A stretch of 64,000 nucleotides of DNA, taken from Gimesia benthica. Its GTDB lineage: Bacteria; Planctomycetota; Planctomycetia; Planctomycetales; Planctomycetaceae. Where the stretch lies: positions 5,426,501 to 5,490,500 of the forward strand of contig NZ_CP043930.1 in NCBI RefSeq assembly GCF_009720525.1, in the 5' to 3' direction. Numbering within the stretch: position 1 is the first letter of the stretch; each line of letters begins with the position of its first letter. This document shows, in pieces, positions 1 through 64,000 of this stretch. The translations under genes and the position numbers were made by a program. The notes beneath the pieces are model-generated. The model had not been told where the DNA came from, searched no databases, and was given only the letters and a program-made list of their open reading frames with translations.

Positions 1-312
1 AAATCTAATTTGCGGGGCTATGTGACTTTCGCGAAAACGGGAGCCCCCAATTCCAGAACCACTCAGCTCTTCATTAATTTTCAGGATAACCGGCGACTTG
101 ATCAGATGGGGTTCGCTCCTTTTGGTTATATTTCCCCGGAAGGTATGCGCGTTGTGGATACCCTGTATAACGGCTACGGTGAGGCTGCGCCTCGAGGACG
201 CGGTCCCTCGCAGGCACGACTTCAGCTTGAGGGTAATGCCTACCTGAAACGCGAATTCCCTCGACTGGATTACATTGTCAAAGCTTCAGTCGTGAAAAAC
301 GGGAAACGCTGA
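1..312 (+). CDS. Cyclophilin-type peptidyl-prolyl isomerase, C-terminal part
   Basis: The reading frame is open from the first base of the window, so the gene starts upstream; about 103 residues remain. The text TTQLFINFQDN followed by FAPFGYI and a G.RVVD segment is the conserved cyclophilin core: the QFFI-like strand and the F.PFG.V loop. The family catalyses proline cis-trans isomerisation during protein folding. The final strand ends in a basic tail (VKNGKR). Whether the protein is exported cannot be judged because the N-terminus is missing. The neighbouring FKBP lipoprotein is a second, unrelated prolyl isomerase less than 1 kb away. Confidence 0.9.
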   Translation, partial: KSNLRGYVTFAKTGAPNSRTTQLFINFQDNRRLDQMGFAPFGYISPEGMRVVDTLYNGYGEAAPRGRGPSQARLQLEGNAYLKREFPRLDYIVKASVVKNGKR

Positions 313-320
313 TCGGGGAT

Positions 321-743
321 TTATTCTGTCAGATGCGGCTGGATGAACAGCGCTTTTTTCTCACCAGGCAATGTGAAATCAAAGCCGCAGCTTCGGAAGA
401 ATACGTCTGAAGACGTCACTGCCATCACTTCCAGGATATTCCGCTGTCGTGCGCGATCAACACATGCGGAGACCAGCTTTTTCCCTACTCCAATTCCCTG
501 GCGGTGATCTGCGACTACCAGACTGCGGATTTCGGCCAGTTTGCGAGAATAGATTTCCAGGGATGCAAATCCAACTATCTCAGTACCTGCTTCGATCGCC
601 ACAAATCCGGTTTCAACCAGTTCGTCCAGTTCTTCTGAGGTCCGTGGCAGAATCTTGCCTTGCTCTACGAAAGGGACAATGAATTCGGAGAGCGGGGTGA
701 TATCCTCATGTTTAGCAGGGCGAATCTCTATCTGGTCAATCAT
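321..743 (-). CDS. GNAT family N-acetyltransferase
   Basis: This is a 140-residue single-domain acetyltransferase. Residues about 70-100 contain IRSLVVADHRQGIGVGKKL, which is the acetyl-CoA binding Q/RxxGxG/A loop of GNAT enzymes. The C-terminal part (VTSSDVFFRSCGF) matches the end of the fold. The layout resembles the short ArgA-type N-acetylglutamate synthases (N-acetyltransferase complementing ArgA), but the acceptor substrate cannot be read from the sequence. It is convergent with the cyclophilin gene, with 8 bases between stops. The start is ATG at 743 with only a weak purine-rich stretch before it. Confidence 0.85.
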   Translation of the reverse strand: MIDQIEIRPAKHEDITPLSEFIVPFVEQGKILPRTSEELDELVETGFVAIEAGTEIVGFASLEIYSRKLAEIRSLVVADHRQGIGVGKKLVSACVDRARQRNILEVMAVTSSDVFFRSCGFDFTLPGEKKALFIQPHLTE

Positions 744-1022
744 CTTCTAAGGTTTTCGTGCTGAAATGGTGGTCTTTTACGGGGAATGACCTGCCAGAAA
801 CGTATGAGAACGCGGGCGCAGGATCGATTTCGCCTGCAACTCCTGAATCAGTGCCCGGACTGCCGGCAGACATCAGAATCCCATAATCTTTTCTTAAGTC
901 CACTAAACTAGGACAGCTTGGTGGTGCAACCGATAGTCCTATCCGTTATGTTATCGCTCAGAGGCAATTCTGTGAATAGGCCCGCAGTATTATTATTTGC
1001 CTGATACAAAGGTAATCAACCT

Positions 1023-1535
1023 ATGAAAAAAACACGATTTTTATTGGGATGCAGTCTGATCTGCCTGACAGCCACTGGCTGTAGTAACTATGTTCGCCAG
1101 GGAGAACAGGTTGATCCCCCGGCAGCCTCAGCGCAAGTCAGTCCAGCAGACAATCAGCAAACAGAAATGGAAGTAGCCGTGGCAGACGAAGCAAACCCCG
1201 GATATTCAACAACCGCCTCCGGACTCAAGTATCGTATCGTGCGTGAGGGAAATGACACCAAGCCCGGTCCGCAGGATCAGGTGACCGTTCATTACCGGGG
1301 CACTCTGGAAGATGGTACCGAATTTGACAGCTCCTACAAACGGGGCGAGACAATTTCATTCCCTCTCAACGGTGTGATTCCCGGTTGGACCGAAGGTCTT
1401 CAACTCATCGGTGAAGGGGGAGAGGTCGAACTGGTCATTCCGCCGGAACTGGGCTATGGTGCCGCTGGTGCTCCACCAGTGATTCCCGGTAATGCCACTC
1501 TTCATTTCAAAGTGGAACTCTTTAAAGTGAATTAG
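1023..1535 (+). CDS. FKBP-type peptidyl-prolyl isomerase, lipoprotein
   Basis: This protein has 170 residues. Residues 1-20 form a lipoprotein signal (MKKTR, hydrophobic core, then TATGC), with Cys20 as the expected lipidated residue. A Gln/Ala/Glu-rich linker leads to an FKBP domain at about residues 60-170, seen in [40 protein letters not shown] and PELGYGA. FKBPs isomerise X-Pro bonds; this one would be anchored in a membrane and act on exported proteins. An AAAGGT ribosome site lies about 9 bases before the ATG. The pyrophosphatase gene follows 62 bases later on the same strand and may be co-transcribed. Confidence 0.92.
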
Positions 1536-1597
1536 TTGATGCAGCGCAACTTCAGCTGATTCTTGATACTATTCAGCCATCATTCAGGAGAATAGCA

Positions 1598-2140
1598 GTG
1601 ACCCACTGTTGGCACGATGTGACTCCCGGGCAGAACCTGCCTCGCGATTTCACGGCCGTTATCGAAATTCCTACTTTTTCCAAAGTGAAATATGAGTTAG
1701 ACAAAGGCACGGGCCTGCTCAGGCTGGACCGAATGCTCTACTCAGCAGTCCATTATCCCGCCAACTATGGGTTCATTCCCCAGACTCTGGCTGAAGACGA
1801 CGACCCTTTGGACGTTCTGGTACTCTGTCAGGAACCGGTAGACCCCCTGACAATTCTGGATGCCCGGGCTATCGGGGTGATGACCATGATCGACAGCGGC
1901 AAACCAGACCATAAAATTCTGGCGGTCGCCGTGAATGATCCGGAATACAATCCCTACACTGATGCTTCTGAACTACCACCACATCGTCTGGCCATGCTCA
2001 GACGCTTCTTCCAGGATTACAAAATGCTGGAAGGCAAGACGGTTGAGGTCGAAGAATTTCAGGCAGCTTCTGAAGCGTTTCCGATCATCGAAGATTCACT
2101 GCAGCGATACAGCAGCCAGCGACGTCGCGGTTTTCTATAA
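1598..2140 (+). CDS. ppa: Inorganic pyrophosphatase (family I)
   Basis: This is a 180-residue soluble enzyme that hydrolyses pyrophosphate to two phosphates and so drives biosynthetic reactions. The family I signature [10 protein letters not shown] is present at about residues 66-75, and it carries the metal-binding aspartates. YGFIPQT precedes it and KYE occurs near the N-terminus, as in bacterial Ppa. The start is GTG at 1598 with AGGAG upstream; no better ATG is available in frame. The length matches the usual bacterial enzyme. The last residues ([11 protein letters not shown]) are unusually basic. It is convergent with the PDZ gene on the minus strand. Confidence 0.93.
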
Positions 2141-2164
2141 GATCAACTGTGACTATGAACAATC

Positions 2165-2203
2165 AAAAACAGGCAGCCGGTTCCCGATGGAATCAGCTGC
2201 CTG
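2165..2203 (-). terminator. Rho-independent terminator for the PDZ gene
   Basis: Read on the minus strand, CAGGCAGC and GCTGCCTG form a perfect 8-bp stem with an 18-base loop, followed by TTTTTG. It lies 31 bases after the stop of the minus-strand PDZ gene and so closes the sigma/anti-sigma/PDZ run. On the plus strand there is no T-run. Confidence 0.7.
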
Positions 2204-2233
2204 GATTGTCAGTTCGTACGGTCTTTAAGCCGC

Positions 2234-3430
2234 TTAGATCGGGCTGTCTGCATGGACCCGGATGGTTGGAATCCGAATGCGATGCAGCATGGTGCGAATC
2301 TGTTCCTGGATCGCGGGTGTCAGCTGTTCCAGTTCATTCGTAAAGACCTGATTCCCCAGAATCTGATTGACATTCAGATTCGGTCTATTTCCCAGCGGAT
2401 GGTCGAGCTCAACCATGCGAACAGACTTCTCTTTGGTAGCCCGGCTCAACAGCACGCGGGTAAAGCGATCTTTCCCCTGCATGTGTGGTTTGATCTGCAA
2501 CCGAAAACTGGCTTTGCCCTGGAGTGCCAGCTTCAACTCTTTGAGTCGCTCATTGATGATTAACTGCACGTTATCGGGCAGGTCGACGATCTGTTCGGTG
2601 ATTTCCCGGGGATTGCCAGCGAAGTGATATGACTGCAGGGTCTCGGTCTCATCCTGATAATTGACTTCGACAGAATAATCCCCTTTGGCTTTGCCTACAA
2701 ACAGCAGACAAAGGTTGTGGGTGTTGATCGTGGTTGGCGAGTTAAAGTTCAGTGGTTCTTTTCTTCCAAGGGGATCCGTTTCCGTTGAACGGGCTGCAAT
2801 GGGTGCATCTTTGCCGGTATCTGGTTTTTTCGGTTTGTCCTTTTGGTTATTGTCCGCCAGTTGCGGTTTCTGACCGAGTGGAGTGACCTGAAACTTGTAG
2901 TAGCGAAACAGTTTCTGGGTCAGGGTCAGTTCAATCGTCTGTTTTCGGGACGCGCGGATGACTTCCAACTGGATGGTCTCACCCTTGTCTGAATCGAGGA
3001 CAAACTTCCTTAGAATATCAGATGAGGTGATGGCTTTGCCGTTATAGCTGGTCAGCACGTCAAATGGTTTGAGACCTGCCTGTTGGGCAGGAGAGTCTGG
3101 CACCACCATCTTGATACCGATTCCCTGTCCTGCTGTCAGTATGTCGTGCAGCTGGGCTTCCAGATAAGCTGGGATCGGTTCCGTGACGACACCCACGAAG
3201 TTCCGCATTTCGGTCTCGCCGGTTGAGCGCGTAGTAACCCGGAACTTTCCCTGCGGGCCAGCGGCGTCTGTCGACGAAGACGGCGCTGGATTGAGGGTGG
3301 GGTTTTGCTGGAGAGACTGAGGTTGCCCTGGTTTTGGTGCCTGCAGGGGACTCTCGTCAGCAACTGACGTCTGAATGGCAATCAGAGACGTAATCAGCCC
3401 GCTCAATAAGAACCATTGAAACTGTTTCAT
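2234..3430 (-). CDS. Secreted PDZ-domain protein
   Basis: This protein has 398 residues. A signal peptide at 1-25 (MKQFQWFLLSGLITSLIAI, then SVADE) is followed by a Pro/Gln-rich linker and one PDZ domain at about 95-185. The PDZ domain shows GIGIKMVVPDSPAQQAG, DVLTSYNGKAI and IQLEVIRASRKQTIELTL. After a Lys/Pro-rich linker, about 170 residues match nothing recognised. There is no protease domain. An upstream TTG (3454) is in frame, but the ATG at 3430 has AAGG before it and begins a clean signal peptide. It is the last gene after an ECF sigma factor and a membrane anti-sigma candidate, 142 bases upstream, so a role in that signalling unit is possible but is inference. Confidence 0.8.
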   Translation of the reverse strand: MKQFQWFLLSGLITSLIAIQTSVADESPLQAPKPGQPQSLQQNPTLNPAPSSSTDAAGPQGKFRVTTRSTGETEMRNFVGVVTEPIPAYLEAQLHDILTAGQGIGIKMVVPDSPAQQAGLKPFDVLTSYNGKAITSSDILRKFVLDSDKGETIQLEVIRASRKQTIELTLTQKLFRYYKFQVTPLGQKPQLADNNQKDKPKKPDTGKDAPIAARSTETDPLGRKEPLNFNSPTTINTHNLCLLFVGKAKGDYSVEVNYQDETETLQSYHFAGNPREITEQIVDLPDNVQLIINERLKELKLALQGKASFRLQIKPHMQGKDRFTRVLLSRATKEKSVRMVELDHPLGNRPNLNVNQILGNQVFTNELEQLTPAIQEQIRTMLHRIRIPTIRVHADSPI

Positions 3431-3572
3431 TGTACTGCCTTGGATGTGATTCAAAAAAGACCTTCCCCGCGTCGGAAAATACTAATATTCCGGCCTGGCT
3501 GCGAACATCCTTTTTGTGGCCCGTTAAATTCCTACTTATTCCGCTTTATCGGCTCATTGATTGCAACAGTTG

Positions 3573-4235
3573 TTACTGTTGCTCGTGGCTCTCAATTTCA
3601 TCACCAATCAGTGATAGACCGGCTTTGTTGACAGGCACAAAATCAATGGTGAGCTCAGGCATTGACATCTTGACGTGAGAACCAGTCTCCGGATTTTCAA
3701 CGGTGATGTTTGTCCAGGACAATTCAGTTCGCTGTTCTACCGGACCCAGTTCCGTATTATAAAGTGTGATATCAATCGATTCTTTAATGTTGTCATTTAT
3801 TTCAGGGGTCAACTCCAGAGGAGTCTCTCCCTGATCCAGAACTGCCAGCGTATCCGGCTCAATCTCTGGAATAGTCGCGACGACCGGTTTTTCAATTTCG
3901 GGTTGCTTGGTCAGTTCAGCAGTCGGCTGATTTGTCAGTCCGGACTCATCGGGAGTCCTCTGCATAAAGAGGCTGGCCAGTCCCGCCATGAGGCAAATCG
4001 AGAGAGCAGATACCAGCAGTCCCAACTGAAAGCCCCGACGAGAAGCAGGTTCCTGAGCCACGGGGACAGAGTTTTCTTCTGCGCGCAACTTTTGGTAGTG
4101 AGCTTCAAATTCCTCGTCAGTGAGCTCAGATAACTCCTGCAATTCAGGAGGCATTTCCTGCTGGAAATATTCGCGCAGAACACTCTCCAGCTCATCTTCA
4201 TTCTCGAGCATTCCTGAAGTGTCATACGGTTTCAT
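3573..4235 (-). CDS. Putative membrane anti-sigma factor
   Basis: This protein has 220 residues. The acidic N-terminal part (1-65) is presumably cytoplasmic, one membrane segment lies at about 71-91 (LGLLVSALSICLMAGLASLF), and the C-terminal part of about 130 residues would be outside the membrane. The start chosen is the ATG at 4235, which overlaps the end of the sigma gene by 14 bases; longer starts reach further into the sigma gene. Overlap with an ECF sigma gene plus one-pass topology is the classic anti-sigma arrangement. The zinc anti-sigma motif (HxxxCxxC) is absent and I do not recognise a named domain, so the role rests on position and topology. Confidence 0.65.
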   Translation of the reverse strand: MKPYDTSGMLENEDELESVLREYFQQEMPPELQELSELTDEEFEAHYQKLRAEENSVPVAQEPASRRGFQLGLLVSALSICLMAGLASLFMQRTPDESGLTNQPTAELTKQPEIEKPVVATIPEIEPDTLAVLDQGETPLELTPEINDNIKESIDITLYNTELGPVEQRTELSWTNITVENPETGSHVKMSMPELTIDFVPVNKAGLSLIGDEIESHEQQ

Positions 4236-4752
4236 GATCAATCCCCACTTTTTCCAACTCTTCACAAAGACGCTTTCTGGCGCGAGAAAGCCTCATGTCG
4301 ATTGCTGAAGTCGATGTATTCAGAGCAATTGACATTCGTTTTGATGACCATCCTAGTGCATAACGAAGTACGAGAACCTCGCGGTCCTCGGATCGAAGTT
4401 GTTGAAGTGCTTGCCGGATTCGGCTGTTAGTCTCGTTTCTCTGCAGATCCTCTGATGGATCAGCAGGTTTTCCCACAATGTTGTCCAAAAAATCTGCGGG
4501 CTTAGCTGCATGATTCTGCCTTCGTGCATAGTCACGCAACCAGTTTTGAGCAACAGTCAAAACCCAGGCCCGGATATTTCGAATTGACTCTACTTCTTGG
4601 CTTTGTAAACGTACGAACGCTTCCTGCAGCGCGTCATATGCGCGATCCGAGTCGGAACACTGGGCATATAACAAAGCCCAAAGTTCTCGTCCTTCACGCA
4701 AATAGACCGCCTCGATCTCTGCCGACCAGTTATTGGCCTGCTTATCAGGCAT
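4222..4752 (-). CDS. RNA polymerase sigma factor, ECF subfamily
   Basis: This protein has 176 residues. Region 2 is seen at about 25-95 (YDALQEAFVRLQ, then IRNIRAWVLTVAQNWLRDYAR, the -10 recognition helices). Region 4 lies at about 115-165 (LRSEDREVLVLRYALGW, then a helix-turn-helix with STSAIDMRLSRARKRL). ECF sigma factors direct RNA polymerase to small regulons and are usually held inactive by a membrane anti-sigma factor, here the overlapping downstream gene. The start ATG at 4752 has no clear ribosome site. A strong hairpin lies 46 bases upstream in the presumed leader. Confidence 0.92.
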   Translation of the reverse strand: MPDKQANNWSAEIEAVYLREGRELWALLYAQCSDSDRAYDALQEAFVRLQSQEVESIRNIRAWVLTVAQNWLRDYARRQNHAAKPADFLDNIVGKPADPSEDLQRNETNSRIRQALQQLRSEDREVLVLRYALGWSSKRMSIALNTSTSAIDMRLSRARKRLCEELEKVGIDHETV

Positions 4753-5145
4753 GCAAATTCCAATACGTTAGAAGAGGGATTATCTAAGTCGATTGGAGAG
4801 TGTTAATGGACTGGCATCTCTTGCCAGATTAACCACACTCGACTAACTCACATGCACTAGAATAGACGGAATCTGAACCAGAATCTAACGTCGTTTCAGC
4901 ATATTTACGGTTTCCATTTTAAATTGGTGATCCCAGCCCCCGGGTTTGACCAGGTTGACAGGGATGTTCATGGTTCAAACTTATACTATCACCATATAGA
5001 TAAACAACTTATAACGATTATAGCGACGACGGCCTGGACGACCAGATGCGATGCGTCATTTTGACTGAATTCGAAAATCAGCCTACCTCTGTCGATGGCT
5101 GTCAGTTGGGATCTGATAGTCAAGCGGACACTGTCAGGCACACGC
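4753..5145. other. Intergenic region upstream of the ECF sigma gene
   Basis: No gene is supported here. The main visible structure is a long imperfect hairpin at 4787-4844 (listed separately). The rest is AT-rich with no clear repeat. The region lies between the sigma gene start and the end of the NIPSNAP gene, both on the minus strand, so it should carry the sigma operon promoter. Confidence 0.6.
4787..4844. promoter_or_regulatory. Long imperfect hairpin in the sigma-gene leader
   Basis: CTGGCA (4811-4816) and TGCCAG (4822-4827) form a perfect 6-bp stem around a 5-base loop. It is extended by TAAT/ATTA and GAGTGT/ACACTC with one 3-base bulge on each side, and possibly by AGTC/GACT at the outer edge. 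In total about 16-20 base pairs can form. It sits 46 bases before the sigma-gene ATG and could act as an RNA leader structure or a dyad operator. It has no T-run and is not a typical terminator. Confidence 0.5.
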
Positions 5146-5940
5146 TTACTGAATCTCAGAGTAAGGCAGTGGTTCCAGATACCAGTTTGTGATCTTGGAT
5201 ACAGTCCCCTTGTATTTGTCCATCTTTTTCATGCGGTCCCACTCGGGATGCTTGCGGAATCCTTCCCAGTGTTTTTCATGTGCCTCCCGGTTGGGGGCGG
5301 AAAGCATGTAGGTCAGGTTGGGAACATCGTCACCGATCAGCATCTCGCCATAGAACACGGGAGCAAGCAGCACGTCACGCATGATGTCAATCTCGCCCGA
5401 GTTGAACATGTCCACTTTCAGGCGGGCCAGATTGGCATTGTGACTTTCGTAGGTCCGCAGTTCGAACAGGTTGGGGCCTTTTCCTTTCGGGGTTTCCAGA
5501 ATCGGCATCCCCTTGAAGGCTTTCATCAGACGACTTTCAATCCGACTGTAGGGGGCGTCTTTTTTAGGGATGGCGAAGTAGGATGCGGCTGCTGCGTGAT
5601 ATGCTTTGTCCGCTTCCAGTTTATCATTCAGACTGGACAGCTGATTCAGCGATTGGAAGGGAATCAGCATGTAGAGGGAATAGTCATCCTTGGCATCGAT
5701 TTCTTTGAACACGCCCACTTTCTTGATTCCCGCGCGATTCAGCGCCGGCAACAGGGCCTGTTCCAGGTAGTCGCTGACCACCTTCTGATTCTGCTCTTTC
5801 GTGATGCGGTAGGTCCGCAGTTCATAATATTCCTGACTCTGCTGCTCTGCCGCGGGCACGGGTTGTCCCAGTCCCAGAGCAGCAACGGCTCCCAGAATAC
5901 CTGCCAGCAGGCTGCGTCGGTTAATTCGATTCTGTTGCAT
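5146..5940 (-). CDS. NIPSNAP family protein with Tat signal
   Basis: This protein has 264 residues. The N-terminus has a twin-arginine signal (NRINRRSLLAGILGAVAALGLG). Two NIPSNAP-type ferredoxin-like modules follow, each opened by the hallmark YELRTYR (about 38) and FELRTYES (about 145), and the C-terminal half contains W..FRKHPEWDRM. The family's biochemical role is uncertain. The start is ATG 5940 with a GAGGT ribosome site; a longer in-frame start at 6021 would put the Tat motif too far inside. The CocE/NonD hydrolase gene ends 85 bases upstream on the same strand, so the two may be co-transcribed and exported together. Confidence 0.88.
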   Translation of the reverse strand: MQQNRINRRSLLAGILGAVAALGLGQPVPAAEQQSQEYYELRTYRITKEQNQKVVSDYLEQALLPALNRAGIKKVGVFKEIDAKDDYSLYMLIPFQSLNQLSSLNDKLEADKAYHAAAASYFAIPKKDAPYSRIESRLMKAFKGMPILETPKGKGPNLFELRTYESHNANLARLKVDMFNSGEIDIMRDVLLAPVFYGEMLIGDDVPNLTYMLSAPNREAHEKHWEGFRKHPEWDRMKKMDKYKGTVSKITNWYLEPLPYSEIQ

Positions 5941-6025
5941 GATTACCTCACTTTTATCCTGAACTGATTTTTGATTCAGAGTTGGTTCAAAACGGTTGAA
6001 GACGGCCGTGTGCTGCCACAACAGC

Positions 6026-7696
6026 TCAAGGTTTCACAGGCGCCAGAATACGGGATGCCTGGCCGCTGCTGTGATGAATTTTATTTTTGGCGACGACCAC
6101 TTTCTCGGGAAACTCGATTGTAATCGGCTCTCCCGTATTGGGATTGGGTTCGTAGAATGGGGCTCCTGTCGAACAGACGGTTACCCGAATTTTATGCCCT
6201 TTGTTGAAGATCTGGCTCAGCCAGCCCACATTGAAGCCGACCTTGTAAACCTCTCCCGGTTCCATGAATTTCTGCTGTTCGAAACCATCCCGGTAGCGGG
6301 CGCGACGGATCATATCAATGATCAGAATCGAACGCCCGTCCGGATAGACATCGCTGACGCGGACAATGAAGTCGGTATCTTTGGCCGAGGATGAGACCAG
6401 CAGCTCGGCCTTCACATTTCCCGTCCATTCGACCGCTTCAGTCAGTGTGTCGGTCGTGAAGGTCAGTACGTTTTCCTGTTCTTCGACAACGCGGGCATCG
6501 CGGGCACCGGGGAAGCCCCGGCCTTCAATTTTCTCCGGGTTCAATGGGTCTGCAATCAACTCGGTGAACGAGTCTGCTGCAGTCGGCTTAGAGGTCGACA
6601 GTTTGCCATCTTGTTGCAGGTAGTAGGGGGTTTCCTCAACTGGTACCGGCCAGTCGTTGGTTGCCCGCCAGACATTACCTGGTGCCCCCGGTTCACCAAC
6701 CGCTCCCATCACGTAGTAACGGACATTGGGATCAATTTCGATCTCGTTCCGCTTTCCCTTCAGGTAGTGATCGAACCAGCGGATCATCTCGGCCATCATG
6801 TCGAAGTTCGCATTCTCTGGATAGAGCATGTCACCGACTTTATTGACCTTATTAAACCGGCCGTGCAACCAAGGCCCGATATACAGTTTCTGATGACCGC
6901 GGGAATTCGGTCCCCCTTTGTGCTGGCGTCCGATATAGCTCTGGATCGAGCCGACGCACATAAAGTCGTACCAGCTTCCCACGGTAAAGCAGGGCACGTT
7001 CATCTTATCAAAATGCAGGGTACAGTCTTCTGCCTGCCAGTATTCATCGTAATCGGGGTGCGAAAACCATTCTTCCATCAGAGCCCGGTTGTGGGCAGCC
7101 ACGCGGCAGACAGCATCCATTCCCTTGAATCGATTCGGTTTCGCTGCACCACCAATGAAATAGCCCTCATGATACAGGCTGAGCCCCGTATCGATCATGA
7201 ACTGACAGACCAGGTGGGGTGGTTGTGTCACTGCCAGATAGTTCTGCGCATAGCCCCCCTGGGAGCTGCCGAACGTGCCGATCTTGCCAGTCGACCAGGG
7301 CTGTTTAGCCAGCCATTCAACGACATCGTAACCATCCTGCTTTTCCCCCCATTGCAGGTCCCTGTAGCCGACCCAAGTGCCTTCTGACTGCTGGGAACCC
7401 CGGTAGTTGACGGCACAGACCACATAATCATGTCCGGCCATCTCTGCGAATGAAAGCCGCGAACCCTTGCCTCGCAGGCTGGCGTAGCGCTGTTCCATCA
7501 GAACCGGCCAGGGGCCTTTACCCTGAGGAATATAGAGGTAGGCGGAGAGCTTGACGCCATCCCGCATGGGGATCATGACATGTTTTTCGGTGACCCCTTT
7601 TTCAAATTTGAGTGGCGGGGCTTCCTGCGCGAACAAGGCAGGACAGAAAACGAGGCATAAAATCATCCACAGGCAGGCAGGGGCCAGTTTTCGCAT
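6026..7696 (-). CDS. CocE/NonD family hydrolase (S15-like), secreted
   Basis: This protein has 556 residues. A signal peptide (about 1-23, ending ALFAQ) precedes an alpha/beta-hydrolase domain with HVMIPMRDGVKLSAYLY, typical of the X-Pro dipeptidyl-peptidase / cocaine-esterase family. The nucleophile elbow GSSQGGYAQ lies at about residues 143-151, with Ser145 as the likely nucleophile, and HGRFNKV follows where the catalytic His is expected. The C-terminal third is the jelly-roll domain (DTDFIVRVSDVYPDGRS). Substrates for family members include acyl esters and amide bonds; this substrate is unknown. GGAG lies 8 bases before the ATG. It is followed by the NIPSNAP gene. Confidence 0.9.
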   Translation of the reverse strand: MRKLAPACLWMILCLVFCPALFAQEAPPLKFEKGVTEKHVMIPMRDGVKLSAYLYIPQGKGPWPVLMEQRYASLRGKGSRLSFAEMAGHDYVVCAVNYRGSQQSEGTWVGYRDLQWGEKQDGYDVVEWLAKQPWSTGKIGTFGSSQGGYAQNYLAVTQPPHLVCQFMIDTGLSLYHEGYFIGGAAKPNRFKGMDAVCRVAAHNRALMEEWFSHPDYDEYWQAEDCTLHFDKMNVPCFTVGSWYDFMCVGSIQSYIGRQHKGGPNSRGHQKLYIGPWLHGRFNKVNKVGDMLYPENANFDMMAEMIRWFDHYLKGKRNEIEIDPNVRYYVMGAVGEPGAPGNVWRATNDWPVPVEETPYYLQQDGKLSTSKPTAADSFTELIADPLNPEKIEGRGFPGARDARVVEEQENVLTFTTDTLTEAVEWTGNVKAELLVSSSAKDTDFIVRVSDVYPDGRSILIIDMIRRARYRDGFEQQKFMEPGEVYKVGFNVGWLSQIFNKGHKIRVTVCSTGAPFYEPNPNTGEPITIEFPEKVVVAKNKIHHSSGQASRILAPVKP

Positions 7697-8071
7697 GGGC
7701 TATCTCCGGTTGGATTTTCAGGGCAGGTATTTCTTCTTCGATTGTGGTCAACCATTGTCAATTCAGCAAGCATAAACGCCGGTAGATCTGAAGAGTCTCC
7801 GGAACCCGCACAACAGTCAGAAGCGACATCCCCCCTGTTTTCGTCAGTGCAGCAGAAATTCTTACCCTTGATTCAGCAGTCAGACAGAGGCGGGAAATCG
7901 ATTTTTCAGCGCTGAAATCGGGGCAGAATCCTTTCACCAGCCATAAAAAGGGGGTATGCTACCGCAGAGCAGCAGTGGGAGTTTTCTTCAACTGACTGCT
8001 GAATCGATTCCCGCCGGGCGAACCTGATGGACGCCTGATGTATCCAGATGCATAAGCACCGGGAACAAAAC
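7697..8071. other. Intergenic region with a large inverted repeat
   Basis: No gene is supported. The stretch holds an inverted-repeat block (7870-8005, listed separately) and, at its right end, the presumed promoter region of tRNA-Thr. No convincing -35/-10 pair was assigned. Confidence 0.5.
7870..8005. repeat. 14-bp inverted repeat enclosing a 14-bp palindrome
   Basis: GATTCAGCAGTCAG (7870-7883) is exactly complementary to CTGACTGCTGAATC (7992-8005), 108 bases apart. Between them lies the perfect palindrome TTTCAGCGCTGAAA (7904-7917). GGCGGGAAATCGAT near 7889 is also nearly complementary to the bases from about 8002 (ATCGATTCCCGCC), which allows an alternative pairing. This could be a structured RNA or relic repeat ends; no coding frame explains it. 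Confidence 0.55.
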
Positions 8072-8144
8072 GCCGCCGTAGCTCAGTTGGCAGAGCAACG
8101 CATTCGTAATGCGTAGGTCAGGAGTTCGACTCTCCTCGGCGGCT
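8072..8144 (+). tRNA. tRNA-Thr(CGU)
   Basis: A complete cloverleaf can be read. The acceptor GCCGCCG pairs with CGGCGGC (8137-8143), with discriminator T at 8144. The D arm is GCTC/GAGC. The anticodon stem is ACGCA/TGCGT with loop TTCGTAA and anticodon CGT at 8105-8107. The T arm is AGGAG/CTCCT with loop TTCGACT. CCA is not encoded. It is a lone tRNA. Confidence 0.97.
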
Positions 8145-8195
8145 CTTCTTTTTTCTGCCAGTCTCTCTGACTTGTGTCCTGCTTCTGCGATCGAT

Positions 8196-10730
8196 TCAGA
8201 ACTGCGGAACCTGCTTCAAATCGGTGATCTTTTTCAAAGCCGCATCCACTTCGCCATCCTCGGGGTAAAACTGTTTCAGTTTCTGATAACTGGCTTCCGC
8301 TTCGGGGAGCAGATGATAAAACAGCTGCAGTTCTGCCAGACGCTGAAGAATCGATTGATCAGCGGGCATCAACCCATGGGCTTTGCTCAGAAGAGTGATC
8401 GCTTTGCCGGGAATTCCCTCTGACTGGTAAAGTGAAGCCAGTCTCAAAACCGCCTTTTGCTTCTCTGGTTTCAGTTCGGCCAGCATATTCTCCAGCTCAA
8501 GTCGCTCGGATAAGCTCTGGTATTCCTTGTCTTCACGATTCTGAATCTGTTTGAGTTGTGCGGAAGCCTGCTCTGGATGTCCGTTGATCAGGTCAAACTG
8601 TGCCAGAATAAGACGTGCCTTGTCACTCGTTTGCTCATCGGCGTTCTGAGACTCAAGCACTTTCTGGGCGTACCGCTGCGCTTTTCGATAAAACGTCAAC
8701 TTCCAGAATGCCTGGGCGATCTGCAGATTTCGCTGGGGAGTCTCCGCTGAATTCTGTTTTGTATTCGCGGCTTTATTCGACAGTTGTTGTTCACAGAGTT
8801 TTATGCCGCGCTGAATACTGCCGCGTAGCGCGATGTGGCCTGGCATCTGGCTGGCTTTGGTGAATTCTGTCAGTGCCTGCTGGAACTGACGATCTCCTAC
8901 ATAGGCCCAGCCCAGATAGTTCGTCAGGTGAACGTCCTGCACGGTTCCCAGTTGCTTCACAAAATCAATGCCCTCTTTATATTGCTCCGCTTCGAGTAAC
9001 TGTTTGAGATAAGAAACCTGCGCTGACAATCGCTGCGGAAATTTTTCCAGAATCGTTCGGGCCCGATTAAGCCCTGCGTTTTCCTGCCAGTAGCCCTCAC
9101 GAATGGTTCCCTCATAATTAGGTTCGATTTTTATTATGACGACTCCCAATTCATCATAAACGGGAGTCAGACGATAAACCAGATCGTCGTTCAACAGATG
9201 CCGGGGAAACCCGTCGATGGTATTTTCGTCGAAACAGACCATATATTGCGCGCCCAGCGATTGAATCTGCTCATGCAACTGTTCCGGGCTGGTCTTTTCA
9301 AAATAGACGAGTTTCTGGAAGCGGTGTCCCGATGTTGCGAGATCGTTGCGTCTGGTCAGAATTCTGGTTTCCGGCGGCGTTTGTTCCCTGATCCAGTTTC
9401 CGGCGGCAACAAAATTACTGAAGTGGCTCGAGGGATACTGCGTCTGATAAAACGTTTCGCCGTTGCGCAGCAACTGCACATTGGTTGTTACCAGCCGCGC
9501 ATCGGTCATCGCTTGAACGCAGAGCAGGGCTATCGCAGGAACTGAAAGCAAACAGACCAGCGTCTTTCGAGTACTAGATTTGGGATTACCCAGCCGACTG
9601 CCGAGCGTTCTCAGTCCTGCAGGCACAAAGGCGAGGATGACGGGTAACAATGGGAGCACAAAGCGGGGCTGCATCCAGGGCCAGACAGAGAGAATCACAA
9701 AAGTAAAGATCAGGTACAGCAGGCAGAGCAGGCCGCCCCGATCTTTTAACTGGAGCATTCCATAGATGGAGACGGCCAGCACCAGCAGGCTTACTAATGA
9801 GTAAAACCATAGCGGTCCAGGCAGAAACGTCAGCCCATCCAGCAGGTAGCGTTCGTACGCGGGAGTTGCCCCCGGCATATTCGGGATCAATGTTTCGCAC
9901 AGACTTTGAAAGTGCGTCAGGCTGCGATTGATCATAGAAGTCACAGTACCAACGGGACCGGCGGAACGCAGATTATTCAGAATCAGGGAACTGTAAAGAT
10001 CAGAGTTCAACGAGCGATTCCGCAGCATCCAGAGCCCCAGAGTGACCAGAGAACCAGTAATCGGAATCAGATAGCGCCAGCGCTGCCGACTGGTGATTGC
10101 CCAGGTCCCGAGTGCCAGTGTCAGTGCGATACCAACGGTTCGCAGCAGGGGGAGAAACAGGAACAGACCGGTTAACAGGATCAGATTACGTTTGCGATTC
10201 CCTTCGTTCTCGCTGGCGATTAAATAGAGGATTCCGAGGCTCAATGCCATGAAAGGGACTTCGCTCATGATAAGCGTCGAGAAGAGCAGGAAGTACGGGT
10301 TGTTCGCCAGGAGCAGCACCATGCACAACACTGGCCAGCGACGCGTGGGTTGCTCTGCGTCTGTTGACGAACCTGTACTATCCTCAAGCTTGCAGAGGTA
10401 AGCGTAGAACAGGATCAGCAGCAGAATTCCGAACAGAATGACCGTCACTTTTGCGAGGATCGCCTGATAAGGAGCGATTAACGCAGCGGGGATCAACAGC
10501 AATGACATGCCGGGGGGACGCAGGGTGAATGGCGGCGAGCCGGGAAAATCAAACTGCTCGTAAGCCAGATGGTTCACCAGTCCCCGCGCCATCAGGACAT
10601 AGTCGGCACTGTCCGGATAAAAGAAGTAGAGCTGATTCAAGCGGGCCGCTGCCAGGCCTGCAAAACAGAACAGGATGACGACCAGCGCGTAGCGGGCGCC
10701 CCGATTCTTTGTTAGCACTTCGTTGTTCAT
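8196..10730 (-). CDS. Polytopic membrane protein with C-terminal TPR domain (GT39-like)
   Basis: This protein has 844 residues. The N-terminal half (about 15-400) carries around ten hydrophobic segments. The first loop has FYPDSADYVLMARGL and LRPPGMSLLLIP, which resembles the lumenal D-x-Y..A and PPG/L features of ArnT/PMT (GT39) glycosyltransferases using polyprenyl-linked sugars. Residues about 540-840 form tetratricopeptide-like helices (NYLGWAYVGDRQFQQALTEF, AITLLSKAHGLMPADQSILQRL). An enzyme that glycosylates exported proteins or lipids with a periplasmic TPR tail is plausible but not proven. A second membrane-plus-TPR protein of different sequence lies at 31.8-34.9 kb. Confidence 0.75.
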   Translation of the reverse strand: MNNEVLTKNRGARYALVVILFCFAGLAAARLNQLYFFYPDSADYVLMARGLVNHLAYEQFDFPGSPPFTLRPPGMSLLLIPAALIAPYQAILAKVTVILFGILLLILFYAYLCKLEDSTGSSTDAEQPTRRWPVLCMVLLLANNPYFLLFSTLIMSEVPFMALSLGILYLIASENEGNRKRNLILLTGLFLFLPLLRTVGIALTLALGTWAITSRQRWRYLIPITGSLVTLGLWMLRNRSLNSDLYSSLILNNLRSAGPVGTVTSMINRSLTHFQSLCETLIPNMPGATPAYERYLLDGLTFLPGPLWFYSLVSLLVLAVSIYGMLQLKDRGGLLCLLYLIFTFVILSVWPWMQPRFVLPLLPVILAFVPAGLRTLGSRLGNPKSSTRKTLVCLLSVPAIALLCVQAMTDARLVTTNVQLLRNGETFYQTQYPSSHFSNFVAAGNWIREQTPPETRILTRRNDLATSGHRFQKLVYFEKTSPEQLHEQIQSLGAQYMVCFDENTIDGFPRHLLNDDLVYRLTPVYDELGVVIIKIEPNYEGTIREGYWQENAGLNRARTILEKFPQRLSAQVSYLKQLLEAEQYKEGIDFVKQLGTVQDVHLTNYLGWAYVGDRQFQQALTEFTKASQMPGHIALRGSIQRGIKLCEQQLSNKAANTKQNSAETPQRNLQIAQAFWKLTFYRKAQRYAQKVLESQNADEQTSDKARLILAQFDLINGHPEQASAQLKQIQNREDKEYQSLSERLELENMLAELKPEKQKAVLRLASLYQSEGIPGKAITLLSKAHGLMPADQSILQRLAELQLFYHLLPEAEASYQKLKQFYPEDGEVDAALKKITDLKQVPQF

Positions 10731-10967
10731 GGCATTACAGGTTAGAAAGAGCAGGACAGGCCGGGAGCCTTATCTCAATCGGAAAACACAGCGACAGCAA
10801 TTGTGGTGTAAGAACTCGATCATAAACCGGCAGTGGGGGCGCAGGCGAAATGAAACTGTGGAAATTCCTCTGAATGCAGGCCGGGATATACCAGATAAAG
10901 CGATTCTACTGATTATGAAGCAGCCTGTTGTTTCCCGGCTTTTGAAGTTGTAGGCGTGCGCGGGTTA

Positions 10968-12359
10968 TCACGTTAGCAAGGGCAGAAATGCCTGAGCTAA
11001 TGAGAGCACCAGGAAGAATCCGCACATGTCGGTGATGGTGGTCAGGATCGGACCTGAGGCCAGGGCGGGGTCGAGTTTGAATCCTTTGAGAACCATCGGG
11101 ATCAGAGCACCCAGACAGACCGCCATCAGGGTATTCGCGGCCAGGGCGCCACCGATCACCAGGCCCAGGTAACCATTGCCTTTCCAGATATAGGCGACGA
11201 TGCCCAGCAGAAACCCGAGGGCCAGACCGTTAACCATGCCTAACGCAAATTCTTTTTTGAATACGTATACCCAGTCGCGCGGTCGAATCACACCCAGGAC
11301 CAGTTCCCGCGTACTCACCGCGATCGCCTGGTTACCTGTGCAACCACTCATGTCGGAAACAATCGGCAGGAAAACTGCCAGAGCGATGACGCTGGAAAGC
11401 GTATCTTCATACATGGCAATCACACTGGCGGCAACAATATTCAGCACAATGTTGATGCTCAACCAGGACAGACGCCGGGCGCTGCGAATTTTGAGAGGTA
11501 GACTGCGGAGTTCTTCCCCGCCCATAATCCCTGCAAATCGCAGAAAGGTCTTGCCAGCCTGTTCTTCTCCAGCTTCTTCGACATCTTCGCGACGGACGAC
11601 GCCGACCAGTACATTGGCTTCGTCGACAACCGGCAGGCCGAACAGCGGGTGTGAATCAAAGAAGTGCTGTAACTCCTGCAGGCTCGTGGAGTCAGGCACA
11701 CAGAGTGGGCTGGGAATCATCAGGTTGGAAAGACGCTTGCCGGGAGGCGCCATCAGCAGGTCCCGCAAACGCAGAACACCGACCAGTTGCAGATCCTGAT
11801 TGATGACATAAATATACTGCACGTTATATTCAGCGTATTGTTCGGCGTTCTGACGGAGGTCGGATACCACATCGTCAACCGTTTGCGACTCTTCAAAGGA
11901 GAGCAGCTCTGTGATCATCAGACCGCCGGCACAGAGTCTGGTGTATTTCGAAAGGAAGCGGACGTTTTCCGCTTCTTCTGGATCCATGACTTCCAGAATC
12001 TTTTCCGACTGTTCCTCGGGTAGTTGATCCAGGAGGTCGGCCTGCTCGTCACTGTTCATTTCATCAACAATGTGAGCGGCCTGTTCGGGAGACAGAGACG
12101 AGAGCAGCGCCGCTGCCTGCAGGTCCGGCAGCGCTTCCATCAGCCAGGCGGCATGCTCGCCATCCAGCAGGTTCAAAAACGCCTGCTGCTCATCGATGGA
12201 GAGCTGTGCCAGAATTCGCGCTTCTTCCCCGGGGGGGAGCGCATTCAGGAAGTTGATCGCCGCTTCGGATTCACCAGCTTTGACGATCTCATCCAGTTGA
12301 TCCCAGACATCAGGCAGTTCGATATGTGTCGATTCGCTGAGTGGCTGTGAGTCGTTCAT
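10968..12359 (-). CDS. mgtE: Magnesium transporter MgtE
   Basis: This protein has 463 residues in the canonical order. A helical MgtE N-domain (about 30-135, many LL..L and EEQSE.IL repeats) precedes two CBS domains (about 140-265, ending NVLVGVVRREDV). A membrane part of five helices (about 290-463) includes SDMSGCTGNQA, the pore-lining motif of the family. MgtE is a Mg2+-gated Mg2+ channel in the cytoplasmic membrane; the cytosolic N and CBS domains sense Mg2+. The ribosome site is GGGAGAGGGATAA directly before the ATG. It stands alone, and I saw no riboswitch in the 296-base gap upstream. Confidence 0.95.
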   Translation of the reverse strand: MNDSQPLSESTHIELPDVWDQLDEIVKAGESEAAINFLNALPPGEEARILAQLSIDEQQAFLNLLDGEHAAWLMEALPDLQAAALLSSLSPEQAAHIVDEMNSDEQADLLDQLPEEQSEKILEVMDPEEAENVRFLSKYTRLCAGGLMITELLSFEESQTVDDVVSDLRQNAEQYAEYNVQYIYVINQDLQLVGVLRLRDLLMAPPGKRLSNLMIPSPLCVPDSTSLQELQHFFDSHPLFGLPVVDEANVLVGVVRREDVEEAGEEQAGKTFLRFAGIMGGEELRSLPLKIRSARRLSWLSINIVLNIVAASVIAMYEDTLSSVIALAVFLPIVSDMSGCTGNQAIAVSTRELVLGVIRPRDWVYVFKKEFALGMVNGLALGFLLGIVAYIWKGNGYLGLVIGGALAANTLMAVCLGALIPMVLKGFKLDPALASGPILTTITDMCGFFLVLSLAQAFLPLLT

Positions 12360-12655
12360 TTATCCCTCTCCCTTCCTGGAACAGGCTGAGCCGGTTCAGG
12401 TTGGATCTGTCTGTCTTAGTTGAATTCTTAGGTGAAAGCCTGTGGAACGCGTGACTATTGATTTTATAGTCAAACCGCGTAAAAAATGAAGCCCATTCGA
12501 CTTACGTTTACGACTCAATTCAGGCAAAAACGGACATTCGGTCTAAAATCAGGTCTACTGAGAGGGAGCGTTTGAACAGAAGACGAAGAGAAACTGTGAG
12601 CACAGAATATCCATGTGCGCAATGGAGATAGTGATGCAGGGGGGGGATTATGGTG

Positions 12656-15600
12656 TCACTTTTTCTCTTTCAACAGGCGATCGACTGTCTTCAAAGCTTC
12701 ACTGAAGTACCCCACGTGCGCCACGTTTCCCTGTTGATCGATGACGGCTGCCGAGGGAATGCCACGTACGTTGAAATTGCGAATAGTTTCACCAAAGAAT
12801 CCTTTGCGGGTCGAAGGACGATCGATGGCCAACTGGAAGTCGAGCTCTTCTTTTTGTGCGAACTCCTGCAGTTCTGCAACGCTGGTATGGCTGTCGTGCA
12901 TGCCGATCAACACGAACGGCTGGTCTGCGTAATAGCGGGCGGCGGTCCGGACTTCCGGCAGTTGTGAGATGCAGGGAGCACAGTGTGTGCCCCAGAATTC
13001 AATCAGCACGACCTTGCCTTTCGTATCCGGCGGAGCGGAGACACCTTCGCGCGTCATCCAGCTGACAGGTTTGATTTCAGGAGCTGGCCTGCCGTAGTGC
13101 ACCTGCTGTTCGACCTTCGGGGTGTGCCGGGGATGACGCTGCAGATACGCAGCGAAATCTGTGACAGGACCTCTTAGCGTCGTCGTGTAGGGGCGACCTG
13201 GTCTGGTCCTGGAAGCCTCTGGAGAAAGGTGGCGGGAGTCGACGAAAACCGCTCCCGGAGGTATCGCTACGGCAAATGCATCGGGGGGCAACTGATCGAA
13301 GAGTTCGACTTTTTCAATTTCAAAGATTCGAACTAAATTCAGTCTGCCCCGGTAGCGTTGCCAGCTCATATAGAAGCGAGGCAGGAGCAGGCCGTTCTCC
13401 TGCTTCTGAGGGGCGAAAGCGAGGGAAACACGCTCTACATCAAATTTTGGTTCTTCCAGATTACTTTCAAAAATGAAACCGGTATCCCGGTCAAAAACAC
13501 GTCTTTGGAGATACGTTAATTTCTGACCCTGGCTTTCCGAATCCGTCTGAGTGGTGTAGATCGTGCGTCGCCCTGACTGTTCGATTTTCACTTCGGGCCG
13601 GGGCCGGTCTTCAGGAGCTGGACGCTGGAAACGCAGGGTAGGCCAGTTCGTGAAGTCATTAGGAGTATGGATATGTAAAAAATTTCTCCGGTATACTGAG
13701 GCCTGATTATTGGAAGCATCATACGTTAATGTCTCCCAGCCATCCCGGAATGAAATACTGTCGGGCAGAAGTCGCCTCTGTGCATCATGGAGATGATTGC
13801 GCCATTCATACAGGCGTTCTTCTTTGTGGAATTGACCGGTCGAAGTCATGATCGTTCGGCCTCCCCGTTTGATTTCTCCGCCGTGTTTTTTAAGCAGCGC
13901 GTCGATATCAGGTATCTGGTAGGGATCCAGCGCACGCAGGTCTTTGAGCAGGCCTTTCGTATCCAGGCCGGGTTGTCGTCCCAGCGTCAATTGCGCCGTC
14001 ACCCGCATTGCGGAACCTCGCAGCAGTTCGGACTGCCTGTGCCATTTCAGCTGTAGTTCGGGTGGATAGATCGAATCGGGATTCGGTTTGACCTCCTCTC
14101 TGAATGTTTCGGCATCCACGAATTGCGGCTGGCTTAATTTGAATTCGAATGTGGTCACTTCGCCTGCGGGGAGTTTGATTAATTCGCCCCGGCTCCCCTC
14201 AGCCTGTGCCAGTGTTAATGGCTCTGCTACGACGAACCGCCGCTGGCCGGGTGCCATGAAAGCCTGGATTTCCCCGGCAGTGTTTGTTTTTGGATAATCC
14301 ACATAGACCGACTGAGTGGAAACAGGCCGGGGATCGCTGGAATCGTGTGATTCATAGTTAAACCGCACTCCGGGAATCGGCTGACCGGTCTGCGCATCGA
14401 CGGCTTTTAAGATCACAGTCGCCGCTGGTCTCAATTTAACCGTATGCTGAACAGGACCGTGCTGCTCTTTAACGAAAAACTGTTCACTCTGAAAATAAAA
14501 TGGCTGATTCGGTTGGGGCTCAGTGATTAATTTGTATTCGCCGGGCACCAGTTGCAGATGGGCATTTCCCCGACTGTCCGAGCGGGCTTGAATCCCGGCG
14601 CGACGAATGGGACCGATAGACCGCGCTGTCACCCGCACGCCTGCGACCGGCTGCTCAGTCTGCTCTTGCACTACTTGTACTGTTACATTGCGGGGCGCGA
14701 AAAATTCCCGGTTCAATTCTCCCGCGTAACCCACCACTGCCTGACGTTTGTTGTTTGCCTTCTCAGCAGGAGAGGTGACGACAGTGGATTGCCAGGGGGC
14801 AAAAGTGGGGCCAGGGTCGATACGGGCAAGATAACTGGTATTACGACGGAGTCGTTTGAATTCATAGAAACCTTCTGCATCGGTGTGTGTTTCCCTGAAT
14901 TCTTCGGGCAGAACATGGATGCTGGAGAAACTGACTGGATCTTTGATCGGCTGGTTTTTATTTCCCAGAAATCGACACGAGAGTATGCCCCAGCCTGCAG
15001 GGTTTCGTTGACTGTCAACACGCCCCAGTTGCACTTTAGCATTGGCGAGTGGGTGCCCCTGTTTGTCGGTGATGCGGCCCTTGAGCAGAGCAGGGAGGTC
15101 AAACATCAGATCGACAATCAACGGTTCATCGAGATAAAACGCATTCTCGGTAGCACGCGCATTTTTATCGCCCAGTTCGGTTCCCTGGGGGCGCGTATCG
15201 GGACGGTAATAACAGGTCTCATGCCAGGTGAAACCGTATCCATCGCAGGTACCGAAAATTTCAAATCTGCCTTCTGCAGGTTTCGGAATCGGATTGGGAC
15301 GTTCGCGATTTACGAGGAGTTGAATGTCTTTCAGCTCGTAATGACCCGTTTCGTCAGTTCGCGTCTGGCCGCGCAACATTTCAAAACCGCCCGGCATGCG
15401 TCTGGCCGCCGACCCCACATAAATGGTTGCATTTTTCAGTGGAGTACCGTCAAAAGTGCGTGCGGTTCCCGAAATACTGACCCGATGCAGTTCTGCTCCA
15501 TGGCCCCCACCATCCTCTACAGTCTGCAGAATTTCTACTTGGGGAGGCCGTTTATTCTCCGACTGCTCTCTGGGCTTCTTAGTTGAATCCTGATCTGGTT

Positions 15601-15760
15601 TCAGCGCCAGTTGGACGGGAGGATTTCCCTGTCTGCTTTGTGGTTCTGCTGACTGTAAGGCAGATCCAGAGAGGGATAAAACTACGATCGCGAAGAGTGA
15701 ATTTAGTGATCGCGTTGATATGAATTGTGACCCCTTGCCGGTAACCCTGAACAGACTCAT
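12656..15760 (-). CDS. Secreted carboxypeptidase-regulatory-like protein with C-terminal thioredoxin domain
   Basis: This protein has 1034 residues. The start is ATG 15760, which has a TAAGGAG ribosome site; an upstream in-frame start at 15799 lacks one. A signal peptide covers about 1-37 (ending SALQSAE). Several Cna-B/carboxypeptidase-regulatory beta modules follow at about 70-520 (SISGTARTFDGTPL.NATIYVG, RITDKQGHPLANAKV, AVDAQTGQPIPGV). A middle region of about 350 residues is unrecognised, and a TlpA-like thioredoxin domain ends the protein (VVLIEFWGTHCAPC near residue 926, then RGIPSAAVIDQQGN). The CAPC pair could do disulfide exchange outside the cytoplasm. The mixture of adhesion-like modules with a redoxin is a known planctomycete style; the substrate is unknown. 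Confidence 0.85.
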   Translation of the reverse strand: MSLFRVTGKGSQFISTRSLNSLFAIVVLSLSGSALQSAEPQSRQGNPPVQLALKPDQDSTKKPREQSENKRPPQVEILQTVEDGGGHGAELHRVSISGTARTFDGTPLKNATIYVGSAARRMPGGFEMLRGQTRTDETGHYELKDIQLLVNRERPNPIPKPAEGRFEIFGTCDGYGFTWHETCYYRPDTRPQGTELGDKNARATENAFYLDEPLIVDLMFDLPALLKGRITDKQGHPLANAKVQLGRVDSQRNPAGWGILSCRFLGNKNQPIKDPVSFSSIHVLPEEFRETHTDAEGFYEFKRLRRNTSYLARIDPGPTFAPWQSTVVTSPAEKANNKRQAVVGYAGELNREFFAPRNVTVQVVQEQTEQPVAGVRVTARSIGPIRRAGIQARSDSRGNAHLQLVPGEYKLITEPQPNQPFYFQSEQFFVKEQHGPVQHTVKLRPAATVILKAVDAQTGQPIPGVRFNYESHDSSDPRPVSTQSVYVDYPKTNTAGEIQAFMAPGQRRFVVAEPLTLAQAEGSRGELIKLPAGEVTTFEFKLSQPQFVDAETFREEVKPNPDSIYPPELQLKWHRQSELLRGSAMRVTAQLTLGRQPGLDTKGLLKDLRALDPYQIPDIDALLKKHGGEIKRGGRTIMTSTGQFHKEERLYEWRNHLHDAQRRLLPDSISFRDGWETLTYDASNNQASVYRRNFLHIHTPNDFTNWPTLRFQRPAPEDRPRPEVKIEQSGRRTIYTTQTDSESQGQKLTYLQRRVFDRDTGFIFESNLEEPKFDVERVSLAFAPQKQENGLLLPRFYMSWQRYRGRLNLVRIFEIEKVELFDQLPPDAFAVAIPPGAVFVDSRHLSPEASRTRPGRPYTTTLRGPVTDFAAYLQRHPRHTPKVEQQVHYGRPAPEIKPVSWMTREGVSAPPDTKGKVVLIEFWGTHCAPCISQLPEVRTAARYYADQPFVLIGMHDSHTSVAELQEFAQKEELDFQLAIDRPSTRKGFFGETIRNFNVRGIPSAAVIDQQGNVAHVGYFSEALKTVDRLLKEKK

Positions 15761-15926
15761 TCCCGTGCTCCTTACAGTAATTGCCTCAGCGAACGACACA
15801 CGCTAGCCGCGTGTTCATCCGGGGTGGTTCTGTCAGTATACACAAGTGAACTGGGAATGCAAATTGGCACTTACATTATAGTGGTTCACAAAGCAGGAGA
15901 ATCAGCGCTCAGGCTGAAACAGTCAC

Positions 15927-15998
15927 CTAATCCTGCAGATCAAATTTGAGATCGGTGATTTCGTTACCGTCTTCGACAATGACGGTCAGGCAGAACGT
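15927..15998 (-). pseudogene. Possible C-terminal fragment of an unidentified gene
   Basis: On the minus strand a short frame reads [10 protein letters not shown] then [11 protein letters not shown] and a TAG stop at 15927. It has the composition of a genuine beta-rich protein tail, but no start or upstream body exists: on the other side it runs straight into the plus-strand DUF1559 remnant. It could also be chance. Confidence 0.25.
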
Positions 15999-16001
15999 TG
16001 T

Positions 16002-16257
16002 GCGTTTAATACAATTCTGCCTCTCAATGCACCTTCTTGTGCAGAAGGAACCAATGTTAACGCCGATTCCACTCACGCTGCATTGGCACCTTCCAGTATG
16101 CACACAGGTGGCGTATACGCGCTGATGGCCGATGGTGCGGTGCGTTTCATCTCTTCCAACATCGATACCGGCAACTTAAGCACTGCCACTCCCAGCCCGA
16201 GTGCCCTGTCACCTAGCCCTTATGGTGTCTGGGGTGCCCTGGGAACCAAAGAGGGCT
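16002..16257 (+). pseudogene. Remnant of a DUF1559 prepilin-like protein (C-terminal end)
   Basis: The frame reads [18 protein letters not shown], then [35 protein letters not shown] and [14 protein letters not shown]. This is the C-terminal signature of the DUF1559 family (prepilin-like secreted proteins with an H-X9-DG end), which is highly expanded in planctomycetes. The N-terminal methylation signal and about 200 residues are missing. No proper start is present, and after GTKEG the frame runs into the antisense of the P-ATPase gene. It is therefore a decayed fragment. Confidence 0.75.
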
Positions 16258-16279
16258 TTTTCTTTCTCTATGTACTATT

Positions 16280-18958
16280 TCAGAGCGAGTTCTTTTTTCG
16301 CTTGAACGTTTTTTCTACTTCGACTGCGATGAACACAATTGAAGAGAGCGCGAGCGTGATGGCCAACTCAGCCGCCGTCAAGGGAGCGGTCTTAAAGACC
16401 TCGTTCAAAATCGGAATATAAATCGTGCCCATTTGCAAAATGAATGTCAGCAGTACGGCACCAAACAGGGGCTTGTTCGATAAGGGTCCCTGCGAAAAGA
16501 ACGACTCCCGTTCTGAGCGAATTGCCAGCACATGGCCCATCTGACTTAAGCAGAGGACGGTAAAAACCATTGTCTGCCAGTGTTCCTGACTGCGATCGAT
16601 AAACCAGGCCTGCGTAAACAGTGAAACCGCTCCCATCAATAATCCAACCCAGATGATATGCGTGCCCAGTCCGTGGGCAAAAATGCTTTCCTGGGGATGA
16701 CGGGGTGACCGTTGCATCAGATTTTTTTCACCAGGCTCTGCCGTCAAGGCCAGGCCGGGAACACCATCGGTGACGAGGTTGATCCATAGAATATGAATCG
16801 GCAACAACGGAATCGGCAAGCCGAGCAGGGGAGCCAGAAAGATCGTCCAGATTTCACCCAGGTTGCTGGTCATCGTGTACTTGATAAATTTGCGAATGTT
16901 GTCAAAGATCCGCCGTCCTTCTCTGACCGTTTTGACGATCGTCGAAAAATTATCGTCCAGCAGAATCATGTGGGCTGCTTCCTTGGAGACATCTGTGCCG
17001 GTGATGCCCATCGCCACTCCGATGTCGGCGCGTTTCAAGGCCGGTGCATCATTAACGCCGTCTCCAGTCATGGCTACAAAATGGCCGCGATTCTGTAAGG
17101 CCTGCACGATCTTCAGTTTCTGTTGCGGTGAAACGCGTGCATAAACCCGAATTTTCTCCACCCGTGCTTCCAGCTCTTCAAGTGTAAGCGGTTGAAGTTC
17201 CTTTCCGGTGATGACCGATTCCGTTTCCTCTTCATCAATGATTCCCACCCGTCGGGCGATGACTGCTGCGGTCAGCGGGTGGTCTCCGGTAATCATCACG
17301 GGATGGATGCCTGCTGTCCGACAGAGGGCGACCGACTCGGCTGCTTCCGGACGGGGAGGATCCAGCATGCCGACCAGCCCCACTAATGCCAGGTCTGCTT
17401 CAATCTCTTCCGGAATCAGTGACTCTGGAACAGCGTCCCAGATCCGCAAAGCGAAGCCAAGTGTTCTCAATCCCTCGCCGGCGATCTGTTCGGTGTGCTG
17501 CATCACCTGACTCTGGTCGATGTCAGTCGGTCCCTCTTTCGCATGCAGATGAGTCGCACGCACAACGATCTCTTCAGCAGCCCCTTTGGTGATCGATACG
17601 ACTTTCCCTTCGTTCCAGGGATGGAAAGTCGTCATCAGTTTGCGTTCCGCGTCGAAAGGAATTTCAGCCAGGCGGGGAAAAGCGGATTCCAGCGCATCCC
17701 GCAGGAAACCTTTTTCCCGGGCGAGTTCAAAGAGTGCCGTTTCTGTTGGATCGCCAACGACTTCATCATCTCCGTCCAGGCGTGTGTCGTTACAGAGTGA
17801 CAGGGCAGAGAGCAGTAATTCCGCGTGCGGTTTGTCAGCGAGACTTTGACTGGTCGTAGAACCTGATTCTGTTTCAGGGAGTTCATTTGTGGAACGAATC
17901 TGATTGTCAAAGTAAACCTGCTCAACCGTCATGCGGTTCTGGGTGAGGGTTCCGGTCTTGTCGGTGCAGATATACGAGACTGATCCCAGGGTCTCTACCG
18001 CGGGGAGTTTGCGAATCAGTGCCTGCTGCTTAACCAGCTTGCGGGCACCCAGTGCCAGGGAAATCGTGATCACCGCAGGCAGTGCTTCGGGAATGGCGGC
18101 GACTGCCAGCGAGATTGCCGTCAGCAGCATCAGCAAAGGTGGTTCACCGCGTAACAGACCTGCGACAAACACGATGATACAGATCGCGAAAATGGCATAA
18201 GCCAGTTTCTGACCGAACGTGGCCAGTCGTTTCTGGAGTGGTGTTCGTCCCTGTTCCTGGTCCTGCAGTAGTGCTGCGATCTGTCCCAGTTGGGTCCGCA
18301 TGCCCGTCTCAGTGACGATTCCCTGGCCGTGACCTTTGGTAATCAGTGTTCCTTTAAAAGCAAGATTTTTACGATCACCGAGAGGAAGCTCCTCTTCTGT
18401 AATCTGCCTGGTCTGCTTCTCTACCGCCAGCGATTCCCCTGTCAAAGCTGCTTCATCAATCTGCAGTTGGACCGCCTCCGTCAGCCTCATATCTGCAGGA
18501 ACAATGTTCCCCGCTTCGAGCATGACGCGGTCGCCGGGAACCAGTTGATTCACTGGCAGCGTTGTGACTTTTCCTCCGCGCAGCACATTGGCGGAAGGGG
18601 CGGCCATCTTCTTCAGTGCTGCCATCGCTTTTTCGGCCCGGTATTCCTGCACGAACCCCAGGATGGCATTCAGTAATACAATTACGGTGATGGCGATCGT
18701 GTCGGCTGGCTCGCCGATGATCCCGGAAACGACCGCAGCTGCGATCAGAACCAGAATCATGAAATCTTTAAACTGGTCCAGAAACATCATCCAGACCGAT
18801 TTACGTTGTTTTTCAACGAGTTCATTCAGACCATACTCAGCCTGACGGGATTCGACCTCCGCGGAAGTCAATCCTTGCTCAGGGGAGTGCAGTCGGTCTG
18901 ACGCAGTATTGACATCAAGCAGATACCAGGCGGGTGAGGTGTGGTCTGCAGAGTTCAT
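16280..18958 (-). CDS. Cation-transporting P-type ATPase (calcium type, P2)
   Basis: This protein has 892 residues. It has an N-terminal cation-ATPase domain (1-75), the actuator motif TGES at 173-176, the membrane motif PEALP at 290-294 and the phosphorylation site DKTGTLT with Asp333. The hinge motif [21 protein letters not shown] occurs near residue 640, followed by the six C-terminal membrane helices. PEALP and the overall length place it with SERCA/PMR1-like Ca2+ (or Ca2+/Mn2+) pumps and related P2 ATPases. It probably exports Ca2+ across the cytoplasmic membrane, but ion choice is inferred. GAGAGGAG lies about 10 bases before the ATG. It is divergent from the ceramidase-like gene. Confidence 0.93.
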
Positions 18959-19331
18959 CAGGCAACACTCCTCTCGGTTGCAGAGCAGTTGCTGGCTAGT
19001 GACAGGTAAACCTGAAAACCAGGGATCACGTCAGGAACTCGCAGTATTGATTTCATGGGCTTTCAAATCTTTGGTCGAGGCGTATGTTCCGATTCGGAAC
19101 CGGTCCTGGATTGGAACGCATATTCGATTCTAACGGATCAAAACCATTTCAGCTATGGCTTGTACAAGGAGTGGTCTTTGTCAAAAACAGTTCAGCCGGT
19201 GACTGACTCATGTTTGAACTGGTGTTCCTTCTGGCATCAATGCTGGTTGATGGTTAGAATAAAATCAGTCTGCAGTGGAGTCTGCAGAGAGTGTCGCATC
19301 TGAAGAATTGAATCCGAGAGGAAGTCTGGAC
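18959..19331. other. Divergent intergenic region with a 15-base dyad
   Basis: This gap separates the P-ATPase (minus) from the ceramidase-like gene (plus) and should carry both promoters. It contains the perfect dyad GTTCCGATTCGGAAC at 19086-19100, a candidate operator. A repeated AGTCTGCAG lies near 19270-19290. No gene is supported. Confidence 0.5.
19086..19100. promoter_or_regulatory. Candidate operator (perfect dyad)
   Basis: GTTCCGA and TCGGAAC are exact inverted copies around a single central T. The site sits in a divergent promoter region, which fits a dimeric repressor site. No regulator gene is adjacent and no second copy was noticed in the window. Confidence 0.35.
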
Positions 19332-20798
19332 ATGTTATCGAACCTGTATCGCATCTTGCCAATAACAATCTGTATTACCCTGGCGCTGACTTTGTGTGTT
19401 AAAACGCAGGCCGAAGAGAAACAGCCTGTCTTACTGGCAGGAGCGGCCACCAGTAATATCACTCCCCCCTTAGGCGAACTGATTGTCGGAGGCTGGAAAC
19501 CGATTCCCGCCAAGCGCATTCACGACGAACTGCACGCCCGCTGCATTGTGCTCGATAACGGTAAAGTCAAGCTGGCGATCGTGCTCTGCGATAACGTCGG
19601 GATTCCGGAATCAGTCTTTGATCTGGCGAAAGAGCAGGTTCATCAACATACCAGCATTCCCAAATCACATCTGCTGATGGCTTCAACGCACACGCATTCC
19701 GCCACCACAGCCCGTGGACCTTCCAAGGTGCTGCGGGAAACCGAATTCACCGAATATCAGAAATTCCTGGCCAGCCGGATTTCCGACGGCGTGCGTCGCG
19801 CCCTGTACCAACTGGAGCCGGCACGAATTGGCTGGGGACAGGTCGATGAGCCCTCAGAAGTCTTTAACCGTCGCTGGTATGTGAATGACACTTCCCTGTT
19901 GACCAACCCCTTTGGAGGCCTGGATCGCGTCCGCATGAATCCGCCGCGAGGTAATAAAGCCCTCGATCGTCCGGCTGGTCCGACCGACCCGCAGGTCAGC
20001 TTCATTTCGATCCAAAGTCAAAAGGGACGTCCCATCGCCCTGCTGGCAAATTACTCGCTGCACTATGTAGGCGGCGTGCAGTCCGGTGATGTCTCGGCTG
20101 ATTACTTCGGCTACTTTGCGAAATACATTGAGCAGAAACTGGGGGCTCAGGATCAGTCGCCACCTTTTGTCGGTATTTTATCCAACGGCACCAGTGGTGA
20201 TGTCAACAACATCAATTTCACCGAGAAGGGGGGCAAGCGTTATCAGCGTTATGAAAAAATGCAGGAAGTCGCAGAGAAAGTGGCCAGCCGCGTCTATGAA
20301 GCACAGCAGACTATCAAGTATCACAACTGGGTCCCGCTGGGGGCCGCTGCTGCGAAACTGCCTCTGAAACTCCGCAAACCAACGCTGGAGATGCTGGCAC
20401 ACTTCGAGAAAATCAAAGCCGAAGCTGGGGACGGGAACCGGGCAAAGCATCGACGGGAAGAAATCTATGCAGACCGGATTGCCAAAATCATGGAAGCACC
20501 GGATCAGATAGAAGTCCCGCTGCAGGTGATACGGATCGGCTCACTGGGGATCTGTGCGATTCCCTTTGAAACATTTACCGAAACCGGTCTGGAACTCAAA
20601 GAACGCAGTCCCTTCCAGCCCACATTTACTATTGAGCTGGCCAATGGTTCGTTCGGTTATCTGCCCACGCCCGAGCAGCATCGGCTGGGGGGGTATGAAA
20701 CCTGGCTGGGTACTAACTACGTACAAAAAGACGCGAGTACCAAAATTGTGAACACGTTGCTCGAACTGTTTGCCCAGTTGAAAAAAGAAGACTCGTAA
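19332..20798 (+). CDS. Neutral/alkaline ceramidase-like secreted hydrolase
   Basis: This protein has 488 residues. A signal peptide lies at about 1-27 (ITICITLALTLCVKTQAEE). The mature part begins LLAGAATSNITPPLGE. It contains MASTHTHSATTARGPS at about residue 117, the conserved histidine cluster of the neutral ceramidase N-terminal family, which binds catalytic zinc. SNGTSGDVNN at about 283 is also typical. Classic members hydrolyse the N-acyl bond of ceramides; planctomycete relatives are numerous and their substrates are mostly unknown. The start is ATG 19332 with GAGAGGAAG upstream, which gives a proper signal peptide. It precedes the PSD1/DUF1501 pair by about 145 bases. Confidence 0.85.
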   Translation: MLSNLYRILPITICITLALTLCVKTQAEEKQPVLLAGAATSNITPPLGELIVGGWKPIPAKRIHDELHARCIVLDNGKVKLAIVLCDNVGIPESVFDLAKEQVHQHTSIPKSHLLMASTHTHSATTARGPSKVLRETEFTEYQKFLASRISDGVRRALYQLEPARIGWGQVDEPSEVFNRRWYVNDTSLLTNPFGGLDRVRMNPPRGNKALDRPAGPTDPQVSFISIQSQKGRPIALLANYSLHYVGGVQSGDVSADYFGYFAKYIEQKLGAQDQSPPFVGILSNGTSGDVNNINFTEKGGKRYQRYEKMQEVAEKVASRVYEAQQTIKYHNWVPLGAAAAKLPLKLRKPTLEMLAHFEKIKAEAGDGNRAKHRREEIYADRIAKIMEAPDQIEVPLQVIRIGSLGICAIPFETFTETGLELKERSPFQPTFTIELANGSFGYLPTPEQHRLGGYETWLGTNYVQKDASTKIVNTLLELFAQLKKEDS

Positions 20799-20942
20799 CC
20801 ATCAGTCTGTCAGCCTATGGAACGCAGCCCATAAGGGGGTTGTTTCAGGTGAGAGACTCGGGTTAGAATGGTCTCTCACCGATGTGTTTATCCTGCCTCA
20901 CGATCCCAGCCTCCCGCGAGCAACCCGAAAGATCGTCGATTT

Positions 20943-23378
20943 ATGACTGATTCGAGAATTCGGACCACACTGATCATTCTCCTGAGTGGCCTGTGCCTGA
21001 TGGCTGGCAATCAGTTCTGCGCTGCAGAGCCGGTTGACTTTCGTCGTGATGTGGCACCGATCCTGGAACAGCATTGTCTGGTCTGCCATAACAGACGGGT
21101 TCGACAGGGCGAACTTTCGCTGCATTCCCTGGAGGCAACTTTACACGGGGGCGAGAGTGGGGAGATCGTGGATCCCGGAGATCCGGACGCGAGCTACCTG
21201 CTGGATCTGATCACTCCCAGTAACGGAGTTGCAGAGATGCCCCGCGAGGCACCTCCACTCTCGGAACAGGAGCAGTCAATCCTCCGTCGCTGGATTAAAG
21301 AGGGCGCTGTCTGGCCGGAAAAACTGGAGCTGGAAGCACCACTCTTATGGTCACTCGCGCCGCTGAGTCAACCAGCGGTTCCCGTGGATGTACAATCGAC
21401 GGATCATTTCCCGCTCCGCAACCCGATAGATGCGTTTATTGCCTCGCGACTGCAAGCGGCCGGTGTTCAGCCAGCTCCGCCTGCAGATCGACGGACGTTG
21501 ATCCGCCGTCTGTATCTGGATCTGGTGGGACTGCTCCCTGCGCCAGACGAAGTCGAAGCATTCGTGGCCGATGCCGATCCTCAAAGCTACGAAAAACTCG
21601 TCGACAAACTGCTGGCCTCACCCCATTTTGGCGAACGCTGGGGACGCTACTGGCTGGACATGGCTCGCTATGCGGACAGTTCCGGTTACCTGGGCGACAG
21701 CATACGACCACACGTCTGGGTTTATCGGGAGTGGGTCATCGATGCGATCAATCAGGATCTACCCTTCGATCAGTTTTCAAAAGAACAGTTAGCCGGTGAT
21801 TTGTTTGAGAAGCCGACCGTTTCGCAAAAGGTGGCGACCGGCTTTCATCGTAATACCCTGAAAAACACAGAAGCCGGCGTCGATCTCGAACTCTATCGGA
21901 CTAAAGAGATCGTCGACCGTGTCAATACGACCGGCATGGTCTGGCTGGGACTGACATTCGGCTGTGCCGAGTGTCACGATCACAAACACGATCCCATTTC
22001 CCAGAACGAATTTTACCAGCTGTATTCTTTCTTTAACAACGCGGATGAGACTACGGTGAAGGTCACGCGGGACTGGGAAGAACAGGAATACCAGCAGGCC
22101 CTCGCTGACTGGCAACCCGATTACGATCGCTGTCAACAGGAAATTAAGACTTACGAAATTGCAGACCTTACCGATAAACAGCGCACGGAGATCGATAAGA
22201 TTCTGAAGGGCTACAAACGTTCGTCTGATTTGAAAAAGCTGGAACCGTTTTATCAGACAAAAAAAGAGGGGTGGGACAAACTCTCAGCCAGGCTGGGGAA
22301 ACTCCTCTCCTCCCGGCCGCAGGCTCCCTCTACGCGTGCCCCGATTTTCACGGAACGGACCAAAGACCGTCGCGAAACGTTCGTGCATGTCCGCGGCGTT
22401 TATAATCGGCCGGGAGATAAGGTCAGTCCGGGGACGCCCTCTGTACTGCCGGATCTGCAGTCGCGTCAGCCCGCACCCGATCGACTCGATCTGGCCAACT
22501 GGCTCTTCCGGGAAGAGAACCCGTTAACCGCACGCGTGGCGGTGAATCGCATCTGGCAGCATCTGTTCGGACGGGGCATCGTCTCGACGCCGAACGACTT
22601 TGGCACTAAAGGAGCCACTCCCACACATCCGCTTTTATTAGACTGGCTTGCTTCAGAATACAGACAACGCGACTGGAGCCGCAAAGCGATGATCAAACTG
22701 ATCGTGATGTCTTCAGCCTATCAGATGTCGTCCGCCGCCAATGCACGCGATGTTCCCCAGGATGTCAACAATCTGCTCTTCTGGAGACAGAACAGTTTTC
22801 GCGTCGAAGCGGAAATCGTCCGTGATATTCATCTGACCGCCAGTGGTCTGTTAGATAGAACCATCGGTCGTAAGGGAATTCGTCCACCGCTGCCTGCCTT
22901 CGTGACCGATGTGGGGCGGAGCGTCAAATGGCCCGCTACCCAGGGGAGTGCCCGTTATCGACGGGGGATGTATATTGTTTTCAAACGAACGGTGCCGTTT
23001 CCGATGCTGATGACGTTCGATGCACCCGATGCGACCGTCTCCTGCAGTCGACGCGAACGTTCCAATACACCGCTGCAGGCTTTGACTTTACTTAATAGTC
23101 CCATGTTTTACGAATGTGCAGAAGTACTGGGAAAACAGATGCAGGAGAAACACGACGACAACATTTCCGCAGCGATTCAGGAAATGTATCTGCGCTGTCT
23201 GTCGCGACCTGCCGGTGAGCCGGAAGCGGTCGCCCTGCAGTCTGCCTGGAGCGATCTGCTGCATCTGGCGGAAGCGAAACAAACTGATACAAAGCCACCA
23301 CAGAAACCAGCAGAGACCGCGATGGTTCAGCTGGCACGCATCATTATGAACCTGGATGAATTTGTTACGAGAGACTGA
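20943..23378 (+). CDS. PSD1 and planctomycete cytochrome c domain protein (DUF1549/DUF1553)
   Basis: This protein has 811 residues. A signal peptide (1-28) precedes a cytochrome c-like module with FRRDVAPILEQHCLVCHNRR. The heme motif CLVCH has Cys45, Cys48 and His49. DUF1549 follows (LIRRLYLDLVGLLPAPDEVEAFVAD, W.RYWLDMARYADS), with a second CAECHDHKHDP motif. DUF1553 makes up the C-terminal part (NPLTARVAVNRIWQHLFG, FGTKGATPTHPLLLDWLA). The family is almost exclusive to the planctomycete group and normally pairs with a DUF1501 protein, as here, 2 bases downstream. A role in extracellular polysaccharide breakdown has been proposed for such pairs but is unproven. This copy lacks the extra lectin-like domain found in longer members. 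Confidence 0.92.
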   Translation: MTDSRIRTTLIILLSGLCLMAGNQFCAAEPVDFRRDVAPILEQHCLVCHNRRVRQGELSLHSLEATLHGGESGEIVDPGDPDASYLLDLITPSNGVAEMPREAPPLSEQEQSILRRWIKEGAVWPEKLELEAPLLWSLAPLSQPAVPVDVQSTDHFPLRNPIDAFIASRLQAAGVQPAPPADRRTLIRRLYLDLVGLLPAPDEVEAFVADADPQSYEKLVDKLLASPHFGERWGRYWLDMARYADSSGYLGDSIRPHVWVYREWVIDAINQDLPFDQFSKEQLAGDLFEKPTVSQKVATGFHRNTLKNTEAGVDLELYRTKEIVDRVNTTGMVWLGLTFGCAECHDHKHDPISQNEFYQLYSFFNNADETTVKVTRDWEEQEYQQALADWQPDYDRCQQEIKTYEIADLTDKQRTEIDKILKGYKRSSDLKKLEPFYQTKKEGWDKLSARLGKLLSSRPQAPSTRAPIFTERTKDRRETFVHVRGVYNRPGDKVSPGTPSVLPDLQSRQPAPDRLDLANWLFREENPLTARVAVNRIWQHLFGRGIVSTPNDFGTKGATPTHPLLLDWLASEYRQRDWSRKAMIKLIVMSSAYQMSSAANARDVPQDVNNLLFWRQNSFRVEAEIVRDIHLTASGLLDRTIGRKGIRPPLPAFVTDVGRSVKWPATQGSARYRRGMYIVFKRTVPFPMLMTFDAPDATVSCSRRERSNTPLQALTLLNSPMFYECAEVLGKQMQEKHDDNISAAIQEMYLRCLSRPAGEPEAVALQSAWSDLLHLAEAKQTDTKPPQKPAETAMVQLARIIMNLDEFVTRD

Positions 23379-23380
23379 TC

Positions 23381-24844
23381 ATGCTGTTTCCACCACAGTC
23401 ACATTCTGAGCAGACGCTGCTGAATCGGCGGCGGTTCTTCGCCACCGGTGCCAGTGGTCTGGGAACGCTGGCACTGGCTTCACTGCTGAAAGAGGAAGGC
23501 CTGCTCGCTTCTGAGACTTCCGCGCCTCAGGCCCACTTCGCCCCGAAGGCCAAACGCTGCATCTATCTGTTCATGGAAGGGGGGCCGAGCCAGATGGATC
23601 TGTTCGACCCGAAGCCGAAGCTGAATGAACTCGATGGTCAGCCGATGCCCGAGTCGATGCTCAAAGACATCAAGTTTGCTTTCATTCAGAAAGAGGCAGC
23701 CCGCCTGATGGGGAGCCCGCGGACCTTCAAACGTTATGGTGAGTGTGGCATGGAGCTTTCCGATCTGCTGCCCCACCTGAGTACCTGCGTGGACGACATC
23801 GCCATGATCCGTTCCATGCACTGTGAGCAGTTCAATCACCTGCCCGGCCAGCTGATGATGCTCACGGGATCCGATCTGCAGGGGCGCCCTACACTGGGCT
23901 CGTGGCTCAACTATGGACTGGGGAGCGAATCCTCAAACCTGCCGGGCTACGTGGTGCTGGCGACATTGGGACGCGGCCTGCCTGGCGGTGCTTCCAGCTG
24001 GTCCAGCGGTTTTCTTCCCTCGCAATACGCGGGCACACTCTTTCGAAATCAGGGGAGCCCGGTTCTGAATCTGGAGACACCTCAACAGGTTTCTTCCGCG
24101 GCACAGATGCGGAGCCTGCAGGCGATCAATGAATTAAACGGTCTGCGGTTCGAGCAGGTGGGGAATCCGGAAATTGCCAGCCGGATCAATGCATACGAGC
24201 TCGCGTTCCGCATGCAGCAGACCGCACCGGAGCTGCTCGATCTTTCGGGCGAGACGAAAGCGACACTCGAAGAGTACGGTGTGACTCGTGACGAGGCTTC
24301 GAAGAGCGGCACAGCCGGTTTCCTTGGTTCGTATGCCCGCAACTGTCTGCTGGCACGACGGATGGTCGAACGTGGCGTGCGTTTCGTGACGCTGTTCCTC
24401 TCCACCTGGGATCATCACAGTTCACTCGACAGCGGGTTGGAGCGTTATACTCAAATCTCCGATCAGCCAGTTGCAGCTCTGCTCAAGGATCTCAAACGCC
24501 GTGGTCTTCTGGACGACACCCTCGTCGTCTGGGGAGGCGAATTCGGCCGCACGCCGTTGGGAGAAAACCGGGTCAATTTCAAGAAAGTCACCGGCCGCGA
24601 CCATCACCCCTATTCCTTCAGTATGTGGATGGCGGGGGGCGGCATCAAAGGGGGCCAGACGATCGGCGAAACTGACGAAATCGGCTGGGGCGTCGCCAAA
24701 GATCCAATTCACGTCCACGATCTGCACGCTACGATTCTGCATCTGTTCGGCCTGAATCACGAAGAACTGACCTACCGCTTCCAGGGCCGCGACTTCCGGT
24801 TGACCGACGTGGAAGGGACGGTTGTGCAACGATTGCTGGCTTGA
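23381..24844 (+). CDS. DUF1501 domain-containing protein (Tat-exported)
   Basis: This protein has 487 residues. The N-terminus has a twin-arginine signal (LNRRRFFATGASGLGTLALASLL). The body is the DUF1501 fold, an alkaline-phosphatase/sulfatase-like superfamily: CIYLFMEGGPSQMDLFDPKP, MIRSMHCEQFNHLPGQL, TLFLSTWDHHSSLD, VVWGGEFGRTPLGE and GRDHHPYSFSMWMAGGG. The conserved His/Asp residues in these blocks look like metal ligands. It starts 2 bases after the stop of the PSD1 gene, so translation is probably coupled. Both products are exported. The enzymatic activity is not established for the family. Confidence 0.93.
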   Translation: MLFPPQSHSEQTLLNRRRFFATGASGLGTLALASLLKEEGLLASETSAPQAHFAPKAKRCIYLFMEGGPSQMDLFDPKPKLNELDGQPMPESMLKDIKFAFIQKEAARLMGSPRTFKRYGECGMELSDLLPHLSTCVDDIAMIRSMHCEQFNHLPGQLMMLTGSDLQGRPTLGSWLNYGLGSESSNLPGYVVLATLGRGLPGGASSWSSGFLPSQYAGTLFRNQGSPVLNLETPQQVSSAAQMRSLQAINELNGLRFEQVGNPEIASRINAYELAFRMQQTAPELLDLSGETKATLEEYGVTRDEASKSGTAGFLGSYARNCLLARRMVERGVRFVTLFLSTWDHHSSLDSGLERYTQISDQPVAALLKDLKRRGLLDDTLVVWGGEFGRTPLGENRVNFKKVTGRDHHPYSFSMWMAGGGIKGGQTIGETDEIGWGVAKDPIHVHDLHATILHLFGLNHEELTYRFQGRDFRLTDVEGTVVQRLLA

Positions 24845-25035
24845 GAATTCAACATTTAATGGTTCGAGATTTTCAGCTTGAGTTGACCGTAGAATAAAAC
24901 TTGGATGGACTCATTCAGGACCTTCCGAATGGAATGGAGTGCACAGGTTCGAAATTTAAGCGCATCATTTGATTCTGGCATTCGGTGGACAGGCTGGGCT
25001 TGATGAAGAATGCCGAACATTCAAGGACGTCAATA

Positions 25036-25116
25036 ATGAAATTGAAGTTAGTCACCTTCAGCTTTGAGAGTGCAGAGAACAAAAAACAATTAATCGTACT
25101 ATCAACGCAGCCCTGA
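25036..25116 (+). CDS. Possible 26-residue small protein
   Basis: The frame begins MKLKLVTFSFESAENKKQ and ends STQP. A usable ribosome site (AAGGACGT) lies about 6 bases upstream. The stop codon lies in the loop of the following terminator, which suggests a short transcript that is either a small mRNA or a small RNA. I do not recognise the peptide, and length alone gives weak support. Confidence 0.25.
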   Translation: MKLKLVTFSFESAENKKQLIVLSTQP

Positions 25117-25133
25117 CCCGGCTGCATTTTTTT
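25107..25133 (+). terminator. Rho-independent terminator
   Basis: GCAGCC (25107-25112) pairs with GGCTGC (25120-25125) around a 7-base loop, followed by A and seven T. It would end transcripts from the DUF1501 gene or from a short transcript starting nearer. Confidence 0.75.
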
Positions 25134-25193
25134 ATTTACGATTGATATTTGTACATATATTCGCTTAAATAGGTTCTTTAATTGGAGGACCTT

Positions 25194-25628
25194 ATGAAGA
25201 AGAAACTTAGTATCACCCTCATTGTTTGTGCTTTACTGGTGGTGTCATTAATAGTGTATGCCTCTGTTCAGAATGCAAGGCAGAAGCGACTGGATGCGGA
25301 AAGGGTTGCAGCAGAGGCGAGGCAGGAAGAGATAGATAAAAGGCGTGAAGAGGAAGCGGAAAAAAAGCGTATACAGGAGAAGATCGATGAAATTGAAATA
25401 TCCCTGGAACGTGAACTGAAGCGTCGCAAGGCAGAGCGAGAGACGGCGGCACTGAAGCGTCGAGTTGACTTTACAATCAGCGACGACAGCCAGGACCCTC
25501 TAAAAGTTGCTGAATTCAAGAGTAACGAGGCATTTCTCAAGGTAAAAGCTGCTGAAGCTGACCTTGAACTCGTGAATAAGGCAGCTGATATGAAAGAGAA
25601 GATACTCGCCGGCCAATCTGAAAAATAA
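25194..25628 (+). CDS. Small membrane-anchored coiled-coil protein
   Basis: This protein has 144 residues. The start is ATG 25194 behind GGAGGA; a TTG 12 bases earlier is less likely. Residues 6-27 form one hydrophobic segment (LSITLIVCALLVVSLIVYASV), either an uncleaved signal or an anchor. Residues about 29-90 are a highly charged helix rich in Arg, Lys and Glu with heptad-like spacing, a likely coiled coil. The tail (VKAAEADLELVNKAADM) is also helical. No family is recognised. It is downstream of a terminator, so it has its own promoter. Confidence 0.75.
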   Translation: MKKKLSITLIVCALLVVSLIVYASVQNARQKRLDAERVAAEARQEEIDKRREEEAEKKRIQEKIDEIEISLERELKRRKAERETAALKRRVDFTISDDSQDPLKVAEFKSNEAFLKVKAAEADLELVNKAADMKEKILAGQSEK

Positions 25629-26193
25629 AACCTACCTCGATGCCTGGATTCACTTCCGCAACTCATAGGGTGTATCTCAACACTTTTTGAATCTAGTTAC
25701 ATTATGCGCGCATATCAGCCGGCTACTCTAAATAAGATTCTATAGCTGCGATTGATGGGCTCTCTGAAGCTTTAAACCGTGTCTTACTGGAAGCGGTCCA
25801 TGCTTTGATGGACAGGTTTTTGGAAATGACAGCAGCAGCACTGGGAAAGATCTTCGAGAAGACACATATCTGTCATTTGGTCTTCCGGGATCTAAAAGAT
25901 CACGACGGAAACGATCTTGATATCAGAGGTGAAGTACTGTCGCGCATCAAAAAAAATTTTAAGACCAGCTGCTTCACAACGTCACCTGTTGCGAACCAGG
26001 CGATCAGAAAGAGGGCTCGTCCTCTCATGATGAGTCAGGCGAACTTGATTTCGACAAGCTTCTCATAGGCGAGAGAGAGGCTGATAATTATTGCGAGAAT
26101 GAGCTGAACCCTTAATCGGAGCCAGTGTTTGATTTACTGATCATGATTCTGGTCGACAAGTGGGGCCTGTAAGTGAACACGCGAAAATAAAAA
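25629..26193. other. Non-coding or degraded region
   Basis: One frame is open at about 25735-26068 and has no convincing start or ribosome site; the rest has stops in all frames. The open part could be a decayed gene (listed separately). No insertion-sequence ends or duplicated targets were seen. Confidence 0.4.
25735..26068 (+). pseudogene. Possible degraded coding fragment, unknown
   Basis: The frame reads AAIDGLSEALNRVLLEAVHALMD at first, amphipathic and protein-like, then LGKIFEKTHICHLVFRDL and DHDGNDLDIRGEVLSRIKKNF. The end is low quality. There is no ribosome site and the frame is open directly after a TAA. I do not recognise the sequence. It lies just before the tRNA-Val terminator, in a zone where a former insertion could have decayed. 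Confidence 0.25.
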
Positions 26194-26230
26194 ACCCCTG
26201 AAAAGCAGGGAGTTCCTGCAAGTCAGGGGT
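26188..26230 (-). terminator. Rho-independent terminator after tRNA-Val
   Basis: On the minus strand ACCCCTGA pairs with TCAGGGGT, and an inner TTGCAGG/CCTGC stem gives a long hairpin; six T then follow. It lies 19 bases past the 3' end of tRNA-Val and fits termination of that transcript. Confidence 0.8.
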
Positions 26231-26248
26231 GAACGGCAAATGCCTAAG

Positions 26249-26322
26249 TGGGCGATGAGGGACTCGAACCCCCGACCCTCTCGGTGTAAACGAGATGCTC
26301 TAGCCAACTGAGCTAATCGCCC
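26249..26322 (-). tRNA. tRNA-Val(UAC)
   Basis: On the minus strand the acceptor GGGCGAT pairs with ATCGCCC, with discriminator A. The D arm is GCTC/GAGC. The anticodon stem is TCTCG/CGAGA with loop TTTACAC and anticodon TAC. The T arm is CGGGG with a TTCGAGT loop. It is a 74-base gene with no encoded CCA, followed by its own terminator. Confidence 0.97.
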
Positions 26323-26507
26323 GGATTTTCAATATACATCGGAAAATCCGATGTTTTTGTTGCGTCATTCTTAATGACACGCTCGTATTATGGCAGGTTC
26401 GTAGCGAAATGCAACTCTAGCGTGTAAACTGTTTTAAGCCTTCGCTGACATTGGCCCGAATTTATCCGTTCTGCGGTTTTTTCCTTATCTCGAGAAAGAA
26501 GTTCGTT

Positions 26508-27485
26508 ATGTCTCATTGCCTCGTTACCGGTGGGGCCGGCTTTATTGGCAGTCACCTCTGTGAACAATTAATTCAGCAGGGACAACAGGTTACAGCCGTA
26601 GATGATCTCTCGACCGGGTTCTTGAAAAACCTGGATGCGATTATCGACCATCCTCAGTTTACCTTCAGGACCGGGTCGATTACCGACCCCGTGCTGATGG
26701 CAGAAATGGTGCAGGGCGTTGACACAATTTATCACATGGCGGCAGCCGTCGGGGTGAAACTGGTCGCAGATAACCCGGTACGTACGATTGAGACCAATAT
26801 TTATCCCACTGAAGTGCTGCTGCGACACGCCGTGCAGGGAAAACAGAAATTTTTCCTGGCTTCCACCAGTGAAGTTTACGGCAAAAACCCCAAAGAACGC
26901 TGGACCGAAGAAGACGATCTGCAGTTCGGACCGACGACGCGCCCCCGCTGGGCTTATGGAGCCTCGAAGGCCATCGACGAATTTCTGGCACTGGCCTATC
27001 ACCAGAAATACGGTCTGGATGTGCGGATCGGCCGCTTTTTCAACGTGGTGGGTCCCCGACAGGTGGGACAATATGGGATGGTGATTCCCCGTTTCATCGA
27101 TCAGGCTCTGGACGGCGGTCCGGTAGTCGTATTTGATGATGGATCCCAGATCCGCTGCTTTGGACACGTTTCCGAAATCGTGGATTGCGTGGTCGATCTG
27201 ACCAATCTGGATTCTGCTTCCGGACAGGTTTATAACATTGGCGGTGATGAGCCGGTTTCGATCAAAGGACTGGCCGAAGCGATTATCGCTAAGGTCAACC
27301 CGAGTGTTAAAGTCGATTACCTGCCTTATAACAAGGCCTATAATGAAGACTTCGAAGATGTCCAGCGCCGGATTCCCGACCTGGGTCGGCTGGAGCAGAC
27401 ACTGGGACGCAAACCAAGCGTGAAGCTGGATGCGATCCTGGATGACATCATCGCGTTCAAAAAACAGGTCCGCGGCCTGGCCTGA
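26508..27485 (+). CDS. NAD-dependent nucleotide-sugar epimerase/dehydratase (extended SDR)
   Basis: This protein has 325 residues. The Rossmann motif GGAGFIG lies at residues 8-14. A catalytic YGASK (Tyr-x-x-x-Lys) follows at about 164, with the upstream STSEVYG supplying the active-site Ser/Thr. [11 protein letters not shown] and [14 protein letters not shown] are typical of UDP-glucuronate decarboxylase and UDP-glucose epimerase relatives. It probably converts an NDP-sugar for cell-surface glycans; the exact sugar is unknown. The start is ATG 26508, which places the Rossmann strand at the very N-terminus; the in-frame start at 26451 adds an unlikely hydrophobic leader. It is a single gene. 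Confidence 0.88.
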
Positions 27486-27659
27486 GCGTCAGGAATAACC
27501 GTTAAAACTGGAATCATCCGTAGAATTCGAGTGGGAAATCCGCTCTGAATTCGATCCCGGCTGCACGCTCTCATCTCGCCCGCGCTCCTGATCCGATGAG
27601 TAGTATGGCGAATATTGCAGTTATCCTGGCAACATGCGGTCCAATGGATGGGAGAGATG

Positions 27660-27968
27660 ATGAACGGATTCCAGAAAAAATTATTTGTATCAGCAGTTCT
27701 ACTGGGGATTTGGGGAACAGGTCTTTCTGTCCAGAGCGCCCAGGCAGGCGGGGGGCGGATGTTTCTCTCGTTTTGTGAACTATGCCAGGAAACCAGCCGG
27801 GGAAAACAGGCCAAAGGCAGTACGTATCCCTGGCCCCTCTATTCTTACCATCAGTACCGGGGTAAGCATTGCAACAACGAATATCAGCCCGGGCTGTATC
27901 GACGATATGAATATGCACGCTACCACGTGAAAAGCCCGCAGCCCTTCCCGGGACAGATCAATCCCTGA
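27660..27968 (+). CDS. Small secreted protein, unknown
   Basis: This protein has 102 residues. A signal peptide (about 1-26: KKLFVSAVLLGIWGTGLSVQSAQA) is followed by a short mature part rich in Tyr, Arg, Gln and Pro. It has three Cys (SFCELCQ and KHCNNE). GGGAGAG lies before two adjacent ATGs at 27657 and 27660; the second has better spacing. No family is recognised. The composition suggests an extracytoplasmic structural or metal-binding peptide, but this is only inference. Confidence 0.6.
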   Translation: MNGFQKKLFVSAVLLGIWGTGLSVQSAQAGGGRMFLSFCELCQETSRGKQAKGSTYPWPLYSYHQYRGKHCNNEYQPGLYRRYEYARYHVKSPQPFPGQINP

Positions 27969-28242
27969 TCTGAGGACAGAACGCTCAGGCAACTCGCATT
28001 TATTCTCAGTTATATCTCTCCTGCAGTGACGTTTGCAGATGGTTCCCATCATCTCGAACAGCACTCGCAGGAGATTGTTTTTTTACAGACTGACATGGTG
28101 TGTGGGATTACGCTGAAAACCGTTCCCGGATTGTTGCTCCTTATGCGCGAGGCCGGTTACACTGTATAGATCAGTCTCCATTGATGGAATGGAGACTGGA
28201 CCTTGCTGGTAGCCCGCCTGATCTCATCCCGCTGGAGTGCTT

Positions 28243-29988
28243 ATGTCTGTCCTGTTCCGGAATTGCTTTCGTCCCACCTGCCTGGTTCTGTTTGTCTGCC
28301 TGATTACATCGATGGTCTCCGCTGAGACAGCGACGTTGATCTTCAAAAACGGGAAGGTCATCACACTCGACTCCAAATCAAAGATCGCAGAAGCGATTGC
28401 CATACGCGACGGAAAAATCCTGGCGGTGGGCAGTAATGCTGAGATGAAGCCTTTTCAGAGGGAACAGACAAAGGTGGTCTCCCTGGACGGTAAGACTGTG
28501 ATTCCCGGATTGATTGAGTCGCACGTTCATGCTCTACGGGCGGCCCGCGGAGAGTTGATTCAGCCGCATCAGGAACTGAATTCCGTTGCAGAGATTCAGA
28601 CCTGGATCCGGGAAAAAGTCAAAGAGGTGCCCCCGGGACGCTGGATCACCGTTCCCCGCACCGATATTACGCGGCTGAAGGAACGTCGACGTCCCACCCC
28701 GGCTGAACTGGATGCGGCCTCTAGTACGCACCCGGTCTATATGAATATCGCCCGTAAGAATGTGTTAAACACCCGCGGGTTTGAAATGATCGGCATTCGA
28801 AAAGAGGGAGATAAACTTGCGGGGGCTAAGGTGATTTTTGATGAAGCAGGCAAACCTTTAATGATGGAAGGGGGCGGCGGTGCGATCAGCAAGCTGATTC
28901 CGCGGGAAACCGTTCCCCCCGAAGCGACGCGGGAAGCCTTAAAGAAACTGCATGCGATTTATAATTCAGTCGGGATTACCAGTATCCTGGAGCGGGGCTC
29001 GCGCGTCGACGAGTATCGGGAATATGAGTTGTTGAAGGAGCAGAATGAGCTGACCGTGCGGATGACGATGACGATTCGCGAACAGCTGCGGAGCGCCGAG
29101 GCGGTGCGGGAGTTCACAAAGAAACTGGGACTGATTACCGGAGACGGAGACGATTGGGTTCGCGTAGGTCCGCTGAAGATCTCCGTAGATGGCGGGATTC
29201 ATTGGGGGAGTACCCGGCTTTCTGAACCTTACGGAGAAAAGCGAATCAAGTTTTATGTACTCGAAGATCCCGACTATCGGGGAGACCTGGCTTATTCGCG
29301 TGAGCTGATGGCGGAAATCTTTGAAGAGGGACAGAAACTGGGCTGGCAGATGTGTTGTCACGCGACCGGGGATGGGAGTGTGAATGAAATTCTCTCTGCT
29401 CTGGAAGAGGTGAATCAGCGGCTGCCCGTCAAGGGGCGTCGGTTCTGTATCACGCATGCCTACTTCCCCTCAGACGAGTCAGTCAAGCGTTCGAGCAATC
29501 TCGGGGTCTGTTACGATACGCAGACCTACCTGTTCTATCGCGATGCCGATGCCATCAATCAGATTTATGGTCCGTCGTGGGTGAACCGTTTCATGGGTCT
29601 CAAAATGTTTGTGGATGCCGGTGTGCCTGTGGCGATCAACAGCGATCACATGAACGGCTTTGATCCGGATCATTCGATGAACGCCTTCAATCCGTTTCTG
29701 GCGTTGTATATCGCGGTCAGTCGTCGAGATATCTACGGGGACGTGTACGGTCCTCAGCAGAAACTGGGCCGGGAAGAGGCCCTCCGCTGCATGACCAGCG
29801 ATGCAGCCTTCATCAGTTTTGAAGAGGATAAAAAGGGGACGCTGGAACCGGGCAAGCTGGCTGACCTGGTCGTACTGGATCGGGACTATCTGACCTGTCC
29901 TGAGGAAGAGATCAAGCAGATCAAACCCCTGCTGACGGTTCTGGACGGAAAAGTCGTCTACGATGCAGCGCAAGACAGTGGAACCTGA
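28243..29988 (+). CDS. Secreted amidohydrolase (Amidohydro_3, YtcJ-like)
   Basis: This protein has 581 residues. A signal peptide (about 1-28) precedes the small beta domain (ATLIFKNGKVITLD) and a TIM-barrel metal-dependent hydrolase. The first metal motif is IESHVHA with His94 and His96. ISVDGGIHWGS and CCHATGDGS provide later ligands. The C-terminus returns to the composite beta domain (GTLEPGKLADLVVLDRDYL). YtcJ-type enzymes hydrolyse N-acyl or ring amides; the substrate here is unknown. GGAG lies 6 bases before the ATG at 28243. There is no obvious partner gene. Confidence 0.9.
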   Translation: MSVLFRNCFRPTCLVLFVCLITSMVSAETATLIFKNGKVITLDSKSKIAEAIAIRDGKILAVGSNAEMKPFQREQTKVVSLDGKTVIPGLIESHVHALRAARGELIQPHQELNSVAEIQTWIREKVKEVPPGRWITVPRTDITRLKERRRPTPAELDAASSTHPVYMNIARKNVLNTRGFEMIGIRKEGDKLAGAKVIFDEAGKPLMMEGGGGAISKLIPRETVPPEATREALKKLHAIYNSVGITSILERGSRVDEYREYELLKEQNELTVRMTMTIREQLRSAEAVREFTKKLGLITGDGDDWVRVGPLKISVDGGIHWGSTRLSEPYGEKRIKFYVLEDPDYRGDLAYSRELMAEIFEEGQKLGWQMCCHATGDGSVNEILSALEEVNQRLPVKGRRFCITHAYFPSDESVKRSSNLGVCYDTQTYLFYRDADAINQIYGPSWVNRFMGLKMFVDAGVPVAINSDHMNGFDPDHSMNAFNPFLALYIAVSRRDIYGDVYGPQQKLGREEALRCMTSDAAFISFEEDKKGTLEPGKLADLVVLDRDYLTCPEEEIKQIKPLLTVLDGKVVYDAAQDSGT

Positions 29989-30215
29989 TTTGTCAGGGAA
30001 TGCTCTCTGAAACCGCTACAACGGGTATATTCGTTCTGAGATGTCCTGATGACTGACCGTAAATCGGGCTGAATCTTCATTTTTCGGATCGAAAAAGCGT
30101 TACCCTTGGACATTAAAATTGTCATGAGATATGATGCGATCTCTATTTCAGGAGAGAGACCGTACGTATCGGAATTTGACTCATTTCAGGACTCTGACGG
30201 GGTAATTGATTTCTT

Positions 30216-31496
30216 ATGTTGGATTTGCAGTTCATCTGCGAGAATCAGGAAGCGATTCTTGAGAATTGTCGTAATCGGGGAATTGAAGTCGATCTGGCAC
30301 GGCTGACCGAACTGGATCAGCGTCGCCGGGAGCTGATTGTTCAAGGCGATCAGGTTCGTCAGGAGCAGAAATCGGTCTCTTCCCAGATTCCGAAAGCCGC
30401 AGACAACGATGAGAAGCAGTCTTTGATTGCCAAGGGCAAAGAGCTCCGAGAGCAGGTATCTGCCATCGATATCGAACTGCGGGAAGTCGAAACCGAACTG
30501 CGAACCGAGCAGGCGCGGGTACCCAACCTGGCCCATCCGGATGTCCCGATTGGGAAAGAGGACAAGGCGAACACCGTTGTGCGATTGTGGGGTGAGAAGC
30601 CCGCCTTCGACTTTACCCCCCTGGATCACGTGGCCCTGGCTGAAAAACATGATCTGATCGATTTCGAAGCCGGTACGCGGGTGGCGGGACATGGCTTCTA
30701 CTACCTGAAAAATGAGGCGGTTCTGCTGGAAATGGCCCTCTGCCAGTATGCCATGCAGAAGCTGGTGCAGGAAGGATTCATTCTGCACAGCACGCCGGAC
30801 CTGGCGCGGAAAGAGATTCTGGAAGGGATTGGTTTTAATCCCCGCGGCGATGAAACCCAGATTTACTCTGTCGAAAACACCGACCTCAGCCTGGTTGCGA
30901 CTGCAGAGATTACTCTGGGGGGATCGCAAAAAGATCAGATTCTGGATCGGGAAACGTTGCCCCGCAAAGTCGCAGGGCTGTCACACTGTTTCCGTACTGA
31001 AGCGGGCGCACACGGTAAAGCGACACGTGGTATCTATCGCGTGCACCAGTTTACCAAGGTCGAAATGTTTGCTTTCACCGAGCCCACTAATGCAGCTTCT
31101 GATGCGATGCACGAAGAAATCGTCCGGATCGAAGAAGAGATCTTCCAGGGACTGGGCCTGCATTATCGCGTGGTCGATACCTGCACCGGAGACCTGGGAG
31201 CACCCGCTTATCGTAAATACGACCTGGAAGCCTGGATGCCCGGTCGAGGCGATGCCGGCGACTACGGCGAAGTGACTTCCGCCTCTAACTGTACCGACTA
31301 CCAGTCTCGCCGACTCGGGACCCGCTGCAAATCCAGCGGCCAGAAAGGGACCGAATTCGTTCACACGCTGAACGGGACCGCAGTTTCAATCGCCCGGGCG
31401 ATTATCGCAGTGCTGGAAAACAACCAACAGGCAGACGGCTCCATTCTGATTCCGGAAGTACTCCGTCCGTGGGTCGGAAAAGAGCGGATCGGTTAA
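30216..31496 (+). CDS. serS: Seryl-tRNA synthetase
   Basis: This protein has 426 residues, the normal bacterial length. The N-terminal long antiparallel coiled coil (about 25-105, rich in Glu, Arg and Gln) grips the long variable arm of tRNA-Ser. The class II catalytic core has motif 2 (CFRTEAGAHGKATRGIYRVHQF, from about residue 255) and motif 3 (NCTDYQSRRLGTR, about 352). The enzyme charges tRNA-Ser in the cytoplasm. The ribosome site is weak. No T-box or other leader element was recognised in the 227-base gap upstream. Confidence 0.97.
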   Translation: MLDLQFICENQEAILENCRNRGIEVDLARLTELDQRRRELIVQGDQVRQEQKSVSSQIPKAADNDEKQSLIAKGKELREQVSAIDIELREVETELRTEQARVPNLAHPDVPIGKEDKANTVVRLWGEKPAFDFTPLDHVALAEKHDLIDFEAGTRVAGHGFYYLKNEAVLLEMALCQYAMQKLVQEGFILHSTPDLARKEILEGIGFNPRGDETQIYSVENTDLSLVATAEITLGGSQKDQILDRETLPRKVAGLSHCFRTEAGAHGKATRGIYRVHQFTKVEMFAFTEPTNAASDAMHEEIVRIEEEIFQGLGLHYRVVDTCTGDLGAPAYRKYDLEAWMPGRGDAGDYGEVTSASNCTDYQSRRLGTRCKSSGQKGTEFVHTLNGTAVSIARAIIAVLENNQQADGSILIPEVLRPWVGKERIG

Positions 31497-31804
31497 ATCT
31501 TCCACTTTGGAACAAACGCGGTCAGTTCAGAACTCGTAGTAAAGCAGGGTGACTTTGCAAACGGACAAGGTCTCCCTGCAGAGGGGCGGACCTGATTTAG
31601 ATCCTGATTATTACTGGATTTAGACCGATTTCGGGTTTATTTGTCAGGAATACAGGGTAAGTTAGACCGAGTACATGACTCCATCATCGGACAGGATTAT
31701 CGTGCTGTCCGAAACGGTCTGGATCTGTACAGACCCGCCCCATCTGATCTCGGCGTGTGGTTCGCTGTTTGTTTCTATTCCCGTTTCAGATCCAGAGAAT
31801 TTAC

Positions 31805-34800
31805 GTGAACGATCAACCAGACAAAGATTTGCCTGAAGACAATACTCCCGACGCTTCCGAGCACGCTGCTGATCAGAATCAGGGCCCCGAGGATTCGGAA
31901 GAAACACCCGCCGGGGAGGCTGGTCAGACTGATGAGGAAAATTCCCAGGATCCTGTGGAAGAAGGTCTGCCCGAATGGGAACCATTGACCCCGGAACTGG
32001 TCGAAGACGAAGCGATCCGAGGCGACTTCATGTTGCGTTGGGCCGCGATTCTGTTGGCCTGTCTGTTTGCAGCAACCTATATCACGGATACCCAGACCCT
32101 GGTGCATGTCAAAACGGGACAGTACCTGGCCAGCCACGGCTTCTGGCCACCCGCGAATGATGTTTTCTCCTATACGGCCACCGATCGTCCCTGGCACAAC
32201 AACGGCTGGTTGTTTGACCTGTCACTCTCCGCCGTCTATGGCGTACTGGGGGGGGCTGGTTTAACGCTCCTGAAAGTCCTGTTAGTCGGAGTGACGTTTT
32301 ATTTCATTGTCCGGCAGAGTGAGCGGGAGATTTCCACGTGGTGGGGCTCGATACTCGCGGTGCTGGCTCTGATTGCCTGTTTTCCACAACTCACGGTCAC
32401 GCCCGAGATCATTACGATACTGGGCGTTGTGTTGACCCTGTATTGTCTATCGGCGTGGCAGAAGCAGAATTCTCCCCGCGCACTCTGGGCTCTGGTCCCG
32501 CTGTTTCTTGTCTGGGCTAATATGGATTCACGAGTGGTGCTGGGGATTGCGCTACTGTTGTTATATGCCTTGGGTGAAACCGTGGCAGCGATGCTGGATC
32601 GCTCAGTGCTCAATGATGATACCGATTATAAAGCCTTGTGGATGGTGCTGGGAGGCAGTCTCGTTGCGACACTGTTGAATCCGACCGGCTGGCATGCTCT
32701 GACGGCAGGTCTGAGTTATTACACAGTCGATTATCCCATCATGCAGTCCATGTTCCAGGGCCAGTTGCGACCGGAAGAGCTGGGGTATTTTCCGATGACC
32801 TCTCCCCAGTTCTGGAGCTCGCTGAATCATTATGCCGTCGCAGCGTTTATTCTAATGCTGCTGACACTGGTGAGTTTCGTGTTGAATCAGTCGCGCATGA
32901 GCTGGGGGCAGTTGTTTGTCTTTGTGGGCTTCTGCGGATTCTCTGTCCTGGCCAGTCACGAACTGGTGGTCACAAGTGTGTTGTGTGCCATCTTTGCAAA
33001 CCGTAATTTTCAGTTGTGGTATCGCGATAACTTCCGGCAGACCTACAGTGTCGAGACTTCGGAGCTGTTGTTTTCACGGGGTGGACGCGCCCTGACTGTG
33101 CTGACATTTTTCGCCCTGGCCTATCTGGTCGTCTGCGGACGTTTCCAAGGACAGGGAGTGACCCGGCACGCCATCGGTTTGGGCTTGAGCCCTTCACTCA
33201 GTCGGACGATTGATGGCTATCGTGCCGCCCTGGAAGAGTCTCTTGATGATCGTCCTTTCCATTTTGTACTGGAGCAGGGCGACCTGTTGATCTGGCTGGA
33301 TCAGAAATCCTTCGTCGATAATCGTCTGGCTCTGTTTACTGGAACCGGGGAATCCGACCTGATCGCGTTACACGACACAACGCGCCGGGCGCTCCGCTCT
33401 GAGCGTAAGGAGCAGCAGGGAAGCGGTAAGCCTGAGATCTGGAAGTCCACTTTTAATCATTATCATGTGACCCATGTGTTGCCGCGACTCTCGGGAATGA
33501 ACCCGGACTACCGCACCTTCTTCGATTTACTGACCACGCCGGACTGGCAATTGACCAGCCTTAATGCGGCAACAGCCGTCTTTTATCGCACCGATACCGA
33601 AAATGAAAAGACAGTCGAATTTCTGGCATCCCATAAGCTGAATTTCAAAGAGCTCGCATTTCAGCAACAGAAAGACTTTCCTGAAATTCGCAGTGACTGG
33701 GCACGTCCGCAGTCGATTTATAGTCGCTACCTGCTGCCTCAAACAGTCAGTCTGGAGAACGATGTGCAGACCGCACGTCATTATCTGGGACTCATGTCGC
33801 AGGCAGGTGGGAACCATGAATTAACCTCCAGCTTTGCGATTCTGGCGATCCAACTGGCCAATCGTGGGTTGATCGAAAATCCAAACAGTGCGGAAGCCTA
33901 CCGCATCCTGGGAAGTGCCTACAGCTATCTGGCGCGACTGGAAGCACAACTGCTGATTCCCCCTGACGCCAATGGTCAGCAACGACAGCAGGTCGGAATT
34001 GACCGCATGCGTTACTTCCAGATCCTGCATGCCTACCACCAGTCGTTGATTATTGAACCCGACTTTGCTCCCACTCATATGCTGCTGTTTGAGATCTATT
34101 CCAATATGCGGAAAGTCGATCTGGCACATCGGGAACTGAAAGCCTACCTGGAAATGGTAGAAGGTCAGGAACAGATGGACGACGAAGCCTTTGCCCGTCT
34201 GCGTGCCTATTCAGAACACGTTGAGAAACTGCAGGGGCAGATCAATCAGATTTCTGAGGAACTGGCGCAGCTGGAAGAAAAAGGCGGTGATCGGCTGCAG
34301 CTGGCAAGCCAGGCTTACCAGAACGGGTTTGTCCTGCTGGCACAGCATTACCTGGATGACCCGGTCTATGTGAAGCAGAATCCCCTCGCGCAGAATCTGC
34401 AGGCGACGATTCTGATGGAAGTCGGTCAGTCTGAAGCAGCGGCGAATCAGGTAGCGCAGTTGCAGCGTGATGCACAGAATCAGCCCCAGATTCCCTGGCG
34501 GGCGCAAGCCGCATTTACCAGTCTGGGGAATGGTAATTACCGTGGTTGCTTTGATCTCTGGCGACAGGAGATTCGAGAGCACGAAGAGGCCCGGATTGCA
34601 GGTGTGCTACAGACACTGCCTCTGGTTCAACCTCCCACCAACAGCTTCTGGCCTACTCAGCATGCGGTTTCGGTAATCAACTATCAGTATGGACTGGCCC
34701 AGCAGCAGACGCCGTTGAAGTTGAACATGGCCCGCTGTGAAATTGAAGCGGGTCAACCGGAGCAGGCAAGGGCTTTGTTTCAGGAGATCATTGATGACGC

Positions 34801-34942
34801 GCCGGACACGCCGTATCGACCTATGATCCGCTTTTACCTGTATCAGCTGACGGGAACGTTGATTCCGGAACAACCGGAAGCACCGGCGGGGCAGACAGAG
34901 CCAGAGGAAGTAGAACTACCCCTCGTAGCTCCGAAACCCTGA
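31805..34942 (+). CDS. Large polytopic membrane protein with TPR-rich C-terminus
   Basis: This protein has about 1045 residues. The start is uncertain: GTG 31805 gives a Glu/Asp-rich cytoplasmic N-terminus (NDQPDKDLPEDN), while GTG 31757 would add 16 hydrophobic residues. Residues about 75-430 contain around ten membrane helices with VHVKTGQYLASHGFWPPANDVFSY after the first, as in glycosyltransferase-like integral proteins. The C-terminal 450 residues contain TPR-like helices (NPNSAEAYRILGSAYSYLARLEAQ, GQPEQARALFQEIIDDAPD). No catalytic motif is certain. It may organise an envelope complex. It resembles the 8.2-10.7 kb protein in architecture, not in sequence. Confidence 0.75.
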   Translation: MNDQPDKDLPEDNTPDASEHAADQNQGPEDSEETPAGEAGQTDEENSQDPVEEGLPEWEPLTPELVEDEAIRGDFMLRWAAILLACLFAATYITDTQTLVHVKTGQYLASHGFWPPANDVFSYTATDRPWHNNGWLFDLSLSAVYGVLGGAGLTLLKVLLVGVTFYFIVRQSEREISTWWGSILAVLALIACFPQLTVTPEIITILGVVLTLYCLSAWQKQNSPRALWALVPLFLVWANMDSRVVLGIALLLLYALGETVAAMLDRSVLNDDTDYKALWMVLGGSLVATLLNPTGWHALTAGLSYYTVDYPIMQSMFQGQLRPEELGYFPMTSPQFWSSLNHYAVAAFILMLLTLVSFVLNQSRMSWGQLFVFVGFCGFSVLASHELVVTSVLCAIFANRNFQLWYRDNFRQTYSVETSELLFSRGGRALTVLTFFALAYLVVCGRFQGQGVTRHAIGLGLSPSLSRTIDGYRAALEESLDDRPFHFVLEQGDLLIWLDQKSFVDNRLALFTGTGESDLIALHDTTRRALRSERKEQQGSGKPEIWKSTFNHYHVTHVLPRLSGMNPDYRTFFDLLTTPDWQLTSLNAATAVFYRTDTENEKTVEFLASHKLNFKELAFQQQKDFPEIRSDWARPQSIYSRYLLPQTVSLENDVQTARHYLGLMSQAGGNHELTSSFAILAIQLANRGLIENPNSAEAYRILGSAYSYLARLEAQLLIPPDANGQQRQQVGIDRMRYFQILHAYHQSLIIEPDFAPTHMLLFEIYSNMRKVDLAHRELKAYLEMVEGQEQMDDEAFARLRAYSEHVEKLQGQINQISEELAQLEEKGGDRLQLASQAYQNGFVLLAQHYLDDPVYVKQNPLAQNLQATILMEVGQSEAAANQVAQLQRDAQNQPQIPWRAQAAFTSLGNGNYRGCFDLWRQEIREHEEARIAGVLQTLPLVQPPTNSFWPTQHAVSVINYQYGLAQQQTPLKLNMARCEIEAGQPEQARALFQEIIDDAPDTPYRPMIRFYLYQLTGTLIPEQPEAPAGQTEPEEVELPLVAPKP

Positions 34943-34948
34943 GTGTGA

Positions 34949-35257
34949 TTAAGCCGGTTTCAAGACTTTGATCGTGGTCCCTTTGACCAGGTCTGCGACC
35001 TGTTCGCGGTAGGTCAGCATGTGGGGGGCCGCGAGATGAGCCTTGAGGGCATCGACGCTTTCCCATTTCTCCATGACGGTCACAATCTGGCTGCCGTTTT
35101 TCACCTGAACCGGGATGTCGGTATCTTCATCCACGGCCGGTCCGTATTCGATGCAACCATCTTCCGCGTGGACCAGGGGAACCAGCTTGTGGAAGGCTTC
35201 CAGGAAGGCGGCCTGTTTGCCTTCCGCGATTTCGATATCTGCGATCACAAAAATCAT
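34949..35257 (-). CDS. Antibiotic biosynthesis monooxygenase (ABM) domain protein
   Basis: This protein has 102 residues and is one complete ABM ferredoxin-like domain. It begins MIFVIADIEIAEGK, contains EDGCIEYGPAVD and VMEKWESVDALKAHLAAPHM, and ends in a short strand. Relatives include YgiN-type quinol monooxygenases and heme-degrading enzymes; activity cannot be assigned. It is the last of three minus-strand genes after the subtilase and the thioesterase, 21 bases from the latter, so it is probably in one transcript. Confidence 0.9.
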   Translation of the reverse strand: MIFVIADIEIAEGKQAAFLEAFHKLVPLVHAEDGCIEYGPAVDEDTDIPVQVKNGSQIVTVMEKWESVDALKAHLAAPHMLTYREQVADLVKGTTIKVLKPA

Positions 35258-35278
35258 GTTACTGCTTTCTGGAGGGAG

Positions 35279-35674
35279 TTATTGTTTTCGTAAGCGTTTT
35301 GCCAACTGGCTCAGACGTACGATGCGGCGGGAATGCAGGCCGCTGGCGATCTTGTCACCACCTGCAAACGCTTCTACATTGAAGCGATACACCGGACCGT
35401 CCTGATAGATGAGCCGTGCGGTGCACTGCACCTGCTCGCCTGGAGGAGTGGGAGCCAGATGCTCGATATCCACATGGGTGCCGATGCTCAAAGAGTCCGC
35501 TTCCAGCCAGGGCTCCAGAAATTGTAACGCAGCCTGCTCCAGAAACCAAATCAGCGACGGGGTGGAGAGTACGGAAATTTCTGTATCTCCACCGCCGAAG
35601 GTGATCGTCAATTCGGGAGTGACTTCAAAGGTGATTGACTTGCTCTCACCGATTTTGGGACGCTGCCCCTGCAT
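35279..35674 (-). CDS. Thioesterase of the FlK (fluoroacetyl-CoA thioesterase-like) type
   Basis: This protein has 131 residues. The hot-dog fold pattern is TPSLIWFLEQAALQFLEPWLEA followed by SIGTHVDIEHLAPTPPGEQV, matching FlK-like thioesterases. In these the Thr, Glu and His in such positions form the catalytic triad; all three residue types are present. A longer start (TTG 35695) adds seven residues; ATG 35674 is preferred but neither has a strong ribosome site. The substrate is probably an acyl-CoA. It lies between the subtilase gene and the ABM gene on the same strand. Confidence 0.8.
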   Translation of the reverse strand: MQGQRPKIGESKSITFEVTPELTITFGGGDTEISVLSTPSLIWFLEQAALQFLEPWLEADSLSIGTHVDIEHLAPTPPGEQVQCTARLIYQDGPVYRFNVEAFAGGDKIASGLHSRRIVRLSQLAKRLRKQ

Positions 35675-35716
35675 GCTGCTGCCTGTCTTTCTCAATTCTC
35701 GTTTTGGTTCAGCAGA

Positions 35717-38700
35717 CTACTGCGAGATTTCAATCGGTATGTAATCTGAGATCCGATCATCACTGGTCGAGACACTGATGTAAGAGCGAATGATCTGTTT
35801 CGCCAGAGTCGATTTGACATCCGGGGTCACTGTCACAGGCAGGGTCACTTTGATCTTGGAGATACCATTGATTTTGGTGGGAATCTCCAGTGTCGCCTGT
35901 GAGGAACTGCTGGGATCCGTTTTGGCAGCAGAGGCATCAATCAGTTTCTGGGGACCTGTGACCTTGAGGATGTAAACATCAGGGCGTCCGACAGTCAGGA
36001 TGTTGAGATTGATTGATCCTTCCATTTTGACAGGGATACTCGGGAAGAGAGCTTCCAGGGTAATGGTGCCTTGGCTGTCCTTTAATCCTTCGTCGTAGGG
36101 AACCGTGAAGTAGGTGTCCACAGCGGCATACAGCGTTTCGTAGGGTTTGCCCGGTTCGGGACGGGGAATATTGTTGAAGGATTTTCCGCGTCCGTAGAAC
36201 GAACCTTTATAGGCTTCGACCAGTTTCCCGTCCGCACCTTTTTTATACAGTCGGTGATCGATACGGCCACTGAAGCCCTTTGTTTTTTTATCGTCGGAGG
36301 GGAAGGTCAGCCGAACCGTTGTGGTCTGGCTCTCACCGCTCTCCGGTCTCCACTCGGGAATGTCCAGTTTACGGAACGTCCGGTAGTTGGCCATGATCGG
36401 AAAATGATCCTGGGGAACGACACGCGTCAGGCTGCCCAGGCTGGCGGACATGCTGCGTACCTGATTGGACGAGTTGGAGTAGGTAATCAGTTTCTCTGAT
36501 TCTTTGCCGGAATCGACGGTCGACAGAGAGAGTTCGTCGGACGAGGCGCGGAATCGTTGTGCTTCGATGAGCAGATCGTATTTGGATTCGTTCAACCAGT
36601 TACCACTGAAGGTACTCACGAGCACCTCGTGGATGCCTTCTTCCTTGGTTGAGACAGTCAGGGTGGCGTTAGAACGGTCTCCCCCCAGCTGCGAGGTCTG
36701 TTGAATCACACGGTAGCCGATCTCATCTCCATCCGGATTGAATACGCTGACGAGCAGACGTCCTGAGCTGTTGGCTTCAAAACCCAGCATGACGGTCAGA
36801 CTGCTGTCCCGTCGGGTGACTGCAATCGGGTAGCGGTGATAGGCACCTGCAGTAATGGTTTTCTGAGGAACGACAAACGCTGCCTGGCGATCGGAGTCAC
36901 GCAGGCCCAGTCCAGGCAGGCTGACTTCGGTTTCGAGGTCCGAGAGTTCGATCGGTTTGTGAACCACATCCAGGAAGCTGAATTCCCGTTCGCCATGCTG
37001 AGTGACGGTGTAGTAAGCCAGGTAGGTTTTTCCACGCTCCATCAGGTGGCGTTTACGGGTACTGTAGAAAAATGATTTGCTGCTGTTGGAAAGGACCAGG
37101 GTGATCTGGTTCCCCAGTGCCTCTTCCTTACCGGGCAGGGCAATTGAGAACGGGATTTTTTCTTTGTCCTTTTTGACATCCAGAGTCACGACGGAGCCGT
37201 CGATATCCTGGATTTCAACTTTTTCCAGCTTCACGATGGCGGGAGTGTTCTTCAGTAACAGGCTTCCCTGATCGGAAACTTCCCCGTCAATATTCAGGTC
37301 CAGGTCGACCCGCTTGTGAGCGGCGATGTTATTGGCCCGGTCGTACAGACGGTTGAATTTGGAATAATGATTGATACTGAATTCCGCAGACTGTTTCTTG
37401 GGATCCAGGGTCTCTTTCGCCAGTCGCAGGAATTCGGTGTAGGCTTTATCGATATCGATCAAACCCGCTCCCTGCTGAGCATAAGTAAATCCGGTCATCC
37501 GCTGCGCTGTATTTTCCAGTGCGATACGCATACTCAACGCAAGCGAAGTCAGGGAATAGCGACTGTCAGACGATTTCTTACGGATAGACTCAATTTTCTT
37601 CTGCTGTCGTTCCAGCACCTCCGCATATTCTTTGTCAGCCTTGATCAGGGAGAGCATGGCAGCAGCGGCACCGGCGGCAATCGGAGACGACATACTGGTT
37701 CCGTTAAACATGCTGGAACCATCCGAGTTCAACGGAGTCGAAGACAGAGCTGAACCAGGGGCTACGACGTTAGGTCGCATTTCACCTGTGTAGGAAGGTC
37801 CTAACGAGGAAAAGTAAAGCAGCCCGTGTTCCGGGGCTTTGACCCCTTCGGCCAGGCGGTAGTGTTCCATCAGAGTATTGGCCGACACATGGGCACCCAC
37901 AAATACGGCAGGGCTGGAACCTCCCAACCCGTTGATTGTACGATAGCCGGGGCCATCATTTGAGGCGGAGACGAAGAAGGTGGTTCCGAATTTCGCCGAG
38001 AGGTCCTGCAACAGGATGCTCAAGGGACGCTTCAGATAACCTTCATGACTACCCAGGGAAATGTTGACCACATCGGGGACATAGCCTTGTGGATTAAAGA
38101 AGGCCGAGATGATGCCCCGCAGGATTGCCTGGTCGGTACAACTGCGTCCCGAACAGACCTTGATTGCCATCAGTTCTGCTTTCGGGGCGGCTCCTTCGAT
38201 CTGGAGTCCACTACCGGCAACGATACCGGCCACATGGGTTCCGTGTGACTGCTGATCGAAGGCCACGGTAATTTCGGTGATCTGCTTTTTGGAATCAGGA
38301 CGGAACAACAGCGGATAGGCGATCCGTTTCGTACGTGACGGAAATTCCAGCATGCTCTGATAAGGCACTTTCAACCCGTCTTTCTGCATTTTACGGGCTG
38401 TGTTGAAATCAATAATTGCTGTTTTTGCTTCTTCCCCAGTAAATTTGCCGTCCATGTCCACGTCGACGAACGCCAGTGCATACTCTTTGGGAAGATCATG
38501 GATAGTCGGATCCGGCTTGCGGGCGACTGCGGGGGCTTCGGGATCTTTGGCTCGTTCTTCTGCTTCTGCCTTCTTTTCTTCTTCGATTTTTTTCAGGATC
38601 GGGTTAGGAATCAGCCCGACCGCAACCAGAAGTTTGTCATCTTTGGTGCCGTTACGGTTGATATCAACCCCTTCACGACCCAGGGTTGTCCAGAGGTCTC

Positions 38701-39445
38701 CCTGCTGAAAACCGAGTTTCTTTTCATCGATATAACCGAAGAAGACCGTTTCGTTTTCTTTGATCAGTTCCGGCAGGGCGACAAATTTCCGATCTTCAAT
38801 TTCGATTTTGCCATCCAGTTGACGGACGCGGGTCAGGGGAGAACGACCTTCGCGGGTGGCATCATCCCAGAAGATTACGCGATCCTGAAAGACGGGGTGG
38901 CTCGTATCGATGCCGGTATCAATGATCGCTACAATCGTACCCTCGCCCAGACCTTTACCGGCGACGCGTTTCCGCAGTGCGGGGACTTTGATGTCGTCCA
39001 GCGGGACGTAGAGGGAATCGAAGTCGGCTTCAGGGACATCCTGCAGTTCAGGAACTTTTGGCTGTTCCGGCGTTGGTTCCAGTACACCCTGAGGTGTGTT
39101 TTTGTGAGGCAAAATCTCTTCCATGACTCCCGAGGGGAGCTTCAGAGAATCAATAAACTTCTTGTCGTTCAATTTGCTCGGGGGGAGGTTGACCACGAGG
39201 AAGGGAATATCATTACCGATTCCCAGGTTAGGGTCGTAAACAATTTTTCCACCCGCTTTCTTGACCAGGTCCGCGGTGCGACGGACGTCGTTTACCCGCA
39301 GCAGCACGGTCAACTCTGGCGAGCAGTCGCAGAGTTCTTCTTTCAACTGGGCGTCAGCCGGGGCAGCAAACTGGTTGAAACCAGCGGCCATGATGGTCAG
39401 GATCAGGGTGTATTTCGACAAGCGAGATAAATTGAAAAAGTTCAT
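35717..39445 (-). CDS. Subtilisin-family (S8) peptidase, tripeptidyl-peptidase II-like
   Basis: This protein has 1242 residues. A signal peptide lies at about 1-32. The S8 catalytic residues are Asp176 (AIIDTGID), His401 (SHGTHVAG), oxyanion Asn496 (SASND) and Ser584 (NGTSMSSP). About 225 residues separate Asp and His, which is the hallmark insertion of tripeptidyl-peptidase II rather than of ordinary subtilisins. About 600 residues of beta-rich C-terminal sequence follow, again as in TPPII. Unlike eukaryotic TPPII this protein has a signal peptide, so it should work outside the cytoplasm. GAGGGACGG stands directly before the ATG. It heads a minus-strand run with the thioesterase and ABM genes. 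Confidence 0.88.
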   Translation of the reverse strand: MNFFNLSRLSKYTLILTIMAAGFNQFAAPADAQLKEELCDCSPELTVLLRVNDVRRTADLVKKAGGKIVYDPNLGIGNDIPFLVVNLPPSKLNDKKFIDSLKLPSGVMEEILPHKNTPQGVLEPTPEQPKVPELQDVPEADFDSLYVPLDDIKVPALRKRVAGKGLGEGTIVAIIDTGIDTSHPVFQDRVIFWDDATREGRSPLTRVRQLDGKIEIEDRKFVALPELIKENETVFFGYIDEKKLGFQQGDLWTTLGREGVDINRNGTKDDKLLVAVGLIPNPILKKIEEEKKAEAEERAKDPEAPAVARKPDPTIHDLPKEYALAFVDVDMDGKFTGEEAKTAIIDFNTARKMQKDGLKVPYQSMLEFPSRTKRIAYPLLFRPDSKKQITEITVAFDQQSHGTHVAGIVAGSGLQIEGAAPKAELMAIKVCSGRSCTDQAILRGIISAFFNPQGYVPDVVNISLGSHEGYLKRPLSILLQDLSAKFGTTFFVSASNDGPGYRTINGLGGSSPAVFVGAHVSANTLMEHYRLAEGVKAPEHGLLYFSSLGPSYTGEMRPNVVAPGSALSSTPLNSDGSSMFNGTSMSSPIAAGAAAAMLSLIKADKEYAEVLERQQKKIESIRKKSSDSRYSLTSLALSMRIALENTAQRMTGFTYAQQGAGLIDIDKAYTEFLRLAKETLDPKKQSAEFSINHYSKFNRLYDRANNIAAHKRVDLDLNIDGEVSDQGSLLLKNTPAIVKLEKVEIQDIDGSVVTLDVKKDKEKIPFSIALPGKEEALGNQITLVLSNSSKSFFYSTRKRHLMERGKTYLAYYTVTQHGEREFSFLDVVHKPIELSDLETEVSLPGLGLRDSDRQAAFVVPQKTITAGAYHRYPIAVTRRDSSLTVMLGFEANSSGRLLVSVFNPDGDEIGYRVIQQTSQLGGDRSNATLTVSTKEEGIHEVLVSTFSGNWLNESKYDLLIEAQRFRASSDELSLSTVDSGKESEKLITYSNSSNQVRSMSASLGSLTRVVPQDHFPIMANYRTFRKLDIPEWRPESGESQTTTVRLTFPSDDKKTKGFSGRIDHRLYKKGADGKLVEAYKGSFYGRGKSFNNIPRPEPGKPYETLYAAVDTYFTVPYDEGLKDSQGTITLEALFPSIPVKMEGSINLNILTVGRPDVYILKVTGPQKLIDASAAKTDPSSSSQATLEIPTKINGISKIKVTLPVTVTPDVKSTLAKQIIRSYISVSTSDDRISDYIPIEISQ

Positions 39446-39815
39446 CCGTCCCTCAAGCTTTCGAGCATCAGGACACTAGGTCCTGTAAAATGATTATGTT
39501 TTGGAATTCAGCAGGCAGGTGGGTCGTGTCGAGTTATCGGGCTCCTGGATCACACTTGATAAAGCATGATCGTTAAGCTTTCTCTATAAGACCACACTTT
39601 AATATAGGTTACATTTTGTTGAAGTTATTCATATTCTCACATGATGAGAGGTGAATGTGAATACCACAGACCGAGGAAAATATGATTTAATCATGACTCG
39701 CAAAGCACTTAGGGTTAAATTCTGAACTTTATTACCCTGCGGGGGCTTCCCTGAATTCAGATAAATTTGTCAAGAAATAATTGACAAATCGAATCGGGTA
39801 AAATACCTTTTATGA
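39446..39815. other. Intergenic region with a 7-bp inverted repeat
   Basis: This is a 370-base AT-rich gap between divergent genes. TTGTCAA (39767-39773) and TTGACAA (39781-39787) form a perfect inverted repeat just upstream of the small membrane protein gene. No other structure was seen. Confidence 0.5.
39767..39787. promoter_or_regulatory. Candidate operator (inverted repeat)
   Basis: TTGTCAA and TTGACAA are exact inverted copies separated by 7 bases, ending 28 bases before the ATG at 39816. TTGACA in the right arm could be a -35 box with TACCTT at 17-base spacing, in which case a repressor bound here would block the promoter. No regulator is adjacent. Confidence 0.35.
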
Positions 39816-40121
39816 ATGTTTCAGACTGCCCGCCATGCCCTGATGTTTCTCTGCTGTGCCATTGTTGCACTCGACATCGTATTGTTTCTGGGCGGACCTG
39901 CTCTTGTGCAGTCTGAAGGTGAGAGTCAGGACTGGTTCTTCTCTGAATTTGAGTTTGAAGAAAACGAAGAATCCGGTGAAGAAGAGCCGCTGATCCAGGA
40001 TGTGGAACTGCTCATTGAAGTTTCCCACCTAAGCTCACCCCTCTTTGATGTTGAATATCACATCAACGAATCCGATCGAGACGAAACCCATGTTTCTCGG
40101 GGGCCGCCAGCGCTTAGCTGA
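39816..40121 (+). CDS. Small acidic membrane protein, unknown
   Basis: This protein has 101 residues. One hydrophobic segment lies at about 8-29 (ALMFLCCAIVALDIVLFLGG), followed by a strongly acidic stretch (FEFEENEESGEEEP) and a polar tail. There is no recognised domain. No clear ribosome site is present, and the antisense frame is also open for much of the length, so the call is moderate. It precedes the SulP gene by about 200 bases. Confidence 0.45.
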   Translation: MFQTARHALMFLCCAIVALDIVLFLGGPALVQSEGESQDWFFSEFEFEENEESGEEEPLIQDVELLIEVSHLSSPLFDVEYHINESDRDETHVSRGPPALS

Positions 40122-40317
40122 GTTCACGCCTGTTTTTTCGATATTCTCCGTCGCGCTCACTAAAGTTACTCCTGTGTCCCACTGTTGAGTCTGCTGCGCG
40201 ATCAATTCTGTGTTGGTGCATGACCAGTCTGGTCGTTGTTACCGGGATAGAGGATATCTTCAAGTTCACCCCGCCTGAGCTTAACTGATTCAGGTCCATC
40301 GATCATGGATTCTTTCA

Positions 40318-42057
40318 ATGTCGCAAAATCAATTCGATCAACCCAGGTTCAACCTCAAAAGCTATCTCAACGAATTTAATCCCTGGCACAATATTAAAAT
40401 CATGCATACCAACGTCCCCAACGATATTCTGGCGGGGATCACGGTGGCTGTCATCGCGATGCCGCTGGCACTGGCATTCGGGGTCGCTTCCGGTCTGGGA
40501 GCGGAAGCCGGGATGTGGGCCGCCATCTGCGGCGGGATTCTGGTCGGTATCTTCGGTGGATCCAACACCGGAGTCAGTGGGCCAACGGGGCCCAAAGTCG
40601 TTCAGTTGGCTGCGATTATTGCGGCAACCAAACTGGCCAGTGGAGAACCCGATATTGTCTTTGCGATGTCGATGGTCTTTCTCAGTGGGCTGATCTGTAT
40701 CGTCCTGGCACTGATGAAGATTGGACGGTTTATTTATTACACCCCTTATTCGGTTGTCTCCGGATTCATGTGCGGGATCGGCGTGATCATCATCCTGCTT
40801 GAAATCCCACCCATGCTCGGATTTGCTACTCCCAATTCCGTGATGAGTGCCATCAAACAGATTCCGTATGACATCATGCACGAAAAGCCGCATGCCCTGA
40901 TTGTGTCCCTGGCGACATTTGCGACGATTCTCATCTGGCCGCGACTGACTAAGAAACAGTGGTTGCCTGCCCCGTTGATGGGGCTGATCGTGGGAACCAG
41001 CCTTGCGCATCTGCTGCAGTTCAGGGATATTGAATATATCGCTTCGATGCCGGTAGGCGTGCCCCACCTTTACTGGCCGGACTTTTCCCGCTTTGGCGAT
41101 ATGGTCGGCGGTGCGTTCGCTCTGGCCGGACTGTGTATTTTTGACTCGCTGCTGACCTGTCTGGTGGCAGATAATATGACCAACGAACGGCATAACAGCG
41201 ACCGGGAAATCTTCGGTCAGGGAATTGCCAACATGGGCTGCGGGATTGTCGGGGGCGTGACCACTGCAACTGCCACCATGCGGACCGTGGCGAATATCAA
41301 GTGTGGCGGAAAGACCGGCCTGGCTTCGATCACGCATGGCCTGGTACTGCTGGCACTCATGCTCGGGCTGGCTCCTTATGCCAGTTACATCCCCATGGCC
41401 TGTCTGGCAGGAATCCTGTTGAAAGTCGGCATGGATATCATTGACTACCGGGTTCTGCCGGTCCTGCATCGCATGCCGTTTATGGATTCAATCTGCTTCT
41501 GGGCAGTTTTAATTCTGACGATCTCGGTCGACCTGCTCGTGGCGATGGGAGTCGGTATTACGATCGCCTTTGTACGGATTGTGCAGGAACTGGGGCAGGC
41601 TTATGAACAGAATGTGGTCAATCTGAATGAAATCAGCCGGCCGTTGCCCGCTGATGTATCCATGCCGGAGGACCTCAAGGAAAAAGTTCTCAAACTGCGA
41701 CTGGAAGGTCCGCTGTTCTTTGGAGTTTCTGATACAATCTACCGGACATCCTCAGCGCTGGTCGATTACAAGTATCTGATCATCCGCATGGCCCGTGTGC
41801 CCATGGTGGATATGTCGGGGGCGTATCTCCTGGAAGATATCATCGACAAGGCGCATGAGCAGGGAGCAACCGTGTTCTTTACCGGTTTGCGCCCTCAGGT
41901 GGAGCGAACCTTGACTCGCTTGAAGATTATTGAGAAGGTGACTGAAGAGAACTGCCTGGCGACCTTCAATGACGCCATTCTGCGGATTCAGGAACTGGAA
42001 AGCCGGCAGTCTGACACAGAACATCAGGTTGAGTACGAAGACGTAAGCAGGGTTTAA
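40318..42057 (+). CDS. SulP family inorganic anion transporter
   Basis: This protein has 579 residues. A membrane domain with about 12-14 helices is present; the N-terminal ILAGITVAVIAMPLALAFGVASG and GVSGPTGPKVV blocks are the SLC26/SulP signature. A C-terminal STAS domain (about 450-560) carries VDMSGAYLLEDI, which has the D-x-S-G motif phosphorylated in anti-sigma antagonists. SulP proteins move sulfate, bicarbonate or other anions; the substrate cannot be decided and no carbonic anhydrase is adjacent. The stop and the next start overlap as TAATG, so the transporter and the glycosyltransferase are translationally coupled. Confidence 0.92.
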   Translation: MSQNQFDQPRFNLKSYLNEFNPWHNIKIMHTNVPNDILAGITVAVIAMPLALAFGVASGLGAEAGMWAAICGGILVGIFGGSNTGVSGPTGPKVVQLAAIIAATKLASGEPDIVFAMSMVFLSGLICIVLALMKIGRFIYYTPYSVVSGFMCGIGVIIILLEIPPMLGFATPNSVMSAIKQIPYDIMHEKPHALIVSLATFATILIWPRLTKKQWLPAPLMGLIVGTSLAHLLQFRDIEYIASMPVGVPHLYWPDFSRFGDMVGGAFALAGLCIFDSLLTCLVADNMTNERHNSDREIFGQGIANMGCGIVGGVTTATATMRTVANIKCGGKTGLASITHGLVLLALMLGLAPYASYIPMACLAGILLKVGMDIIDYRVLPVLHRMPFMDSICFWAVLILTISVDLLVAMGVGITIAFVRIVQELGQAYEQNVVNLNEISRPLPADVSMPEDLKEKVLKLRLEGPLFFGVSDTIYRTSSALVDYKYLIIRMARVPMVDMSGAYLLEDIIDKAHEQGATVFFTGLRPQVERTLTRLKIIEKVTEENCLATFNDAILRIQELESRQSDTEHQVEYEDVSRV

Positions 42058-43172
42058 TGCGAATACTGGCAATCAATGCGTATCATGGTGGGAGTCATCG
42101 TGATTTCCTGCAGCATTGGGTCTCGCATAGTTGCCATGAATTCACTGTCCTGACATTACCTCCGCGGCACTGGAAGTGGAGAATGCAGCACGCTGCTTTA
42201 ACCCTCGCTACCGAGGTTGAGCAGCGATTTGTATCCGGCGACCGCTGGGATGTGCTGTTTGTGACCGACATGTTCGATCTGACGACGTTTCTGGGGCTGG
42301 TCCGTAAAGAGATGATGGACTTGCCCCGTGTCGTCTATTTTCATGAGAACCAGTGGACGTATCCGGTTCCTGAAAACGAAGTTCGTGATCTGACCTACGG
42401 ATTTATCAATCTGAAATCCGCTATTTCCGCGGACGCACTCTGGTTCAATTCCGATTTTCATCGGCTGGATTTTTTTCAGGGCTCCGCTGAGTTCCTGCAA
42501 CGTATGCCGGACTATGCTTCTGTAGACTTACTGAAACCACTGCAGCATAAGTCGTCTGTGCGACCTCCGGGAATTCCATCTTTTGAAGGAATGCATCAAG
42601 AACAGAAGTCCGGGCCAATTCAGATTCTATGGGTGGCTCGCTGGGAATATGATAAGAATCCGGAACAGTTCTGTGACGCGGTGGCGCAACTGGATGCGCA
42701 AGGTGTTGATTTCCGACTGAGCGTGCTGGGCCAGTCCACCCCGGAAATCCCCGACTGCTTTCTGGAATTGAAATCACAATTTGCAGACCGGATTGATCAT
42801 TGGGGGTTTCTCGAAAGTCGATCCGACTATCAGCGTGCCCTGCAGGCGTCGGATATTGTGATCTCAACCGCCTGGCATGAATTCTTCGGGATTTCGATCC
42901 TGGAAGCGGTCGAAGCCGGTTGTCTGCCAGTATTGCCGAACCGACTCTCTTACCCTGAGATATTTGCTGAGGCTCCCGAATGTTTCTATAACGGATCGAC
43001 TGAGGCACTGGTTACGAAGGTCATGGAGTATTCACAACTACTGCAATCGGACCAGGTAACCACGGATGTGCGGGAGCGGCTGAAAAAAATATGTCTCCAC
43101 TACCATTGGGAGCGAGTTGCCGAGGCGCTGGATGAAGGTGTTACAGAGTGCTGCCACAGGCCTCGTCACTGA
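42057..43172 (+). CDS. tRNA-queuosine alpha-mannosyltransferase-like protein (DUF3524, GT4 fold)
   Basis: This protein has 371 residues. The N-terminal DUF3524 domain (about 1-170) begins MRILAINAYHGGSHRDFL and has LPPRHWKWRMQHAALTLA and VYFHENQWTYPV, the signature of GTDC1/QTMAN proteins. The C-terminal GT-B half has WVARWEYDKNPE and WHEFFGISILEAVEAGCLPVL, the GT4 E-x7-E type donor site. The animal homolog mannosylates queuosine in tRNA-Asp. The same role here is inferred from similarity. The start ATG overlaps the SulP stop by one base. Confidence 0.85.
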   Translation: MRILAINAYHGGSHRDFLQHWVSHSCHEFTVLTLPPRHWKWRMQHAALTLATEVEQRFVSGDRWDVLFVTDMFDLTTFLGLVRKEMMDLPRVVYFHENQWTYPVPENEVRDLTYGFINLKSAISADALWFNSDFHRLDFFQGSAEFLQRMPDYASVDLLKPLQHKSSVRPPGIPSFEGMHQEQKSGPIQILWVARWEYDKNPEQFCDAVAQLDAQGVDFRLSVLGQSTPEIPDCFLELKSQFADRIDHWGFLESRSDYQRALQASDIVISTAWHEFFGISILEAVEAGCLPVLPNRLSYPEIFAEAPECFYNGSTEALVTKVMEYSQLLQSDQVTTDVRERLKKICLHYHWERVAEALDEGVTECCHRPRH

Positions 43173-43548
43173 ATCACATCTGAAGTAATAACCGGCATAA
43201 ACCCGCTTCAGAATTGTGCTGATATGTATAACTGGTAGCCGTTCCAGAGGACTGTAACGGTTATAACAATCGGAGACAGAATACCGGTTACGCGAGATGC
43301 ATGAAATCTGGCTTGATGAGTAATTTGGGCCCTGTTTTATAGTACTGACAGAGAGTCATGCACTTGAATCAATCCAGTGTTTTTCGCTGTAAATTGAAAA
43401 CTTTTTTATTGTGTTTGGGATACTGCTCTGGCAAAGTAATACCTGTCAGTGACCGCGTGTTTCTGATTTCATGACGGTCTCACCAACTTTGATTAAAGAC
43501 TGTATGAAGCATCTGAGATCTACCCACTTTTGCCAAGCGATTATCATC
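43173..43548. other. Intergenic region
   Basis: No gene is supported. A weak hairpin can be drawn near 43226-43268 (ATAAC, CCGTT against AACGGTTAT with a bulge). The start of the next gene is uncertain, and longer in-frame starts (43471) would use part of this gap. Confidence 0.4.
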
Positions 43549-44193
43549 ATGCTTACAATTTCAAAAGACATCCTGCCACAGACTTTTCTGAGCTACATCG
43601 CCTTCCGGATTGCATTCATGGACACTCTGGAACGCATTGCTCTGGCAAAGCAGGTTGGAGACGATCCGTTCGAATCATTCGGATATCTGACTGAGGTCCC
43701 GTTCCTGAGAAGTGTGCCGCCACACGTGCAACTGGATCTGCTGTCAGTCACCTGGGCCAAGCATCTGGCCAGTGAAAACGTGGAAGGCGACCTCGTTGAT
43801 GAAAGCGTTGTATACGCAGTCTGTGAAACGGCTGCCCGCATCATCGACGAACAACCTGACGAAGCACGTCGTTACCTTGAGGGGGGACCACTTGACGTGC
43901 ATATCGCCATTGATCATTTCCTGTCATCGGAAGTTCGCAATCTGCACCTGAATCTGTCTAACGAAGGCGATTTTCTGCTGATCAGCCAGTTCCAGGATAT
44001 GTCTCCTGAAGAGGCTCTGCCGATGAAAGAAGAATTTGGGATTCAAGAAGAGGAAATTGAACCCATGTTCGACGTGTTGATGCAATGGTACATGTCGGTT
44101 GACTTCATGCCCAACCTGGAAGGGTTGCTGCAGGAACGGGAAGTCGCCCGGGCGATCACAATCGTCGGTCTGAAACAGCAGCCATTGTGCTGA
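43549..44193 (+). CDS. Conserved-looking hypothetical cytosolic protein
   Basis: This protein has about 214 residues from ATG 43549. Other in-frame starts at 43471 and 43618 are possible and no ribosome site decides. The protein is acidic and helical (FLSYIAFRIAFMDTLERIALAKQVGDD, VYAVCETAARIIDEQP, ALPMKEEFGIQEEEIEPMF). It lacks a signal peptide or membrane segment. No domain is recognised. It ends 44 bases before the terminator stem that overlaps the end of rarA. Confidence 0.65.
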   Translation: MLTISKDILPQTFLSYIAFRIAFMDTLERIALAKQVGDDPFESFGYLTEVPFLRSVPPHVQLDLLSVTWAKHLASENVEGDLVDESVVYAVCETAARIIDEQPDEARRYLEGGPLDVHIAIDHFLSSEVRNLHLNLSNEGDFLLISQFQDMSPEEALPMKEEFGIQEEEIEPMFDVLMQWYMSVDFMPNLEGLLQEREVARAITIVGLKQQPLC

Positions 44194-44236
44194 ATCAGCA
44201 CAGTCAGGCTTTGACTGACGAGATGCAAAGAGGGGG

Positions 44237-44275
44237 ATCAGGAACGGTTGTTATCATCCGTTCCTGATTTTTTTT
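44237..44275 (+). terminator. Rho-independent terminator overlapping the 3' end of rarA
   Basis: ATCAGGAACGG (44237-44247) pairs perfectly with CCGTTCCTGAT (44258-44268) around a 10-base loop, followed by eight T. It ends the plus-strand hypothetical gene. The left arm contains the antisense of the rarA stop codon and the rest lies inside rarA coding sequence, so the same bases encode the RarA C-terminus. Confidence 0.85.
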
Positions 44276-45578
44276 CGCGCCGTTCCTTGAAGACCTCCAG
44301 TCGCTTGCGGATTGTGGCTTCGAAACCGCGCTCGACGGGGCGGTAGTATTCACGTTCCACGCCCAGGTAATCCTGGTCGACCCAACCCTCCTCTGACGCA
44401 TGGGCGTACTGGTAACCTTCGCCGTGTCCCAGTTGACTGGCCCCGCGGTAATGCGTGTCCTTTAAATGCACGGGGACAGGCAGCAGGGACTTGTTTCGCA
44501 CGTCAGAGAGTGCTTCATCAATGGCAACGTAGGAAGCGTTCGATTTCGGCGCGGTGGCGATATAGGTCACCGCCTGTGCCAGCAGGATCCGACCTTCGGG
44601 CATACCGATCTTCTCGACCGCCGCAAAGGCGGAATTCGCGATCAGGAGTGCCATCGGGTCTGCATTGCCTACGTCTTCTGAGGCTGCGATCACGATGCGG
44701 CGGGCCAGGAAACGCGGGTCTTCGCCCGCTTCAATCATACGGGCCAGCCAGTACAGGGCGGCGTCCGGATCACTGCCGCGCATGCTTTTAATCAAGGCGG
44801 AGGCGGAATCGTAGTGAGCATCGCCATCCTGGTCGTATTGAATCGCTTTTTTCTGAATCGATTCCTGGGCGACTTCCAGATCGAATACCCGGTCTTGTCC
44901 GTAGAGGGAGAGGACCCCGATTTCCAGTGCATTCAGAGAGCGTCGGGCATCTCCATCACAGACTTCAATCAGAAAGTCGAGTGCCTCGTCTTCGACTTCA
45001 ACGTTGTAGCGGGCCAGTCCCCGTTTTTCATCCTGCAGGGCCCGGTGCATCAGCGTACGGATTTCGTCTGCCGTCAGTGCCTGGAATTCGAAGATCTGGC
45101 TGCGACTGATGAGAGCCGAGACGAGCGAAAAAAACGGGTTCGAAGTCGTTGCACCGATCAGGGAGACAACCCCCGATTCCACATCAGGCAACAAGACGTC
45201 CTGCTGAACTTTGCTGAAGTGATGCAGCTCATCAATGAAGAGAATGGTCTGCTTGCCACCCGAGGCCAGTTCGTCGCGGGCCCGGTCCAGGGCGGCGCGG
45301 ACTTCTTTGATTCCGGCGGAGGCGGCATTGAGTGCTTCAAAGCGGCGATTAGATTGACGAGCAATCAGTTCTGCCAGAGAGGTTTTACCGGTGCCGGGGG
45401 AGCCGAAGAAGATGAGCGAGCCAATCCGGTCGGCGGCGAGGATGCGTCGCAGAAGCTTCCCCTCGCCCAGAAAATGCTGCTGTCCGACAAACTCTTCCAG
45501 GGAACGCGGACGCATGCGGGCTGCCAGCGGTTTCGCCTTTTCGAGGTGCTGCGATTCCTGCTGATCGAACAAGCCCAT
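44238..45578 (-). CDS. rarA: Replication-associated recombination protein A (AAA ATPase)
   Basis: This protein has 446 residues. It has Walker A (FFGSPGTGKTSLAELIA, about 56-72), Walker B (ILFIDELHH), sensor 1 (LIGATTSNPFF) and an arginine-finger region, followed by the C-terminal MgsA/WRNIP1 domain with RGSDPDAALYWLARMIEAGEDPRF and TAPKSNASYVAID. RarA acts at stalled replication forks. The start is ATG 45578, which has GGAGGT 7 bases upstream; the in-frame start at 45596 has none. The C-terminus overlaps a plus-strand terminator. Confidence 0.95.
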   Translation of the reverse strand: MGLFDQQESQHLEKAKPLAARMRPRSLEEFVGQQHFLGEGKLLRRILAADRIGSLIFFGSPGTGKTSLAELIARQSNRRFEALNAASAGIKEVRAALDRARDELASGGKQTILFIDELHHFSKVQQDVLLPDVESGVVSLIGATTSNPFFSLVSALISRSQIFEFQALTADEIRTLMHRALQDEKRGLARYNVEVEDEALDFLIEVCDGDARRSLNALEIGVLSLYGQDRVFDLEVAQESIQKKAIQYDQDGDAHYDSASALIKSMRGSDPDAALYWLARMIEAGEDPRFLARRIVIAASEDVGNADPMALLIANSAFAAVEKIGMPEGRILLAQAVTYIATAPKSNASYVAIDEALSDVRNKSLLPVPVHLKDTHYRGASQLGHGEGYQYAHASEEGWVDQDYLGVEREYYRPVERGFEATIRKRLEVFKERREKKSGTDDNNRS

Positions 45579-45858
45579 GTAAAAAACCTCCGCCAAGTGA
45601 TTCGTTCGCGGGTGTTATTAGAACCCGTGATTGCAAAGTGGGAACCTGATAACTCGGGTTGTGTGAGCCGGATATACCGGATTTACACGCGGCCGAATCT
45701 CGTGGGTCCCCCTAGAAATATTTGTAGGGTCAACTCACGATTTTGAATCAACATGACAGAGGCTTGTTTCTCTGTTTCGTATGTTCTCATTTTAACCGGC
45801 AACCCTTCGTAAAACAAGGAGCTGATTTTAGAAATAATATTCTTCAAAAACAACCAGA

Positions 45859-48800
45859 TCAGCCTTCGTGCTTAGCCGATGGACCTTTTGGTTTCTGTTT
45901 CTGTTGAAAGAGAAATTCAACGAGGTCCCGCAGATCATCTTTACTGAGCTGCTTGACAATTTCTTCGGGCATTGCCGATTTCCCGGTAGCCCGTTCGTCG
46001 ATTTCGTCTTTGGGAACGCGAATCACGGTCCCTTTGGCATCCATAACCTCCAGGGTGTCATCGGTTTCATTGCGGATGATACCAACGACCACCTTACCGT
46101 CCAGCAAAGCCAGCACGGCGGTTTCGAATCCTTTCGCGATCGCTTTGTTAGGAGCGACGATTGCTTCGAGCAGATAACGACGGTCTTTATCACGGCCGAT
46201 TCCCGAAAGATCGGGGCCGACTTCGCCGCCGTTATTGCGGATTTGATGACAGCGCCGACAGGAGGTGTCGCTACGACCAAAAAAGATTTCACGTCCCCGG
46301 GCGGCATTTCCGCCGGACAGCGATTCGAGGTAGTTCGCTAATGCATCCCCCTTGGGACGCTGTGCTTCAAACTGATCACGGAGTTGATCGAGTTCGGGAG
46401 ATTTCTTCTGAGCGGCTGCTTTGAGCAGATCCAGTTGAATTTCCGCGGGAACCTCCTGCTTGACCAGTCGCTGCATCCATTTGGTCAGGATGGTAGTCGC
46501 TTCCTGGATCTGCATCTCAGCCAGGGTCTCGATGGCTCCCTGTTTTTCTGACGTTTGTCCCGATTCAATGGCCTGTTCCAGTGGCTGCAGAGCGGCCTCG
46601 GGTTCGTGGCGGGCCAGTACATTACGACCTGCGACTCTCAATGCGGCATGCTTGTCCCGAATCGCGGTTTTAGCGATCTCTGAAATGCCCGGGTAGCCGA
46701 GTTTATCCAGCGCCTTAAGCGATGCAACGCGCACATCAACGGGACGTTTTGCATCTTCCACCATTTTGGCCAGCATGGGGGCGGCTTCCTTGATGCCATA
46801 TTTCGCTGCCAGTCCGGTGCCTGCTTCCTTGATCTTCTCCGAACTGCTGAACAGATCGGGGACGATGGGGCCGACGATTACCGCCAGTTCGACCGGTTGC
46901 CGGTTTTCGATGGGCTGCCAGCGTCCAAGAACCCGATCCAGGGGCTCCGGTTCGTTCCACTGGCTCAATTCCTGGATCGCTTCCAGGCGGAGCGTTTCAG
47001 GGACATTTTTATCGGCGGCGATCTTTGCCACCAGGGCGGCGTTTTCAGCACCTCCCAACCGGAAGTTCGCATTCATCACCCGGCGGAGCAGGGGATCAGC
47101 TATATCGGGACTCAAGGAAACAGCTGCGAGGTCTGGTACCGCTGCCGGAATGGGAGCATCATTTATCGCCCGGGCCGCTTCGAGTACGACCTGGGGATCG
47201 GAATCCTGCAGGAACAGACCAACTTCTTTACGCTGTAGACGACGCAGAGCAACAACCGCGGCCAGGCGAACTGCCGCCGATTCGTTGTTGGCCGCGGCAA
47301 TTAACTGGTCAGCAGCTTCGATGCGGGACAGTGCCAGAATCGCCGAGTGACGCAGCATCGGGTCGGCATTGTTATTCAGTTTGAGAAGCTCAAATAACGC
47401 GGGAACCGCCGCCTGTGACTTAAAGTGCCCCAGGGCAACTGCGGCGAAGTATTGTACGCGGGCATTTGAATCTTTGAGCAGTTCAATCAGGGTAGGTGTT
47501 GCAGAGGAAAATCCGGCCTCCCCGATCACTTTGGCAGTCTGAGCTCTGACTTCGCTGGCCTGATCTTTGAGCAGACTTTGAATGCCGGCGACTGCAGAAC
47601 TTGTCTGACGCCCCAGCTGTCCGATGCCCCAGATGGCATGCAGGCGGGCAAACAGATCTTTCCCATTCAGGGCGACCTTTTGTAGAGAGTCCAAGGCACT
47701 CCGATTGACCAGAGCAAACTGGGCTTCCATGCGAATTCGCTGATCCGGATGCGCGAGCAGACCGACCAGTACCTCAGTGGAACGTTCTGAAAAGCCTTCT
47801 TTCATCAGTTCTGCAGAGTGAACTTCTTTCGCTTCCCCTGCATGTCTGGTGTCGGTGAACTGGTAGATGCGGCCTTTGCCCAGTCCGTTCCAGCCGTTGA
47901 CCCAGTCAGAGACATACATGCTGCCGTCGTAGCCAAAGTCGACGTCGGTCGCCAGGATCTGCCAGATGAATTCGTGAGAGTCGGTCAGTTCAAAGGAAGC
48001 TCCCTTCGGTTTAACGGCAAACGAACGGATACCGCTGCGTGAGGGAGTACCCCGGAAGTCGGCCAGGAAGAAGTGACCTTTATAACGATCTGAGAGCCCC
48101 ACGCCCGGGTAGTGGACCAGTCCGGAAGGACCGTCAGACAAATTTACGATCGGGGGAACCATGTAAGCCGGCTGACCTTCGTGAGCGGGGTGCCAGATCT
48201 TTTCCCGGTTGAAAGGTCCACGGTCGGACAGATACTGGTAGTACATCCGCCAGCCGGTATCTCCCCCTTCGACAACATAGACCCAGCGGGCCTTGTCGCC
48301 GCTATCTGAGTTGTTGTCGCCTGTGAACAGGTTGCCGTAATCATCAAACGCCAGTTCCTGCGGGTTACGCAGGCCGTAAGCGAATTCCTCGAGTTCGGTG
48401 CCGTCCAGGTTACAGCGGAAGACGGCTCCCGTGTCAGGGCGAAACAGGTGTTTGCCTTCTTTGGTTTTGATATTGTAACCCCGGTCGCCGATGCTGAAGT
48501 AGAGCCGACCGTCGGGACCGAGCTTGAGTCCGTGCAGGTCGTGTCCGCGGAAGGCGACCCTGACCCCGTAACCGCTGCTCAGTTTTTCCCGCAGGGTGGC
48601 TTTCCCTTCTCCTGCCGTGTCTTTGAGACGCCAGACATGGGGAATGCACGTGTAATAGACGTATCCACCGCGGGCCAGCACGCCGGCCCCGGTACCGTCC
48701 TCAATATTATTGAAGCCATCCGCGAAGACGCTGGCATGGTCGGCTTTGCCGTCGTGATCCCGATCCTCGACCAGGCGGATCCGATCGTGTTCGAGCGTGT

Positions 48801-49206
48801 AGTCTTTGACGTTTTCCTTGAGATGCTTCTTGAAGTAAGCGACGCGGTCGGCCACGGTTTCTGCGGAGAGGTCATCGTGCAACCAGTCCATATGACTCCG
48901 GTTGTCTTCTACCCCTTTAGACTGCCGGTAGGTTTCTGCTACGTAAAAACGTCCCTGTTCATCAATGCAGAAGGCGACCGGATTGGCCATCAGCGGTTCC
49001 GCAGCAAACAGGCTGACGTGCATCCCTTCGGGAACGCGAAAGCCCGAAATCGCCTGCTCCCCTTCCTGCGATGCTTCGGCGATCGCAGGAGTATAAGGCG
49101 TCTCGCTGAAAGCATTGTGAGGGTTCAGAAAGGGAATCAGACTGACCGAACAGGCCAGCAGGAGACGCAAACGAAACGGGAGTTGCAGACAGTGGGCAGG
49201 AAACAA
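45859..49206 (-). CDS. PVC-type heme-binding CxxCH protein (dehydrogenase-like propeller, HEAT repeats, cytochrome c)
   Basis: This protein has 1115 residues. A signal peptide lies at about 1-33. The sugar-dehydrogenase-like beta-propeller (about 50-470) has GFRVPEGMHVSLFAAEPLMANPV, FCIDEQGRFYVAETY and AYGLRNPQELAFDDYGNLFTGDNNSDSGDK. HEAT-type helical repeats (about 480-900) follow (VGLLAHPDQRIRMEAQFAL, LIELLKDSNARVQYFAAVALG). A C-terminal cytochrome c domain has heme motif CRRCH near residue 980 and VGPDLSGIGRD. The start is a TTG at 49206 with AAGGAG seven bases upstream; no ATG fits better. The family is enriched in planctomycetes and verrucomicrobia; the substrate is unknown. Confidence 0.92.
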   Translation of the reverse strand: MFPAHCLQLPFRLRLLLACSVSLIPFLNPHNAFSETPYTPAIAEASQEGEQAISGFRVPEGMHVSLFAAEPLMANPVAFCIDEQGRFYVAETYRQSKGVEDNRSHMDWLHDDLSAETVADRVAYFKKHLKENVKDYTLEHDRIRLVEDRDHDGKADHASVFADGFNNIEDGTGAGVLARGGYVYYTCIPHVWRLKDTAGEGKATLREKLSSGYGVRVAFRGHDLHGLKLGPDGRLYFSIGDRGYNIKTKEGKHLFRPDTGAVFRCNLDGTELEEFAYGLRNPQELAFDDYGNLFTGDNNSDSGDKARWVYVVEGGDTGWRMYYQYLSDRGPFNREKIWHPAHEGQPAYMVPPIVNLSDGPSGLVHYPGVGLSDRYKGHFFLADFRGTPSRSGIRSFAVKPKGASFELTDSHEFIWQILATDVDFGYDGSMYVSDWVNGWNGLGKGRIYQFTDTRHAGEAKEVHSAELMKEGFSERSTEVLVGLLAHPDQRIRMEAQFALVNRSALDSLQKVALNGKDLFARLHAIWGIGQLGRQTSSAVAGIQSLLKDQASEVRAQTAKVIGEAGFSSATPTLIELLKDSNARVQYFAAVALGHFKSQAAVPALFELLKLNNNADPMLRHSAILALSRIEAADQLIAAANNESAAVRLAAVVALRRLQRKEVGLFLQDSDPQVVLEAARAINDAPIPAAVPDLAAVSLSPDIADPLLRRVMNANFRLGGAENAALVAKIAADKNVPETLRLEAIQELSQWNEPEPLDRVLGRWQPIENRQPVELAVIVGPIVPDLFSSSEKIKEAGTGLAAKYGIKEAAPMLAKMVEDAKRPVDVRVASLKALDKLGYPGISEIAKTAIRDKHAALRVAGRNVLARHEPEAALQPLEQAIESGQTSEKQGAIETLAEMQIQEATTILTKWMQRLVKQEVPAEIQLDLLKAAAQKKSPELDQLRDQFEAQRPKGDALANYLESLSGGNAARGREIFFGRSDTSCRRCHQIRNNGGEVGPDLSGIGRDKDRRYLLEAIVAPNKAIAKGFETAVLALLDGKVVVGIIRNETDDTLEVMDAKGTVIRVPKDEIDERATGKSAMPEEIVKQLSKDDLRDLVEFLFQQKQKPKGPSAKHEG

Positions 49207-49542
49207 AGTAACACTCCTTGGGGTGAGCGGCGGGATGCTGTGGATGAAATTTGTATGAATTCAGGTCGGAAAATCACTACTATCTTAACCGCCTGTAGAG
49301 GCGGTTTACAGACTGAGTTTCTCCTATATTCGCTGATCAATACAAATTTGAACCCGAACCGGAATTTTTCCAGAGCTGTGAGAGTACAGTTCATTCTCAA
49401 CTGGTTTGCAGGGTAGAATCTCAGTAACATGAACTAAATACAATACAGTATCACTAAGAGGCAAGCTGTTCATTAAGTTTGCTTACAAAAGAGAACGTCA
49501 TTCGTCTAGAGTGTGCTCAACGCACTAGAATCAGGTTAATCC
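49207..49542. other. Divergent intergenic region with a hairpin
   Basis: The gap lies between the heme protein (minus) and glgC (plus). A perfect 7-bp hairpin AACCGCC / GGCGGTT with a 6-base loop lies at 49287-49306. It has no T-run and so is more likely regulatory than a terminator. Nothing else was recognised. Confidence 0.45.
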
Positions 49543-50823
49543 ATGAAAAATGTTGTCAGCCTCATCCTGGGAGGGGGTAAAGGAACCCGTCTGTTTCCAC
49601 TTACACAACTCCGTTCCAAACCCGCTGTTCCCCTGGCCGGCAAGTATCGTTTGATCGATATTCCGATCTCAAACTGTATCAACAGTGAACTGAATCGCAT
49701 CTATCTGCTCACGCAGTTCAATTCGGTCAGTCTGCACCGTCACATCCGACAGACATACAAATTCGATTCCTTCGGCGGTGGCTTTGTCGAAATTCTGGCA
49801 GCCCAGCAGACGATGGAAGGGACCGACTGGTACCAGGGGACCGCAGATGCAGTCCGTAAGAACATCCGCTGTATTGAACAGTCCGACATCGATTACGTAC
49901 TGATTCTCTCCGGCGATCAGTTGTATCGCATGGACTATTCGGAAATGTTGACCAATCATATCGAGTCCAAGGCCGACGTATCGATCGCGACGGTGCCGCT
50001 CTCCAGCGAACAGGCCTCGGCGTTCGGGATCATGCGGGTTGATGACACGGGTCGCGTGAAAGGCTTCCTGGAAAAACCGCAGACCGAAGAAGACCTGTCG
50101 ATGGTGCGGACGCCTCCCGAGTGGATCGACCAGCAGGGCATTGAAAGCCGTGGCCGGGACTGTCTGGCCAGCATGGGCATTTATCTGTTCAATCGCGATC
50201 TGCTCGTTGACCTGTTGAAGGCGACCGATTACGAAGATTTCGGTAAGGAAATCTTTCCGATGTCAATCCGGACTCACAAGGTGCATGCGCACCTGTTTGA
50301 CGGTTACTGGGAAGATATCGGGACGATCCGTTCCTTCTACGAAGCGAACCTGGCTCTGGCACATCCCCAGCCGCCATTTGACTTCGTGGTGGAGAAGGCG
50401 CCGATCTACTCACGTCCCCGCTTTCTGCCTCCGACACGCTGCGAAGGAACGCAGATCACCCGCAGCCTGATCGCCGATGGGTGTGAGATTGATGAAGGCT
50501 CTGTGATCGAGAACAGTGTGATTGGCCTGCGGTGTCGAATTGGTAAGAATGTAACCATTCGCAACTCGGTCATTATGGGGGCCGACTTCTACCAGGACCA
50601 ATGCAAAGAACTGGACCAGGACGACCGTCCGCCGATCGGCATTGGCGATGGGGCCTATATTGATGGCGCGATTGTCGACAAGAACTGCCGCGTCGGTAAA
50701 GGAGCCCGCATCGAACTCAACGGTCGTACCGAAACCGACTTTGATCAGAGCGACGTGATGATTCGCGACGGCATCATTGTGGTGCCTAAGGGAACAGTTC
50801 TGGCCGAGGGGTGGAAACTATAA
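49543..50823 (+). CDS. glgC: Glucose-1-phosphate adenylyltransferase
   Basis: This protein has 426 residues. The nucleotidyltransferase motif GGGKGTRLFPLT lies at 12-23, followed by RSKPAVPLAGKYRLIDIPIS. YQGTADAVRKN and LSGDQLYRMDY are characteristic of ADP-glucose pyrophosphorylases. The C-terminal left-handed beta-helix carries repeated hexapeptides (about 300-420). The enzyme makes ADP-glucose for glycogen synthesis and is normally allosterically controlled. It stands alone, without other glg genes, and is closed by a strong terminator. Confidence 0.96.
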   Translation: MKNVVSLILGGGKGTRLFPLTQLRSKPAVPLAGKYRLIDIPISNCINSELNRIYLLTQFNSVSLHRHIRQTYKFDSFGGGFVEILAAQQTMEGTDWYQGTADAVRKNIRCIEQSDIDYVLILSGDQLYRMDYSEMLTNHIESKADVSIATVPLSSEQASAFGIMRVDDTGRVKGFLEKPQTEEDLSMVRTPPEWIDQQGIESRGRDCLASMGIYLFNRDLLVDLLKATDYEDFGKEIFPMSIRTHKVHAHLFDGYWEDIGTIRSFYEANLALAHPQPPFDFVVEKAPIYSRPRFLPPTRCEGTQITRSLIADGCEIDEGSVIENSVIGLRCRIGKNVTIRNSVIMGADFYQDQCKELDQDDRPPIGIGDGAYIDGAIVDKNCRVGKGARIELNGRTETDFDQSDVMIRDGIIVVPKGTVLAEGWKL

Positions 50824-50852
50824 CTTCCGCTACTTTTTATATTTAACTTAAC

Positions 50853-50880
50853 AGGCAGCCTTTCGGGGCTGCCTTTTTTT
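50853..50880 (+). terminator. Rho-independent terminator after glgC
   Basis: AGGCAGCC (50853-50860) pairs with GGCTGCCT (50867-50874) around TTTCGG, followed by a run of T. It lies 30 bases after the glgC stop. Confidence 0.93.
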
Positions 50881-50976
50881 ACATCTCGCTTGAAAAATGT
50901 ATGGGTGTATACATAATGGGTTTGTGGATATGTTGCGAGTCGGATTATTGGAACTGCGAGTCAGGGGAATTCTCTC

Positions 50977-52107
50977 ATGCGTTTTTTGATGATGAATGTA
51001 ATTATTCTGTGCTTTTCATCAGTTTCCGTTCTCATGGCGGAAGAACTGCCTTCAATAGACTATCCGGCTCTGGGCTTCAGGACTGTGAAGGTTCTGGATT
51101 ACAAGAAAGCACTGCGGGAACAGGGAGAGGAGATTCCCCGATTTCCACCTCGTTCAGGGAACGCGCTCATTGTAAAAATGGATCAATATCAAACCCGAAT
51201 TAATAGTGCACTGACTGTTGTAGAAGATACGCGCGCTTCGCGATCAGAACTTAAGGACCGGGATTTAATTGTAGTGATCAATGGGAAATTACTACGTTCA
51301 CCTGATGATGGGGACAAGCTTCTAGAGAAGATTACACATAAGGATAAACTGGAATTAAATGTGATTCGTCGTAACAGGAGCAAGTGGGAACGGATCAACA
51401 TTACTTTAGAACCTATGGGCGATCTGGAATTTTCCAAGTCGAAGGTGAAGAATGTGAAAGCTTACGATGATGATTTTGCCTTAGCTCGATTTGGAGTTCA
51501 CCGCGACGCGCGACCCCGGTTCAGTGATGGTCATTTTCAGCTGTATATCAAACAGAAAAGCCAGGAATTATCGAAACTGTATTTGCAGTTGTCACTGTTC
51601 CTGCCAGATGCACCACCACAGAAGGATACGACAAAAATCCAAGGTTTTATCATCAAAACCGATGGTGCAGAGTATCGAGTTGCGATAGAAGATGAAGAGA
51701 AAAATAATCCGCAGGCGGCAGAAGCGAGAAGAAATAAGTCAATCGCAAATTTTTCTGAATTCTACAATCGTTCGACGAATCGGACGCGCAAGATGCTGGA
51801 TGAACTGGGCGAAAAAATCAGCAATTTTGAAAAAGCTCCTGAAGAAACTCTGATCGAGTTTGAACGTCGTGGCATTGCCCGATCACAGGTCGGTTTTGCC
51901 AGAATGCTTGAAGGTTGGGAATTATATGACAGTCGTCTGAAGAGAGATCAGAGAAAAATGATTGCGGATATCATCTCATCGAAAAAAGTGAGTTTTTATC
52001 ATGAATCTGTTCCCGACAAACCATTTGAAGTCACTCCGGCGCAGAAGGCGCAAATGAAAGCTGTGCTGACAGTCTTTAAGGATGAGGAAGGCAATGTGGG
52101 GGAGTAG
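50977..52107 (+). CDS. Secreted PDZ-like protein, first of a tandem pair
   Basis: This protein has 376 residues. A signal peptide lies at about 1-21 (MNVIILCFSSVSVLMAEE). The N-terminal block has YPALGFRTVKVLDYKKALREQ. A PDZ-like region (about 70-145) shows RSELKDRDLIVVINGKLLRS and LELNVIRRNRSKWERINITL. A middle region follows. The C-terminal block has WELYDSRL, IADIISSKKVSFYHESVPDK and ALTVFKDEEG. The next gene repeats all these blocks in the same order, so the two are paralogs. The function is unknown. AGGGGAA stands before the ATG. Confidence 0.8.
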   Translation: MRFLMMNVIILCFSSVSVLMAEELPSIDYPALGFRTVKVLDYKKALREQGEEIPRFPPRSGNALIVKMDQYQTRINSALTVVEDTRASRSELKDRDLIVVINGKLLRSPDDGDKLLEKITHKDKLELNVIRRNRSKWERINITLEPMGDLEFSKSKVKNVKAYDDDFALARFGVHRDARPRFSDGHFQLYIKQKSQELSKLYLQLSLFLPDAPPQKDTTKIQGFIIKTDGAEYRVAIEDEEKNNPQAAEARRNKSIANFSEFYNRSTNRTRKMLDELGEKISNFEKAPEETLIEFERRGIARSQVGFARMLEGWELYDSRLKRDQRKMIADIISSKKVSFYHESVPDKPFEVTPAQKAQMKAVLTVFKDEEGNVGE

Positions 52108-52171
52108 TCACACGTTTGATTATTTAGAGGAGTATTCAATTATAGTTGTGTATGCGATCGAGGCCAGATTG

Positions 52172-53557
52172 ATGAGAGTGTTGTGCGTTTTAGCTGTCTT
52201 GTGTTCATCCGCGTTTCAGGTTCAAGCACAACCGCCTGTTAAACAGTACGAGATGGGGTTTGAGACAGTTGAAGTCTTTGAATATATCAAGTCGCTTCGT
52301 GAAGCGAATCAACCGGTTCCGATTTTTCCGTCACGCACCAGTAATGCTTTGATTGTGAAGACCGTTGCGGACAAATCACGAGCCTCGATGGCAGGGCTTC
52401 AGAAAAATGATCTGATTCACATTGTCAACGGAAGTCACCTGCGTGCACCCGGCGCGGGAGATAAGAAACTCAGTCGGATCACCAGTCAGGATGAGTTGAA
52501 ACTGGGAGTGATCCGACGGGAGGAAAATCGATGGAATCGAATCTCCATTGTGCTACCTGCGATCTCAGATGAGATGGCACTCAGACTGAAATTAAGGAAA
52601 ACTCCAGGTCTCGATTCCGAGCTGCTGCCTGTGGTCAAAGTCAGCCATCGGGAATCTCCGGCTACGATATTTGCTCCGGATAATTTCCAGCTCTACTTTA
52701 CGGAAACGAATTCACGTCCCGCTCAACTCCATCTGAGAATGGCTCAATTACTTCCAGGTAAAACTGTCGGCGGAACATTCATCATCGCGACCGAACAAGG
52801 TCAAACTGCTTTCGTGCCCGAGGGGGGCTTTGACAGAGATCACAAACCGAGTATTTTTCGACGATCGAATAGTCCAGAGTGGGAGCCGATTCAGGTAGAA
52901 CTGCAACTGTTGCTGACTGAAGAAGGTCAGCGGAAAATCAAAGAGGAATTCCGGGTTGCAGAAGAAGCGTATGAGCGCGAATTCAAAGATTTTAAATTCG
53001 ATGAAAAGCGGACCGACAAAGCATACCAGGAACGGAATAAAGAGCGATTAAAACAGATTGCCGCGATGGAACGGATCAATGCCGAGCTGATGCGAGTCGA
53101 ACAAAACCATCAGCGTCTCCTGCGTCGTCAGGAACAGTTGGCGAATCCAGCGAGTATCTCAGGCCGAAACTCGAGGCAACTGACCGAACAATCGCGAAAG
53201 GCGATTCGAGCTCTTTACACGGGGCTCACGCCAGAGCAGCAGGAGATCGTCAGAAAATCGGTTGTATCTCACAGAACTCCTGCATTTCTCAATGAAGCTG
53301 GTCTACTGCAACTGGAAGAAACGGGATTCGCTGAGTGGGAAATCAAATTGAAAAGAGCCAGTCAAGGCTGGAAATGGTATGACGCACCTGTGAATCCGCA
53401 GCAGTTGAAACTACTGCGGGATATCATTTCATCGGATAATGTGACAGTCCATCACGCGAGAGTTCCCGGGCAGAAATTTACAGTCTCTGCCGCTCAGAGG
53501 GAGCAGATGAAAATTGTATTAGACGTCTTTTTTGAGCAGGGAGGCAAGGTGCAGTAA
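52172..53557 (+). CDS. Secreted PDZ-like protein, second of a tandem pair
   Basis: This protein has 461 residues. The start ATG 52172 gives a proper signal peptide (MRVLCVLAVLCSSAFQVQAQ); the in-frame start at 52082 overlaps the upstream gene and is less likely. The blocks mirror the upstream paralog: MGFETVEVFEYIKSLREAN, PDZ-like MAGLQKNDLIHIVNGSHLRA with LKLGVIRREENRWNRISIVL, and C-terminal WKWYDAPVNPQ, RDIISSDNVTVHHARVPGQ and VLDVFFEQGG. It has an extra coiled-coil insertion of about 80 residues (KRTDKAYQERNKERLKQ and following), the main length difference. The function is unknown. Confidence 0.82.
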   Translation: MRVLCVLAVLCSSAFQVQAQPPVKQYEMGFETVEVFEYIKSLREANQPVPIFPSRTSNALIVKTVADKSRASMAGLQKNDLIHIVNGSHLRAPGAGDKKLSRITSQDELKLGVIRREENRWNRISIVLPAISDEMALRLKLRKTPGLDSELLPVVKVSHRESPATIFAPDNFQLYFTETNSRPAQLHLRMAQLLPGKTVGGTFIIATEQGQTAFVPEGGFDRDHKPSIFRRSNSPEWEPIQVELQLLLTEEGQRKIKEEFRVAEEAYEREFKDFKFDEKRTDKAYQERNKERLKQIAAMERINAELMRVEQNHQRLLRRQEQLANPASISGRNSRQLTEQSRKAIRALYTGLTPEQQEIVRKSVVSHRTPAFLNEAGLLQLEETGFAEWEIKLKRASQGWKWYDAPVNPQQLKLLRDIISSDNVTVHHARVPGQKFTVSAAQREQMKIVLDVFFEQGGKVQ

Positions 53558-53594
53558 TCGTCGATCAATTCATTCTTGATAAGTCGCTCTGAGT

Positions 53595-54131
53595 TCAAGA
53601 ATGGTTGAACGCTTTCCATAGATCCGTGTGTCTGACATCGATGGCATACCAGCAGGCTCCCGAATCTGCTGCGGGGAAATCCTGCCAGGCGACAATGAAG
53701 TGAAAACTGCATCGGTTTCCTTTTTTCAGGTCAGGCAGTGTCAGCGAGATGCCTTTTTCGTCATGTCCCAGCGGGCAGAATTCATATTTCTGCTCTTCCG
53801 GCAGGCGCGCATTAAGACACTCTTCATCTTCAGTGCCGATCATAAGCTGCGTCTGAGCATTCTCCCAGGACATAGCAAACAGATGCTGGCCCCCTTCATA
53901 AGAGCAGGAGTCGTACTTATGGCCCCGCAGTCGGCACTCGAATATCAGATCTTCTGCTGGTTCGCGACAGTTAGTTTGAAGCAGAATTCCCAGGCAGTTG
54001 TCTAGCGACATCCCAGCCGGCAACCGGGGTGAGAGCGGCACCTCATCAAGCTGTACCTGTACCCCCGGTGTGACACCAAAGACGAAGAAATTGATTTCCC
54101 CCAGTGGGGTGTTGATGATGAGATTGTGCAT
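53595..54131 (-). CDS. Conserved-looking hypothetical protein, unknown
   Basis: This protein has 178 residues with no signal peptide or membrane segment. It has repeated Cys (at DNCLG, NCREP, FECRL, SCSYEG, EECLN, EFCPLG, NRCSF, GACWY), which is high for a cytosolic protein. Motifs seen include FAMSWENAQTQLMIG and YAIDVRHTDLWKAF at the end. No domain is recognised. It is convergent with the PDZ tandem pair and divergent from the AT-rich gene that follows. Confidence 0.7.
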   Translation of the reverse strand: MHNLIINTPLGEINFFVFGVTPGVQVQLDEVPLSPRLPAGMSLDNCLGILLQTNCREPAEDLIFECRLRGHKYDSCSYEGGQHLFAMSWENAQTQLMIGTEDEECLNARLPEEQKYEFCPLGHDEKGISLTLPDLKKGNRCSFHFIVAWQDFPAADSGACWYAIDVRHTDLWKAFNHS

Positions 54132-54324
54132 GTCAGGAAGTGAAGGAATGTGGCGTTAGTCTTTTTTTGAGGAATTCCAGCGATTGATGAAATGTAACCG
54201 ATTCATTGGAGAGATGATTATCAACTGGAGACAGTGATTTTTATGATTATGATAAGCTGTAAGACCTGGTTTGAATGACGGCGGTTATCAGATAGTAGTA
54301 AATTCTGTCTGGGAAACAAATCGA

Positions 54325-55002
54325 ATGCATTTTTATGAACAGCACTACGAGCGATATTGTTTGCGAGAATATATTGGAATGTGGCATCCGAATATTCCCA
54401 AAGCTGTTATTTACTGGATTTTGATTAAGCTCAATTTAAAGCGACTGAATAGAAAACCGTTTCCCGTGTTTCGCTCCGTTCGAGCTAATCAAATTGAGTT
54501 GGATCAGGTACCTGAAAAATATCGTGCTGCAATTTCTGAAGAACTGAACCTGTTATTCAGGTATGACTTTGTGGATCCCCTTCTGTCTGGTGTCATCTCT
54601 GGTTCCAGTTTAAAAGAACTAAGACAAACGGGAGTCTGTTTGCTTTCACGTCATAAGAATGGAAATTCAGCAGTATCTGTCATTATTGATTATCATGACG
54701 GTCGTGTAACACGGCGGCCTAATTTTATTTTTACATTTATTTCAGACCCTCCTGGTGATATCACAACCAGTAACGGTCGATTTATGTGTTATTCAGATCC
54801 GGGAGGTGAGAATGCATACTATCCCAAAGTTCCTTTTGAAAAACTGGTGCATATTCACAATCAGAGAATTCTGAGTTCGAACAGAGACTTTTTACCAATC
54901 AATGACAATGAAGATCTCGTGCGAATGACAGACGGTAGATTGGTGAAAAGTATCGATGAGTTAATCCGTCGTGGGATTCTGAAGTATAAATATACTGAAT
55001 AG
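54325..55002 (+). CDS. Hypothetical protein, AT-rich gene
   Basis: This protein has about 225 residues from ATG 54325; a TTG at 54271 would add 18. It contains FYEQHYERYCLREYIGMWHPNI, RKPFPVFRSVRANQ and DPPGDITTSNGRFMCYSDPGG. There is no signal peptide, membrane segment or recognised domain. Codon use is clearly richer in A and T than in neighbouring genes, a sign of possible transfer. The pentapeptide-repeat gene follows 28 bases later on the same strand. Confidence 0.6.
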   Translation: MHFYEQHYERYCLREYIGMWHPNIPKAVIYWILIKLNLKRLNRKPFPVFRSVRANQIELDQVPEKYRAAISEELNLLFRYDFVDPLLSGVISGSSLKELRQTGVCLLSRHKNGNSAVSVIIDYHDGRVTRRPNFIFTFISDPPGDITTSNGRFMCYSDPGGENAYYPKVPFEKLVHIHNQRILSSNRDFLPINDNEDLVRMTDGRLVKSIDELIRRGILKYKYTE

Positions 55003-55030
55003 TTCCTGCTCCTGTATTTAGAGAACCATC

Positions 55031-55675
55031 ATGAACGTTGACTCTCATCTGGTTCGTCTGGTGCATGACATTTTGTTTCGTGAGTGGGACCCGCTGGGTG
55101 TGAATGCAGATGAAGCCGCCTTCAGTGAGTATTCTCGGTATGATGTTGTGCTTCTCCAATTACTCAAGAGAGAGGCGGATGAACGGCGTGTTGCAGAGCA
55201 TCTGCTGCGAATTCAGGAAAACTCGCTGGGGATCAGTCCGACTGATCTTGAGAGGGATAAGGTGATCGCCTCGCGACTGCTGGCTGCGTATGAGATTGCC
55301 CAGCGTCGCATTCGACCGGCCCGCTCCGCGGAAGAGTTACTGGAACGTTATCAGACGGGAGAACGTGTTTTCAATGGCAGCCGGATTGAGACGGACGAAA
55401 GTGGAATTCTGGCGGGTTGTACTCTGAATGGTCTGGTGCTCCGCAATGCTTATGTGAAGCTCTCATTTCAGCGAGTGTCACTGCGAGGTGCCGATTTCTG
55501 GGACTCGGAGTTAAAGGGCTCTGACTTCTCTTATGCCGATTTAAGGGGGGCCAGGTTTGTCGGAAGCGTGCTGAGCGACACTTCTTTTCAAGGGGCCCGG
55601 CTCGAAGGAGCCCAGTTTAACAATGCCTGTTATCAGCTGCGCATGTTGAAAACAGGTGAGTTCCCAGACAGTTGA
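55031..55675 (+). CDS. Pentapeptide-repeat protein with an immunity-like N-terminal domain
   Basis: This protein has 214 residues. The N-terminal part (about 5-60: VHDILFREWDPLGVNADEAA, then SEYSRYD) resembles a small helical domain widespread in hypothetical proteins of the form REWDPIGV..., often seen near toxin or immunity genes; this is from memory. Residues about 115-200 are pentapeptide repeats of A(D/N)LxG type (LRGADFWDSELKGSDFSYADLRGARF, SVLSDTSFQGARLEGAQF), which fold as a right-handed quadrilateral beta helix. It probably works with the AT-rich gene 28 bases upstream. The function is unknown. Confidence 0.8.
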   Translation: MNVDSHLVRLVHDILFREWDPLGVNADEAAFSEYSRYDVVLLQLLKREADERRVAEHLLRIQENSLGISPTDLERDKVIASRLLAAYEIAQRRIRPARSAEELLERYQTGERVFNGSRIETDESGILAGCTLNGLVLRNAYVKLSFQRVSLRGADFWDSELKGSDFSYADLRGARFVGSVLSDTSFQGARLEGAQFNNACYQLRMLKTGEFPDS

Positions 55676-55697
55676 TGAACCGCGCTGATCGGAAACT

Positions 55698-56501
55698 TCA
55701 AGCAAATTCAGCGTGAATGTATTCTCCGATTGGCTGGAATCCCAGTCTGGTGTAGGCCCGGATGGCGGGGGTGTTGTCGTTGTTGACGAACAGGGTGATT
55801 TGTCTGTCCCGGGCGAACCAGTGTCTGCAGGTGGCGCTGACGGTCTGTTTGGCGTAGCCTTTTTCCTGGTGGGCGGGATGTGTCATTACGCCGCCTACCT
55901 GGGCGTAGTGTCGGGATAGCCCGTGGACATTGGCTTTGGCGATGATCTCGCCATCCTGTTTCAGTAGCCATTCGTATTCGGGGACTATACGCGCCCGCTC
56001 GTTTTCAGGCACCTCTCTGTCGGCGGGCTGCTCATCCATGATGTTTCCCAGGCGAATGATGCCGTCTATGTCGCCTGACGTCCCCTGGACTTCTGCTCCT
56101 GTAGAACAGTCATGGAAATTCTCCTGCTCCAGCAGGTACAGGGTCTGCTCCCGAACTTTGATGGGGGTGATGCCATGCTGCTGGAGACGGTCGAGGGTCG
56201 GGAGTGCATGCCGCTGGAAGGCGACGACATATTTCACGGGCCGGTTCTGTTTCACGAACTCATCGACAAAAGCATCGATGACAGTGGTACTCTCAGCATG
56301 CAGTGTGATGTCGTTCCAGAGGCCGAAGTAGACACCCAGACCCGTCAGCACATCATTTTCGAAATAGCCCAGATAAGTGTTGAACTCGAAAGGATTGTCA
56401 GAGAATTCAAAGCTGCCGATCACGAACATGTTTTCGAGTTCGTGCTGGTAAGCATAGTCCAGAATGAGCTGTTGATCTGAGGCGGTTAGTTCACGAAGCA
56501 T
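55698..56501 (-). CDS. GNAT family N-acetyltransferase (FR47-like)
   Basis: This protein has 267 residues. The N-terminal half is an uncharacterised GNAT-like domain (QQLILDYAYQHELENMFVIGS). The C-terminal half is a full acetyltransferase domain with VGGVMTHPAHQEKGYAKQT (acetyl-CoA loop) and LFVNNDNTPAIRAYTRLGFQPIGEY. The start is ATG 56501; a longer in-frame start at 56591 overlaps the terminator of the upstream gene. The substrate is unknown. Confidence 0.85.
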   Translation of the reverse strand: MLRELTASDQQLILDYAYQHELENMFVIGSFEFSDNPFEFNTYLGYFENDVLTGLGVYFGLWNDITLHAESTTVIDAFVDEFVKQNRPVKYVVAFQRHALPTLDRLQQHGITPIKVREQTLYLLEQENFHDCSTGAEVQGTSGDIDGIIRLGNIMDEQPADREVPENERARIVPEYEWLLKQDGEIIAKANVHGLSRHYAQVGGVMTHPAHQEKGYAKQTVSATCRHWFARDRQITLFVNNDNTPAIRAYTRLGFQPIGEYIHAEFA

Positions 56502-56560
56502 GGAGTGTCGGTTCCGGAAGTTGAGCTGTTGAAAGTAGTTCGCGACTAATCGTACAAGAC

Positions 56561-56600
56561 AAAAAAACGCCCGACAAGGTTCACACCTCATCGGACGTTT
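56561..56600 (-). terminator. Rho-independent terminator after the histidine-rich PDZ gene
   Basis: On the minus strand AACGTCCGA pairs with TCGGGCGTT (one T-G wobble) around a 16-base loop, followed by T residues. It lies about 36 bases beyond the stop of the minus-strand PDZ gene and separates it from the GNAT gene. Confidence 0.75.
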
Positions 56601-56635
56601 TACGGGTTGCCTGCAGTGTCATGTATTGCTTACTC

Positions 56636-57745
56636 CTAGAAGCTGGCTGCGGGCAGCTGAGTCATCTGAACGGTTGCCTGAAGTGGCTCGCCTTCGATGG
56701 ATTCCAGCAGTTCCATTTCCAGTACACCACCTGACTGAGCGATGACCTGGCCGAACACTTCGTTGTCGGTGATAACAACGCCGTTGCACTTCGTGATCAC
56801 CATTCCCGGTTGCATGCCGACAGCAGCGGCAGGTGAATTTTCTGCGACTGTTTCTACGCCAATCCCTTTGCCGGGCAGCATCATTCCTTTCAGACCGAGG
56901 AACCAGCGAACGTCTTCCACAACCACTCCGTTGGGAGCGACATAGTCACAAGTTGGATACACGTAGTTGCAGTACTGGTAGTTACCGGGCACGCAGTTTC
57001 GCAGTGGTGTGCAGTAGTTGTACCACCACCAGGAGAAGCGAGGACGATGGTTGTGCCAGTGATGGTTTCCGTGGTGACCATGATTGTGTCCGTTATGATG
57101 TCCATTGTGGTGACCATTATGATGTCCATTGTGGTTTCCATTATGGTGTCCGTTGCCCTGACCTGGTTTGTGAGGCATGGGCTTGGAAGGCCGTGGTTTT
57201 GGAGGACCATTGCCAACGGGAGGCCGAGGACGAGGTCGTGGTTTGGGAGCTCCCATGCCAGGTTTCGGAGGAGTGATTCCGCCATTGCCTGGTTTGCCGT
57301 TACCGATACCCGGATCGAGAGGTTTCGGGAACGGTTTGGGTTTGGTGCTTCCGATGCCTGTGAACGGTTTCCTGGTTGGGCGAGTAAAAGTGTTGCCTGG
57401 CTTCTTGTTGTTGAACTGGGAGTGAACCTGTTTCATCGAAGTGCGTGGCTGCAGGGGAGAACCCTTATGCTGCATCTTGGAAAACGAGTTCTGATTCATC
57501 CGCGTGTTTGTGACACGGTGGTTGAAGTTCTGAGGAGCCTTCATCGTTGATGTTCGGGATCGCATCCCGTTATTTCGTGATTGGAAATTCCCTCGTGACC
57601 GAGAGGAAAAGTTCGAGCGAGATGAGCTCGAGCGGGAGAAACCAGAGCGACCATTCGAGTGTCCTCTTCCCCCGGCATAAGTTTCTAATGTCATTGTTCC
57701 GGCGACCATTGCCACAATAACCAAACTGAGTGTGAAGCGTTTCAT
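56636..57745 (-). CDS. Secreted histidine-rich protein with C-terminal PDZ domain
   Basis: This protein has 369 residues. A signal peptide lies at 1-24 (ending ETYAGG). It is followed by a Ser/Arg-rich segment (30-65), a Gly/Pro/Lys-rich linker, a His/Asn/Gly repeat at about 199-233 (HNGHHNGHHNGH and similar) with 18 His in about 35 residues, and RPRFSWWWYNYCTPL. A C-terminal PDZ domain (about 285-365: GIGVETVAENSPAAAVGM, MVITKCNGVVI, GGVLEMELLES) ends the protein. The His cluster could bind Zn, Ni or Cu. Function is unknown. AGGGGAACAGGACA stands before the ATG. Confidence 0.85.
   Translation of the reverse strand: MKRFTLSLVIVAMVAGTMTLETYAGGRGHSNGRSGFSRSSSSRSNFSSRSRGNFQSRNNGMRSRTSTMKAPQNFNHRVTNTRMNQNSFSKMQHKGSPLQPRTSMKQVHSQFNNKKPGNTFTRPTRKPFTGIGSTKPKPFPKPLDPGIGNGKPGNGGITPPKPGMGAPKPRPRPRPPVGNGPPKPRPSKPMPHKPGQGNGHHNGNHNGHHNGHHNGHHNGHNHGHHGNHHWHNHRPRFSWWWYNYCTPLRNCVPGNYQYCNYVYPTCDYVAPNGVVVEDVRWFLGLKGMMLPGKGIGVETVAENSPAAAVGMQPGMVITKCNGVVITDNEVFGQVIAQSGGVLEMELLESIEGEPLQATVQMTQLPAASF
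57047..57151 (-). repeat. Short tandem repeats coding for the His-Asn-Gly tract
   Basis: The segment consists of near-identical 9- to 18-base units rich in CAC/CAT, AAT/AAC and GGA, coding for HNGH units. Such repeats can change length by slippage, so copy number may differ between strains. Confidence 0.7.
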
Positions 57746-58061
57746 TGTCCTGTTCCCCTTATTTCGTATCAGATTCCACGATTGTGTTTGTTTTGTTTAA
57801 CAGGTCCCATGCCTGTCTGACTTACTCAGCGTGAAGTGGGAAAAACTGTTACAGGAAAAATGAGAAAAGTTCTAACTTGTTAAATAACAGGTGTATGGCG
57901 CGTTGCTCGGCACGTGGGAATGTTACATATGCAGGTTTTTTGATGAGCAGGTTGCAATCAATTGATGGTCCGCGGATACTGGAATGGTTCGCCTCTGAAC
58001 AGGGGGGACGTCTTATTTCGGCTGACTTATTAATCTGAATATTTAATGGACAGGAATCCGG
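57746..58061. other. Divergent intergenic region
   Basis: The gap separates the histidine-rich PDZ gene (minus) from the NHL protein gene (plus). It contains the short dyad TGTTAAATAACA near 57878. No gene, terminator or clear promoter pair was recognised. Confidence 0.4.
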
Positions 58062-59069
58062 ATGATGAAGAAGTGCTTGCGTTCAATTGCGGTAGCTGTG
58101 GTCTGTTGTCTGGCAGTGCCGGTGATGGCGGGAGAGAAGGTCGAACCGGTGCGGATGGGCAGCGGTATCATGACTTTTGATACCGTGCCCGGCTGGGGGT
58201 TCGACGAACAGGGGCGTTCCGTTCTGGGCCCCACCCATGGCGGCGTGGTTGTCGACAAAGAGGGAAATATCTACACAAGTGCCAAGCTGGGTGTGTTCGT
58301 CTTCTCACCCGACGGGAAAGTAGTGCGCCGTTTTCTGGGAGACGAGTACTCAAACATTCACGATATTGAAATCCGGGATGAACCCGAAGGGGAATTCATT
58401 TACGGTGCCCGCAACGTGGCCGGGGAAGGGATCAAGTTTCACGCCGAGACGGGAGACATCGTTCTCAAACTGCCGTTCCCGAAAGAGTCCGGACTGAACC
58501 TCAAGAAGTTTGCCCCGACTGCAATTACCGTCGCCCCCAATGGAGACATTATTCTCTCAGACGGTTACGCCAGTAATTACATCTTCAAGTTTGATAAAGA
58601 TGGTAAATACAAATCCCACTTCGGTAAGAAGGGGAACGGCTTGAAGGAATTTAACACCGCACACGGGATGACGCTGGATACGCGATACAATCCGCCCCGC
58701 CTGTTGATCTGCGACCGTAACCATCAGCCCAAGGGCCGCCTGGTGCATTACGATCTGGACGGGAACTACATCGAAGAAGTAATCACCGGACTGGGCATGC
58801 CGACTTCAGTCGCGATCCAGGGAGATTACGTTTCGGTTCCCGACCTGCACGGACGGCTGGTCATTCTGGACAAGACCAACACCATCGTCGCCGTACTGGG
58901 TAACAACGAAGATCCGAAAACGCATCGCAACTTCAACGTCCCCCAGGATCAGTGGCGCGAGGGCATCTTCAGCGGCACTCACGGTTCCTACTGGGACAAA
59001 GAGGGCAACCTCTACGTGCAGGACTGGAATGTTTCCGGCCGACTGATGAAGCTGGTGCGGGTGAAGTAA
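58062..59069 (+). CDS. Secreted NHL-repeat / six-bladed beta-propeller protein
   Basis: This protein has 335 residues. A signal peptide lies at about 1-24 (SIAVAVVCCLAVPVMAGE). Repeated propeller blades follow, each with V..G.I..D/S..(N/Y)..F..DGK: HGGVVVDKEGNIYTSA, ITVAPNGDIILSDGYASNYIFKFD, and the last blade EGNLYVQDWNVSGR. It probably binds glycans or proteins outside the cytoplasm. Two ATGs (58062, 58065) are adjacent. A single-pass membrane protein gene follows 38 bases later. Confidence 0.85.
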   Translation: MMKKCLRSIAVAVVCCLAVPVMAGEKVEPVRMGSGIMTFDTVPGWGFDEQGRSVLGPTHGGVVVDKEGNIYTSAKLGVFVFSPDGKVVRRFLGDEYSNIHDIEIRDEPEGEFIYGARNVAGEGIKFHAETGDIVLKLPFPKESGLNLKKFAPTAITVAPNGDIILSDGYASNYIFKFDKDGKYKSHFGKKGNGLKEFNTAHGMTLDTRYNPPRLLICDRNHQPKGRLVHYDLDGNYIEEVITGLGMPTSVAIQGDYVSVPDLHGRLVILDKTNTIVAVLGNNEDPKTHRNFNVPQDQWREGIFSGTHGSYWDKEGNLYVQDWNVSGRLMKLVRVK

Positions 59070-59107
59070 CGGGGAAGAGCTGATCCTGCCTCAACAGGAG
59101 TCTGTCG

Positions 59108-59764
59108 ATGAATGGGATTCCGGAGGAGTTTCGTATTGCTGGTGATACTAAAGATGTTTCCAGTGATGTGGACGCCTCCGCGGATCCAGACATCCCTCTG
59201 CGAAAGCGGTATGTCATCCTGTTGTTACTGCTGGCGGTCCTGTTTGTGGGCATGCCTGTGGTATTGCTGGCGGCTCTGTTCCTGTTGCCTCCCGCGAAAT
59301 ATTCACAAGAGCCACGCTACTATGAAGTGACCGACCCGGGAAGTGACTTTAAGCACTATACCGGTTTCGACTGGCCGGAGTCGGCCCGGGTTGTCTCTGC
59401 GGGTGAAGTGAGGCTCGAATTCCTCGGGGATGGTGGATACTACCTGGTCTTTGATACCGATGCGGAGACCATTTCACACTGGTCAAAGCAACCTACCCCG
59501 TGGGGAGAAACTGAGTGGCAACCGGGACCGGTGCCAGCTGAGATTCCCCGGTTTTTCAACTTCGGCATCTCGGGGATGAGTGCTCCCACTCTGGGAACTG
59601 ACGCCGCGGGCCCGATCGAAGCGTTGCAGATAGAACGCCTGCTGGATTCTCCAGAGATTCGCTACGCCGCACGACAGCGGGCAAAGAACTCCTGGAACAA
59701 TGGAGAGATCCTGCTGCTGGACCCTGTGCAGAATCGAGTCTGGTATTCCCGCTGGGATTTATGA
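59108..59764 (+). CDS. Single-pass membrane protein, unknown
   Basis: This protein has 218 residues. It has an acidic cytoplasmic N-terminus (1-30), one membrane segment at about 35-58 (VILLLLLAVLFVGMPVVLLAALFLL), then about 160 residues outside with GEVRLEFLGDGGYYLVFDTDAET and PQ/W-rich stretches. The outer part is not recognised. AACAGGAG stands 7 bases before the ATG. It follows the NHL gene and probably shares its transcript. Confidence 0.75.
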   Translation: MNGIPEEFRIAGDTKDVSSDVDASADPDIPLRKRYVILLLLLAVLFVGMPVVLLAALFLLPPAKYSQEPRYYEVTDPGSDFKHYTGFDWPESARVVSAGEVRLEFLGDGGYYLVFDTDAETISHWSKQPTPWGETEWQPGPVPAEIPRFFNFGISGMSAPTLGTDAAGPIEALQIERLLDSPEIRYAARQRAKNSWNNGEILLLDPVQNRVWYSRWDL

Positions 59765-59794
59765 AGTCCCTCTTTGGTTGAGCGGGAGAGCCGT

Positions 59795-60574
59795 TCAGTC
59801 CACCTGGGCGGCCCAGTAGACTCCGGAGGCGACCAGTGATTTCGGACCGTCCTGAGCTTCCGGGTGAGGACTGTAACAGATCACGCGACCGGCACCAAAT
59901 TTGGAACGGATGATGGCATGAGTGCCTACCATCGCTCCGGCGGGGGCGCCGTTGCGGGCCACTTCGGTTTCGAAACGCGCCAGAACTTCGTAGCCCGGGA
60001 GGTGCTGCTGGTTGTCGGGGACCAGCAGTGGCCCGTTCTGGTAGCGTACTTTGTAACTTTTCGGACCGCGGGCGAGGACCTGTTGTCCGGCGGGTGTAAG
60101 ACCGATTTCAACGGTTTCAGCGCCTCGGGCCCAGTGCTGGCGATCCCAGACGCGGGCATTGATTACTCCCAGCGACCATTGGTAATGCGATGAGGCGAGG
60201 TAGGCCCCGGCGCAGATCCCCACATAACCACCGCCGTTCTGGACAAACTGGCGGACCGCTTTGCGGCCTTCCGGGGCCAGTGCTTTCGACTGCTTGCTGC
60301 CACTGCCGCCGGGCATGATGAGGACGTCAAAGTCTTTGAGTACGCCGTTACGAATTTCAGCAGGACGGACGACCTGATACTTGAAACCATTGGCTGGCGT
60401 GAGGAACTGTTTCAGATTACGCGGGCCGTTTGATTCCTTGTCCAGATAGTCAAACACCGCGACTCGAACCAGTTTCGTTTCAGCTGTCTGTTCTTCTGCC
60501 TGAACTGTGATCGGCAGACAGGCCAGACACAGGATGAAGAAATTCGCACAACGGAATTTAATAGTAGAACGCAT
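59795..60574 (-). CDS. Secreted GATase1-like protein (BPL_N domain)
   Basis: This protein has 259 residues. A signal peptide lies at 1-26. The domain has VAVFDYLDKES, FDVLIMPGGSG and VQNGGGYVGICAGAYLASSHYQW, in which the Cys of GICAGA is the nucleophile elbow of class I glutamine-amidotransferase-like folds. The BPL_N family shares this fold. A conserved HPE (SPHPEAQDGP) supplies His and Glu near the end, so a Cys-His-Glu triad is possible. No synthetase partner is present. It is preceded by the C45-type gene 29 bases upstream on the same strand; both carry signal peptides and strong ribosome sites, and they probably form an operon. Confidence 0.85.
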   Translation of the reverse strand: MRSTIKFRCANFFILCLACLPITVQAEEQTAETKLVRVAVFDYLDKESNGPRNLKQFLTPANGFKYQVVRPAEIRNGVLKDFDVLIMPGGSGSKQSKALAPEGRKAVRQFVQNGGGYVGICAGAYLASSHYQWSLGVINARVWDRQHWARGAETVEIGLTPAGQQVLARGPKSYKVRYQNGPLLVPDNQQHLPGYEVLARFETEVARNGAPAGAMVGTHAIIRSKFGAGRVICYSPHPEAQDGPKSLVASGVYWAAQVD

Positions 60575-60603
60575 GGAAGCTATCCTTGGTTTCGTCAGAT
60601 GTT

Positions 60604-61905
60604 TCAGGGGATCACGATTGTTTTCTTGACCGGAGCGAACCGGGGAGGCGGAGGAGCAGGCAGGTCGATCGCGGCCTGCTTCATTTCCTGCAGTTCCTGT
60701 TGCATCGCCTGCATGGCGAGTGCCGCCATCTTCTGATGGAAGCGGGTGACTGCCCCTTGTGAATAACCGTGCTGTCTGCGACTGGTCTGAAAAGCTTGCG
60801 TGAGCTTGAGGATTTTGTCTTCTGTTTTCCAGAGGTCTTCCCAGATACCGGGGAGGCCCTGGGTGTCGATGCCGTCACCCTCGGCTGATTTACTCCAGGC
60901 ACGCAGGGAAATTGCGATCTCTCCCAGCTCGGCTCCCCTGCGATCTTCCAGCGGGTCCGCGACCTGTTCCATGTCGACCCAACAGGGAACGGCCAGTGAA
61001 AAACTGGGATTGCCCAGAATGGTCCACATGGTTGTCAGGCCGGGGTTTTCTCCAGGTTTGACGCCATGAAAGACGGCTGCAGAAACGGTGGTGGATCGGC
61101 TGATGGTGTTTGCGGTCTGGATGATTTCGGGCAGCTTGCCTTTGGTACCGTTGACGGTGCCGGGGTGAGGAGTGCCTTGCTGGTTAGACAGGTCGCGTGT
61201 CAGGTTGCGAAGCAGGTATTCCACAGTGATGCCAGCTCCCCGCTGTTGTTCGAGTCGGGAACAGGCCTGGGAATAGCGTTCGGCGGAATAAATCTTTCCC
61301 AGATGACGCTGCTCGGGAAGGGCCGGCAGTCCCTGGGCCGTGGTGGCGAAGTTAGAACGTACGATGTAGCCATTGGGGGCTGTCTGGGGATCGTTGGCGT
61401 CAAACATTGCGTAGCTGTCGGGTCCGGTTTCGAAGAGGGCGGCACCTCCCCAGGCATCAATGACACCAAAGTTGGAAACAGTGCGACGGCCCGTTATGTT
61501 GGTTTCGTCGAGCAGTTTGCGGAAGTCCTCGACTGTTTCACAGGTTTCCAGGGCGTGTTTGATGAAGCGCCCATTGCCCATGCCGGACTTTTTGCCGGGA
61601 GTGCCGAGATCTTTGCTCAATGAGTTTTCCAGACAGAAGCCGGCTTCGTTGACGCCCATGAATGCCGATTTTCGGTTGCCTGCATTGACCACGGCAATGG
61701 CGCGGAGCGGCCCCTCTTTGAACAGGACCACTTCATTATGGATATTTGACGTGTCCCGATTTTTCCAGAGCAGTGGTCGGCCGTCAGCGGTCGCTTTTCC
61801 ACTGATAACAGCGGTCGTGCAGGCATGGGTGGAAGCAGACCCTGTTCCTGAAATCAGAACCAGCAGCAGCAGCGTCCGCAGCAGTGAAGTCACGTTTCGA
61901 GCCAT
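60604..61905 (-). CDS. C45-like N-terminal nucleophile hydrolase, secreted
   Basis: This protein has 433 residues. A signal peptide ends just before Cys29 (GSASTHAC), so after cleavage this Cys becomes the N-terminal nucleophile, as in acyl-CoA:6-aminopenicillanic acid acyl-transferase (C45) and related linear amide hydrolases. CTTAVISGKATADGRPLLWKN, FMGVNEAGFCLENSLS and GNPSFSLAVPCWV are family-like blocks. Such enzymes cut amide bonds, for example N-acyl or isopeptide links. GGAAGGT stands before the ATG. The BPL_N gene follows 29 bases downstream. The substrate is unknown. Confidence 0.85.
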   Translation of the reverse strand: MARNVTSLLRTLLLLVLISGTGSASTHACTTAVISGKATADGRPLLWKNRDTSNIHNEVVLFKEGPLRAIAVVNAGNRKSAFMGVNEAGFCLENSLSKDLGTPGKKSGMGNGRFIKHALETCETVEDFRKLLDETNITGRRTVSNFGVIDAWGGAALFETGPDSYAMFDANDPQTAPNGYIVRSNFATTAQGLPALPEQRHLGKIYSAERYSQACSRLEQQRGAGITVEYLLRNLTRDLSNQQGTPHPGTVNGTKGKLPEIIQTANTISRSTTVSAAVFHGVKPGENPGLTTMWTILGNPSFSLAVPCWVDMEQVADPLEDRRGAELGEIAISLRAWSKSAEGDGIDTQGLPGIWEDLWKTEDKILKLTQAFQTSRRQHGYSQGAVTRFHQKMAALAMQAMQQELQEMKQAAIDLPAPPPPRFAPVKKTIVIP

Positions 61906-62209
61906 GTCGTGTCAGACCTTCCATGAAGAACCAGAAGTCTCTTAAAGATAATTCCGTCCAGAACCTAAATTCTGAGGACATTTTGGGTTTCGGTTTTGAG
62001 AACCTCAAGTCAGGAGAGGGGCCTGCACGAAACCTGCATCAAATCTTCATATTGTGCAATGTCATTCCCAGCAGGAAAACAAAAAATTAAGATTCGGAGA
62101 GGAAAAGGAAAGATATTCTGTCAGGTAAGATGCAGATGTCTTATGCTGGAGGCAGGAAAACAGCTGTGTTCGCTGTCGTTACGATGTTGCATCCGGAAAG
62201 GGGACTCTG
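61906..62209. other. Intergenic region
   Basis: This is a 304-base gap upstream of the tandem paralog genes, divergent from the C45 gene. No repeat, hairpin or gene was recognised. Confidence 0.5.
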
Positions 62210-63052
62210 ATGCAGGAAATGCGATATACCGAGAAAGAGATTATGCCACTTATCGCAGAGCATCTGGTGGATATGTACGGACTGGATGATGATGAGGCAC
62301 CTGACCCGGTTCAAGATCTTGATCTCAGAATTGATCTGTATTTTAAAGCAGTCAAAGTCTGGGACGACATTGATTTCACCGATTTCAGATTTCGTTTTGA
62401 ACGAGTCTTTCAGATTAAATGTGCCCCTGAGGTGTGGGAACAATTATTTGGTGTCGGCTCACATTATCGAACTGAGGCCGAATGGGTTGAGCAGGTAGGA
62501 CAGTATCTGACATTCAGGAAACTGGTCGATTTTATCGCAGAACGTACAACCTATATCTCATTTCAACCTGTGCAGGTGATCGATCGTGAGTGTGGTCCCG
62601 CTGGTGCTTTTTACGGGATTACTGAGTTGTCGAATCTGCTTGTTTCAGCTGCCTGTCAGATTACACCTTCGACCAGAATCATTGATGCCTTTCGAGGAGA
62701 TGCTCTGGATCAATTCTGGAGTGAACTCTACTGGCGTAACAGGCAGAAGATTCCCGAGATTTCCAGAAAATGGGATTCCCTGTTCATGTCGGGGTGTCTG
62801 CTGGCTGTGCTGGAATTTCTAATTGGTATCCCGCTTTCAATTGTCACAGCCAACATTCTTTATCTATTAGCGCCGTGTGTTTCTCTCTATGCGTGCTGGA
62901 AGTTGTATCGCCTGTACCATCACTATTCCGATCCCTTGCCGCCGGAATTACAGACGTTTCGCGATCTGGCACTCTTCATTGCCGGTCTCAATAGCGACGC
63001 GGTGCTTGCAGTTCAGACAGATCCGCAGTGTGAAGTTGAAGGGTCGGCCTGA
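62210..63052 (+). CDS. Membrane protein of unknown function, first of a tandem pair
   Basis: This protein has 280 residues. The N-terminal 190 residues are acidic and globular. A marked block FIAERTTYISFQPVQVI, then ECGPAGAFYGI, lies at about 103-142. Two membrane helices follow at about 201-245 (SGCLLAVLEFLIGIPLSIV, LYLLAPCVSLYACWKLY), and the C-terminal SDPLPPELQTFRDLALF closes the protein. The next gene repeats these blocks, so they are paralogs. AAAGGGGA stands before the ATG. The stop overlaps the next start by one base (TGATG). No known domain is recognised. Confidence 0.8.
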   Translation: MQEMRYTEKEIMPLIAEHLVDMYGLDDDEAPDPVQDLDLRIDLYFKAVKVWDDIDFTDFRFRFERVFQIKCAPEVWEQLFGVGSHYRTEAEWVEQVGQYLTFRKLVDFIAERTTYISFQPVQVIDRECGPAGAFYGITELSNLLVSAACQITPSTRIIDAFRGDALDQFWSELYWRNRQKIPEISRKWDSLFMSGCLLAVLEFLIGIPLSIVTANILYLLAPCVSLYACWKLYRLYHHYSDPLPPELQTFRDLALFIAGLNSDAVLAVQTDPQCEVEGSA

Positions 63053-63879
63053 TGAATCAGCACCGTTATTCCGAAGCGCAGATACTGTGTGGCATGCAGG
63101 AATTGTGGGAACGGCACCAGACGCAGTGTTTTTTTCTGTCCCGTTATATGCCTTTCCAGCCGGATGATCGGATTGATGTGCATCTGCAATCCGGAATACC
63201 AAGGTGGTCCGGGGAAGAGATCGATTTCAGTGACTTAGTCGACTTGTACAAAGGTCTGCAATCCTGCTTTCGATTTGAATGTACGCACCAGGAATGGTCC
63301 AATTATTTCAGGCTGGATGTCTGCCGAGATGATTTTGAGGCATGGGAGCGGTTGCATGCCGCCGACTTTACTTATCGTCGGGTCGCACAGTTCATCGCGG
63401 CGCGTGCGACTGCGATTTCTTTTGAGCCGGTCAATGTCATCGGGCAGGAGTGCGGACCCGCGGGGGCGTTTTACGGGATCCAGAAACTGGTAGGCGAGGT
63501 TATAAAGTGTCCTCGGGAGTTCGGACCAGGTACCCGGATTCGGGATGTGCTGACGGGGAACGCGTTCGCATTATTCTGGTTGAAAGTGCGCTGGATCACC
63601 GCACAACGTGCGCCGGATCTCGCGCAATTCGATCGCAGGCTGGGGAGACAAGTGCTTTGCTTTATGCTGGCCTATGTGTCGTTTATGGGAGCCATTCTGT
63701 CCTCGTTACAGGTTGATCCGTCCTGCTACTTCTTTAGTGCTTTCACTTTGATTCCCCTGACAGGCCTGGTTGGTTGGCTGATGGAGCGACGATCGAATCC
63801 TCTTCCGCCGGAATTACAGACATTTCGTGATCTGGCGGTGTGGATGTACGTCGATCGCAGTCATAATGCAATACAATGA
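63052..63879 (+). CDS. Membrane protein of unknown function, second of a tandem pair
   Basis: This protein has 275 residues. It is a paralog of the preceding gene: FIAARATAISFEPVNVI, then ECGPAGAFYGIQKL, two membrane segments at about 202-243 (VLCFMLAYVSFMGAILSSL, FFSAFTLIPLTGLVGWL), and SNPLPPELQTFRDLAVWM. The start overlaps the previous stop as TGATG, so the two are translationally coupled and the products may form a complex. Function is unknown. Confidence 0.82.
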   Translation: MNQHRYSEAQILCGMQELWERHQTQCFFLSRYMPFQPDDRIDVHLQSGIPRWSGEEIDFSDLVDLYKGLQSCFRFECTHQEWSNYFRLDVCRDDFEAWERLHAADFTYRRVAQFIAARATAISFEPVNVIGQECGPAGAFYGIQKLVGEVIKCPREFGPGTRIRDVLTGNAFALFWLKVRWITAQRAPDLAQFDRRLGRQVLCFMLAYVSFMGAILSSLQVDPSCYFFSAFTLIPLTGLVGWLMERRSNPLPPELQTFRDLAVWMYVDRSHNAIQ

Positions 63880-63918
63880 GTAATGGTTTTTTACTTAGAA
63901 TGAATTGAGGCTGGGCCA

Positions 63919-64000
63919 GTGGCAAGTGAAGTCGAAACAGAGGACGTGACCAAAGTTGAAGCGGCTCTGGAAGCGTTGACGGCGGGTAAGCTGCAACAGG
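63919..64000 (+). CDS. Start of a gene cut off by the window end
   Basis: From GTG 63919 the frame is open to the last base and begins with an acidic helical sequence (ASEVETEDVTKVEAALEAL). GAGG lies about 10 bases upstream. Only 27 residues are visible, so neither family nor function can be given. Confidence 0.45.
   Translation, partial: MASEVETEDVTKVEAALEALTAGKLQQ

What the first reader, a model, noticed from the sequence alone, without database searches (positions are those of the whole stretch)
54325..55675. AT-rich gene coupled to a pentapeptide-repeat protein: candidate toxin/immunity or defence pair
The upstream gene has base composition unlike its neighbours and no known domain. The downstream one joins a small REWDP-type domain, reminiscent of immunity-associated proteins, to a pentapeptide-repeat beta helix, a fold used in DNA mimicry and gyrase protection. 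The 28-base spacing suggests joint expression. This is the most island-like spot in the window.
Basis: inference. Interest (0 to 1): 0.55.

Follow-up and report, generated by a model that had tools for sequence, protein, structure and literature searches.

The report
Orphan immunity-type gene beside unrelated gene
The two neighbouring genes are real, but the AT-rich one is probably not the toxin of the other: the second gene looks like a stand-alone 'antidote' to a different class of bacterial toxin, fused to a repeat-protein tail, and the two genes come and go independently in related species.

Summary
P0001 has no family above cut-off in four libraries; its relatives turned up only in this genus (8 of 17 genomes). 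Its N-terminal 'WDPIGV' domain matches no family in those libraries. Relatives sit directly behind genes ending in a DUF4258-like toxin domain in 4 of 43 loci scanned (two Rhs-like genes, a phage portal protein, a 1356-aa protein). I read P0002 as an orphan immunity-type protein fused to a short pentapeptide beta helix; no DUF4258 match was found in the genus, though that model scores these toxins below its cut-off. Gyrase protection by DNA mimicry is not supported (about 3.5 coils, net charge near zero). Toxin neutralisation is inferred, not shown.

The parts
54325..55002 (+). P0001: 225-aa protein, AT-rich (GC 0.389), relatives found only in the genus; predicted fold of helices, beta meander, helices; no known family
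55031..55675 (+). P0002: 214-aa protein, N-terminal 'REWDP' immunity-type domain plus pentapeptide-repeat beta helix
55031..55312 (+). 'REWDP' (WDPIGV) domain, about 94 aa, alignment A3; helical in a model of moderate confidence; some members elsewhere lie behind DUF4258-like toxin C-termini
55328..55627 (+). N-terminal cap and about 14 pentapeptide repeats (about 3.5 coils, counted by eye), Alr5209/HetL-like
55003..55030 (+). 28-base gap between the two genes; 28 also in G008 and G004, 75 in G014
53595..54131 (-). 178-aa gene (F2) on the other strand, found in 11 of 17 genomes of the genus; left border of the variable slot
55698..56591 (-). GNAT acetyltransferase (F3), right neighbour

Best explanation
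P0001 and P0002 are two independent accessory genes that share a variable slot. P0002 is an orphan immunity-type protein: its N-terminal 'REWDP' domain belongs to a family some of whose members are encoded immediately behind polymorphic toxins ending in a DUF4258-like (probably RNase, BECR-fold) domain. It most likely protects the cell by binding such a toxin when a competitor or phage delivers it, and the short pentapeptide beta helix behind it probably serves as a scaffold or stabilising surface. P0001 is a genus-restricted protein of unknown activity that comes and goes upstream of P0002 and is neither its toxin nor dependent on it. Shown: gene structure, linkage pattern, the scar, the domain family, toxin adjacency elsewhere. 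Inferred: that the scar is a deletion, that the adjacent genes are immunity genes, toxin binding by P0002, and the role of the beta helix.
For: Linkage in 17 genus genomes: adjacent in G000, G008, G004, G014; P0001 without P0002 in G016 (single contig) and G005 (76% complete); P0002 without an adjacent P0001 in G012, G009 (broken by a stop), G007, G006. In G007 and G006 the DNA upstream of P0002 matches G014 to about codon 13 of P0001 (14 residues in tblastn, E 0.023 and 0.006) and resumes 25-40 bases before P0002. P0002 shows purifying selection between G000 and six other genomes, with or without adjacent P0001 (dN/dS 0.126-0.199). 'REWDP' family: 12 diverse members share W19, D20, P21, E33, Y34, Y37, L58. 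A profile of seven toxin C-termini hits 4 of 43 'REWDP' loci (L091 Neorhizobium Rhs, L171 phage portal protein, L173 1356-aa protein, L184 Rhizobium, Rhs-like by eye), each on the same strand and ending about 15-35 bases before the 'REWDP' match, and nothing else in those loci at E 0.05 (the four are in the profile; leave-one-out E for them 2.5e-29 to 8.9e-6). From the toxin side, 2 of 5 places found in plasmids and phages have a 'REWDP' gene next. DUF4258 is listed among BECR-fold toxin families (PMC11980606, passages) and as a CdiA toxin class 'tRNase (?)' (PMC11630599, passage).
Against: 39 of 43 'REWDP' loci show no such toxin; several are passengers behind IS66 transposases in rhizobia, so the domain may have another role. 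3 of 5 toxin places have a different small gene next. The DUF4258 matches are below Pfam's cut-off (23.7 and 15.8 bits, cut-off 25; the Neorhizobium C-terminus has none). No DUF4258 match was found in the genus (0 of 17; 0 of 17 with one toxin domain), so P0002 has no visible partner; but since that model scores the toxins in question below its cut-off, a divergent one could be missed, and P0002 would then not be an orphan. P0002's domain is 24-44% identical to members outside its genus; specificity may differ. The leave-one-out scores used an alignment that had included the left-out sequence.
Confidence: 0.6

Rival explanations
1. P0001 is a toxin and P0002 its cognate immunity or antitoxin.
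For: Adjacency with a 28-base gap in G000, G008 and G004, and adjacency in G014; AT-rich composition in all six orthologs; P0002 carries an immunity-type domain; low 4-fold divergence of P0001 among three species suggests recent exchange. Loss of P0001 with P0002 kept (G006, G007) would also fit loss of a toxin.
Against: P0001 (71% identical) occurs in the single-contig genome G016 with no 'REWDP' match. 10 of 14 P0001-family genes are not next to a P0002 gene. Its profile does not match three of the toxin domains that 'REWDP' genes accompany (hhalign probability 0.1; the toxin alignment is short). No toxin family or confident fold match.
Confidence: 0.1
2. P0002 is a DNA-mimic pentapeptide protein that protects or inhibits gyrase, like MfpA or Qnr.
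For: Pentapeptide domain; NCBIfam lists Qnr and MfpA models among its matches.
Against: Those matches are far below the cut-offs (Qnr NF033086 23.5 bits, cut-off 240; MfpA 19.2, cut-off 360). About 14 repeats, 3.5 coils (by eye), against eight coils in MfpA (PMC8145042, passages). Net charge of residues 96-214 is -2.
Confidence: 0.04
3. P0001 and P0002 act together as a defence or signalling module unrelated to toxin neutralisation, the domain being a general adaptor.
For: Same strand and short spacing in four genomes; the variable slot; a SUKH-like gene beside P0001 in G016 (E 6.1e-4, under cut-off).
Against: Each gene persists without the other; no PADLOC match for the two proteins or the 178-aa neighbour.
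Confidence: 0.15
4. Both are neutral accessory genes; the 'REWDP' domain in P0002 no longer binds toxins.
For: No toxin of the class found in the genus; the P0002 gene of G009 has an internal stop codon.
Against: P0002 is conserved (dN/dS 0.126-0.199 between G000 and six other genomes), is held by 8 of 17 genomes, and a second genus (G105) carries the same kind of fusion, pentapeptide part judged by eye.
Confidence: 0.11

Closest known systems
Orphan immunity genes of interbacterial toxin systems (for example PMC12247911, title and start of abstract seen)
   Same: Immunity-type domain without a visible toxin partner; accessory, variable location
   Different: Fused to a pentapeptide beta helix; protection not shown; no secretion system was searched for
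DUF4258 / BECR-fold toxins and their immunity genes (PMC11980606, PMC11630599: passages)
   Same: 'REWDP' domains lie directly behind DUF4258-like toxin C-termini in Rhs-like, phage portal and one 1356-aa protein
   Different: No such toxin seen in the window locus; the domain matched no family in Pfam, NCBIfam, PADLOC or PHROGs
Alr5209 / HetL pentapeptide-repeat proteins
   Same: Cap and short right-handed beta helix; NCBIfam NF052603 residues 100-199, 42.9 bits (cut-off 125)
   Different: P0002 has an extra N-terminal domain and is under the family cut-off
PDB 1u84, a hypothetical protein (that it founds DUF1871 is recalled)
   Same: Weak profile match over positions 17-86 (E 1.3)
   Different: Not significant; no Pfam match to DUF1871

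Membership tests
Toxin-immunity pair (P0001/P0002) | The two genes are reliably linked and the toxin is not found without its immunity gene | tested here: not met
   P0001 without P0002 in 2 of 6 genomes that hold it at this spot; P0002 without adjacent P0001 in 4 of 8
Toxin-immunity pair (P0001/P0002) | Recognisable toxin domain or fold in P0001 | tested here: inconclusive
   No family; AlphaFold model pLDDT 89.8; best Foldseek E 0.44 in the PDB, best VIA Z 5.6
Toxin-immunity pair (P0001/P0002) | Toxicity and rescue | not testable with these tools
   needs expression in a laboratory strain
'REWDP' immunity-type family (A3) | Conserved WDP...EY..Y...L core | tested here: met
   (E 4.2e-30 for the window gene, which is itself in the profile)
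'REWDP' immunity-type family (A3) | Gene directly behind a DUF4258-like toxin domain | tested here: not met
   Seen in 4 of 43 loci, not in the window locus; no PF14076 match in 17 genus genomes
'REWDP' immunity-type family (A3) | Neutralises the toxin | not testable with these tools
   binding and protection assays needed
Pentapeptide repeat protein | Pfam PF00805 above its cut-off; at least eight contiguous repeats | tested here: met
   66.6 bits, cut-off 20.2; about 14 repeats by eye; definition in the abstract start of PMC8145042
Gyrase-protecting pentapeptide protein (MfpA/Qnr) | NCBIfam model above cut-off | tested here: not met
   NF033086 23.5 bits against 240; MfpA NF000349 19.2 against 360
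Gyrase-protecting pentapeptide protein (MfpA/Qnr) | Long acidic rod mimicking DNA | tested here: not met
   about 3.5 coils by eye; net charge -2 over residues 96-214; surface potential not computed
Known anti-phage defence system | PADLOC model match | tested here: not met
   0 families for P0001, P0002 and the 178-aa neighbour, the only proteins scanned

The most novel reading that the evidence does not exclude
The 'REWDP' domain is an undescribed, phylum-crossing immunity family for DUF4258-like toxins. Planctomycetes have turned it into a solitary shield by fusing it to a pentapeptide beta helix that widens or stabilises toxin recognition, while an AT-rich, horizontally exchanged gene (P0001) repeatedly docks upstream of it.
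Probability: 0.3. Interest if true: 0.55.

Novelty: new variant of a known kind. Interest (0 to 1): 0.36.

Why it matters
If right, it names the probable toxin class of a small domain that no library I scanned names and that I found in Planctomycetota, on plasmids of Alpha-, Beta- and Gammaproteobacteria and in viral contigs, and gives a testable case of an orphan immunity protein built on a pentapeptide helix. It also shows that an AT-rich, domain-less gene beside an immunity-type gene need not be its toxin: comparing 17 genomes separates the two.

Tried and rejected
Toxin reading of P0001: rejected on linkage. Gyrase mimic: rejected. Recent-island reading by composition: the six orthologs at this spot are all AT-rich (GC 0.378-0.395) at up to about 30% protein divergence, while eight paralogs have 0.42-0.55, so low GC is an old trait of this lineage of the gene. 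A recent-exchange signal exists: 4-fold sites of P0001 differ less than those of glgC and F2 in all three species pairs (p 2.4e-5 to 0.011), but against P0002 in one of three pairs only, and against the GNAT gene and the 335-aa gene in two of three (p under 0.05, 15 uncorrected tests). VIA-align rows for P0001 (Fbxo7 FP domain, CapZ; Z up to 5.6) are in the range the tool calls middling; no function was drawn from them. BFVD gave nothing at E 0.001 or less. Of five P0002 models the best has mean pLDDT 74.5 and the others about 50, so its N-terminal fold was not interpreted further. DUF1871 as the name of the domain (recalled) was not confirmed. Promoter and terminator scans were near chance. 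An 'empty-site' comparison of G012 and G009 upstream of P0002 is suggestive only. A tree of 16 genomes (G005 missing) needs seven changes for the four presence patterns, and 47 of 200 shuffles were as low, so the pattern is hardly clustered. Paper searches for DUF1871, DUF4258, polymorphic toxin with pentapeptide repeat, Gimesia with pentapeptide repeat, and Planctomycet with orphan immunity listed no paper that, from title and abstract start, describes this domain; of these I read only passages of PMC11980606 and PMC11630599.

Full report
Observation. The window carries two same-strand ORFs at 54325-55002 (P0001, 225 aa) and 55031-55675 (P0002, 214 aa), 28 bases apart. P0001 has GC 0.389 and GC3 0.341, the lowest GC of 36 ORFs that I took as genes. 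Its start at 54325 agrees with a start motif shared by 14 family members. The window lies in a single-contig genome of 8.03 Mb; a relative of P0001 in a Planctomycetaceae MAG places it in Planctomycetota. Gimesia is my guess from memory.

P0001. No Pfam, PADLOC or PHROG family, and nothing above cut-off in NCBIfam. Its relatives were found only in the genus: 8 of 17 genus genomes, and none outside it among 170 genomes of the family or 392 drawn from the phylum (only some of the first-look candidates were scored), in phages and plasmids or viral contigs. There are 14 genes in those 8 genomes: six orthologs at this spot, three of a type about 32% identical (two in the same region in G012 and G009, one on a short contig of G005), and five of a longer type with a C-terminal hydrophobic segment elsewhere in G008, G012, G009, G004 and G016. 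The AlphaFold model is confident (pLDDT 89.8, pTM 0.85): helices, then a beta meander, then helices. Structure searches gave no confident match.

P0002. Residues 100-199 are a pentapeptide-repeat module with an Alr5209/HetL-like cap. I count about 14 repeats by eye, about 3.5 coils. MfpA has eight coils and is described as a DNA mimic; Alr5209 has four (PMC8145042, passages). Residues 96-214 have net charge -2. Residues 1-95 form a separate domain that the libraries scanned do not name.

Are the two genes a unit? Among 17 genomes of the genus they are adjacent in four (G000, G008, G004, G014); P0001 stands without P0002 in two (G016, single contig; G005, 76% complete); P0002 without an adjacent P0001 in four (G012, G009, G007, G006; in G009 it is broken by a stop codon); and neither is present in seven, one of which (G010) has a separate 'REWDP' gene. 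A search with the N-terminal domain finds none in G016. In G007 and G006 the DNA upstream of P0002 aligns with that of G014 to about codon 13 of P0001 and resumes 25 to 40 bases before P0002, best read as deletion of P0001 with P0002 kept. On a 16-genome tree from a neighbouring 1115-aa protein, G006 and G007 are far apart although the scar starts at the same place, so this stretch has probably been exchanged between lineages. The four presence patterns need seven changes on that tree; 47 of 200 shuffles were as low. P0001's 4-fold sites among G000, G008 and G004 are less diverged than those of glgC and F2, which fits recent exchange, but the contrast with P0002 has p below 0.05 in only one of three pairs. 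The slot as a whole is variable: other genomes carry different genes between the glgC-like gene and the 335-aa gene. So neither gene needs the other.

What the N-terminal domain is. Searches found 'REWDP' (WDPIGV) domains, often as proteins of about 90 aa, in other planctomycetes (17 of 392 phylum genomes, five of them of this genus), on plasmids of mostly Alpha-, Beta- and Gammaproteobacteria (34 records for one query) and in five viral contigs, two of them near copies. One other genus (G105) carries a 213-aa protein with the same fusion, the pentapeptide part judged by eye. Contexts vary: passengers directly behind IS66 transposases in Rhizobium and Agrobacterium, a row of small genes before a VgrG gene, mobQ plasmids. 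In three loci the gene directly upstream ends in a shared C-terminal domain: an Rhs protein in Neorhizobium (L091), a phage portal protein (L171) and a 1356-aa protein (L173). Pfam names this domain DUF4258 for two of them, below cut-off (E 0.017 and 6e-5). Searching from the toxin side found five places; two (Neorhizobium, and a Rhizobium plasmid place not seen before, L184, Rhs-like by eye) have a 'REWDP' gene immediately downstream, and three have a different small gene. A profile of the seven toxin C-termini, scanned over 43 'REWDP' loci (15 of the 34 plasmid records, 20 planctomycete loci outside P0002's own, two of P0002's eight, five viral, and L184), hits four, each ending next to the 'REWDP' gene on the same strand, and nothing else (the four are in the profile and L184 had been fetched through the toxin). 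DUF4258 is listed as a BECR-fold toxin family of unknown activity (PMC11980606, passages) and as a CdiA toxin class marked 'tRNase (?)' (PMC11630599, passage).

Mechanism. The position directly behind a toxin C-terminus is where immunity genes usually lie (general knowledge). I therefore read the 'REWDP' domain as an immunity domain for DUF4258-like toxins, and P0002 as an orphan carrying it: no DUF4258 match was found in 17 genus genomes (the same search rang in 2 of 14 control genomes), with the caveat that the model scores the toxins in question below its cut-off. The likely action is binding of an incoming toxin, with the beta helix as scaffold. Binding and protection are inferred. Against this, 39 of 43 'REWDP' loci show no such toxin, and the IS66 passengers suggest that the domain also travels alone.

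Verdict. The pair interpretation does not, except that the second gene's domain is immunity-associated, for which there is now positional evidence from four loci with three architectures. The interest lies in the unnamed domain family and its fusion to a pentapeptide helix, not in the pair.

Noticed in passing
window 50977-53557: Two overlapping tandem genes with weak PDZ matches (under cut-off); a block at about 50900-52100 (GC 0.435 at 51001-52000) does not align in G008, G004 and G012, which each have one such gene.
   Followed up: partly
window 57100-57700: A low-complexity stretch of the 369-aa gene (weak PDZ matches) falls to about 59-71% identity in G008 and G004 while flanks are about 95% and G012 stays at 85-99%.
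   Followed up: no
L086, L087, L133, L135: A 'REWDP' gene sits as a passenger directly behind an IS66 transposase gene in Rhizobium and Agrobacterium plasmids.
   Followed up: partly
L054:9172-9603: In G016 a SUKH-1-like gene (E 6.1e-4, under cut-off) lies between the P0001 ortholog, on the other strand, and the 178-aa gene; SUKH proteins are known as immunity proteins (recalled).
   Followed up: partly
L050:10444-10833: The P0002 gene of G009 has an internal stop codon; the remaining 129-aa ORF keeps the 'REWDP' domain and loses most of the beta helix.
   Followed up: no
L147:3945-4882: A 'REWDP' gene follows two short genes that look like a nucleotidyltransferase/HEPN toxin-antitoxin pair (by eye).
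   Followed up: no
L182:1854-2111, L183:1749-1997, L185:1739-1978: Three DUF4258-like toxin genes are followed by other small proteins instead of 'REWDP', at least two of which look alike by eye: possibly an alternative immunity family.
   Followed up: no
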